Assembly (NCBI RefSeq): GCF_024345835.1 | Contig: NZ_JAGQBW010000023.1 | Span: forward strand, 1 to 38,516 | DNA from: Synechococcus sp. HJ21-Hayes | GTDB lineage: Bacteria > Cyanobacteriota > Cyanobacteriia > PCC-6307 > Cyanobiaceae | DNA length: 38,516 bases | Direction of reading: 5' to 3' | Part shown: in pieces, positions 1 to 38,516 of the stretch | How the letters are laid out: every line of letters begins with the position of its first letter | Position numbering within the stretch: position 1 is the stretch's first letter | Program-made: the position numbers and the translations under genes | The notes under the pieces: model-generated | Database searches by the model: none | What the model was told of the DNA's origin: nothing | The model's input: only the letters and a program-made list of their open reading frames with translations

Positions 1-1
1 G

Positions 2-106
2 CGCCTGGCCGGTTTCGACTCGATCCGCGAGGGCCTGCAAGCGGTGATGCATGACATCAAGGCACTGCTGGCGATGGCGCGACGACAACCAGAGCTCAAC
101 CCGTGA
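2..106 (+). CDS. 3' end of an unknown gene (partial)
   Basis: An open frame enters from the left edge and stops with TGA; 34 residues are visible. The tail is helical in character, with a stretch DIKALLAMARRQPELNP at the very end. I do not recognise the family and too little is present to assign one. It converges on the integrase fragment, whose stop lies 12 bases beyond. The breakpoint of that fragment falls in the same short gap, so this gene may lie on the far side of an old rearrangement. Confidence 0.4.
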   Translation, partial: RLAGFDSIREGLQAVMHDIKALLAMARRQPELNP

Positions 107-118
107 CCACACTTTGAA

Positions 119-397
119 TCAGCCCTGCATCCCCAGCAGGTCGCGATAGAGGAACAGCAGGGCCGCCAGCGCCTGGTTCTGGGTGGAAGGGCTCACCTGC
201 AGGTCCACGGCGAGATGGCTCAGGAACGCATTCACCTCGGCACTGCCCATCGTGCGCGGGTGGCGCCGGTGGTGAAAGCGCAGGAAGCGCCGCAGCCACT
301 GCTCATAGGTCTTCACCGTGCGCTGGGCGTAGTGCCGCAGCTGCAGCTCCTCGCGGTAGCGCTGGATCAGACCAGCGGGGCGCGGCTGATCGGCCAT
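119..397 (-). pseudogene. Integron-type tyrosine recombinase, N-terminal fragment
   Basis: The 92-residue product matches the N-terminal core-binding (SAM-like) domain of integron integrases. Visible landmarks are a YxxxLxLRHYAxRTxKTYEQW segment, FLRFHHRRHP, GSAEVNAFLSHLA and QALAALLFLYRDLLG, in the same order and spacing as in IntI1. The reading frame stops right after LLGMQG, where a full protein would continue into the catalytic domain. None of the catalytic R-H-R-Y residues is therefore encoded. From knowledge of the family, a lone core-binding domain cannot recombine DNA, so I treat it as a relic. ATG at 397 is chosen because the upstream extension of the frame overlaps the divergent transporter gene and lacks homology. 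Only the truncation is directly seen; an ancestral integron is inferred. Confidence 0.75.
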
Positions 398-521
398 GGC
401 AACACACAACAACCTCTCCTCTGAAGGGTTCCCGCAGATCGGCGCCGAGTGCCGCCCCTCATCAGCCCCTCGGTTGACAGCGCCCACGCCAGCGCCCAGC
501 ATCCGCAGCGATGCCGTGCCG

Positions 522-1799
522 ATGACGACCTCCTCCCCGCCATCGACCGCTGGCAGCTCCGGCCCGATCGAGCGCCAGCAGCGCGGTGCCCTCCGGCTGG
601 CGGCCCTGCTGGCAGCGGGCATCGGCGTCCTGGCCTGGCTGGGCCGCAGCAGTGATCCGGCCGCCAAACCGCTCCCGGCCGGACCGCTCACCCTCGGGGC
701 CGCTATTGCCTTCACCGGCAACGCCAACCTTTACGGCCAGGACCAGCGCATGGGCCTGGCCCTAGCGGAGCGCTGGGCCCAGCAGACTGGAGCTCCTGCG
801 CGGCCCGTGCGTCTGCAACTGGAGGACGGCGCCTCCGATGAGCCCAGCGCCATCGCCGCCTTCAACCTGCTGATCCGCCAGGGGGTGATTGCCCTGATCG
901 GTCCCACCCTCTCCCAGCAGGCCTTCGCCGCCGATCCGATCGCCCAGCGCCAGGGGGTGCCGGTGGTGGCTCCCTCCAACACCGCCAAGGGCATTCCCGA
1001 GATCGGCCACTTCATCAGCCGCGTGTCAGCCCAGAGCTCGGTGATTGCACCGCTCTCGATCGAGGAGGCCCTGCGCCGCGATCCCTCGATCCGGCGCGTG
1101 GCCGTGTTCTACGCCCAGGACGACGCCTACAGCACCGCCGAGGTGGCCATCTTCCAGAAGGCCCTCGCCGCCCGCGGACTCAACCCGATCACGGTGCAGC
1201 GCACCCAACTGGCCGACAACGACTTTCAGACGCCAATCACCTCCGCCCTGCAGCTCAAGCCCCAGCTGGTGGTGCTCTCCGTGCAGGCAGTGGCCGGCGG
1301 CAACCTGATCCGCCAGCTGCGGGAGCTGGGCTACCGCGGCCAGATCGTGGTGGGCAATGGCCTCAACACGCCGAACATCTACCCGATCTGCCAGCGCTGG
1401 TGCGACGGCATCCTGATCGCCCAGGCCTACAGCCCCGAACTCAACACGCCGATCAACCGTCGCTTCCAGCAGTTATTCGGGCAGGCCCACGGCGATCGGC
1501 CACCGCCGCAGATCACCGCCCAGGCCTTCGCCGCCTACCAGGTGCTGTTTGAAGCGATCCAGCGGCTGCAGCGTAAGGGCGGCCTCACGGGTGTGACCCT
1601 CGGCCAGGCCCGCGCCAACCTGATGAGCGAGCTGCTCAGCGGCACCTACGCCACCCCCCTGGGTCCGATCGGGTTCAGCCCCGAGGGTGAGGTGCGGCAG
1701 GATCGCTTCTATGTGGCCGAGGTGCGGATGGCGCCCGGCGGCCGCGATGGCCGCTTCGCCCTAGTGCGCGAGCTGCAACTGCAGGAGAACCAGCCGTGA
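522..1799 (+). CDS. ABC transporter substrate-binding protein, amino-acid (Leu/neutral) family
   Basis: This 425-residue protein is a type I periplasmic binding protein of the LivJ/NatB/Urt superfamily. It should capture a branched-chain or neutral amino acid (or amide) and hand it to the downstream permease. A hydrophobic helix near residues 25-40 (LAALLAAGIGVLAWLG) serves as signal or anchor. No lipobox cysteine follows it, so it may stay tethered by the uncleaved helix. The mature domain begins near PLTLGAAIAFTGNANLYG and includes ALIGPTLSQQ, VPVVAPSNTAKG and a Cys pair in YPICQRWCDG. ATG at 522 is preferred over an upstream in-frame ATG at 396, because it puts the hydrophobic helix near the N terminus and avoids overlap with the integrase start. 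It overlaps the next gene by four bases (GTGA). Family is sure; the substrate is not. Confidence 0.88.
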   Translation: MTTSSPPSTAGSSGPIERQQRGALRLAALLAAGIGVLAWLGRSSDPAAKPLPAGPLTLGAAIAFTGNANLYGQDQRMGLALAERWAQQTGAPARPVRLQLEDGASDEPSAIAAFNLLIRQGVIALIGPTLSQQAFAADPIAQRQGVPVVAPSNTAKGIPEIGHFISRVSAQSSVIAPLSIEEALRRDPSIRRVAVFYAQDDAYSTAEVAIFQKALAARGLNPITVQRTQLADNDFQTPITSALQLKPQLVVLSVQAVAGGNLIRQLRELGYRGQIVVGNGLNTPNIYPICQRWCDGILIAQAYSPELNTPINRRFQQLFGQAHGDRPPPQITAQAFAAYQVLFEAIQRLQRKGGLTGVTLGQARANLMSELLSGTYATPLGPIGFSPEGEVRQDRFYVAEVRMAPGGRDGRFALVRELQLQENQP

Positions 1800-2737
1800 T
1801 TGAAACCCTGCTGCAACTCCTGCTCAACGGCGCCGCCAGTGGCGGCGTGTATGCCCTGGTGGCCCTGGGCTACACGCTCGTGTTCTCGGTGCTCGGGGTG
1901 ATCAACTTCGCCCAGGGCGCGCTCTTTTCCGTGGGGGGCTACCTCACCTTTCTGTTGATGGGCGGCAAGATCGGCGTCAACGGAGCCCTACCGGGCTGGG
2001 GGCTACCGGGCGGGCTGCCCTTCTGGCTGGCACTGCTGGTGGCGGCGGCCGGCTCCGGCCTGGTGGGGTTGCTGGTGGAGCGGGTGGCCTTCGCGCCGCT
2101 GCGGCGGCGCAACGCCGAGCCGCTGCTGGCCCTGATCACCAGCCTCGGCGCCGGTGTGGTAGTGGTGAACCTGCTGCAACTGCTGATGGGGGCGGAGGGC
2201 TACGCCTTCCCCCATGGCACCGATGCTCTGGGCGGCCTGCCGGGTGCCCTGATGATCGCCGGCGCCCGCATCCGCACGATCCAGCTATTGCTGCTGCTGA
2301 CTTCCGCCGGCGCCGTGCTCGCCCTCAGCCTCTGGTTGGAGCGCAGCAAGGGCGGCCGGGCCCTGCGGGCCGTGGCGGAAGACGCCACCACCGCCCAGCT
2401 GCTCGGCATCAACAGCGAAGCCATGGTGCGGCTGGCCTTCTTTTTAAGCGGTGCCCTGGCGGGACTGGGCGGCGGTCTGATCGGCGTGAGCGTGAGCCTG
2501 CCAGGCCCCTACTTCGGCATCGGCTACGGCCTCAAGGGGCTGGCGGTATTGGTGCTGGGCGGCCTGGGCAGCGTGCCAGGAGCGATCGCCGGCGGGCTGC
2601 TGATGGGCCTGGCGGAGGCCCTGGTGCCCAGCGCGGCCTCCGGTTGGCGCGATGCCCTGGCCTTCGCCATCCTGTTTGCCGTGCTGTTGCTGCGCCCCAG
2701 TGGCCTGCTGGGCCGGCGCACGGTGGAAAAGGTATGA
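1796..2737 (+). CDS. livH: Branched-chain amino acid ABC permease, LivH-type
   Basis: A 313-residue polytopic membrane protein of the LivH/NatD family, one of the two pore subunits of the importer. The N terminus shows the family pattern NGAASGGVYALVALGYTLVF followed by VINFAQGALFSVGGYL. The cytoplasmic coupling segment is RAVAEDATTAQLLGINSEA, where the ATPases dock. A glycine-rich C-terminal part (GLKGLAVLVLGGLGSVPGA) is also typical. It starts with GTG inside the stop of the binding-protein gene (GTGA overlap), which suggests translational coupling. Length is normal and nothing appears broken. Confidence 0.93.
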   Translation: MIETLLQLLLNGAASGGVYALVALGYTLVFSVLGVINFAQGALFSVGGYLTFLLMGGKIGVNGALPGWGLPGGLPFWLALLVAAAGSGLVGLLVERVAFAPLRRRNAEPLLALITSLGAGVVVVNLLQLLMGAEGYAFPHGTDALGGLPGALMIAGARIRTIQLLLLLTSAGAVLALSLWLERSKGGRALRAVAEDATTAQLLGINSEAMVRLAFFLSGALAGLGGGLIGVSVSLPGPYFGIGYGLKGLAVLVLGGLGSVPGAIAGGLLMGLAEALVPSAASGWRDALAFAILFAVLLLRPSGLLGRRTVEKV

Positions 2738-2750
2738 GGAGGGCCGCCCC

Positions 2751-3664
2751 GTGATCGACAACGGCCTACTGGTGCAGATGCTGATGGGCGCCCTGCTGGG
2801 CCTGTCGGTGTATCTGCCGCTGGCGGCGGGGCAGCTCTCGCTCGCCACGCCGGCTTTTTACGCGGTGGGCGGCACCCTGGCCGCCCTGCTCTCCACCCGT
2901 TGGAGTGCCCTCGGGGCGACGGCCAATGGTGGGTTTCCAGTGCCGTCGCTGCTGCTGGAGATGGCCCTGGGGGGGGTACTGGCCGGGCTGCTGGCCCTGC
3001 TAGTGGGGCGCCTGGTACTGCGGCTGCAGGGGATCTACCTGGCCATTGCCACCATCGCCCTTGTGGAGATCGTGCGGGTGGCGATCCTGAATTTGCCCTT
3101 CACCGGCGGAGCCGTGGGGATCTTCGCCATCCCCCAGCCCTTCGACACCGCCGCCGGCTACCTGCTGCCCGCCCTGGCACTGCTGGCCCTGGCGGGCTGG
3201 CTCTGCCAACGGCTGGAGCTGATGCCCCTGGGCCGCGCCATGGCCGCCATCCGCCACGACGAACTGGCCGCCAGCTGCATGGGCCTCGACACCACCCAGG
3301 TGAAGCTCACCGCCTTTGTGCTCAGCGCCATGTTGGCCGGCAGCACCGGCGCCCTGGCCGCCCACTTCCTGAACACCTGGAATGCCCGTCAGGGCTCCTT
3401 CGACACCAGCATCACCACCCTGGCCTTTGTGGTCCTGGGGGGCTCACGCACCTGGCTGGGACCTGTGGTGGGAGGCCTGCTGCTCACAGCCCTGCCGGAG
3501 CTACTGAGGCCGGTGGGCGATGTGCGCCTGGTGCTGTTCGGCCTGGTGATCCTGCTGGGACCGGTACTGGCCCCCCAGGGACTCGTCACGCCGGCCCTGC
3601 TGGAGCGCCTGGGGGGCTGGAGCCTGCGCAGTGGCGCCAGCCGAAAAACCGAGAATGCACAGCC

Positions 3665-3668
<4 letters not shown>
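2751..3668 (+). CDS. livM: Branched-chain amino acid ABC permease, LivM-type
   Basis: A 305-residue polytopic protein, the second pore subunit of the importer (LivM/NatC family). Landmarks are a YLPLAAGQLSLATPAFYAVG segment near the N terminus and the ATPase-coupling loop AIRHDELAASCMGLDTTQVK. The C-terminal part has TLAFVVLGGSRTWLGPVVGG. GTG at 2751 is chosen as start: a good Shine-Dalgarno (GAGGAGGG) lies just upstream, spanning the end of livH. Longer frames would overlap livH by about 90 bases and begin with cysteine-rich nonsense. The 3' end overlaps livG by four bases (ATGA). Confidence 0.92.
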
Positions 3669-5160
<1,492 letters not shown>

Positions 5161-5241
5161 GGAGACGAGGTGACCAGGGAGTCAAGACCATACACATGCT
5201 CCCAGGAGCGTGTCGGACATTGAGCTGAGACCAGGAAGCGA

Positions 5242-5431
5242 TCATTGAGCCCGTGCGCTTCCGAGATACCCGAAAAGCCTGAGGACGCTGTGGGCGGTGG
5301 CCATTAGGGCCCATGGCCCATTCACCTGACTCCAGGCCCCATAAGCAGGAGCGATCCAAACCTCTGGCTCCCTTGATCTGGCCTAACACCGGTTCCACCA
5401 CAGTGCGGGGTGCATGGCGGGCTCGGATCAC
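5242..5431 (-). pseudogene. IS1182-like transposase C-terminal remnant, frameshifted
   Basis: The minus strand encodes RTVVEPVLGQIKGARGLDR, LWGLESGEWAMG and then, after a one-base frame change near 5304, MATAHSVLRLFGYLG. Together they follow the C-terminal end of IS1182-type DDE transposases, which reads roughly TVEPVFGQIKxARGFRRF...GLEKVxGEW...THNLLKLF. The frameshift and the absence of the catalytic domain show that this is a dead fragment. The rest of the 393-base gap between livF and the next gene shows no other gene. The remnant sits at the transition to the more A/T-rich island. Confidence 0.65.
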
Positions 5432-5553
5432 GAGGCACCAGCAACCGACCCACCCCGTACCGCATCCAATGCCAAAGAAATGCCCCTCTAGCCACTTAAG
5501 GGATTGACATATGCATATGATGGGAAAAAGTTGGTCGCGGAGCCGGTGCTGGC

Positions 5554-5985
5554 ATGGAACTCGAGATCTTTGGCTCCATAGCTGCTTCTGCCCTCACGGC
5601 AACGGTCCTCCTGGCACCGCTGGAGGTCAGCAGCCAGCCAGGGCTTCAAGACCCAATCCTGCCTGATGCCAGCGGGATTCTGTCCTTGCAGCAGGCCAAC
5701 CCACCTGAAACGCTGAATCTCCTTCAGGGGCCTTCCCAGCTGAGCCCTAACGCCGACATTCAGGGCGGCGTTCTGGGCAGCTCCATCAATCCTGCCGCTC
5801 TTGAGTCATTGGTCGGCGGAGTGCACGCGAGAGACTTCCCCCAACCAGCAGATCAAAACTATGGCCCCAGAGGGAACAACTCAATTGTGTGGTCTGACAA
5901 CCGAGGAACCTGGAAATCAGACCCTCCCGACAATGCTTGCATGCTTCAGTCCACATCACAGACCAACTCAGATTCCTGCAACTAA
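5554..5985 (+). CDS. Secreted protein of unknown function
   Basis: A 143-residue product with an N-terminal hydrophobic stretch (SIAASALTATVLLAPL, residues 8-23) that fits a signal peptide. A Gln/Pro/Asn-rich, low-complexity mature part follows. Two cysteines close to the C terminus (DNACML and SDSCN) could form a disulfide. I recognise no family. It is the only plus-strand gene in the island, and it converges on the TPR gene with a 40-base gap. No alternative in-frame start lies directly upstream. It is plausible as a surface or periplasmic protein, but that rests only on the signal sequence. Confidence 0.55.
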   Translation: MELEIFGSIAASALTATVLLAPLEVSSQPGLQDPILPDASGILSLQQANPPETLNLLQGPSQLSPNADIQGGVLGSSINPAALESLVGGVHARDFPQPADQNYGPRGNNSIVWSDNRGTWKSDPPDNACMLQSTSQTNSDSCN

Positions 5986-6025
5986 GAAAGCCAGGTTCCA
6001 GCCCTTCCGCCTGGATTAACCATGG

Positions 6026-8332
6026 TTACCGGCTGCATTGAGATGTAGCCCATGCAAGGGAATCTTGATCTCCAAGACTGGCTGCTTTGCGCCAGTCACG
6101 GCAAGCAGATGCGAGATTGTTCACGGCCTCCAAAGCAATGCCTCGATTGGAATAGGCGGACGCATAGGATGGATTAATCTCGATAGCCTTGGTGTAATCA
6201 GAAATGGCTGCTTGAAGCTTGCCAGTCTTGAAGAACAGAGCTCCGCGGTTATTGAAGGCGATTGAATAGTCTGGCTTGAGGCTGATAGCTTTATTAAAGT
6301 CGTCGAGGGCGCCAGAAGAATAGCCTAGATTTGACTTAGCGAGACCCCTATTATTGAGAACATTGGCCTGCGAGGGACTAATCTGAAGCGAGTTGTCGTA
6401 ATCGCCAATGGCACCCTTCGTATCCCCGAGCTCATCCTTCAGCCTGCCGCGCCTGAAGTAAGCGGCAGCATGCGCAGGAAAAACTTCAATGATCTTGGTA
6501 TAGTCAGAAATCGCTTCTGCCTGTGATGCAGTTTCCTCTCTCAGGGTGGCCCTGGCATAAAGCGATTCTGGATTTGATGGATTTAGCGCGATGGCCAGAG
6601 TGTAATCCTTGATAGCTTTTTCCTTGTCACCAAGTTCTGCCCAAAGGGCGCCACGCCGTTTCAGAGCTGCTACGAAGTTTTTATTCAGCTCAATGGCACG
6701 GTTGAGATCTTCCAAGGCACCCTGCTTGTCGCCAAGCAGATCACGGGCCTGCCCCCGTGCCAGGTAAATGGATGAATCCTTCGGATTCAAGCTCAAAGCA
6801 GTGTCGTAGTCTTTAATGGCTCCATTAGAGTCCCCATTACCGATACGAGCCCTGCCGCGATTGAGATACAAGGATGAGTCGGTCGTCTTGGCCGCAAGAG
6901 CTATATCGTACTTACGGATCGACTCGCTATAGTCGCCTCGAAGCAAAAATTGATTCGCAAGGACTGCTTCTTGACCCTGGCCGTCGCGATCAACAAAATC
7001 CAACTGGGCATTATTTATGAGCGAAGCACCGAGAGAGGCTGGATTCACCAATCCATTCAACGCACTGCTGGCAATCCGAACGCCTTGCTTCTCCTCAGTT
7101 GAGGAATTTGTGATTGGCGCCTGTTGATTACTGGGCACATGTCGCAGGGCTTCCTGCAGCTTCAAGGCCGGCTGTTCAGGCTCTAGCTTAGGAAGAACCA
7201 GCTTGTTGGCTTGATCGTGAACAGCCTGGCTCTTAGACGCAAGCTGCTCTGAAAGGCGAATTGCGATTTGCCTGTGCTGCTCCAGTTGTTCAAGATATTT
7301 CGCCTTTGCAAGTCGCTGTTGCTCCTGCTGCTTGCGCTGCTCCTCTTGCTGGCGCTTGGCCTCCACCCTGGCCTGCTCTTGCTGCGCCGCTTGGGCCTGT
7401 TGCGCTGCTTGCTGGACAGCAATGAGACGTTGCTGCTCGAGCTCCTTCAGGCGCTTGGCTTCTGCGAACGCCAGTTGCTCCTGCTGCTTGCGCTGCTCTT
7501 CTTGCTGGCGCTTGGCCTCCACCCTGGCCTGCTCTTGCTGCGCCGCCTGGGCCTGTTGAGCAGCTTGTTGGACAGCAACGAGGCGTTGCTGCTCGAGCTC
7601 TTTTAGGCGCTTGGCTTCTGCTAACGCCAATTGCTCCTGTTGCTTGCGCTGCTCCTCTTGCTGGCGCTTGGCCTCCACCCTGGCCTGCTCTTGCTGCGCC
7701 GCTTGGGCCTGTTGGGCTGCTTGCTGCACAGCAACGAGACGTTGCTGCTCGAGCTCTTTTAGGCGCTTGGCTTCTGCTAACGCCAGTTGCTCTTGCTGTT
7801 TGCGCAGCTCCTCTTGCTGGCGCTTGGCCTCCACCCTGGCCTGCTCTTGCTGCGCCGCTTGGGCCTGTTGAGCAGCTTGCTGGACAGCAACGAGGCGTTG
7901 CTGCTCGAGTTCCTTCAGGCGCTTGGCTTCTCCTCGTTGACGCGTTGCTGCTTGATTGTTCGATTCGGTCGGTGGAATCTGAAGGGAGTCTTGTGGTGGT
8001 ATTAACTGGGAATCTGCCGCTAAAGGCTGGCTGGTGCCTGATTGCAACGATAGATCCGTTGATCCCGGACTTATAGCAACAGGTGGAGCAGGCGGATGTC
8101 GATCTACCGCTTCATCAGAGGCCGAAAGCGAAGAGAGTGGGGGCCCGATCAAATCAGAGCTATTGCCCTTCGTTTGATCTTGCTTGCTTATTTTTGGCTT
8201 GAGAGCGACTTGCTGAGCTGGATTGCCAGTATGTTGCACAACAGTATTGTATTGCCTGTACGAAGTCAGGCAAAGCACCCCAACAAGTGGAGACGCAATA
8301 GAGATAATTATTGCCAGCCGGGTGCGAATCAT
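6026..8332 (-). CDS. Membrane-anchored coiled-coil/TPR repeat protein
   Basis: A 768-residue protein with three parts. An N-terminal hydrophobic segment (LAIIISIASPLVGVLCL, residues 6-22) is an anchor or signal. A charged Gln/Glu/Lys/Arg/Ala coiled coil follows, made of four 52-residue repeats beginning EAKRLKELEQQR. The C-terminal third holds about eight or nine TPR repeats, for example ALSLNPKDSSIYLARGQARD and AIEINPSYASAYSNRGIALE. TPR domains bind proteins, so a scaffold role outside or at the cytoplasmic membrane is likely, perhaps for the secreted proteins next door. A longer reading from 8392 exists, but those codons overlap the terminator hairpin of the preceding gene, so ATG at 8332 is preferred. 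The exact role is unknown. Confidence 0.8.
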   Translation of the reverse strand: MIRTRLAIIISIASPLVGVLCLTSYRQYNTVVQHTGNPAQQVALKPKISKQDQTKGNSSDLIGPPLSSLSASDEAVDRHPPAPPVAISPGSTDLSLQSGTSQPLAADSQLIPPQDSLQIPPTESNNQAATRQRGEAKRLKELEQQRLVAVQQAAQQAQAAQQEQARVEAKRQQEELRKQQEQLALAEAKRLKELEQQRLVAVQQAAQQAQAAQQEQARVEAKRQQEEQRKQQEQLALAEAKRLKELEQQRLVAVQQAAQQAQAAQQEQARVEAKRQQEEQRKQQEQLAFAEAKRLKELEQQRLIAVQQAAQQAQAAQQEQARVEAKRQQEEQRKQQEQQRLAKAKYLEQLEQHRQIAIRLSEQLASKSQAVHDQANKLVLPKLEPEQPALKLQEALRHVPSNQQAPITNSSTEEKQGVRIASSALNGLVNPASLGASLINNAQLDFVDRDGQGQEAVLANQFLLRGDYSESIRKYDIALAAKTTDSSLYLNRGRARIGNGDSNGAIKDYDTALSLNPKDSSIYLARGQARDLLGDKQGALEDLNRAIELNKNFVAALKRRGALWAELGDKEKAIKDYTLAIALNPSNPESLYARATLREETASQAEAISDYTKIIEVFPAHAAAYFRRGRLKDELGDTKGAIGDYDNSLQISPSQANVLNNRGLAKSNLGYSSGALDDFNKAISLKPDYSIAFNNRGALFFKTGKLQAAISDYTKAIEINPSYASAYSNRGIALEAVNNLASACRDWRKAASLGDQDSLAWATSQCSR
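7307..7930 (-). repeat. Four tandem 156-bp repeats inside the TPR/coiled-coil gene
   Basis: Four consecutive units of 156 bp encode the 52-residue coiled-coil repeat; unit boundaries recur at 7930, 7774, 7618 and 7462. The first three units are nearly identical at DNA level with a few synonymous changes, and the fourth diverges at its end. Such identity suggests recent unit duplication, and the copy number may vary between strains. Confidence 0.85.
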
Positions 8333-8354
8333 TGAGATGAAGCAAGAACGGGTA

Positions 8355-8383
8355 AAAAAAAGTGGGACCGAAGCCCCACTTTG
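8355..8383 (-). terminator. Rho-independent terminator of the Ser/Ala-rich secreted protein gene
   Basis: On the minus strand an 8-bp stem (AAAGTGGG pairing with CCCACTTT) encloses an eight-base loop and is followed by a run of T. It lies about 45 bases past the stop of the upstream gene. It ends that transcript and separates it from the TPR gene. Confidence 0.85.
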
Positions 8384-8427
8384 GTTAAACAAGCGGCAAT
8401 AGAACGAGCCTATTGCGCTCGCTCTTA

Positions 8428-9474
8428 CTATTGACCAGCGCCAGAAGCACCAAAGGCCTGCATGAAGGCAGATGCGCTGGTGGAGTTGGACTGAGTCGCG
8501 AACGACGAGGTGGACAGCGATGCGCCGGCAGCGCCGTTGCCCGTACCGTTGTTCGAGGAGGTGGTGTCGTTGCGAGCAACGTCTGCCGTGAAGGAAGAAG
8601 TACCAGCTGCGTTCACGTTTGCGATCACACCAATACCGCCGACTTCGACAGTGCTGCTGCTTTCACGCGCTGAACTTGCCTGGGCTTGTGAATATGCCTG
8701 CGAATAAGCCTGCTGGTAAGCAGATTCATACGCAGCATTATATTCGGCTTCCGAAGCGTAGTCGCCACCGGCATTATAGGAAGCGCCGACTGCGAAGTCA
8801 GCAGCGGCTGCAGCACCGCTCTCGAAGCTATTGTTCAGAGCAGCCAAGGCTGCAGAGTTGCTACCGGTTTCCGTGGTGGTGAATTCACCAGAGATGATGC
8901 CAGTGGCGCTCTGAGCAGACGATGAAGACGTAGACGCCTCCATGGCCGTTTTATAGGAAGTATCGTAGTTTTCAGTATACTTATTCTCCCAACCTGCCTG
9001 CCATTCAGCCCTGGATTGGGCTTCCCATTCTGCACCGTTACCCTGGGTGTCGCCGTATTCCGCAGCCCATGCCGCGGTCCATTCCATACCAAATGTGGAG
9101 GAATTTGCGAATTCCCGGGCGGCAGTCGAGGCACTCATCGCCGATGCCTGAGAAGCGGCTTGCTGGTTTGCAGCGCTGCTGGAGGTACCGATGGTTTGCT
9201 GCAGAGTGCTGGTGCCGGCCAGGTTCAGAGCGGCGGATGCACTCGAGTCGTAATCGATCGTCGAAGAAGCCGACGCGTTCACACCAAGGTTGGTGCTCGA
9301 GCCAACGTTAAAGCTGTTGTTGGTGCCCAACGAGTTGTTGAATTGGGCGGTACCTTGACCGGTAAAGACAACCGAACCCGCGGTAGGGGTTTGGATGTTG
9401 AACATGGGTTCAGCTTTAGCGCCGGAAACGGCACCCACAACCAGAGCGGCTGCAAGAAGAAGACGGTTTTTCAT
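8428..9474 (-). CDS. Secreted Ser/Ala-rich protein with periodic aromatic residues
   Basis: A 348-residue exported protein of unknown family. The signal peptide is clear (KNRLLLAAALVVGAVSGAKA, residues 2-21, cut after AKA). The mature part has three zones. First is a Ser/Thr/Asn-rich segment with beta-type alternation (FNNSLGTNNSFNVG). Second is a helical zone in which Trp or Tyr recurs about every four residues (EWEAQSRAEWQAGW, later AYESAYQQAYSQAYSQAQ). Third is another Ser/Thr/Asn-rich tail ending SASAFMQAFGASGAGQ. There are no cysteines in the mature protein. The composition suits a polymerising surface or matrix protein, but this is inference. It is a separate transcription unit with its own terminator, downstream of the small secreted operon. 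Confidence 0.72.
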   Translation of the reverse strand: MKNRLLLAAALVVGAVSGAKAEPMFNIQTPTAGSVVFTGQGTAQFNNSLGTNNSFNVGSSTNLGVNASASSTIDYDSSASAALNLAGTSTLQQTIGTSSSAANQQAASQASAMSASTAAREFANSSTFGMEWTAAWAAEYGDTQGNGAEWEAQSRAEWQAGWENKYTENYDTSYKTAMEASTSSSSAQSATGIISGEFTTTETGSNSAALAALNNSFESGAAAAADFAVGASYNAGGDYASEAEYNAAYESAYQQAYSQAYSQAQASSARESSSTVEVGGIGVIANVNAAGTSSFTADVARNDTTSSNNGTGNGAAGASLSTSSFATQSNSTSASAFMQAFGASGAGQ

Positions 9475-9874
9475 CGTCGGATGTGATTGGACAGGTCTGC
9501 CGGGTTTTCGGGGGCGTCCACTTGAGAAGAAAGCGGAGGCATGCTCGAACCCGACAGATGCATATTAGCAGCTGTTTTGCGCATATGCTGCTGCATTCCA
9601 TGGGTAGGAATGCTTAAATTCGACTCAAATGTAGCAAGCGATACTTTTTAAACCCTGCACTCGATCGGATTGAGCCACCGGCATAGCCTTGGTTTTTTCC
9701 AACCTGTCCTGATGAGGCAATCCCTGGGTGCTTCTGGGGTGATGCTGGTGGCAACTAGCCGCCAACGTTGACAACTTTCTCTCCTAACAGAAAAAATGAT
9801 TGCGAAGAATTTGCGCCACGACGGTTTCACCGGCATAGAACACGAGATATCTCTTGGCAGATGCGTGACTACGA
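9475..9874 (-). other. 400-base gap without a convincing gene
   Basis: This stretch lies between two minus-strand secreted-protein genes and presumably carries the promoter of the gene starting at 9474. A TAATAT box lies upstream of that gene, but I find no matching -35 at the right distance. Short open frames here have atypical composition and no recognisable motifs. Confidence 0.4.
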
Positions 9875-10210
9875 CTAGTTTTGATCTAACTCGTTCTTTG
9901 GCGAGCACTGAAAATAGCCCTGGCTGCTCTGGTTCGAGCCGTAGTTAATACATGACAATCGCTGATCTTGACTGTCTCGGCAAGTAATAACCTGCCCGGG
10001 TATCAGAGTGCAGTCAACAATAGAGTTGTTATCACTGTTGATACATTCACCAGTTCCATCTTGATTGGACGTGCAGTAGATATTGGTAGTATCTGAATCA
10101 AATGATTGGGCCAAGAGAGTCTGCATGCTTGCCGTGCTCTTGACCTGGCTGAACACCAAGATTGCAACCGATCCAGCAATGGCGTGGGTAATTGCTTGGA
10201 GAAGCCGCAC
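9875..10210 (-). CDS. Small Cys-rich secreted protein (paralogue of 14273-14695)
   Basis: A 111-residue product with an N-terminal hydrophobic segment (HAIAGSVAILVFSQV) followed by a compact mature domain with six cysteines. The core reads YCTSNQDGTGECIN, then LIPGQVITC, then LSC and YFQCSPKNE. The same pattern recurs in the protein encoded at 14273-14695, so the two form a paralogous family that I cannot link to a known one. Six cysteines in an exported domain suggest disulfides. GTG at 10210 is the start, eight bases after the preceding stop, so it is probably the last cistron of the four-gene operon. Confidence 0.65.
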   Translation of the reverse strand: MRLLQAITHAIAGSVAILVFSQVKSTASMQTLLAQSFDSDTTNIYCTSNQDGTGECINSDNNSIVDCTLIPGQVITCRDSQDQRLSCINYGSNQSSQGYFQCSPKNELDQN

Positions 10211-10218
10211 GAGTGGTT

Positions 10219-10857
10219 TCAGCTTTTGTTGGTTTTAGGGGCTTTTAGAGTTGGCTGCGGAATCAATGGAGTTGGGTTAGGCCTTGCGCTTGTCCTTGGT
10301 ATGGACTTGAGAACTTTTGTCTGGGCACATTTTTCGAGAAGTGGATACACCTCTGGATCAACTGCAATGCCATCTTTTTCCAGGGATGCGCAAGCTCGAA
10401 TCATCGAGAGTTCAGTCGAAATCTTGCGATCGATGGTGATTTGATTGGCAAGCTCTGCACAGTTTTTAAGAACGGTTGAACCAAATGGAACCAGCACTCC
10501 GATATTTGCTGAATAGTTACCGCTTTGAGCCCTACTCACCGTACTGATGGTATCAGAATTGACTTGATTTGCATTTCCATAGTTTCCCCCAACATACATC
10601 GTGGGCGTACGGCAAAAAATACCGGGGGCAAAGCCGTTTTCGTTGTTATAAGCGTTATTTGTTTGGTAGTTGATATTCGTTCCTCCCGTGGTAGCTGTGG
10701 TTACGTTTGCCGATGGACTTGCTGTGCCCGTAGTGGAAATTGGGCTGTTATTTCCCTCAGTATTGTTTTGCGCTTGGGCTGACAACGGAATAGAGCTTAA
10801 CAGCAGCAATAAAAGCAGCCCACGAAAAGCAGACTTGATCTGACATTCGGCTTGCAT
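10219..10857 (-). CDS. Secreted protein of unknown function with four cysteines
   Basis: A 212-residue protein. A strong hydrophobic signal (RGLLLLLLLSSIPLSAQAQ) precedes an Asn/Thr/Ser/Gly-rich linker. A folded-looking region with FCRTPTMYVGGNYGNAN and VLVPFG comes next. A helical C-terminal part carries three more cysteines (KNCAEL, RACASLE, EKCAQ), and the tail is basic and Pro-rich. The GGNYG...VPFG arrangement suggests a small beta-rich exported domain, but I do not recognise the family. It begins three bases after the preceding stop and ends eight bases before the next start, as expected within an operon. Confidence 0.62.
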   Translation of the reverse strand: MQAECQIKSAFRGLLLLLLLSSIPLSAQAQNNTEGNNSPISTTGTASPSANVTTATTGGTNINYQTNNAYNNENGFAPGIFCRTPTMYVGGNYGNANQVNSDTISTVSRAQSGNYSANIGVLVPFGSTVLKNCAELANQITIDRKISTELSMIRACASLEKDGIAVDPEVYPLLEKCAQTKVLKSIPRTSARPNPTPLIPQPTLKAPKTNKS

Positions 10858-10860
10858 TGC

Positions 10861-11373
10861 CTAGAAAGAAGAGAAGAAAGAATTGACAAAATTTGAACTG
10901 GTTGAGTCAATAACGAGTTGGGTGGTGACGCTTCCGCTAGCAGATCCCTGCGCAGTGCTGTAAGTATCTTTGGGTTGACCTTCGATATCCTTGGGTGTAA
11001 TTCTTACTTCGTAAGCGGTTCCCTCTCCATACTTGAGATTACCGATTGAAGAAGCTCCCTGTGCTGCTCCCGAAGCAGATGACGTCGTTGATCCTGGCGT
11101 ATTGCCAGTGTTACTCAGAACTGCCGTTGGGTCGGTGATTTCTTGGAACGACGTACTATCCGGACCCACAATGAGCTTCGCTGATGTGTAAACATCAAAA
11201 TTAGGAGTCATCGTTGCAGATGATGACACGCCGTTAGTGTTGGAAATCGTAACTGACAACCGATTGGTTGTACCAGTACTAGAATTTGTGTTGGTCTGAG
11301 TGGCTTGGGCGTAGGCTTGCTGGGCTGGTGCAAGAACAACGAGGGCAACTGCAGCCAGGAGAAGTTTTTTCAT
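10861..11373 (-). CDS. Small secreted Ser/Thr/Asn-rich protein
   Basis: A 170-residue exported protein. The signal peptide is textbook (KKLLLAAVALVVLAPAQQAYA) with cleavage after AYA. The mature chain is Ser/Thr/Asn/Gly-rich with beta-type alternation (NRLSVTISNTNG, SAKLIVGPDSTSFQ, AYEVRITPKD) and no cysteine. It ends STSSNFVNSFFSSF. That last segment resembles the ends of the neighbours at 11370 (SASPSFINSFSRSLR) and 8428 (SASAFMQAFG). Its ATG overlaps the stop of the preceding gene (ATGA), so translation is probably coupled. Composition and context suggest a surface subunit; function is unknown. Confidence 0.68.
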   Translation of the reverse strand: MKKLLLAAVALVVLAPAQQAYAQATQTNTNSSTGTTNRLSVTISNTNGVSSSATMTPNFDVYTSAKLIVGPDSTSFQEITDPTAVLSNTGNTPGSTTSSASGAAQGASSIGNLKYGEGTAYEVRITPKDIEGQPKDTYSTAQGSASGSVTTQLVIDSTSSNFVNSFFSSF

Positions 11374-11933
11374 CGCAGTGATCGGGAGAAGCTATTAATA
11401 AATGATGGGCTCGCTGACCTTGCTTCCCTAACGAGAAACAGGGATGTGTAAGCGGAGTAATTGATCAAAGCTGGCTCAACAGCTGGATCTGCGGCTGGAT
11501 TGGCCAAGGCAAACGCGGACGTTTCAAGAGTTGATGGACCAAGAATCAAACTGCCGTCTGTGGTGAATCCCTTGTGAGACACCTCTGTTCGCGTATTTCC
11601 GGAAACACCTTGGGCCGCAATGGTTCCGTCGGAGAGGATGAGCTCGGTTTCCGCTACAGAAGAGCCACCGCCTGTGCTTGATGCTCCGCCTGAGCTGTTG
11701 GTGCCCGATTGGGCAGCTTTTCTGGCATAGAGCGACTGAGGGTCGGAAGTCACCATGCGCAGCCCGCCGGTCACGCCTACAAATTGCGCAAATCCAGGCA
11801 AGGGGCCGCCAAGCATGCAAAAACCGACAAATCCAAGCCGCAAGACCGCAGCAAGGCTCTGCCCAAGAGGGACGCAATGCCTTGCGCGACGGAGACATGC
11901 TCGAGACGGCGCCGGTGGCCCCATGAGAGACAT
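11370..11933 (-). CDS. Secreted protein, first gene of the four-gene operon
   Basis: About 187 residues. The N terminus has a basic region, then a hydrophobic signal (LRLGFVGFCMLGGPLPGFAQ). The mature chain carries VGVTGGLRMVTSDPQSLYAR, a Ser/Gly linker and a beta-type region (GSLILGPSTLETSAFALAN). It ends INYSAYTSLFLVREARSASP plus SFINSFSRSLR. The LILGPST segment echoes LIVGPDST in the next gene, hinting at distant common ancestry. A longer frame reaches 12182, but it has no good start and runs through the promoter described at 11954-11982. ATG at 11933 (or 11924) just downstream of that promoter is therefore preferred. No known family recognised. Confidence 0.6.
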   Translation of the reverse strand: MSLMGPPAPSRACLRRARHCVPLGQSLAAVLRLGFVGFCMLGGPLPGFAQFVGVTGGLRMVTSDPQSLYARKAAQSGTNSSGGASSTGGGSSVAETELILSDGTIAAQGVSGNTRTEVSHKGFTTDGSLILGPSTLETSAFALANPAADPAVEPALINYSAYTSLFLVREARSASPSFINSFSRSLR

Positions 11934-11953
11934 GGATACTCGTATTTGCCTGA

Positions 11954-11982
11954 AGCATAGCAGTGGTGCAACGGCGCGGCAA
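11954..11982 (-). promoter_or_regulatory. Sigma-70 type promoter of the secreted-protein operon
   Basis: On the minus strand TTGCCG (-35, 11977-11982) and TATGCT (-10, 11954-11959, preceded by TGC) are separated by exactly 17 bases. The likely transcription start falls roughly ten bases ahead of the ATG at 11933. The leader is short. Confidence 0.55.
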
Positions 11983-12178
11983 CGCTCTGTTTGCAACGGC
12001 CGGCTGGGCAGGGCTCCTGCGGCCGACACCGAGACCGGAACCAGCCCTGGCCAGAGCTTCTCCACCGATCCGATTGAAAGGGACGGGTTTTGGTCGTTAC
12101 CGCGCAGCGGCAGCCACCGAGCTTGCGGATGCGTTCGATCAGGAGTGTGGCGCTTCCCGTTTATGGGGCATCTCCAGG

Positions 12179-14050
12179 TCAAGACTGGTGGTTAAGGAAT
12201 CCCCCATCCGTGCTGGTTCCGTTTGCGGGCTCCTCGTGAGTGACCTGCGGTTTGGTGAGCTGCCCTGTCAACCAGGCGGTTGCTTCAGCCACGAGTTCAG
12301 ACCAAGCCTGTTGCGGTTGCTGGCGGATCAGCTTCAGGCTCGGATACCACGGATGTCGATCGGCATCGGGGCTCCCCCAGCGCCAGTTAATACGCTGCGG
12401 CAACAGCACCACACCGGGAATCCCCAGGCAGCCAGCGAGATGGGCAGGTCCGCTGTCATCTGTCACCACCCAGTGGCAGAGGCTCATCAAGGCGGCCATG
12501 TGCTCCAGCCGCTGCACGCGATTCACGTCGCCTTGAATGCTCACAAACCGATGGCGGAAGCTGCAGGTCTCCAGTTGTTCCTGTCCGATTCCCTTTTGCA
12601 GCGAGAGCAGCCGCACCCCTGGCAGCTCGCTCACGGGCTGGAATGTCTCTAGCGGAATATTGCTGCTTTGCCGCTCCAACAGTGACTGCAGAGCAGAGCC
12701 ATGCCAGTTCAAACCCACGAGCCGTTCATCGGTCGACAGGTGCATGCGATCCTGCCATTGCTGAATCAGAGCTGGATCGGCCGTGAGGTTTGGAGTGCCC
12801 AGCGAAGGGTGTTCCGTGCAGCTGCCGAACAGGCCCGGCAAACTGGCTAGTGGCAGCGCTTCACCGCAGTGCTGCTGCGCCAAGGCCGCTAACGACTTCA
12901 CGGCAATGCTTGAACTGAGTGCTGTTTGGAGCAGGGCCAGCAGAGGCGGTTGTACGAACAGCTGCACCGGGATCGGCAACTGTTCCTGCAGCCAGGGCGC
13001 ATAACGACTCAAAAGCAACGTGTCGCCGAGGGTGCCTGTGCCGATCAAGGCCAATGGCCCCTTGCTCACTCCAACCTCAAATCTGGGCAGCGAACAACCA
13101 TGCCCAAGGCTCTGCCCCTGGGCCTCCAACAGCCTTCGCTGCTGATCAAACGCTTCGTACCCAGCACGCAGTTGCCCCTGCAGCAACAGACACTCCGCTT
13201 TCAGCGCATACAGGTCAGGCTGCTCCGGTTGGTGCTGAAGGGCTTGTTCAAGCACCGGTTGCAGCAGCTCCAGCCGTTGCTGTTCGAGTAGCAGCGGGCA
13301 GAGCAATCGCTGCAGTGGCCAGGGTCTGTCTCTGGTTTCAGCGTCCAGCAGAAGCTCTTGGGCCAGGCTCAAGGCCTGTTGTTCTTGGCCCTTGTTCTGC
13401 AACAGCCGCGCCTCAATGGCGCGGCCCAGCTGCAGCCAGGCAGATGATGCGTTCGCACCAGATCGTTGAGGCACTTCACTGAGCAGGGCCTCAGCTGCCT
13501 GGCTTTGCTGATGTTCAAATAGGCATAGCGACAGGCAAACGCGAGCCTCAGGGTCGCTCGGCGCTTGCTCAAGCCAATCTTCGAACAGTGGCAGGGCCTG
13601 CCTGCTGTTTCCCAAGCGCAGCAGCAGGCGAGCGGAGTGCTGGATGGCTCCCAGGTGATGGGGTTGCTGCTCCAGAAGCCACTGAAAGTGCTCCAAGGCT
13701 GGCTTCATGCGTCCCAGGGCTTCGGCGGCACAACCCTGCTCCCATCTGAGTTCAGGCCTCGTGCTGGCCTGCTCCAGCCAGGCATCACGCCATTGGGCTG
13801 CTTGGTCAGTGTCTCCACGCTGTGCTGCAAGTTCGCCGAGATCGCGATAGACCTCAGGCAGATTGGATTGCGACTGAAGCAGCAATCTCAGAAATGGCTC
13901 GGCATCATGGAGCCGTCCCAGCTTGCGTAGTGGTGCAACCTGCTTCTCATACAGCTGCAGCTGGGGCGTTCTGCTGTGGCCTTGAGAGGATTCGGATCTG
14001 GTGTTGCCAAATCCACGCTGACGCAGTGATGATCGATTTAGGCGGGACAT
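12179..14050 (-). CDS. TPR-glycosyltransferase fusion (GT9/heptosyltransferase-like fold)
   Basis: A 623-residue protein. Residues 30 to about 310 form helical TPR-type repeats (FLRLLLQSQSNLPEVYRDLG and similar). The C-terminal half is a GT-B glycosyltransferase. It begins near KGPLALIGTGTLGDTLLLSR (around residue 330) and contains the nucleotide-sugar site DSGPAHLAGCLGIPGVVLLP (residues 532-551), followed by WRWG and PWYPSLKLIRQ. TPR plus this GT domain is a common bacterial protein-glycosylation design, where the TPRs hold the acceptor. No signal peptide is seen, so it acts in the cytoplasm. It lies just upstream of the secreted Ser/Thr/Asn-rich proteins, which are attractive acceptors; that link is inference. 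The start at 14050 fits the N terminus MSRLNRSSLRQRGF. Confidence 0.8.
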   Translation of the reverse strand: MSRLNRSSLRQRGFGNTRSESSQGHSRTPQLQLYEKQVAPLRKLGRLHDAEPFLRLLLQSQSNLPEVYRDLGELAAQRGDTDQAAQWRDAWLEQASTRPELRWEQGCAAEALGRMKPALEHFQWLLEQQPHHLGAIQHSARLLLRLGNSRQALPLFEDWLEQAPSDPEARVCLSLCLFEHQQSQAAEALLSEVPQRSGANASSAWLQLGRAIEARLLQNKGQEQQALSLAQELLLDAETRDRPWPLQRLLCPLLLEQQRLELLQPVLEQALQHQPEQPDLYALKAECLLLQGQLRAGYEAFDQQRRLLEAQGQSLGHGCSLPRFEVGVSKGPLALIGTGTLGDTLLLSRYAPWLQEQLPIPVQLFVQPPLLALLQTALSSSIAVKSLAALAQQHCGEALPLASLPGLFGSCTEHPSLGTPNLTADPALIQQWQDRMHLSTDERLVGLNWHGSALQSLLERQSSNIPLETFQPVSELPGVRLLSLQKGIGQEQLETCSFRHRFVSIQGDVNRVQRLEHMAALMSLCHWVVTDDSGPAHLAGCLGIPGVVLLPQRINWRWGSPDADRHPWYPSLKLIRQQPQQAWSELVAEATAWLTGQLTKPQVTHEEPANGTSTDGGFLNHQS

Positions 14051-14093
14051 CGCTGTTAAGGCACTATTTGACTGCTAAAAGTATAATAATCTT

Positions 14094-14107
14094 CGGGAGG
14101 TCTCCCG
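14094..14107. promoter_or_regulatory. Small perfect inverted repeat upstream of the glycosyltransferase gene
   Basis: CGGGAG and CTCCCG flank two bases, about 45 bases ahead of the glycosyltransferase start. An A/T-rich stretch resembling a -10 (TATTAT/TATACT on the minus strand) follows directly. It could be an operator or the base of an RNA hairpin; the function is not shown. Confidence 0.3.
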
Positions 14108-14272
14108 ATCAGGCGGATTATCGCGCCAGCACCGCTGACCGACCTCAGGTTGCAAGCTCAGATTGGCGGCTCTGAGCGCGCCAGGTGAACACTTGCCATT
14201 GTAGACCCATCGCCTGCCATAAAAGGCAAGGAAAGCATTTGACGCGGTTGTGTTTTTTGGGCATACATCCAC

Positions 14273-14695
14273 TTAGAATTCGTCTTCGAAGGTGTTTTTG
14301 ATAGGCGCCTCGCCATTGGTCGCCGAGCCAGAGCCTCCCTCCAGCACATTGTCGAGGGCCCTCGGCAATGCATCGCCTATTGCTGCTCCATAAAGAGCGG
14401 CCTCGTCTTCTGGATCGCACCAGAACTGTGCTTGATTGGCTGTGATGCCGCTGATCCACACGCATTCCAGAGATCTGGATGCCGCTGGGCAAGAAATGAT
14501 TTGCCCCGGCACAATCAGGCACGTTATCTTCCGGCCATCTTCTTCGTTAACACATTCCCCTGTTCCATCATTATTGGATGTACAGTACGCGAAAAATCCA
14601 TCCATGACACGGGCCATGGATGAGCCTGGAAGCAGGGTTACCTGCGCTGCAAGCAACAGTCCAGATAGGGTTAACGATCTTCGACTGATTGCCAT
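14273..14695 (-). CDS. Cys-rich secreted protein (paralogue of 9875-10210)
   Basis: A 140-residue product. The N terminus is basic and then hydrophobic (RRSLTLSGLLLAAQVTLL), a signal peptide that may be cut near SSMA. The core AYCTSNNDGTGECVN, IVPGQIISC, LEC and FWCDPEDE aligns cysteine for cysteine with the protein at 9875-10210. A C-terminal extension of about 45 residues, acidic and Gly/Asn-rich, is extra. The longer frame from 14911 adds 72 basic residues with no signal and is rejected. ATG at 14695 has AAGG about eight bases upstream. It is transcribed in the same direction as the glycosyltransferase and lies just upstream of it. Family unknown. Confidence 0.65.
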   Translation of the reverse strand: MAISRRSLTLSGLLLAAQVTLLPGSSMARVMDGFFAYCTSNNDGTGECVNEEDGRKITCLIVPGQIISCPAASRSLECVWISGITANQAQFWCDPEDEAALYGAAIGDALPRALDNVLEGGSGSATNGEAPIKNTFEDEF

Positions 14696-14948
14696 TTGGC
14701 GCCCTTGCTTTTGCGCAAAGCGGGGGCGTTTCACCTGATTCCCCTTGGCGCTTGCTGTCTTGCTTGTGATTGCATCCAATGTCTTTCTCTTGTTTGGATT
14801 TCTCGTGTGCCTTGAGTATCGATGGGTGTCAATGCAGGTTTGCCAAGAGAGCCACGGCTCTGCCCTCTCCTTGTTGCCGGGAAGATCATGGAAGACCAGC
14901 AGTCGAGACATGAAGGGCCATAGGTGACAGGGGCAGAATTGCTCTCGT

Positions 14949-15479
14949 TTAGTTCAAGAAATAGGGCGCCAACTTATTGACAACACCAACTGGCTCATAG
15001 CAGCGCTTGGCAACTTTGCGCTTGGGTTCGCGTGAATACAGGCAAAGTTTACTGTCTTCATAGTAAAAGGTGCCCCATGTTCGCCTGCCTTGAAAATCGA
15101 CCGTGTATTCAGGCATATTGAGACGATTCTGTGTCTGCAATCCGCAGCCTTTGACTGGATCACGCTTGATGGTCCAGATGCGGCCCCTGAGATCCACCCC
15201 ATAGGTTTTGCTACTTGTTGCAGAGCGGTACAGGTCGTATTCGCTGAACTTCTTTTCAATGCTTGTGCATTGCTCTAAGCGCTGGATGGCCTTCTTGCGC
15301 GCCTCCTGATTGCCCGCCTGTTGTTGATACTCGTCCTTCAAATCCACAACCTGCTCAGCGCGCAGGCCCAGTACTGGCACTGCGCTGAAGATCACAGCCC
15401 CCATGAGCAGGGAGGCACCCCATCTACCCCTTGCAGAGAGGGCGGATGGGACCCTCAAGGGTGGCTGCCGGCCGCTCAT
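14949..15479 (-). CDS. Secreted or periplasmic protein of unknown function
   Basis: A 176-residue product. After a basic start, a hydrophobic segment (WGASLLMGAVIFSAVPVLGL) ends in RAEQ, a plausible signal peptide. The mature part begins with a short helix (VVDLKDEYQQQAGNQEARKK). It continues as a beta-rich region with four cysteines (EQCTS, KGCGL, SKLCLY, KRCYEP) and many aromatic residues (WGTFYYEDSKLCLYSRE). I do not recognise the family. A start ten residues upstream (15509) is possible; ATG at 15479 gives a more usual signal length. It is the last gene of the island before GC-rich metabolic genes resume. Confidence 0.6.
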   Translation of the reverse strand: MSGRQPPLRVPSALSARGRWGASLLMGAVIFSAVPVLGLRAEQVVDLKDEYQQQAGNQEARKKAIQRLEQCTSIEKKFSEYDLYRSATSSKTYGVDLRGRIWTIKRDPVKGCGLQTQNRLNMPEYTVDFQGRRTWGTFYYEDSKLCLYSREPKRKVAKRCYEPVGVVNKLAPYFLN

Positions 15480-15634
15480 GGATACCAAAATGCTGATTAT
15501 GCATGCCATTGTGGCCGGTTTGGTCGATCCGCACTAGGGGGCCCGGAAAACCCAGGTCTGGGGTCCTGGGCGGCAAGCAGCTCGGCTTCACCGAATGACG
15601 AGCTGACCACGGCCCACAAACGCACCGGCGGACG

Positions 15635-17446
15635 TTATGGCTTCTCCCCCACTGCCGCTGCATCCTGTCGACGGAGATCAGCAACGCCAAGGCTGCCCCC
15701 ACCTCCCGGCAGGACCTCCACGGAATTGGCAGAACCCATGGCCGGTGTCAGAACCAGCCGATGGCCGCGCTGCTGCAGCAGACGAACCGTGTCGGGGCTG
15801 AGCCCCTGCTCCATGCTGAGCTGATCGGGCCACAGCTGGCTGTGGATGCGGGTCTCAGCCACGGCGGCGGCAAGGTTGAGACCATGCACCAAGCGGTTGA
15901 GCAGCACCTGCAACACCGTGGTAATGATGCGGCTACCGCCTGGGCTGCCCGTGGACAACAGCGGGGTGCCATCACTGTGAAAAACCAGGGTGGGGGTCAT
16001 CGAACTGAGCGGCCGGCGGCCCGGTGCAATGGCGTTCTGGCTGCCCTGGCGTAGGCCATAGGCATTGGGTACGCCCGGCTTGGCCGTGAAGTCGTCCATC
16101 TCGTTATTGAGCAGGAAACCGGCCCCGGGAACGCTGATGCCATTGCCGTAGGCGGTGTTGAGGGTGGTGGTGAGTGCCACCAAGCCACCGTCACGATCCG
16201 CCACCGAAAGATGGGTGGTATTAGTGCCCTCCACCCCAGGCGTGGACTCCGCTTCCAGTTCAGCGGCGGGCCGATGGCGATCAAGCCACAACCGTTGCCG
16301 TTGCTCGGCCGCGTAGCGCTCACTGAGGAGCCGTTGCAGGGGCATCGACACCTGGGCCGGATCCCCCAGCAGCCGATTGCGATCGCGATAGGCCAGGTTG
16401 ATCGCCTCCACCATCAGGTGGATCGTGGCGGCGCTATTCAGACCGCTCCTATCCAACTGGAGTGGCTCCAGCACCTGCAACACCTGCAGCATCGTTACGC
16501 CACCACCGCTGGGGGGCGGCATCGTGAGCACGCGATACCCCTGAAAGCCCTGCGACAGCGGCGAGGCCCACAGGGCCCGGTAGCTGGCCAAATCCGCCGG
16601 TGTGATCAAGCCCCCGCGCCCCTGCATCAGGCGCAGTAAGGCCTGACCAATGCGGCCACGGTAGAAACAGGCAGAACCCTCGCGAGCAATGCAACGCAGG
16701 CTGGCGGCGAGCTGCGGCTGGCGCAGGATCTCGCCGGGGCGGTAGGGCCGCCGATCGGGCTTGTAAAACAGTTGGGCGCTGGTTGGATCCGCCTGGAGGA
16801 GGGGGGCCGCAGCCTCGAGGGAGCTGCTCAACTCAGCCCCCACAGGGAAGCCCCGCTCCGCCAGGGTGATCGCCGGTGCCATCACGGCCGCTAGGCGCAG
16901 ACACCCGTAGCGCGCCTGCACCTGGGTGAGGCCGGCCACACTGCCTGGCACGGCAGTGCTGACCGGGCTGCGCAGTGCCCGCTCCCGGTTCACGCTGCCA
17001 TCAGGGTTGAGGAACAGATCGGCGCCGGCGGCCTGGGGAGCGGTTTCGCGGAAATTCAGGGCCACCGCCTCGCCGCGGCCGATCGCGATGGCTTCGGGCA
17101 GAGCAGGCTGCCGGGCCGCCGCACGGCAGGTGCTGATGCGGCCGGAGCGGGGCAGCCACAGCACCAGAAAACCGCCACCCCCCAGGTTGCCGGCCTGGGG
17201 CAGGGTCACCGCCAGGGCAAAGGAGGTGGCCACCGCCGCATCCACCGCATTGCCCCCCTGGCGCAGGATCTGGGCCCCCACCGCCGCGGCCCTGGCCTCC
17301 TGGGCCGCCACCATGCCGCCGCTGGACACCAGCGGATGGAAGCGCTGGCTGGCCTCCTGCAGCAGGTTGGGCTGGGCCATCGCCGGGGCCACAAGCACCA
17401 AGGCAGCCAGGGAGAGCGCAGGACGCAGCCCAGGAGCCATCGGCAT
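15635..17446 (-). CDS. ggt: Gamma-glutamyltransferase
   Basis: A 603-residue precursor of the Ntn-hydrolase that cleaves or transfers the gamma-glutamyl group of glutathione and related compounds. A signal peptide (LSLAALVLVAPAMAQ) predicts periplasmic location. The chain should self-cleave before Thr410 in GTNTTHLSVAD, the N-terminal nucleophile of the small subunit. Other landmarks are NLGGGGFLVLW, PLSSMTPTLVF and STGSPGGSRIITTVLQ, all at expected places. Start ATG at 17446 overlaps the 5-oxoprolinase stop by one base and has an excellent Shine-Dalgarno. Upstream in-frame codons lie inside the 5-oxoprolinase gene and are rejected. Product and neighbour act on connected steps of gamma-glutamyl metabolism. 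Confidence 0.95.
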   Translation of the reverse strand: MPMAPGLRPALSLAALVLVAPAMAQPNLLQEASQRFHPLVSSGGMVAAQEARAAAVGAQILRQGGNAVDAAVATSFALAVTLPQAGNLGGGGFLVLWLPRSGRISTCRAAARQPALPEAIAIGRGEAVALNFRETAPQAAGADLFLNPDGSVNRERALRSPVSTAVPGSVAGLTQVQARYGCLRLAAVMAPAITLAERGFPVGAELSSSLEAAAPLLQADPTSAQLFYKPDRRPYRPGEILRQPQLAASLRCIAREGSACFYRGRIGQALLRLMQGRGGLITPADLASYRALWASPLSQGFQGYRVLTMPPPSGGGVTMLQVLQVLEPLQLDRSGLNSAATIHLMVEAINLAYRDRNRLLGDPAQVSMPLQRLLSERYAAEQRQRLWLDRHRPAAELEAESTPGVEGTNTTHLSVADRDGGLVALTTTLNTAYGNGISVPGAGFLLNNEMDDFTAKPGVPNAYGLRQGSQNAIAPGRRPLSSMTPTLVFHSDGTPLLSTGSPGGSRIITTVLQVLLNRLVHGLNLAAAVAETRIHSQLWPDQLSMEQGLSPDTVRLLQQRGHRLVLTPAMGSANSVEVLPGGGGSLGVADLRRQDAAAVGEKP

Positions 17447-20400
17447 CAGATCACCTCCTCGGCTACGCCATAGCCCCCACCCCCGGGGGTGCACACCCGC
17501 ACCGCATCCCCGGGCTGCAGCTGGCACTCGGCCACACCAGCCAGAGAGTCCACGCGGCCATCGCCATGCAGCAACTGGTTCTGGCCGCAGGCGGCCGCCG
17601 CGCCGCCGGCCAGGCCAAACGGCGCCACCTGGCGTGCACCCGTGAGCAGCGACAGGGTGACCGGCTCCAGGAAGCGCAACTGGCGCACCACGCCATCCCC
17701 GCCGGGCCAGCGGCCGCCGCCACCACTGCCGTGGCGCACGGCAAACAGCTCCAGGCGCACGGGCAACCGCTCCTCCAGGATTTCAGGATCGGTAAGGCGG
17801 GAATTGGTCATGTGGGTCTGCACCCCGCTGGCCCCCGGGAAGCCGCGGCCATCGGCCAGGCGGCCGGCACCGCTGCCGCCGCAGATGGTTTCGTAGTACT
17901 GGCAGCGGTGATTGCCAAAGATCAGGTTATTCATGGTGCCCTGGGCGGCGGCCATCACCCCCAGGGCGGCAAATAGGGCGTTCACCACCACCTGGGAAGT
18001 TTCCACATTGCCCGCCACCACGGCGGCAGGGGCGCGGGGATTGAGCAGGCAGCCGGCCGGCACCACCAGCTCCAGGGGTTCGAAACAGCCGGCATTGAGC
18101 GGGATCGACTCCTGCACCAGGCAGCGGAACACGTAGAGCACCGCCGCCCTGGTAATGGCCAGGGGGGCATTGAGGTTGCTGGGCTGCTGGGGCGAGGTGC
18201 CGGTGAAATCGATGCAGACCGAGCGCTGGTCGTGGTTCACGCGGATGGCCACCGCCACCGCGAGGCCGCCGTCGCAGCGCACGCAGGCGGAGCCATCCTG
18301 GAGGCGATCGATCACCCGCCGCACCGCCTCGGCGGCATGGGCCTGGCCGTGGGCCATGTAGGCCTGCACCGGCTGGAGGCCCTCCCGCGCAATCAGGGCC
18401 TGCAGGCGCTCCACCCCCAAACGGTTGGCGGCCACCTGGGCCTGCAGATCAGCGAGCAGTTGATCGGGGTTGCGCACCGGCCAGGGCCCCGCCGCGAGCC
18501 GTTGCCGCCACACCGCCTCCTCAAAGGCGCCATCGCGAATCAGGGGCACGTTGTCGAGCAGGAGCCCCTCCTCGGCAATGCTGCGGCTGTGGGGCGGCAT
18601 CGAGCCCGGCGTGGTGCCCCCCACATCGGCATGGTGGCCGCGACTGGCCACAAAACCGATCAGCTCCGGGCCTGCGAACACCGGCGTGATCACCGTGAGG
18701 TCGGGCAGGTGGGTGCCGCCGTTGAAGGGGTTGTTGGACACCACCGCATCTCCGGGCGCCAGAGGGGGATGCTCGCCGCGCTCCACCGCCGCCAACAGGG
18801 CCACCACACTCGCGCCCATGGAGCCCAGGTGCACGGGGATGTGGGGCGCATTGGCCACCAGGGCGCCGCGGCAATCGAACAGGGCGCAGGAGAAATCGAG
18901 CCGTTCCTTGATGTTCACCGAGGCGCTGGTGAGCTGCAGACGCGTGCCCATCTGCTCGGCAATGGCCGCAAAGCGGTGGTTGAACAGCTCCAGGAGCACC
19001 GGATCGGCGGCGTCAGCTGCCTTCGTTGCCTGGGCGGCCGGCACCACCCCAGGGCTGCGGGAGAGCAGCAGGGAGCCACCTGGCAGCAACTCAGCCCCCC
19101 AACCCGGCAGCAGCAGGTTGGTGCCCGTGGCCTCCACAATCAGGGCCGGCCCTTCCAGCCGCTGGCCCGGGCGCAGCTTGGAGCGCTGCAGCAAGGGCAC
19201 CGAGCGCCAGGCCCCGTTCACAAACAGCTGCACCCGCTCAGGGGGAGCCGCCAGCCCAGGGCTGGCATCCGGGGCTGAGCCCAGGTCCGGCAAGGACGCC
19301 CCGGGCCGGATCAACTCCAGGGTGAGCCGCTCCACCACCGGCTGCAGCGGCTGGCCGTCGGCTCTGGTGGGCAGGTAGCCATAGCGGCGGCGATAGCTCT
19401 GCTGGAAACCGTCAAGCAGCTCTCCATAGCTGCCCCAGGCCAAGGGCAGCACCGTGTCGCTGCCGGGGGTGCGCAGCTGCAGCCGCCGCTCGGCCACCGC
19501 GCCAGCCTCCCCACCACCCGCCGCAGCCGCCAGCTCGGCGAACTGGGCCTCCAGGGCCTCGAGCAGGGCAGGGGTGAGCGGCTGGCGGATCACCCGCTCG
19601 TGGATCTGGCGCTCGTCGGCCAGCCCGATGCCATAGGCGGAGAGCACCCCCGCCAGGGGATGCAGCAGCACCTGGTGCATGTCGAGCGCTTCAGCCAGGG
19701 CGCAGGCGTGCTGGCCGCCGGCCCCGCCAAAGCTGCACAGGGCGGCCTGGCGCACATCGTGCCCCTGCTGGATCGAGATGCGCCGGATCGCCTCGGCCAT
19801 GCGCTCGATCGCAATGGCGATGGCGCCTTCCGCCACCAGCTCCGGGGTGGTGCCCATGGCGGCCGCCAGCTGGGCAAAGGGCCGACGCGCAGCCTGCGGA
19901 TCCAGGGGCTGATCCGCCTGCGGCCCAAACACCGCCGGGAAGTGCTGCGGTTGCAATCGGCCCAGCAGCAAGTTGGCGTCGGTGAGGGTGAGGGGGCCCC
20001 CACGCCGATAACAGGCCGGGCCCGGATCGGCACCGGCGGAGGCGGGCCCCACCTGCAGCCGCTGGCCATCGAACTGCAACACGGAGCCCCCACCGGCGGC
20101 CACGGTGTGGATCTGCAGCATGGGGGCCTGCAGGGTGAAGCCGGCCAGCGGCCACTGCTCGCGGCGCTCCCACTCGCCATCGCAGTAGCAAACGTCGGTG
20201 GAGGTGCCGCCCATGTCGAACCCCACGATCACGGGATAGCCGGCAGCGGCACTGGTGCGCGCGGCCCCCACCAGCCCCCCGGCCGGGCCGGAGAGCATCG
20301 TGTCCTTGGCCTGCAGGCGATCCGGGCCGATCAACCCACCACTCGACTGCATGATCCGCAGGGGCACCTCGGCGCCGAGGGCGGTCTGCACCTGGTCCAG

Positions 20401-21051
20401 GTAGCGCCGCAGGGCCGGGCCCACATAGGCCTCCAGCACGGTGGTCTGCCCCCTGGGCACCAGGCGCGGCAGCGCACTCACCCGATGGGAGAGGCAGATC
20501 TGCTCAAAGCCGAAGGTGGCCAGCCAGGCGCCAAGCTGCAGCTCATGGCTCGGGTAGCGGTAGCTGTGCAGCAGGGCCACGGCAACGCTGCTGAGGCCAT
20601 CGGCGCGGGCCTGGCGCAGCTGCTCGGCCAGGGCCCCATCGAGCTGCAGGGGCTCCAGCTCGCGGCCGTCGGCCGCCAGGCGGCCGCCCACCTCCAGCAC
20701 CCGCTGCTCCAGGGGATCGGGTCTGTCGATGCGCAGGGCAAACAGATCGGGGCGGTGCTGGTCGCCGATGCGCAGCAGATCGGCAAAGCCCCGGTTGAGC
20801 AGCAGCAGGGTGGGGGCGCCACGGCGCTCCAACAGGGCATTGGTGGCCACCGTGGTGCCGAGCCGCACCTCCTCGATCCGCTCGCCCGGCCCCAGCAGGG
20901 CGCGGATGGCCCGCACCGCAGGATCACCCGGCCGATCGGGCTGCACGGACAGCAGCTTGCGCACCACCAGCTCGCCCCGGGGGGAGCGGGCCACCAGATC
21001 GGTGAAGGTGCCGCCGCGATCGATCCAGAACCGCCAGCCGGCGCCGGCCAT
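17446..21051 (-). CDS. 5-oxoprolinase (fused HyuA-HyuB type, ATP-dependent)
   Basis: A 1201-residue fusion. The N-terminal half (to about residue 680) is the HyuA-like ATP-binding part, with WIDRGGTFTDLVA at the start, LGTTVATNALLERRG, and GFDMGGTSTDVCY in the actin-like fold. The C-terminal half is HyuB-like, with LTSASVNIKERLDFSCALFD, HIPVHLGSMG and GGTHLPDLTVITP. Eukaryotic-type fused enzymes hydrolyse 5-oxo-L-proline to glutamate with ATP; hydantoinases share the fold. The adjacent gamma-glutamyltransferase favours 5-oxoprolinase, though substrate cannot be proven from sequence. Start ATG at 21051 overlaps the yajQ stop by one base, and the 3' end overlaps ggt the same way. Confidence 0.92.
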   Translation of the reverse strand: MAGAGWRFWIDRGGTFTDLVARSPRGELVVRKLLSVQPDRPGDPAVRAIRALLGPGERIEEVRLGTTVATNALLERRGAPTLLLLNRGFADLLRIGDQHRPDLFALRIDRPDPLEQRVLEVGGRLAADGRELEPLQLDGALAEQLRQARADGLSSVAVALLHSYRYPSHELQLGAWLATFGFEQICLSHRVSALPRLVPRGQTTVLEAYVGPALRRYLDQVQTALGAEVPLRIMQSSGGLIGPDRLQAKDTMLSGPAGGLVGAARTSAAAGYPVIVGFDMGGTSTDVCYCDGEWERREQWPLAGFTLQAPMLQIHTVAAGGGSVLQFDGQRLQVGPASAGADPGPACYRRGGPLTLTDANLLLGRLQPQHFPAVFGPQADQPLDPQAARRPFAQLAAAMGTTPELVAEGAIAIAIERMAEAIRRISIQQGHDVRQAALCSFGGAGGQHACALAEALDMHQVLLHPLAGVLSAYGIGLADERQIHERVIRQPLTPALLEALEAQFAELAAAAGGGEAGAVAERRLQLRTPGSDTVLPLAWGSYGELLDGFQQSYRRRYGYLPTRADGQPLQPVVERLTLELIRPGASLPDLGSAPDASPGLAAPPERVQLFVNGAWRSVPLLQRSKLRPGQRLEGPALIVEATGTNLLLPGWGAELLPGGSLLLSRSPGVVPAAQATKAADAADPVLLELFNHRFAAIAEQMGTRLQLTSASVNIKERLDFSCALFDCRGALVANAPHIPVHLGSMGASVVALLAAVERGEHPPLAPGDAVVSNNPFNGGTHLPDLTVITPVFAGPELIGFVASRGHHADVGGTTPGSMPPHSRSIAEEGLLLDNVPLIRDGAFEEAVWRQRLAAGPWPVRNPDQLLADLQAQVAANRLGVERLQALIAREGLQPVQAYMAHGQAHAAEAVRRVIDRLQDGSACVRCDGGLAVAVAIRVNHDQRSVCIDFTGTSPQQPSNLNAPLAITRAAVLYVFRCLVQESIPLNAGCFEPLELVVPAGCLLNPRAPAAVVAGNVETSQVVVNALFAALGVMAAAQGTMNNLIFGNHRCQYYETICGGSGAGRLADGRGFPGASGVQTHMTNSRLTDPEILEERLPVRLELFAVRHGSGGGGRWPGGDGVVRQLRFLEPVTLSLLTGARQVAPFGLAGGAAAACGQNQLLHGDGRVDSLAGVAECQLQPGDAVRVCTPGGGGYGVAEEVI
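17449..17459 (-). promoter_or_regulatory. Extended Shine-Dalgarno deciding the ggt start
   Basis: The minus strand reads AGGAGGTGATC, complementary to essentially the whole 16S rRNA tail, six bases or less before ATG at 17446. It lies inside the last codons of the upstream gene, so ribosomes can reinitiate directly. Confidence 0.8.
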
Positions 21052-21542
21052 CAGCGGTAGTTCTCGAACTGCAGGGGAACCTCCACGTCCTGGGCCTTGA
21101 GCAACTGAATCGCCTGCTGCAGGTCGTCCTTGTTCTTGCCAGTGATGCGCAGGCTCTCGCCCTGGATGGCCACGGTCACCTTCTTGAGGTTGTCGCGCAC
21201 GGTTTTGCTGAGGTCTTTGGCGAGCTCCTTGCTCAGGCCCTTGCGCAGCTTCACCAGCTGCTGCACACGGTTGCCACCCACCGGTTCGGGGGTCTGGAAA
21301 TCGAAGATCTTGAGCGAGAGATTGCGCTTGGTGGCTTTCTGGCGCAACACGTCCTCCACGGCCTGCAGCGTCATGTCGCTGGCGGTGGTGATGGTGAGGC
21401 TGGTCTCGTCGAGGCTGATCTCGGTGGCGGAGTCCTTGAGGTCGTAGCGGGTGCCCACATCGCGGCGCACCTGATCCACGGCATTCACCAGTTCCTGCCG
21501 ATCGAAATCGGAAACCACGTCGAAGGAATAGGTGTCGGCCAT
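21051..21542 (-). CDS. yajQ: YajQ-family cyclic-di-GMP/nucleotide-binding protein
   Basis: A 163-residue cytoplasmic protein matching the YajQ (DUF520) family end to end: YSFDVVSDFDRQELVNAVDQ near the N terminus, RYDLKDS, TAQAV-like AVEDVLRQK, and a C-terminal QGESLRITGKNKDDLQQAI. Family members bind nucleotides or RNA, and some sense cyclic-di-GMP; the role in cyanobacteria is unsettled. ATG at 21542 gives the normal length, while the longer frame upstream is rejected as non-homologous. Its stop overlaps the 5-oxoprolinase start by one base (TGATG). Confidence 0.92.
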   Translation of the reverse strand: MADTYSFDVVSDFDRQELVNAVDQVRRDVGTRYDLKDSATEISLDETSLTITTASDMTLQAVEDVLRQKATKRNLSLKIFDFQTPEPVGGNRVQQLVKLRKGLSKELAKDLSKTVRDNLKKVTVAIQGESLRITGKNKDDLQQAIQLLKAQDVEVPLQFENYR

Positions 21543-21626
21543 GGGCGGCGGGAAACAGGCAGCTGGGGCCAGCCTAGAAAAGGGCCCATCGCAGGCTTCA
21601 GACTGCTGCCCATTGCACCGTTTGTG

Positions 21627-22040
21627 ATGTCTCCTGCCTTCGCGTGGTCGCTGCTGCTGGCTGGCGCTGTGGTGATCACCAGCGTGGTGCCCCTGGGGGC
21701 CGCCCGCTCCCAGGCGGACTTCAGCCTGGCCGACCTCTCCGCCCCGAGGGCCATGTTCGATCGCCTGCCGGCCTGGGGCAAGCGGGCCAGCTGGGCCCAC
21801 CAGAACAGCTTCGAGGCCTTCAGCCTGCATGCCCCAGCCGCCCTGCTCTGCCTGGTAGCGGGTGTGGATGCCCCGGTGGCCATCGCAGCGGCCTGGCTGC
21901 ACCCGCTGCTGCGGCTGGTCTACATCCCCGCCTATGTGGCCAATGTGCCGCCCCTGCGGGCTCTCTGCTGGGCCGCGGGCCTGCTCTGCAGCGGCCTGCT
22001 CTACGTGGAAGGCCTGAAGGCGATCCTCAGCCAGGCCTGA
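21627..22040 (+). CDS. MAPEG-family membrane protein
   Basis: A 137-residue protein with about four transmembrane helices. It has the MAPEG signature around RASWAHQNSFEAFSLHAPA, followed by LHPLLRLVYIPAYVANVPPL. MAPEG proteins include microsomal glutathione transferases and uncharacterised bacterial members; the activity here is not known. The start could be GTG at 21624 or ATG at 21627, differing by one residue. It is divergent from yajQ and convergent with the next gene, 13 bases away. Confidence 0.85.
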   Translation: MSPAFAWSLLLAGAVVITSVVPLGAARSQADFSLADLSAPRAMFDRLPAWGKRASWAHQNSFEAFSLHAPAALLCLVAGVDAPVAIAAAWLHPLLRLVYIPAYVANVPPLRALCWAAGLLCSGLLYVEGLKAILSQA

Positions 22041-22053
22041 GCCGAAGGCTGGT

Positions 22054-22566
22054 TCAGTCGAAGAACATCAGGCTCACCACCTTGCCCATGTCCTCCGCGG
22101 CGCGACAGCTGGCCAGCAGGGTTTCACTGTCGTGGAAGGCGTAGCAGATCAGCTGGTCGCAACGGCTGATGATCTCCTGGTTGCAGAGGCTGCTGGCCAT
22201 GGGCAGGGGCAGCTCATCGTGCTCGGGCTTCTCCACCAGATGCAGCACCCGCTCCAGCTGATCGCGGGATTCGGTGGGCTGGCGATCCAGGCTCTGGGGC
22301 AGCAACACGGTGAGGCGTGAGGGGTCCACATCGAGCACGCTGCGGATCACGGCAGCATTCACCCCCTGGGCACCGGAAGTGATCAGGTTGTGGCCCTCCT
22401 GGGCCAGGGAGCGGGCCACCAGCTCCACCAGGTGAACGGACACCACGGGCACGTGGCGGCTGCCCAGAATCGCAATCCGCCGCTTGCTTCGGTCTTGGAG
22501 CATCGCCAGCTCCTGGGCCAGCGTGTCAATCCGGTCGAGGGCCGGGAGATCTAGGGACCGGGTCAA
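22054..22566 (-). CDS. DprA/LOG-like Rossmann-fold protein, cyanobacterial type
   Basis: A 170-residue protein with a nucleotide-binding fold. Visible segments are RRIAILGSRHVPVVSVHLVE, LITSGAQGVNAAVIRSVL, LTVLLPQSLDRQP and RCDQLICYAFHDSETLL. The GSR...SGAQGVNA pattern is that of the DprA DNA-processing and SLOG superfamily. Cyanobacterial relatives are commonly called DNA recombination-mediator-like, but the protein is shorter than true DprA and lacks its C-terminal domain. TTG at 22566 is taken as start because the N-terminal helix continues in frame; ATG at 22503 is the alternative. Function is therefore only approximate. Confidence 0.7.
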   Translation of the reverse strand: MTRSLDLPALDRIDTLAQELAMLQDRSKRRIAILGSRHVPVVSVHLVELVARSLAQEGHNLITSGAQGVNAAVIRSVLDVDPSRLTVLLPQSLDRQPTESRDQLERVLHLVEKPEHDELPLPMASSLCNQEIISRCDQLICYAFHDSETLLASCRAAEDMGKVVSLMFFD

Positions 22567-22603
22567 CGCAATCCCGCAGCCGATTTCCTGAAATTAGCAG
22601 TGC

Positions 22604-23707
22604 TCACGCGGGAACCGGCAGCTGCAGCTGGGTGTAAAGACGCTCAAAATCGCAGTGCTCCTCCACAAGCCGGAAGGCATAAGTGGCCTTCACCGATTCG
22701 TGAAGCCGCACATGGCCGAAGGTGCGCTCGATCACTTCCACGGTGGTGAGGGTGTCGTGCTCCACCTTGAGCAGGGGCACATCCAGTTCCTCGGCGCGGG
22801 AAATCAGCTGGGGCAGCGGCTCCCCCGCCCCCGTGAGGATGAGGCACTGGGTGGAGGCCTCCAGGGCCGCCAGCTGGATGTCGGTGCGATCGGCGCCGGT
22901 TACCACCGCCATGTTGCGGCGGCGGCGGAAGAACTCCATGGCGGAGTTCACGTTCATGGCGCCGATGGAGAGGGTTTCCACCAGCAGATCCAACCGTTCG
23001 CGACAGCAGAGCACGCGGGCATCAAGGCGGCGGGCCAGCTCCTCCACGGTCACGCTGCGCAGGAGCGGGCTGCGGGGCATCACCCCCAGCACCGGCAGCC
23101 CCAGGCGCTCCAGGGCGGGCACCACGTCCTGGCGCAGCTGCGGCAACGCCTCGGGGGGCACGCCGTTGAGCACCACACCGGCCAGCAAGGCACCCAGCTG
23201 AGCGCGGGCCTGGAGCAGGGCATCGGCACTACTGCAATCGGTCCAGGGATGCACCAGCACCACAGGAGCCTGCAGCTCCCGGGCCAGCTGGGGCAGGCTG
23301 AGGCCATAGAGCAAGCCCTCACTGATGCTGCCGGCCGCCTCCAGCAGGGTCACGCCCGGCCCGGCCGCCTGAAGCTGCTGTTGCAGGGCCTGAAAACCAG
23401 CGCCGGCCTGCAACTGGCCCTGCAGCAGCCGCTGGCGCGACTCCTCGGGCTGCAGCAAATGCACCGAAGGAATGAGTTGCTCAGGGGCCAAGCCCAGGAT
23501 CTGGCCCACGAAACGCACGTCGTCGTCGATCAGGGGGCCATCGGCAGGCTCGGCGGTGGTGGCCAGGGGCTTACCGAAACGCACCACCACGCCCCGCTGC
23601 AGCAGCTGCCGCGCCAGGCCAAGCACCACGGCGGACTTGCCACTGAAGGCCTCACAGGAACCCACCAACAGGGCCTTAGCGGAGAGGGCTGAGCTGGCAG
23701 GGCCCAT
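22604..23707 (-). CDS. BioD-like ATPase with DRTGG domain (phosphotransacetylase N-terminal type)
   Basis: A 367-residue protein. The N-terminal two thirds form a dethiobiotin-synthetase-like P-loop domain, with LLVGSCEAFSGKSAVVLGLA holding the Walker A lysine. The C-terminal third is a DRTGG-type domain around residues 220-340 (FRRRRNMAVVTGADRTDIQ and LILTGAGEPLPQLISRAEE). The same two-domain module forms the N-terminal part of long phosphotransacetylases, here without the catalytic domain. A regulatory role is assumed for such proteins, but the function is unknown. ATG at 23707 is preferred because the frame upstream overlaps the next gene and lacks homology. Confidence 0.8.
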   Translation of the reverse strand: MGPASSALSAKALLVGSCEAFSGKSAVVLGLARQLLQRGVVVRFGKPLATTAEPADGPLIDDDVRFVGQILGLAPEQLIPSVHLLQPEESRQRLLQGQLQAGAGFQALQQQLQAAGPGVTLLEAAGSISEGLLYGLSLPQLARELQAPVVLVHPWTDCSSADALLQARAQLGALLAGVVLNGVPPEALPQLRQDVVPALERLGLPVLGVMPRSPLLRSVTVEELARRLDARVLCCRERLDLLVETLSIGAMNVNSAMEFFRRRRNMAVVTGADRTDIQLAALEASTQCLILTGAGEPLPQLISRAEELDVPLLKVEHDTLTTVEVIERTFGHVRLHESVKATYAFRLVEEHCDFERLYTQLQLPVPA

Positions 23708-23732
23708 GCGCAGGGTGCTGGTGGGGCCGAAT

Positions 23733-24119
23733 CTAGGCCGGAGCTGTTGGGGGGGTTGCCCCCAACAGCAACCACTGCCAGAAGCTGGCCGGCAGATCGG
23801 CGGAATGGCCGTCAGAACCGGCCTGGGCGCCACCCTGGGCCAGCCAATCCATCAGCCACTGCACCAGGTGATGGGTGGGCAAATCGAAGCGGTAGTGCAC
23901 CTCCGGCGTGGCCGGGAAACGCAGCGTGCAGGCGCTCAACTCCAGCGGCGAAGGGGCGGCGGTCCAGGTGAGTTGGAAGCGATGGCCGCCCTCAGGCCGC
24001 AGGCGGCGATACCCCTCCAACGCGCCGCCGGCCAGAAGCTGCAGCGCCTGCTCGAGTTGCTCAGGCCGATTGGCCCCATCGCAATAGGGCGCGAACAGGG
24101 CCACCAGGGCGGCGGACAT
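23733..24119 (-). CDS. Conserved hypothetical protein
   Basis: A 128-residue cytoplasmic protein without signal or membrane segments. It has SPLELSACTLRFPATPEVHY and HHLVQWLMDWLAQGG, and ends in a hydrophobic tail (FWQWLLLGATPP). I do not recognise the family. It lies 25 bases upstream of the BioD/DRTGG gene in the same direction, so the two probably share a transcript. It is divergent from the SDR gene across a 57-base gap that must hold promoters for both. Confidence 0.65.
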   Translation of the reverse strand: MSAALVALFAPYCDGANRPEQLEQALQLLAGGALEGYRRLRPEGGHRFQLTWTAAPSPLELSACTLRFPATPEVHYRFDLPTHHLVQWLMDWLAQGGAQAGSDGHSADLPASFWQWLLLGATPPTAPA

Positions 24120-24176
24120 TCAACTCTGCCGTGCTCCCCCGAGAATGGCGCAAGCCGGCGCCATCGCCATCCCTCC

Positions 24177-24896
24177 ATGCCCCAGAACGCCGGAGCCCTG
24201 CAGGGACGCACCGTGGCCGTGACCGGGGCGAGTGGCAGCCTGGGCCAGGCGCTTCTGCGGCTCTTACACCAGCAGGGGGCCCAGCTGGTGGCGCTCAGCA
24301 GCAGCCCGCAGTCTCTGCTGGCCACCCCGGGGGACGGCCAGGCGATCCCCCTGCAGCAGCTGAGCTGGCGCTGCGGCGAGGAGCAGGCCCTGGCGAAGGC
24401 GCTGGAGGCGGTGGACGTGCTGGTGATCAACCATGGCGTCAATGTGCATGGCAACCGCAGCCCCGAGGCGGTGCTGCAATCGCTGGAGGTGAACGCCCTC
24501 AGCAGCTGGCGCCTACTGGAGCTGTTCGCCGCGTTGCCCAGCGCCCCTGGCCGGTGCCGCGAGATCTGGGTGAACACCTCAGAAGCGGAGATCCAGGCCG
24601 CCGTGAGCCCCCTCTACGAGATCAGCAAACGGCTGCAAGGGCAGTTGCTGAGCCTGCGCAGCCTCGATCTCGCGGGTCCGCAGCTGCGCATCCGGCGGCT
24701 GGTGCTCGGCCCCTTCCGCTCCGCCCTCAATCCCATCGGGCTGATGAGCGCCGACTTTGTGGCCCGGGAGATCCTGCGGCAGGTGCAGTGGAATTGCGGC
24801 CTGGTGATCGTGACCCCGAACCCGCTCACCTACGTGTTGATGCCCTTGGCCACCCTCTCGCGCTGGCTCTACTTCCGGGCCCTCACCAAGGGCTGA
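24177..24896 (+). CDS. Short-chain dehydrogenase/reductase
   Basis: A 239-residue classical SDR enzyme. The NAD(P)-binding motif is TGASGSLG (residues 16-23), INHG occupies the NAG position, and the catalytic pair is Tyr147 and Lys151 in YEISK with Ser135 before it. The C-terminal part (LMPLATLSRWLYFRALTKG) is hydrophobic and could touch the membrane. The substrate cannot be read from sequence. ATG at 24177 gives the normal short N terminus before the first strand. It converges on map, which ends ten bases away. Confidence 0.88.
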   Translation: MPQNAGALQGRTVAVTGASGSLGQALLRLLHQQGAQLVALSSSPQSLLATPGDGQAIPLQQLSWRCGEEQALAKALEAVDVLVINHGVNVHGNRSPEAVLQSLEVNALSSWRLLELFAALPSAPGRCREIWVNTSEAEIQAAVSPLYEISKRLQGQLLSLRSLDLAGPQLRIRRLVLGPFRSALNPIGLMSADFVAREILRQVQWNCGLVIVTPNPLTYVLMPLATLSRWLYFRALTKG

Positions 24897-24906
24897 AGCG
24901 CGCGGT

Positions 24907-25773
24907 TTAGAAGTCGCGGTCGGTGAGGATCTCGCAACCGTCAGTGGTGACGGCAATGGTGTGCTCCCACTGGGCCGACCAGCTGCCATCCACGGTCACC
25001 ACGGTCCAGCGGTCCTTCAGGGTGCGGCAGGCCTTGCTGCCGGCATTGAGGATCGGCTCCACCGCCAGGGTCATGCCGGGGCGGAGCTTCATGTTGGGCA
25101 GCTCGCGGGTGCGGTAGTTGAACACCGAGGGTTCCTCGTGCAGGTTGCGGCCCACGCCGTGGCCCGTGTAGTCCTCCACCACCGCGAAGCCATGGGCTTC
25201 CACGTGATCTTGCACGGCACCGGCGATATCCAGCAGGGTGTTGCCGGCCTTGATCTTGGCCAGGCCCTGCATCAACGATTCCTGGGCCACCCGGCAGAGG
25301 GTCTGGGCCTCCTGGCTGGCCCCCTCACCCACACACAGGCTCACGCAGCTATCGCCGTGGTAACCATCGAAATAGGCCCCGGTATCGATCTTCACGAGGT
25401 CGCCGGCCTTGATCACCCGCTTGTTGCTCGGGATGCCGTGCACCACCTCGTTGTTGATCGAGGCACAGATGCTGGCGGGAAAACCGTGATACCCCTTGAA
25501 ACTGGGGGTGGCACCCATCTCACGGATGCGCTTCTCGGCGTGGCGGTCAAGGTCGCCGGTGGTCATGCCCGGGGCCGCCATCTCCAGCAGTTCGCGCAGC
25601 ACCGTGGCCACGATGCGGCTGGCCCGGCGCATGGTGTCGATTTCCCGGGCAGATTTGATCTCCACGCCCCGCCGACTCTTCTGGATCCGCGGCCCTGTCT
25701 GGGTGGCCACCGCCGCCGAGTCCTGGGCAGCGGCTTTGGTGGAGGCCGCCAGCAGATCGGCGAAGAGGTTCAT
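24907..25773 (-). CDS. map: Methionine aminopeptidase, type I
   Basis: A 288-residue enzyme removing initiator methionine from new proteins. All metal ligands are present: Asp130 (KIDTGA), Asp141 (YHGDS), His205 (YTGHGVG), Glu239 (AVEP) and Glu270 (QWEHT). The catalytic His112 is in VVHGIP and the second His is in LHEEP. The chain carries about 35 extra N-terminal residues (Ala/Thr-rich) compared with the E. coli enzyme, as in other cyanobacterial copies. It stands alone on the minus strand between two plus-strand genes. Confidence 0.96.
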
Positions 25774-25837
25774 CGGAGTGCACGCAAGCCCTTGAAATCA
25801 AGTTAGAACCTTGGCCCCTGGCTCTGCCTCCGCCGGC

Positions 25838-26143
25838 ATGGCGCTCAACCTGGCCCAGATCCGCAAGGCCCACGCCGCCCTGGCCCCGCTTGTGCTTACC
25901 CCCGTGCTGCTCACGGTGCTGTCGGGGATGGGCTACCGGCTGCTGAAGGACTGGGGCGGCCTCGGGCGCGACCAGGTGCACTGGCTGATGGTGCTGCACG
26001 AGGGGGAGTGGCTGGGTCCGGTGGCCGAACCTCTCTATGTGCTGCTCAACGGCCTGGGACTGCTGTGGATGGTGGGCAGCGGCGCCCTGATGCTGAGCCA
26101 GCGCTGGGGACGAAAGGAGGGCCAGAAGGCGCCGGCACCCTGA
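25838..26143 (+). CDS. PepSY-like small membrane protein
   Basis: A 101-residue protein with two hydrophobic segments. The first is [20 protein letters not shown] (residues 16-35) and the second is [18 protein letters not shown]. The first, preceded by RKAHAALAP, resembles the PepSY-associated transmembrane helix, in which HxxxxP-V-T-G is usual. Function is unknown. ATG at 25838 is preferred over TTG at 25811. The gene ends 43 bases before rplS and might share its transcript. Confidence 0.75.
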
Positions 26144-26186
26144 GCCGGTACACTCGCTGTTTGGCCAGGCGTTTTTCGGAGCTGGG

Positions 26187-26675
26187 ATGGCAGCGGAATC
26201 CAAGGACATGAACGAAGACATCAACGAAACCGCAGCCGAGGCACAGGCGGACACGGCCACCGCCGTTGCCGTGGAGGATGCCCCCAAGCAGGCAGCCACC
26301 AAGGCCACCACTGGCAAGCTGAGCGCCCATGAGCTGATGCGCGCCTTTGAGACCGAGCAGCTCAAGAGCGACCTGCCAGAGATCTACGTGGGCGACACCG
26401 TCCGGGTGGGCGTGCGCATCAGCGAGGGCAACAAGGAACGCATTCAGCCCTACGAGGGCGTGGTGATTGCCAAGCGCCACGGCGGTCTCAATGAGACCAT
26501 CACCGTGCGTCGTATCTTCCAAGGGATCGGCGTGGAGCGTGTCTTCATGCTGCACAGTCCCCAAGTGGCTTCCGTGAAAGTGGAGCGCCGCGGTAAGGTG
26601 CGTCGAGCGAAGCTCTTCTATCTGCGCGACCGGGTGGGCAAAGCCACTCGCGTCAAGCAGCGCTTCGATCGCTGA
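26187..26675 (+). CDS. rplS: Ribosomal protein L19
   Basis: A 162-residue protein. The L19 fold occupies residues 45-162, with [54 protein letters not shown] and [20 protein letters not shown]. It binds the 50S/30S interface. An acidic and alanine-rich N-terminal extension of about 45 residues is extra compared with E. coli, a feature common in picocyanobacteria. A TACACT box about 40 bases upstream may be part of its promoter. Confidence 0.97.
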
Positions 26676-26689
26676 GGCCTCCAGCCTCA
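26673..26689 (+). terminator. Weak hairpin at the rplS stop codon
   Basis: TGAGGC and GCCTCA pair across five bases, and the stop codon forms part of the stem. There is no good T run afterwards, so termination would be partial at best. Confidence 0.35.
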
Positions 26690-26780
26690 TTCCAAATCAG
26701 GCCGTTACGTTCATCGCAGCGGCCTGTCCGAACGATTCAGGTTTCCTCCTGATGACCTCGGCAGAGGGGACATCGGCCCT

Positions 26781-26853
26781 GCGCCGTTAGTTCAGTTGGT
26801 AGAACGCAGGTCTCCAAAACCTGATGTCGGGGGTTCAAGTCCTCCACGGCGCG
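26781..26853 (+). tRNA. tRNA-Trp (CCA anticodon)
   Basis: A complete cloverleaf of 73 bases. The acceptor GCGCCGT pairs with ACGGCGC, the D stem is GTTC/GAAC, and the anticodon stem CAGGT/ACCTG encloses CTCCAAA with anticodon CCA. The T loop GTTCAAG has its usual stem. The 3' CCA is not encoded. Confidence 0.96.
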
Positions 26854-26890
26854 TTCGATGTCCCTTCCCTGCAGTCTCTTGGTTCCGGAC

Positions 26891-27079
26891 ATGGAGTTGG
26901 ATCTACAGCCCGGTGATGTGGTCAAGGTTCTCGAATCCGCAGCCCTCGGCTGGGTTCGTGCCCGGGTGATCCGCGTCAAATCTGGTGGTCGCGTGGTGGT
27001 TCAGAGCGACCAAGGTCGTGAGTTCACGGCCCGCGGCAACCAGGTGCGTTTGATCGAGCCCGCAGGCTTCCGTCCCTGA
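26891..27079 (+). CDS. Small conserved SH3-like protein, function unknown
   Basis: A 62-residue protein of beta character (DVVKVLESAALGWVRARVIR, GRVVVQSDQGREFTARGNQV) that resembles small SH3-like barrel proteins. It begins 37 bases after tRNA-Trp with ATG at 26891, and a strong terminator follows. A start eleven residues upstream (26858) is possible but lies against the tRNA. No function can be assigned. Confidence 0.65.
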   Translation: MELDLQPGDVVKVLESAALGWVRARVIRVKSGGRVVVQSDQGREFTARGNQVRLIEPAGFRP

Positions 27080-27128
27080 AGCCGTTTCGATGAGCCCACC
27101 GTGGGGCTCTGGCCAGCCCAATCCCCCG

Positions 27129-27154
27129 AGCCCGCCCCCACGGCGGGCTTTTTT
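27129..27154 (+). terminator. Rho-independent terminator
   Basis: AGCCCGCC and GGCGGGCT form an eight-base stem around five bases, followed by six T. It ends the transcript of the small SH3-like gene (and possibly rplS and tRNA-Trp). Confidence 0.9.
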
Positions 27155-27226
27155 GTTGGCAGCGGCTCGGGCAACGTGGCTGGGAGGGTCGCGATCACCA
27201 GGCCTGCTGGGTACTGATCCGGGAGG

Positions 27227-27268
27227 CTCTGCAGAAATGGTGCACCACGGTGCACCATTTCTGCAGAG
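27227..27268. repeat. Perfect 42-bp palindrome, copy 1 of a dispersed element
   Basis: Two 20-base arms (left arm CTCTGCAGAAATGGTGCACC) are perfect reverse complements around two central bases. The core is shared with a second copy inside polA at 33014-33046, and similarity continues on the right side into a GTGCCAGC-like segment. It lies between a terminator and the promoter of the tRNA-Asp/gltX region, a stretch of 338 bases with no gene. Lack of a T run argues against a simple terminator. Confidence 0.85.
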
Positions 27269-27319
27269 TGCCAGCGCTACACACCAACAGCAGCAGCCTG
27301 CAACGGCAACGGCAACGAG

Positions 27320-27349
27320 TTGACGGAGGGCAGGGCGACAGCGGATACT
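27320..27349 (+). promoter_or_regulatory. Probable promoter of tRNA-Asp and gltX
   Basis: TTGACG (-35, 27320-27325) and GATACT (-10, 27344-27349) stand 18 bases apart, about 70 bases ahead of the tRNA. The gltX gene follows the tRNA closely and may be read from here too. Confidence 0.5.
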
Positions 27350-27417
27350 TTTGAGGTCGCCGACGCGACACAGACGCGGCCCCAAAGCCCTGTCTGGAAG
27401 TGCCCTGAGCGCTTGGT

Positions 27418-27491
27418 GGGACTGTAGTTCAATCGGTTAGAGCACCGCCCTGTCACGGCGGAAGTTGCGGGTTCGAGCCCCGTCAGTCCCG
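27418..27491 (+). tRNA. tRNA-Asp (GTC anticodon)
   Basis: A 74-base cloverleaf: acceptor GGGACTG pairs with CAGTCCC, D stem GTTC/GAGC, and anticodon stem CCGCC/GGCGG around CTGTCAC, anticodon GTC. The T arm GCGGG/CCCGT holds TTCGAGC. CCA is not encoded. gltX starts 27 bases later. Confidence 0.96.
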
Positions 27492-27517
27492 TTTTCAAAC
27501 CTTATGGAGCAAGCCCG

Positions 27518-28951
27518 GTGACTCAGGCTGGTCAGGTGCGCGTGCGTCTCGCCCCCAGCCCCACCGGCACATTGCACATCGGCACGGCCCGTACGGCGGT
27601 GTTCAACTGGCTGTTCGCCCGGCGCCACGGCGGCCAGTTCCTGCTGCGCATCGAGGACACCGATAAAGAGCGCAGCCAACAGGCCTTCACCGACAACATC
27701 CTGGAGGGCCTGCAGTGGTTGGGGTTGCACTGGGATGGCACCCCGGTGATCCAGAGCGAGCGCATCGCTGAGCATCGCGCCGCCATCCAGCAACTCCTGG
27801 ATTCCGGCAAGGCCTACCGCTGCTACGCCACCGAAGCCGAGCTCACGGAGATGCGCGAGCGGCAGGCCGCGGAGAACAAGGCCCCCCGCTACGACAACCG
27901 CCACCGCGACCTCAGCCCCGAGCAGGAGCAGGCCTTCATCGCCGCAGGACGTGAGGCCACCGTGCGCTTCCGCATCGACGACAGCGCCAGCATCACCTGG
28001 ACCGACCTGGTGCGCGGCGAGATGCGCTGGGCGGGCGCTGACCTAGGGGGCGACATGGTGATCGCCCGACGGGCCCCTGCCGATCAGATCGGCGACCCGC
28101 TCTACAACCTGGTGGTGGTGGTAGACGATGCCGCCATGGCCATCAGCCACGTGATCCGCGGCGAAGACCACATCGCCAACACCGCCAAGCAGCTGTTGCT
28201 CTACGAGGCCCTGGGTGTCCCCGCTCCGATCTTTGCCCACACCCCCCTGATCCTCAACCAAGAGGGCAAAAAACTCTCCAAGCGCGATGGCGTCACCTCC
28301 GTGAGCGATTTCCGCGCCCAGGGCTACACCGCTGAGGCCCTAGCCAACTACATGACGCTGCTGGGCTGGTCGCCACCGGAGGGTATGGGCGAGCGCTTCA
28401 CGCTGGAGCAAGCCGCAACGGTGTTCGAGTTCAGCCGGGTGAACAAGGCCGGCGCCCGTTTCGATTGGGACAAGCTCAACTGGCTCAACAGCCAGGTGCT
28501 GCACGAGCGCGGCCCCGAGCAACTGCTGGCGGAACTGCAACCGCTGTGGGCAGCCCAGGGCTGGCCCGCCGCCCCCGCCGCCTGGCAGCAGCAACTCTGT
28601 GAACTGATCGGCCCCTCGCTCACGCTGCTGGCCGATGGCGTGGAGCAAGCCCGCCCCTTCTTTGAGCGGCCGGAGCTAAATGAGGCGGCCCTGCAGCAAC
28701 TTCAGAGCGATGGGGCCCGTCCGGCCCTGCAGGCCCTGCTGGAGCTCTTGCCGGAGGGCGAGCTCACGGCAGACGTGGCCCAGGCCTTGCTGGGAGAAGC
28801 GGTGGCCGCCGCCGGTGTGAAGAAGGGGGTGCTGATGAAAAGCCTGCGGGCCGCGCTGCTGGGCAGCCTCCAAGGCCCCGACCTGCTCAGCACCTGGCTG
28901 CTCCTGCAACCCAGCGGTGAAGCCGCAGGTCGGATCCAGCGCAGCCTCTAG
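27518..28951 (+). CDS. gltX: Glutamyl-tRNA synthetase
   Basis: A 477-residue class I aminoacyl-tRNA synthetase that charges tRNA-Glu. In cyanobacteria it also mischarges tRNA-Gln and supplies glutamyl-tRNA for tetrapyrrole synthesis. The HIGH motif is in [15 protein letters not shown] and the KMSKS equivalent is [20 protein letters not shown] marks the connection to the anticodon-binding helical region. GTG at 27518 with GGAG about eight bases upstream is the start; the ATG at 27504 is out of frame. Its stop overlaps the stop of the antiporter on the other strand, sharing CTAG. Confidence 0.97.
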
Positions 28952-30168
28952 GCCTCACCCGGCGGCACCGGCTCCGCGAGGGGCTCCTGGGGCTGCACCA
29001 ACCCCAGCGCTTGGGCCAGGAGCGGTGCCGTGAAGCCCTGGATGCCCACGGTGAGCAGAATCGTGAGGAACACCAGCCCCTTGAGGGCCCCAGCCCCGGC
29101 GATGCCGGCGGCCTGGAGTTCGATGGCAAACAAACTCGCCACTGCGGCCGTCACGATGCCGCGGGGGGCGATCCAGCTGAGCATCAGCTTGTCGCGCCAG
29201 CCCAGGGAGGCCAGGCCAAGGCCACCGGCCTGGATCACCAGCCAGCGGTAGAGCATCAGGACCAGCACACAGGCCACCCCGCCCCAGCCCAGGGGGCTAA
29301 GTTCGCTCCACGACAAATCCGCCGCCAGCAACGGGAACAGCACCGTGATGGCCAGCTGGGCCAACTGGCTGATCAGCGCATCGAGCTGGCTAGCCTCCTG
29401 ATCGAGCCGCAGGCCCACCACCACACCGGCACTCACGGCGGCGGGGAAGCCGGCCTCCGGCAACAGCGCCTGGGCACCGCTCACCAACACGAACAACACC
29501 CCCAGGCTGAGCTGCAGCTTGAGGGCATCGGCATCCGCCGGCAGGCGCCGCAGCACCTCCACCAACACCCAGCCCCCGAGCCCGCCGATCACCACGCCAC
29601 CGCCCAGCCGCATCGCCAACAGCAGGGCCACGTCGTTCCAGCCGGCCAGATCCCCCAGGGCCAGCTGCAGCAGCAACAGGGCCAACACCGCACCGGCCGG
29701 CTCCAGGATCAGGCCTTCGGCCTCCAGTACCTGGCCCAGGCCCGGCAGCAAGCGCATCTGCTGCACCATCGGCGTCACCACCGTGGGGCCGGTGGCCAGG
29801 GCAATGGCACCGAACACCCAGGCCAGGGGCCAGGACAAGCCGGCCAACTGATGGGCCAGCCAGGCACCACCCACCAACCCCAGCGCCCCGCGCACCAGCA
29901 CCAGCTGCACCACGGTGCGCTGCAGGTCGCGGCCGGCAAGGCGCAAGTTGAGGCCGCCATCGAACAGCACCAGGCTCACTAGCAGCCCCACCAGGGGGTC
30001 CAGGCCCCGCCCGAGGGATTCCGGCTGCACCAGATCGAAGCCCGCATGGCCGATCAACAGCCCGGTGGCCAACAGCAGCACCACCGCCGGCAGGCCACTG
30101 AGGCGGGCCAGCAACTGGGCGATCGCCCCGGCAAAGAAGGCCTCACCCCAGAGCAGTTCCAGATTCAA
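28948..30168 (-). CDS. Sodium/proton antiporter, CPA family (NhaP-like)
   Basis: A 406-residue protein with about twelve membrane helices, exchanging sodium (or potassium) for protons. Landmarks are [12 protein letters not shown] in an early helix, [31 protein letters not shown] and the late arginine motif [15 protein letters not shown]. The usual TDP-type Asp of the first core motif is replaced (ATGPT), and the second motif has Glu156 where many relatives have Asp, so the ion site differs from NhaP prototypes. The start is TTG at 30168 overlapping the TGA of the preceding gene. No ATG or better start lies in the first 130 residues. Confidence 0.85.
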
Positions 30169-30407
30169 TCGTGAAGGGCACCGTAGATCGGCTCCACTCT
30201 GATTCCCAGCACCGCACTGGGCCGCAGCACCAGATACTCCGCCTCAAGGTCGGTGATCGGCACGTTGATGAAGGCATCGGCGGGGCCGACATTGAGCACC
30301 GTGCCATACCACTGCTGAAACGCATCGAGGCTGGGGAAGTGCACCACCTGGCTGTGGCCACCGGCCAGCAGCAGGTGGATGGCATAGCGGCTGGGGGTGC
30401 GGGCCAT
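30165..30407 (-). CDS. Small conserved hypothetical protein
   Basis: An 80-residue protein with HLLLAGGHSQVVHFPSLDAF, a central FINVPITDLEAEYLVLRPSA and a C-terminal [15 protein letters not shown]. No signal or membrane segment. The pattern suggests a small alpha/beta domain, but the function is unknown. ATG at 30407 is the start. Its stop overlaps the antiporter start by two bases, so the two are probably coupled. Longer frames run into the DUF1643 remnant in another phase. Confidence 0.7.
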   Translation of the reverse strand: MARTPSRYAIHLLLAGGHSQVVHFPSLDAFQQWYGTVLNVGPADAFINVPITDLEAEYLVLRPSAVLGIRVEPIYGALHD

Positions 30408-30429
30408 GGGCGGGCAGGGCGTGCGGGTT

Positions 30430-30780
30430 AAGGATGGCCCCAGCGCTGCGGCAACGCATCCCCCGCCAGGCCCCGCCGTTGCCCCAGCCCAGCCACAGGC
30501 CTGCACCGGCGCTGCCGGCCAGCAGCTGCAGCCGCTGCTCCAACCAGCGATCGTTCTCGCTCCCCACGGGATCGGTACTGCGCCGCAGGGCCGCGGGGCT
30601 GGCGGCAATGCGAGCAAAGCCCTACAACCGCCGCAGGGTGGGGTCGTCGCGCTGGGCTGTTGCCAGTGATGGATTGAGGCCAATGAGGAGCACCACCGGT
30701 GCCGCGGGATCCCAGCAGCGCGCCAGCCACCAGCGGTAGTGACGGCAGGAGCTGAAGGCGGCTTGGCGGTTCTCGCCCAT
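30430..30780 (-). pseudogene. DUF1643 family pseudogene (nonsense codon and internal loss)
   Basis: From ATG at 30780 the minus strand encodes [20 protein letters not shown], then [20 protein letters not shown], matching the start of DUF1643 proteins. A TAG at 30622-30624 interrupts the frame, but the same frame continues GFARIAASPAALRRSTDPVG and SENDRWLEQR, the conserved DPVGxENDRW segment. Between GFAR and DPVG about 20 residues normally carrying an NLFA motif are missing. The end no longer resembles the family. Two independent lesions show that the gene is dead. The function of DUF1643 is not established. Confidence 0.75.
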
Positions 30781-30817
30781 GGGGTCCAGGCTGGCAGAAC
30801 CGCCTTAGCCTGTGCTG

Positions 30818-31216
30818 ATGGCTCAGGCTCCATCGCTGCCCTGGCTGGCCCCCCAGCCCCTGCCGGCCGAGTTGGACCTGGGGCCAGGCCTGAATGCCGG
30901 TCAACTGTTGGAGGGCCTCAGGAGCCTGTGCGCCCATCCGGATCTGAAAGCCCTGGTGGCCTTTGGCTCCCGAGCCCGGGGGGACGCCGATGCCGAATCC
31001 GATCTGGATCTGCTGGCCATCAGCCGCCAGGACAGCCTCACACCCCAGCAAAAACTGAACAGCTGGCGGGATCTGCGCGCCAGCCTCGGGCTCCAGAGCC
31101 CCGGGGTGGACCTGCTGGTGGTGGGTGCGGCCGACGCCGCAAGGCTGGCAGGGTCGCGCTGGCACGTGGTGGCCGATGCCGCCCGTGAAGGGAAGGTGCT
31201 CTATGTCGCCAGCTGA
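30818..31216 (+). CDS. MNT-type nucleotidyltransferase (antitoxin-like)
   Basis: A 132-residue minimal nucleotidyltransferase. The active-site motif is FGSRARGDADAESDLDLLAI, the family pattern GSxARG...SDxDL, and a third acidic residue is likely Asp in GVDLLVV. In MNT-HEPN modules this protein can neutralise the HEPN partner, in known cases by adding AMP to it. ATG at 30818 is used; GTG two codons earlier is possible. The 3' end overlaps the HEPN gene by 14 bases. Confidence 0.85.
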   Translation: MAQAPSLPWLAPQPLPAELDLGPGLNAGQLLEGLRSLCAHPDLKALVAFGSRARGDADAESDLDLLAISRQDSLTPQQKLNSWRDLRASLGLQSPGVDLLVVGAADAARLAGSRWHVVADAAREGKVLYVAS

Positions 31217-31565
31217 GGATGCAGGCCTGCTGCTGAGCATCGTGCGCCGTCATCTCGTGGCGCTGCGGCTGGGGCTGGATCCGGTCTTCCCCGCTGAAGA
31301 CTGGGGCTTCACCGCCCAACAGGCCCTGGAAAAACTGCTGAAAGCCCAGATCGTGCTGGCCGATCGCGATCCACCGCGCCGGCATGACCTGGGTGAATTG
31401 GCGGCATTGGCAGGGGCACAGATGAGGCCGGAACTGCTGGAGCTGCAGGTGTTCGCCGTGGAAGCGCGCTACGAGGAGGGCCCCTTCGCCCTGCCTGCCG
31501 AGCGCGCCTGGATCCTGACTGAACTGGAACTCCTGCTCACGGCCATGGAGGGCCGCCTAGCCTGA
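31203..31565 (+). CDS. HEPN-domain protein (toxin-like)
   Basis: A 120-residue helical protein of the HEPN (PF05168-like) family, with FTAQQALEKLLKAQIVL, PPRRHDLGELAALAG and FAVEARYEEGPFALPAE. HEPN proteins are often RNases with an R-x(4-6)-H pair; Arg55 and His61 would give that spacing, but I cannot verify that they are the catalytic pair. ATG at 31203 lies inside the nucleotidyltransferase gene. Gene order MNT-HEPN with overlap is typical of toxin-antitoxin operons. Confidence 0.82.
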   Translation: MSPAEDAGLLLSIVRRHLVALRLGLDPVFPAEDWGFTAQQALEKLLKAQIVLADRDPPRRHDLGELAALAGAQMRPELLELQVFAVEARYEEGPFALPAERAWILTELELLLTAMEGRLA

Positions 31566-31570
31566 ACTCC

Positions 31571-31867
31571 ATGCCAACCCTGGCCGCGATCCCTGAGCAG
31601 CGCCGCAAGGCGCGCCTGGCTGATCTCAGGCATGGGGTGGTGGCGGCGGTAGCGGGGCAGCCGAACACCGAGGTGTGGCTGTTCGGCTCGTTGGCCCGCG
31701 GCGACTGGAATGCCTACTCAGACGTGGACCTGCTGGCCATTGGCCCCAGCGAGCCTGCGGCCGAAGCCCTGGCCGATGCCCTGCCCTCGGCCCATCTCGG
31801 CGACGACGTGCTGCCGCTCACCCATGAACGGTGGCACGAGCTGCGCAGCTCTGAACACCCCTACTAG
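31571..31867 (+). CDS. Second MNT-type nucleotidyltransferase, possibly truncated
   Basis: A 98-residue protein with WLFGSLARGDWNAYSDVDLLAI, again the minimal nucleotidyltransferase active site. It starts five bases after the HEPN stop, so three genes form one operon. The frame ends SSEHPY then TAG. Reading on past the TAG gives RAIGAAALRVDQP and TGA at 31907, which looks like the natural end of such proteins. A Trp codon (TGG) may have become TAG. Loss of about 14 terminal residues may not destroy activity. A possible role is a second antitoxin or a partner of another HEPN gene. Confidence 0.72.
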   Translation: MPTLAAIPEQRRKARLADLRHGVVAAVAGQPNTEVWLFGSLARGDWNAYSDVDLLAIGPSEPAAEALADALPSAHLGDDVLPLTHERWHELRSSEHPY

Positions 31868-31986
31868 CGGGCGATCGGCGCGGCCGCCCTCCGCGTGGAT
31901 CAGCCGTGACGCCCCAGGCAGCTAATGCCGTGGTGCTGGTGGCCGCAAGAGGTCTGGCAGGCTAGGGCCACTGAAGCAATTCCCAC

Positions 31987-34900
31987 GTGGCGGCGGCGCA
32001 AACCGGCAGCACCAAGCCCCTGCTGCTGCTGGTGGATGGCCACTCGCTGGCCTTTCGAAGCTTTTATGCCTTCTCCAAGGGCGGCGAAGGGGGGCTGAGC
32101 ACCAAGGAAGGGGTGCCCACCTCGGTGACCTACGGCTTCCTCAAGGCCCTGCTCGACAACTGCAAGGGCCTTACCCCCCAGGGGGTGGTGATCGCCTTCG
32201 ACACGGCCGAACCCACCTTCCGCCATGAGGCCGATGAGGCCTACAAGGCCCACCGGGATGTGGCGCCGGAGCACTTCTTTCAAGATCTGGGCAATCTGCA
32301 GCAGATCCTGGAGGAGAGCCTCGATCTGCCCCTGTGCATGGCACCGGGCTACGAGGCCGACGACGTGCTCGGCACCCTGGCCAATCGCGCCGCCAACCAG
32401 GGCTGGGGGGTGCGCATCCTCTCGGGCGACCGCGACCTGTTCCAACTGGTGGACGACGAGCGCGACATCGCGGTGCTCTACATGGGTGGTGGACCCTATG
32501 CCAAGAGCAGCGGCCCGGTGGAGATCCGCCGCGAGGGAGTGCTGGCGAAGTTGGGGGTCACCCCGGAGGAGGTGGTGGACCTCAAGGCCCTCACCGGCGA
32601 CACCAGCGACAACATTCCCGGGGTGAAGGGCGTGGGTCCGAAAACCGCCATCAACCTGCTGCAGGCCTACGGCGATCTCGACCAGGTGTACGCGGCGGTG
32701 GAGCAACTGGAGGGGGCCGGCCCCAAGGCGAAGGATCCCAAGGGGGTGATCAAGGGGGCCCTGCTGGGCAAGCTCAGCAGCGACCGGGAGAACGCCTACC
32801 GATCCCGGATGCTGGCGGAAATCCTGGTGGACATCCCCCTGCCCCGCGAGCCACGGCTTGAGCTGGGCGAGGTGAAGAGCGAAGCCCTGGCCGGCAGCCT
32901 CGAGGAACTGGAACTGTTCAGCCTGCGGCGCCAGGTGGCCAACTTTGCCCAGGTGTTCTCCGCCCATCCATCGGAAACAAGCAGAGGCGGGGGGGAACCA
33001 GTTGCCGCGGCGCCTGCAGAAATGGTGCACCGCGGTGCACCATTTCCGGACAGTGCTGCCAGCACAGGCACACCGCCTCGGAGCGGCGGCATCGACAACG
33101 CCCCGCCGGCCCTGCAGCCCGAGCTGATCAGCACGGCCGAGCAACTGGCCGGGCTGGTGGAACGGCTATGGGCTGCCTGCGATCCCGCCGCCCCGATCGC
33201 CCTGGACACGGAAACCACGGCCCTGAACCCGTTCCAGGCGGAACTGGTGGGCATCGGGTTGTGCTGGGGAGAAGGCCTGGCCGATCTGGCCTACATCCCC
33301 ATCGGCCACCAGGCGGAACTCACCGACCTGCCACAGCTGCCCCTGGATGAGGTGCTCACGGCCCTGGCCCCCTGGCTGGGAAGTGCACAGCACCCCAAAA
33401 CCCTGCAAAACGCCAAATACGACCGGCTGATCCTGCTGCGCCATGGCCTGCCCCTAGAGGGGGTGGTGATGGACACGCTGCTGGCGGACTACCTGCGCGA
33501 TGCCAACGCCAAGCACGGGCTGGAGGTGATGGCCCAGCGCAACTTCGGCTATCTGCCCACCAGCTATGGCGAGCTGGTGCCCAAGGGCGCCACCTTTGCC
33601 GCTGTGCCGATCCCACAGGCCGCCCTCTATTGCGGCATGGACGTGCATGTGACGTGGCGCCTCACGGGGCTGTTGCGGGGCCAGTTAGCGGAGCTGGGGC
33701 CGGCCCTGCCCAAGCTGCTGGAGCAGGTGGAGCTGCCGCTGGAGCCGGTGCTCGCGCTGATGGAAGCCACCGGCATCCGCATTGATACGGCCTACCTGGG
33801 GGAACTCAGCCAGGAGCTGGCCCACACCCTGGAGCGCCTGGAGAGCGAGGCCAAAACCGCCGCCGGGGTGGAGTTCAACCTGGCCTCCCCCAAGCAACTG
33901 GGGGAACTGCTGTTCGACACCCTCGGGCTCGACCGCAAGAAATCCCGCAAGACCAAAACCGGCTGGAGCACCGATGCGGCAGTGCTCGAAAAGCTGGAGG
34001 AGGCCCACCCGGTGGTGCCGCTGGTGCTGGAGCACCGCACCCTCAGCAAGCTCAAGGGCACCTATGTGGATGCGCTGCCAGCGCTGATGGAGCCGGAAAC
34101 AGGCCGTGTGCACACCGATTTCAACCAGGCCGTGACGGCCACCGGCCGGCTGAGCAGCAGCAATCCCAACCTGCAGAACATCCCCATCCGCACCGAGTTT
34201 TCACGGCGGATCCGCAAGGCCTTCCTGCCGGAAGCGGGCTGGCAGCTGATCAGCGCCGACTACTCCCAGATCGAACTGCGCATCCTCACCCACCTCAGTG
34301 GCGAAGAGGTGCTGGTGGAGGCGTATCGCACGGGCGACGACGTGCACGCCCTCACCGCCCGCCTGCTGCTGGACCGGGAGCCCGGCGCCCCGGTGAGCGC
34401 CGACGAGCGCCGCCTGGGCAAAACGATCAACTTCGGGGTGATCTACGGCATGGGAGCCCAGCGCTTCGCGCGGGAAACAGGCGTGAGCCAGGCCCAGGCC
34501 AAGGAATTTCTAAGCAAGTACAAGCAGCGCTACCCCAAGGTGTTCGCCTTCCTGGAGCTGCAGGAGCGGCTGGCCCTGAGCCGGGGCTACGTGGAAACGA
34601 TCCTGGGGCGGCGGCGCCCGTTTGCGTTTGATCCTGGGGGCCTGGGCCGCTACCTGGGCAAAGATCCCCTGGAGATCGATCTGGAGGTGGCCCGCCGCGG
34701 TGGCATGGAAGCCCAGCAGCTGCGGGCGGCTGCCAATGCGCCAATCCAGGGCTCCAGCGCCGACATCATCAAGCTGGCCATGGTGCAACTCCACCACCAG
34801 CTGGCGGCCAGCGGCCTACCGGCCCGGCTACTGCTGCAGGTGCACGACGAACTGGTCTTGGAAGCAGCTCCGGAAGCCCTGGAGGAGGCGCTGGCGCTGA

Positions 34901-34989
34901 CGCGTGAAACCATGGAGCACGCCGTCGAGCTGGCTGTCCCCCTCGTGGTGGAGACCGGCGTCGGCGCCAACTGGATGGACGCGAAATAA
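31987..34989 (+). CDS. polA: DNA polymerase I
   Basis: A 1000-residue enzyme of repair and Okazaki-fragment processing. The 5'-3' exonuclease covers about residues 1-315 (LLLVDGHSLAFRSFYAF, YEADDVLGTLA, GDTSDNIPGVKGVGPKTA). The 3'-5' exonuclease seems active: Asp407 and Glu409 in LDTETT, NAKYDRLI, and YCGMDVHVT. Polymerase motifs are A (Asp758 in ADYSQIELR), B (Lys812 in KTINFGVIYG) and C (HDE, His953-Asp954). GTG at 31987 is the start. A linker at about residues 325-375 is low-complexity and includes AEMVHRGAPF, encoded by a palindromic element shared with 27227-27268. The polymerase is longer than the usual 930 residues for this reason at least in part. Confidence 0.96.
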   Translation: MAAAQTGSTKPLLLLVDGHSLAFRSFYAFSKGGEGGLSTKEGVPTSVTYGFLKALLDNCKGLTPQGVVIAFDTAEPTFRHEADEAYKAHRDVAPEHFFQDLGNLQQILEESLDLPLCMAPGYEADDVLGTLANRAANQGWGVRILSGDRDLFQLVDDERDIAVLYMGGGPYAKSSGPVEIRREGVLAKLGVTPEEVVDLKALTGDTSDNIPGVKGVGPKTAINLLQAYGDLDQVYAAVEQLEGAGPKAKDPKGVIKGALLGKLSSDRENAYRSRMLAEILVDIPLPREPRLELGEVKSEALAGSLEELELFSLRRQVANFAQVFSAHPSETSRGGGEPVAAAPAEMVHRGAPFPDSAASTGTPPRSGGIDNAPPALQPELISTAEQLAGLVERLWAACDPAAPIALDTETTALNPFQAELVGIGLCWGEGLADLAYIPIGHQAELTDLPQLPLDEVLTALAPWLGSAQHPKTLQNAKYDRLILLRHGLPLEGVVMDTLLADYLRDANAKHGLEVMAQRNFGYLPTSYGELVPKGATFAAVPIPQAALYCGMDVHVTWRLTGLLRGQLAELGPALPKLLEQVELPLEPVLALMEATGIRIDTAYLGELSQELAHTLERLESEAKTAAGVEFNLASPKQLGELLFDTLGLDRKKSRKTKTGWSTDAAVLEKLEEAHPVVPLVLEHRTLSKLKGTYVDALPALMEPETGRVHTDFNQAVTATGRLSSSNPNLQNIPIRTEFSRRIRKAFLPEAGWQLISADYSQIELRILTHLSGEEVLVEAYRTGDDVHALTARLLLDREPGAPVSADERRLGKTINFGVIYGMGAQRFARETGVSQAQAKEFLSKYKQRYPKVFAFLELQERLALSRGYVETILGRRRPFAFDPGGLGRYLGKDPLEIDLEVARRGGMEAQQLRAAANAPIQGSSADIIKLAMVQLHHQLAASGLPARLLLQVHDELVLEAAPEALEEALALTRETMEHAVELAVPLVVETGVGANWMDAK
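33014..33046. repeat. Palindromic element inside polA, copy 2
   Basis: GAAATGGTGCACC and its exact reverse complement flank two bases. Left and right neighbours also resemble copy 1 at 27227-27268 (GCAGAAATGG on the left; CAGTGCTGCCAGC against AGAGTGCCAGC on the right). It lies in frame in the linker between exonuclease domains of polA and encodes AEMVHRGAPF. Confidence 0.82.
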
Positions 34990-35002
34990 ACCGATCAGGC
35001 CA

Positions 35003-35926
35003 TCAATGCACCCACTCGGTCTCCCGGCAATGCCCAAGCGGCGACGCGCGAAGCAGTTCAGAGAGCTGTTGGAAGGCAAAGGCGAAACAGGGATCACCAA
35101 CCACCTCGCGATGGCCGATCACAGCAATCACCTCTGTGAGGTCTAGCTCATAGGGCAGTGGCAGCAACTGCCAACGCTGCTCCAACTCAGCCAAACGATG
35201 GGCCGGCCCATAAGACAACGTGTTCCCATCGCGCGACGCACCCTCCCAACGGTTCACGTCGTAGTTGCTGCCGCCATACGGCGTGCTGGCCAAGCCATGG
35301 GCCTGGAGAGCATTCGTGAGCATTGGAGCCGCACCAAGCGGCAGAGATGGAGATGGGTAACAGGCGAGATCATCAGCAGAAAGGCTGGAGCGAGCGAATA
35401 ACGGATGATCACGGTGCGCTACCACATGAAGGGGTGAGCGAAACAATGGAACACATTGCAGCGTCTGCCCGATCGCGATCCGTCCAGGGCCAAGACGATG
35501 CAACGGCTCTTCAATCAGCGACTGATATTCAAACAAGCCACCAACCCAAAGATCGAGGAGTCGGCCATCTAGAAGCGATAGCGCATGCCCCGCATTCATC
35601 GAGGAGAGGGGGAGCAAACGCCATCCACTGGGCAACGACGGCAGCGAAAAGAGCCAATTCAAGACAATTCTGAACTGCCGACGCCGCGTCCTGATTTTCT
35701 GTGCGGCTGTTCGCAGGGTCAACAGCACATCGTGATTACTCTGAGCGATATAGGATCCGTCTACACGATCAAAGTCGATCCCCAGCACCTCACCAAAGGC
35801 ACGATACCGACGCGAGCAGCTGCTTTGGCTCAGGCCGAGAAGATCGGCAACCTTAGTCGTACTACCGAAGAGCTCGAGGTAGTCGACAATATCGAGATCA
35901 TCAAAGAGCGCCTCACCTAGAACCAT
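35003..35926 (-). CDS. LysR-type transcriptional regulator-like protein
   Basis: A 307-residue protein. Its N terminus has a helix-turn-helix of the LysR kind (DYLELFGSTTKVADLLGLSQ then SSCSRRYRAFGEVLG). A periplasmic-binding-like effector domain follows, with HALSLLDGRLLDLWVGGL, VAHRDHPLFARSSLSADDLA and YPSPSLPLG. Sequence is divergent from classical LysR, so the effector is unknown. The start is uncertain: ATG at 35926 is used, and GTG at 35959 would add eleven residues. It converges on polA with a 13-base gap. Its target genes are not evident here. Confidence 0.72.
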   Translation of the reverse strand: MVLGEALFDDLDIVDYLELFGSTTKVADLLGLSQSSCSRRYRAFGEVLGIDFDRVDGSYIAQSNHDVLLTLRTAAQKIRTRRRQFRIVLNWLFSLPSLPSGWRLLPLSSMNAGHALSLLDGRLLDLWVGGLFEYQSLIEEPLHRLGPGRIAIGQTLQCVPLFRSPLHVVAHRDHPLFARSSLSADDLACYPSPSLPLGAAPMLTNALQAHGLASTPYGGSNYDVNRWEGASRDGNTLSYGPAHRLAELEQRWQLLPLPYELDLTEVIAVIGHREVVGDPCFAFAFQQLSELLRASPLGHCRETEWVH

Positions 35927-36198
35927 CTCGACGCCCAGAGGGCCCAGCCCCTTTTGCACTTACCAAACGTAACGCAGACCCGAACGAGATCTCAATTAGC
36001 CGACCTTTCCATGCACAATCCGCATACGCGCAGCGGCCGGTCTATGCAGTTCATACATATTTGATGTCACAAGCTCACTCGTACCCAGGAGAGACATTTC
36101 TCTATGCGAGTTACAATTAGGAAGTGCGCTTGCGGCTGGGCCGGTAAAGGTTCAATAAGCTCGACCCAAGCTGCTGCCCCTTTTCGATTGGCTTTGTG

Positions 36199-36450
36199 AT
36201 GGGCTGGCTCATTCAGGCGGGATCAGGACTCCTCGGGTGGCTGCTGCTCGCCAACGGGATGGTTTGGGCCCAGGCGCCCGGCAGCCTCAACCCTGGCCTG
36301 CAGCTGCAGCAACAGTGCCTGCGTCCCGCCAGCAGGTGTGATTCCCTTGGGACCTCAACCCCGGCGTAGCCGGGGTTGAGCGCGCGCCTAAGTGACCTGG
36401 ACCAGCGGCTGGCGTTGCAAGGGCTGGGCAGGCCCATGACCCTGGTTTGA
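36199..36450 (+). pseudogene. Small secreted protein gene interrupted by a hairpin carrying TAG
   Basis: From ATG at 36199 a signal peptide (SGLLGWLLLANGMVWAQ) is followed by APGSLNPGLQLQQQCLRPAS and RCDSLGTSTPA, then TAG at 36367. The same frame stays open afterwards and encodes LSARLSDLDQRLALQGLG and RPMTLV before TGA at 36450. The TAG lies in a perfect inverted repeat (36354-36380). The likeliest reading is that a palindromic segment was inserted in a gene of about 75 codons. A 56-residue product ending at the TAG is the alternative. Family unknown. Confidence 0.5.
36354..36380. repeat. Perfect 12-bp inverted repeat with three-base loop
   Basis: CTCAACCCCGGC and GCCGGGGTTGAG flank GTA. 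The hairpin is very GC-rich and has no T run after it. It sits inside the small secreted gene and supplies its in-frame TAG on the plus strand. It differs in sequence from the palindrome at 27227. Confidence 0.85.
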
Positions 36451-36509
36451 GAACCACCTCAACCAGACGAACTGTGGCCAAGATTGATTCTGGTGCCTCT
36501 GCACTGGCG

Positions 36510-36677
36510 CGGCTAGTGGATGGCAGCAGTGCCGGTGAGCTAATCCCGGAACTGGTGCGCCGCGTCCTGCAGCAGGTGGGCTACATCGGCCTGCACATCC
36601 CCAAACTCCGGTCGGGCAGCTATCTGTCCTCGATCCTGGAGCCGCACCGCCGCACTGACTACTCGAGACAAGTCTGA
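36510..36677 (+). pseudogene. IS256-like transposase fragment
   Basis: The frame encodes ELIPELVRRVLQQVGYIGLH then IPKLRSGSYLSSILEPHRRT, which matches the N-terminal segment of IS256 (Mutator) transposases, where xVGTIxLxIPKLRxGSYFPxFLEPRRR is conserved. The zinc-like and catalytic parts are absent and the frame ends soon after at TGA. The upstream piece seems joined after a deletion. This is a short dead remnant. Confidence 0.6.
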
Positions 36678-36726
36678 GAACCCTTTCAACAGCATGGGCC
36701 TCAGTCAATGAGGTGGGCAGGGAGTC

Positions 36727-37975
36727 ATGGGAGCTTCGAGCTGCGAAACCAATCCAATCCCCAGTGGATACGTAGACCCGGCTCCGTCGTGAGCTGATCG
36801 GCCTCCTGCATCAACCCAGAACCTTCTGCGACCAATGCCACCAGGTGCTGCTGGGGTGGATGGTCGCCGGGCTGCTGCTCAGCCAGACCGCCTGTTCCAA
36901 CCGCTGGATCACCGTGCTGCCTCTGGGCCACTGCCTGGCTGCCAACTATCAGCGCTGGCTGAGCAACAGCCGCATCGACGTTGAGGCGCTCTATGGCCCC
37001 ATGGTGCTGTGGGCGATCCAGCACTTGCAAAAGCCAGGCCAGGCCATGCATCAGGCGCACTACACCACGATGCTATGGAACCGCGGCTGCATAGTGGTGA
37101 TCTCGGTGATCTGCAACGGCCGGGCGATGCCGCTGCCGTGGAAAGCACGGGATCAGCCCAGTGCCAGCGTCAGCGCGTCGGTTTCGATCGCCTTGCTGGA
37201 AAAGGCGGAGCAGCTCCTGATCGGATTCGGGGCCATCACACTCCTGGCCGATCGCGCGTTTCCCTATGATTTACCGGTGGCCTGGTTCGCCGCCAGGTCC
37301 CGTTGGAGCTACGTCATGCGTCTGCGCGGCGGCACTGAGATCCATGGCACCGCAGCGCCTCTCGGTTGCCAGGTGCGCCGATTGCATCTCCAGCGCGGTG
37401 AATGCCGTGGCTTCCGCAATGTGCGGCTCTGGGCTGATGGCACTCAGACGGTGAATATGGTGCTCCCCCATCCCACCGGGCTGCCGGTGGAGGAGCCCTG
37501 GATCCTGATCAGCAGCGCTGAGCCCTCGCTGGATCTGGTCTGGAGCTACGCCCAGCGGTTCTGGTGTGAGCAGCTGTTCAGGGACCAGAAATCCGGGGTG
37601 TTCCAGCTGGAGAGCAGCGGCCTGCGGGAACCGGAGCGGATTGATCGGCTGCTGCTCGTGGTCGTGATCGCTGTCTTGGTGGGCAGTCTCCAGGGTTATA
37701 CTCTCAGCCTGGCGGGCCTCAGGCGGCAGGTGGATCCGCATTGGAAACGCGGCATGAGCTTTCTATGGATTGGCCTGGCCGCACTGCAGATGGCGGTGGC
37801 TGATGTCACGGCCAGGTTGATGGCATGGCTACCGATCCCCATCCACGAGCTAGAGCCCTGCATTCTCAGCCGTAAGGCCAGTAGAAGGCATGCGCAGGCC
37901 TGGTTCTCCAGGGTTGAGCTGCCGCCGCGACCGCGATCAGCGACCGATCACACGCCGCTGCTGGTAGTCACATGA
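36727..37975 (+). pseudogene. IS4-family transposase, frameshifted at the 5' end and lacking one catalytic Asp
   Basis: Most of the protein is readable from about 36776 to the TGA at 37975. RRELIGLLHQPRTFCDQC lies upstream of the first good start (GTG at 36845), with an in-frame TAG at 36773. An ATG at 36727 in another frame reads SGYVDPAP up to the same point, so a one-base frameshift is likely. The IS4 signature Y-x2-R-x3-E-x6-K is present (YAQRFWCEQLFRDQK), as is the second Asp (LLADRAFP). The first Asp, expected as DTTMLW, is Tyr (HYTTMLW, codon TAC at 37061). Transposition by this copy is therefore unlikely. Ends of the element were not identified. Confidence 0.8.
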
Positions 37976-38023
37976 TTCGCACGGCTGAGATGTGTCGGGC
38001 AGCCAGGCGCCTAGGTCGTCGTT

Positions 38024-38304
38024 GCGCTGTTGAAGCGGGCCGATCAGCTGCTGTCAGTGTTTGCCGCCATCACCCTGCTGGCTGATGGTGCCTTCCCCAG
38101 TGCCGAGCTGTTGGGCTGGTTCGACGCACGTCCTCGCTGGCGCTATGTGATGCGGCTGTGGGCTGATACCTGGATCCAAGAGACCGCAGCTCCGATGGGC
38201 TGCAAGGTCCGACGCCTGAACTTGCCACGCGGGCACTGCCGGGGCTTCCGAGATGTGCAGCTCTAGAGCAAGGGCAGCAGGCGGGCCAACCTGCTGCTGG
38301 GTTG
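38024..38304 (+). pseudogene. Second, truncated copy of the same IS4-family transposase
   Basis: The frame LLKRADQLLSVFAAITLLAD, GAFPSAELLGWFDARPRW and CKVRRLNLPRGHCRGFRDVQ aligns with the middle of the neighbouring transposase but is clearly diverged. A TAG at 38264 falls where the intact copy has Trp. Beyond it SKGSRRANLLLG continues in frame before another stop. Both ends are missing. It lies only about 50 bases after the first copy, so two related elements decayed side by side. Confidence 0.7.
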
Positions 38305-38345
38305 ACGTGGACCCGCTGGTGGTGCTCGTGGTGTCGGCTGCCGGG

Positions 38346-38391
38346 TGGCTCAGTTTTCGTGTCGCCTCTGGCTCAGTTTTCGCTGTCGCCT
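38346..38391. repeat. Two 22-23 bp direct repeats
   Basis: TGGCTCAGTTTTCGTGTCGC and TGGCTCAGTTTTCGCTGTCG (each continuing CCT or similar) recur with a 23-base period. Closely spaced terminal repeats of this kind are seen at ends of IS21-type elements; the rest of such an element would lie beyond the right edge. Confidence 0.5.
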
Positions 38392-38516
38392 AAGGAATCT
38401 CTGGACAAACGGGTCTTGATCCGTTCGCGGGACGCAGCAACTCTGCTTTCACCGTGATTTTTCTGTGCGGGCTCCTTCTGGTAGACGTTGTCCCCATGCT
38501 CAGCGACCTTGGGCTG

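Follow-up and report, generated by a model that had tools for sequence, protein, structure and literature searches.

Closest described systems and the present locus

Glycosylated autotransporters of the TibC/Aah type place a cytoplasmic GT9-like heptosyltransferase beside an exported, Ser/Thr-rich surface protein, and the curli (type VIII secretion) operon groups small exported low-complexity subunits with accessory proteins. Chaperone-usher pili, including the CccS/CccP system proposed for Synechocystis in a passage of PMC4390875, combine exported subunits and a small partner in one operon, and curli genes have been proposed in pelagiphages in part of PMC7029224. Passages of PMC8955281 and PMC4390875 report spinae as surface structures of marine Synechococcus and freshwater Cyanobium and, from a 2015 review, call cyanobacterial appendages largely genetically uncharacterised. 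Among phages, a 2010 comparison of 16 T4-like cyanophages found the T4-GC 234-237 cassette in every genome except one and called it hypothetical (PMC3037559).

The window, a stretch of 38,516 nucleotides from Synechococcus sp. HJ21-Hayes, contains a group of exported minus-strand genes within positions 8428-14695 that an earlier note had read as a surface-assembly locus. The genes are as follows:

I, 6026-8392, minus strand: membrane-anchored coiled-coil/TPR protein adjoining A; probable accessory part, from TPR Pfam matches
A, 8428-9474, minus strand: exported low-complexity protein, probable main subunit; SAFMQAF close to the C-terminus
B, 9875-10210, minus strand: small exported protein with six cysteines
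C, 10219-10857, minus strand: exported, four conserved cysteines; the partner that stays constant in the system
D, 10861-11373, minus strand: exported subunit; C-terminus SNFVNSFFSSF
E, 11370 to about 11933, minus strand: exported protein at the E-subunit position; C-terminus SFINSFSRSLR; start codon uncertain, the ORF opening at 12182
F, 12179-14050, minus strand: TPR and GT9-like glycosyltransferase; N-terminus without a hydrophobic stretch
G, 14273-14695, minus strand: exported six-cysteine protein, B paralogue; C-terminus IKNTFEDEF; start taken as the first ATG ahead of a signal-peptide-like stretch
H, 14949-15509, minus strand: product that looks exported, of no known family; possible accessory part, from a related gene in locus L019

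Like TibC/Aah-type loci, this one joins a GT9-like enzyme to exported Ser/Thr-rich proteins, but no autotransporter domain was found in A-E by Pfam, and F carries TPRs. As in curli and chaperone-usher operons, small exported subunits are encoded with accessory proteins; however, Pfam lists no curli family for A-E, C has four conserved cysteines and no PapD match, and neither CsgG nor usher was found in the 7 carrier genomes searched. Spinae are likewise surface structures of picocyanobacteria, a likeness that would hold if the locus does make a fibre or matrix. CccS and CccP were rejected as relatives of A and C because the descriptions in the same passage of PMC4390875 set them apart, CccP being PapD-like and CccS an SCPU protein.

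Gene content and composition

The tight joining of four genes noted earlier was confirmed: E and D overlap by 4 bases, D and C lie 3 bases apart and C and B 8 bases apart. About 400 bases divide B from A, and A may therefore form a separate unit. The 'good promoter' that had been described was not recovered, as a sigma-70-type scan of the region on both strands gave 4 sites against 2.9 expected, and on the minus strand none lay ahead of E or A. A-E each have a hydrophobic N-terminal segment (that of E, a protein with an uncertain start, is the weakest), AxA-like cleavage sites are visible by eye in A, C and D, and the products look exported rather than cytoplasmic. Their mature parts are indeed rich in Ser, Thr, Asn and Gly, which make up 40-51% of residues in A-E versus 22% in a set of four other ORFs of the window that includes F and I. 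A-E and G go unnamed by the models of Pfam and NCBIfam, and no known family with an unrelated function was found there for the products.

The neighbouring genes also agree with the earlier description. F, the upstream TPR-glycosyltransferase, matches Pfam TPRs and Glyco_transf_9 (PF01075; 3.8e-5, 23.6 bits where the cut-off is 22); its matches to solved structures span the TPR portion only, and its first 60 residues contain no hydrophobic stretch. The second Cys-rich exported protein upstream is G, paralogous to B (1e-15), whose six cysteines are invariant across 12 aligned relatives, and the downstream membrane-anchored TPR/coiled-coil protein is I. The cassette forms part of a low-GC island, with 46-48% GC in the B, C and D core versus 67-69% in the flanks; among other carriers, cassette GC was below that of the rest of its own locus in 7/9 loci and above it in 2/9. 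This island, the phage relatives of the conserved partner C, and the paralogy of the A, D and E families with their shared C-terminal motif go beyond what had been noticed before.

Distribution among genomes

The cassette is patchily distributed in tiny aquatic cyanobacteria. Matches to the A profile, matches to D and strong matches to C all fall in one set of 7 genomes, from 6 genera, among the 151 of the family, so the genes are co-conserved as the surface-locus proposal had implied. A, D and C are clustered in all ten carriers, and the sampled congeners lack the cassette (6/6); co-occurrence and synteny exceed chance. A C-like gene occurs without A or D in 7 of 14 C-positive genomes, and one genome (G147) holds three extra orphan copies of A.

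Accessory genes are more variable. A TPR gene of the I kind lies close to A in 6/10 carriers, the window included, and F adjoins the cassette in 3/10 (the window, L019 and L024), its two best matches outside the window both falling in carrier genomes (G147 and G126). Both observations give some support to the proposed link between glycosyltransferase and surface proteins, with glycosylation itself a putative step. In L019 an H-related gene (2e-58) lies between relatives of G and F, and no other carrier examined has an H relative. The genome of the window lacks K.

Subunit families and the C-terminal motif

By profile comparison, the A, D and E families are paralogous. D aligned with the E family at 97.1% probability (hhalign, E 5e-11, 140 columns), and A with D at 90.7% and with the E family at 83.6%, the related region being the N-terminal part of A. 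Low-complexity sequence can inflate such similarity, although reversed-sequence controls reached 0.1-0.3%. The E protein of the window was rejected as a member of the E family, as it is unmatched by the E-family profile and shows no relation to D by profile (0.7%); like L027:5428-6198, it corresponds to the E subunit only in its position and its C-terminal motif. That motif, of the type F-x3-F, is present in 25/26 A, D and E proteins versus 38/226 other ORFs (shuffle maximum 9). It is found in none of 18 C proteins and none of 7 K proteins and is missing from 3/12 B proteins, including that of the window, and 4/14 exported-looking proteins of other C loci fit a loose form of the pattern.

The C family in cyanobacteria and phages

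C, with its four conserved cysteines, is the constant part of the system. C82, C133, C156 and C177 are invariant in alignments of 18 and 15 sequences. It recurs with other exported proteins on its own contig (C2, L031), in distant cyanobacteria (L092-L094), in cyanophages and in Vibrio phages, with an exported-looking neighbour gene beside C but not beside every weak C match (for example, L029, L036 and L095). Relatives of B also occur in C-type loci of different design.

In T4-like cyanophages the relative of C is T4-GC 235 of the 234-237 cassette. Window C matches phrog_1755 at 4.1e-12 and phrog_848 at 2.3e-4 by profile, and the host and phage C profiles align at 97.8% (E 9e-13). C relatives are present in 376 phage records, on at least 594 viral contigs and in six Vibrio phages in which an exported partner adjoins; in phage P-SSP7 the pair lies downstream of the tail-fibre gene. 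The T4-like cassette keeps the four cysteines and, as in the locus, has small exported-looking proteins beside the C relative. In contrast, its partners 236 (DUF6322) and 237 have no detectable homology to A, D and E and were rejected as their relatives (top probability 6.1% among the best 45 pairs), 234 is unmatched by the bacterial K (0.1%), and no TPR protein or glycosyltransferase is annotated beside the cassette in the two T4-like regions examined. Plasmids searched with C and phages searched with B gave no match, nor did phages searched with A at E up to 0.01; viral scans with S-CAM7 C, window C and Vibrio C gave 5, 3 and 2 candidates, none of which was confirmed. In the papers covered, literature searches found nothing on DUF6322, phrog_1755, phrog_848 or 'T4-GC 235', no paper linking exoproteome, Synechococcus and low complexity, and nothing relevant on cyanophage, signal peptide and curli.

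Proposed assembly and alternatives

We lean, at close to even confidence, towards an undescribed export-and-assembly system for surface proteins, in which a fibre or matrix that depends on C would be built from subunits of the A, D and E type, perhaps glycosylated by F. The subunits would be co-inherited proteins that cross the inner membrane by Sec and end in an F-x3-F-x3-F-type segment, which may dock on a neighbouring subunit or an assembly factor. C, probably with two disulfides, and the six-cysteine B/G proteins would be constant periplasmic or outer-membrane assembly or anchoring parts rather than main subunits, because other loci combine them with exported proteins of unrelated kinds. 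F, a putative cytoplasmic O-glycosyltransferase of TPR-GT9 type, might transfer sugar to the Ser/Thr-rich subunits before export, and I may aid assembly in the envelope. None of the cassette's products was recognised as an outer-membrane exporter. The product would be a surface fibre or matrix of planktonic picocyanobacteria, and the system may have been acquired by horizontal transfer between lineages. The earlier surface-layer reading is partly supported: the genes are co-conserved, the products look exported, and none of the outcomes named in advance as refuting it was observed. A fibre, matrix or layer would be the putative product. Against the assembly reading count the divergent E and absent K of the window, the few carriers in which F adjoins the cassette, the C-like genes without A or D, the lack of the motif in window B and its scarcity in other C loci, and the possible inflation of A/D/E similarity. 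A fibre is also without structural support, as AlphaFold2 models of C and D were too weak to use (mean pLDDT 52.9 and 45.0). Searching the PDB by profile with C, D and A gave no match better than E 0.16.

A broader extension, possible but doubtful, is that C marks an unrecognised pathway that assembles proteins on the bacterial outer surface; cyanobacteria would use it, and cyanophages of the T4-like and T7-like groups, together with some Vibrio phages, would carry a stripped version. In picocyanobacteria it would build glycosylated fibres, possibly spinae, and in phages it would give the infected cell an exported coat or adhesin, which would account for the conservation of T4-GC 234-237. The homology of C joins two unexplained things, the secreted-protein operon of planktonic cyanobacteria and this phage cassette. 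If C is an assembly factor, this cassette, which many sequenced marine cyanophages carry, would acquire a cell-surface role that can be tested. Surface structures of picocyanobacteria matter for grazing, aggregation and infection, and the shared C-terminal motif permits a precise mutational test.

The abundance of C in phages, the adjoining exported partners in Vibrio phages, the position of the P-SSP7 pair and the low-GC island would also fit an unlikely alternative in which the envelope is what C and its partners act upon and no appendage is formed. They would then be a phage-derived module that cyanobacteria adopted, or the reverse, and would remodel the surface, exclude other phages or help in lysis. 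The bacterial cassettes, however, are richer than the phage cassettes examined, with as many as three paralogous subunits as well as B/G and TPR proteins and, in some of them, a glycosyltransferase, and neither the search of phages with A nor the comparison of A, D and E with partners 236 and 237 supports a shared subunit. We likewise regard as improbable that the locus yields soluble exoproteins or a diffuse matrix without ordered structure, its operon simply grouping secreted proteins: low-complexity composition and the lack of a confident fold would agree with this, but the gene order recurs, the co-occurrence is exact and the C-terminal motif is conserved, all of which points to joint assembly. 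A curli or chaperone-usher system diverged beyond recognition is very improbable and largely refuted, despite the exported Ser/Asn/Gly-rich subunits and the proposals for Synechocystis and pelagiphages cited above. The CsgG pore and the usher (PF00577) were each found in 0/7 carrier genomes, whereas the controls were positive (4/14 for CsgG; 1/14, E. coli, for usher), and therefore neither system fits. Pfam searches at E up to 10 listed no CsgA/B-type curlin repeat, CsgE/F, PapD or SCPU match for the locus, and a PapD-like chaperone or pilin fold had no sequence match, the folds of C and D not being resolved by AlphaFold2. The type III signal of type IV prepilins was not seen, the signal peptides of A, C and D being of the ordinary AxA type by eye; B gave one subthreshold Pilin_N match (E 0.13).

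Organization of the locus

The locus lies on a lower-GC island flanked by DNA of 69% (left) and 67% (right) GC, in a 2.94-Mb genome (G000) of which the window is contig C16 and which has picocyanobacteria as its named relatives. In order of transcription, its genes are:

H, 14949-15509, minus strand, exported-looking neighbour of G
G, 14273-14695, minus strand, paralogue of B
F, 12179-14050, minus strand, TPRs plus a GT9-like glycosyltransferase domain (Pfam)
E, 11370-about 11933, minus strand, exported low-complexity protein
D, 10861-11373, minus strand, exported low-complexity protein
C, 10219-10857, minus strand, exported low-complexity protein
B, 9875-10210, minus strand, paralogue of G
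A, 8428-9474, minus strand, exported low-complexity protein
I, 6026-8392, minus strand, TPR protein (Pfam)

None of A-E, G or H reached a Pfam or NCBIfam cut-off. GC content is 46-48% in B, C and D, 53-56% in I, A, E, G and H, and 60% in F. Junctions among E, D, C and B are close, and A lies ~400 bases beyond B. Six cysteines are invariant in a 12-sequence alignment of the B/G paralogues. The good promoter claimed by the earlier note was not recovered in a sigma-70-type scan, a model from which cyanobacterial promoters may differ. At the left edge of the island, 5554-5985 (plus strand) encodes a short exported-looking protein of 143 aa that neither Pfam nor NCBIfam matched. By eye, a LysR-like regulator lies ~25 kb from A (35003-35959) and a transposase-like ORF close to the contig end (36845-37975); relatives of the regulator adjoin A on the opposite strand in loci L025 and L026 (66-68 bits).

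A co-inherited, strain-variable cassette

A, D and C are co-inherited. The earlier note, which proposed a glycosylated surface assembly, had suggested checking co-occurrence across cyanobacterial genomes, and this held: A, D and strong C matches were confined to the same 7 of 151 family genomes. The C search matched 14 genomes, 7 of them strongly (E < 1e-40; next best 3e-11), namely G000, G004, G044, G047, G119, G126 and G147; the A profile and the D profile each matched exactly these seven, leaving 144 genomes without A, D or strong C. Since the loci that supplied the profiles had themselves been located via C, this co-occurrence is a test of absence elsewhere. All three genes were missing from 6/6 congeners among the genomes drawn, so the cassette is strain-variable. 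The B profile matched the seven strong-C genomes plus G101 and G102, which have weak C matches, and G148, which has none. E was matched in five genomes, all carriers of the cassette, and K, a cassette gene of other carriers, in five carriers and one marginal genome (5.5e-4); the window's genome was matched by neither profile.

Three further carriers came from a named collection, Synechococcus sp. 8F6 (L019), Prochlorococcus AG-355-A18 (L020) and a Cyanobium MAG (L021), giving ten carriers, with L018 (Cyanobium usitatum) taken as the G126 locus and L022 (TMED19 MAG) as the G119 locus, each counted once. A, D and C cluster in all ten. The order E-D-C-B-K repeats in L018/L023, L024, L025, L026 and L028, and the complete order A-TPR-E-D-C-B-K is found in L025 and L026; L020 has this order minus B, and A is inverted in L028. 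The E family and K each occur in 7/10 carriers, and an I-type TPR gene lies near A in six, the window included. F adjoins the cassette in three carriers (window, L019 and L024). Its best two matches outside the window are in G147 (2e-114) and G126 (3e-112), the third best is 2e-56, and weaker relatives are common (71/151 genomes at 1e-10). The genome G126 holds an F relative of 41% identity on a separate contig. G147 also holds three orphan A genes off the cassette (L096, L097 and L098) with the C-terminal motif described below.

Related subunits with a shared C-terminal motif

Profile comparisons show that A, D and E are three related subunit families, and they share a terminal motif. D and E matched at 97.1% (E 5e-11) over 140 aligned columns including the C-terminus; A matched D at 90.7% and E at 83.6%, with alignment in the N-terminal part. 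Repeat comparisons gave 96.7% (D-E), 92.3% (A-D) and 86.2% (A-E), versus 0.1-0.3% for reversed-sequence controls. The proteins carry a C-terminal aromatic motif of spacing four (for example, SNFVNSFFSSF, SFTQSFAQSF and SAFMQAF). A loose pattern within the last 16 residues was found in 25/26 A/D/E proteins versus 38/226 of the remaining long ORFs in these loci, and in 9/12 B, 0/18 C and 0/7 K proteins; after shuffling of the last 60 residues, 3.2 of the 26 fitted on average and 9 at most. The lone exception, A of L021, has a more internal motif. The window's E and its L027 counterpart share position and motif and are unmatched by the E profile. Of 14 exported-looking proteins picked by eye in the C neighbourhoods of L031, L033 and L035, 4 fitted the pattern, so this motif is no universal feature of C loci.

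Relatives of C in other bacterial loci and phages

Profile and neighbourhood comparisons show C to be the partner that stays constant in both bacteria and phages. In contig C2:20000-39900 of the window's own genome (L031, locus at 2089-10429), second C-like and B-like genes flank six exported-looking ORFs. Four of these, compared with A, D and E, scored no higher than 3.1%, and two are mutually paralogous (96.9%). A response regulator and a histidine kinase (named by eye) follow. Across the phylum, C was found in 9/339 genomes, four of them outside the family. At three of these four loci C adjoins 126-192-residue proteins with a signal-peptide-like start, and 4/5 C-adjacent proteins end in HETxAGxR; no such neighbour was seen at the fourth, on a short contig. 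L033 (G101) and L035 (G075) hold several C-like genes followed by exported-looking proteins, interspersed with what look by eye like small ribbon-helix-helix ORFs, in an apparent array of repeated modules.

Window C also matched the phage families phrog_1755 (4.1e-12) and phrog_848 (2.3e-4), independently of the alignments built here. One match of the C search in the family, in G066 (L032:11818-17075, contig C5), places C-like and DUF6322-like genes beside tail-fibre-like genes (by eye), on a prophage or binned cyanophage contig. Its C protein matched 376 of 50,697 phage records, all but 12 named Synechococcus, Prochlorococcus or Cyanophage. Window C matched 111 at E up to 1 (best 6e-12), 27 of them Vibrio phages; among the matches listed is one Vibrio phage (0.08). 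In P-SSM4 and Syn1 the C-like gene is T4-GC 235, flanked by 234 and 236/237, of which 236 is DUF6322. Among the best 80 of at least 594 viral contigs, 234 occurs in 77, 236 in 74, 237 in 64 and all four genes in 61, within the stretch examined. Sullivan et al. 2010 (PMC3037559) describe T4-GCs 218, 219, 234, 235 and 237 as a hypothetical-protein cluster present in every cyanophage but one and grouped 'for functional reasons'. In P-SSP7, exported-looking PSSP7_044 neighbours C-like PSSP7_045 (four cysteines by eye), downstream of the tail fibre gene. Vibrio phage sm033 has an exported-looking protein gene and then a C-like gene; both match the same six Vibrio phage records, at most ~270 bases apart in 6/6. 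Host and phage C profiles matched at 97.8% (E 9e-13), a comparison that leans towards a match because host profile A1 contains the phage-like L032 row; host and Vibrio C matched at 97.2%. The four C cysteines align in the host set, phage set and Vibrio alignment.

Putative assembly and product

Neither CsgG nor an usher was detected in the seven carriers of the 151-genome set, with positive controls matched for both, which speaks against curli and chaperone-usher systems in these carriers. When C, D and A were compared as profiles with solved structures, none found a credible match. Structure predictions for C (mean pLDDT 52.9; just residues 131-180 average 69-83 per block, mainly helical) and D (mean 45.0, strand throughout) were too poor for any conclusion to rest on them.

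Judged from their sequences, A-E and G bear export signals. F may modify the subunits in the cytoplasm; C and B/G would assemble or anchor them, a role suggested by the conserved cysteines and by occurrence with several kinds of subunit, and the terminal segment could dock subunits to yield a fibre or matrix. The low-GC island was probably acquired by transfer. One candidate product would be spinae, tubes that PMC8955281 and PMC4390875 describe from Synechococcus of marine and Cyanobium of freshwater origin.
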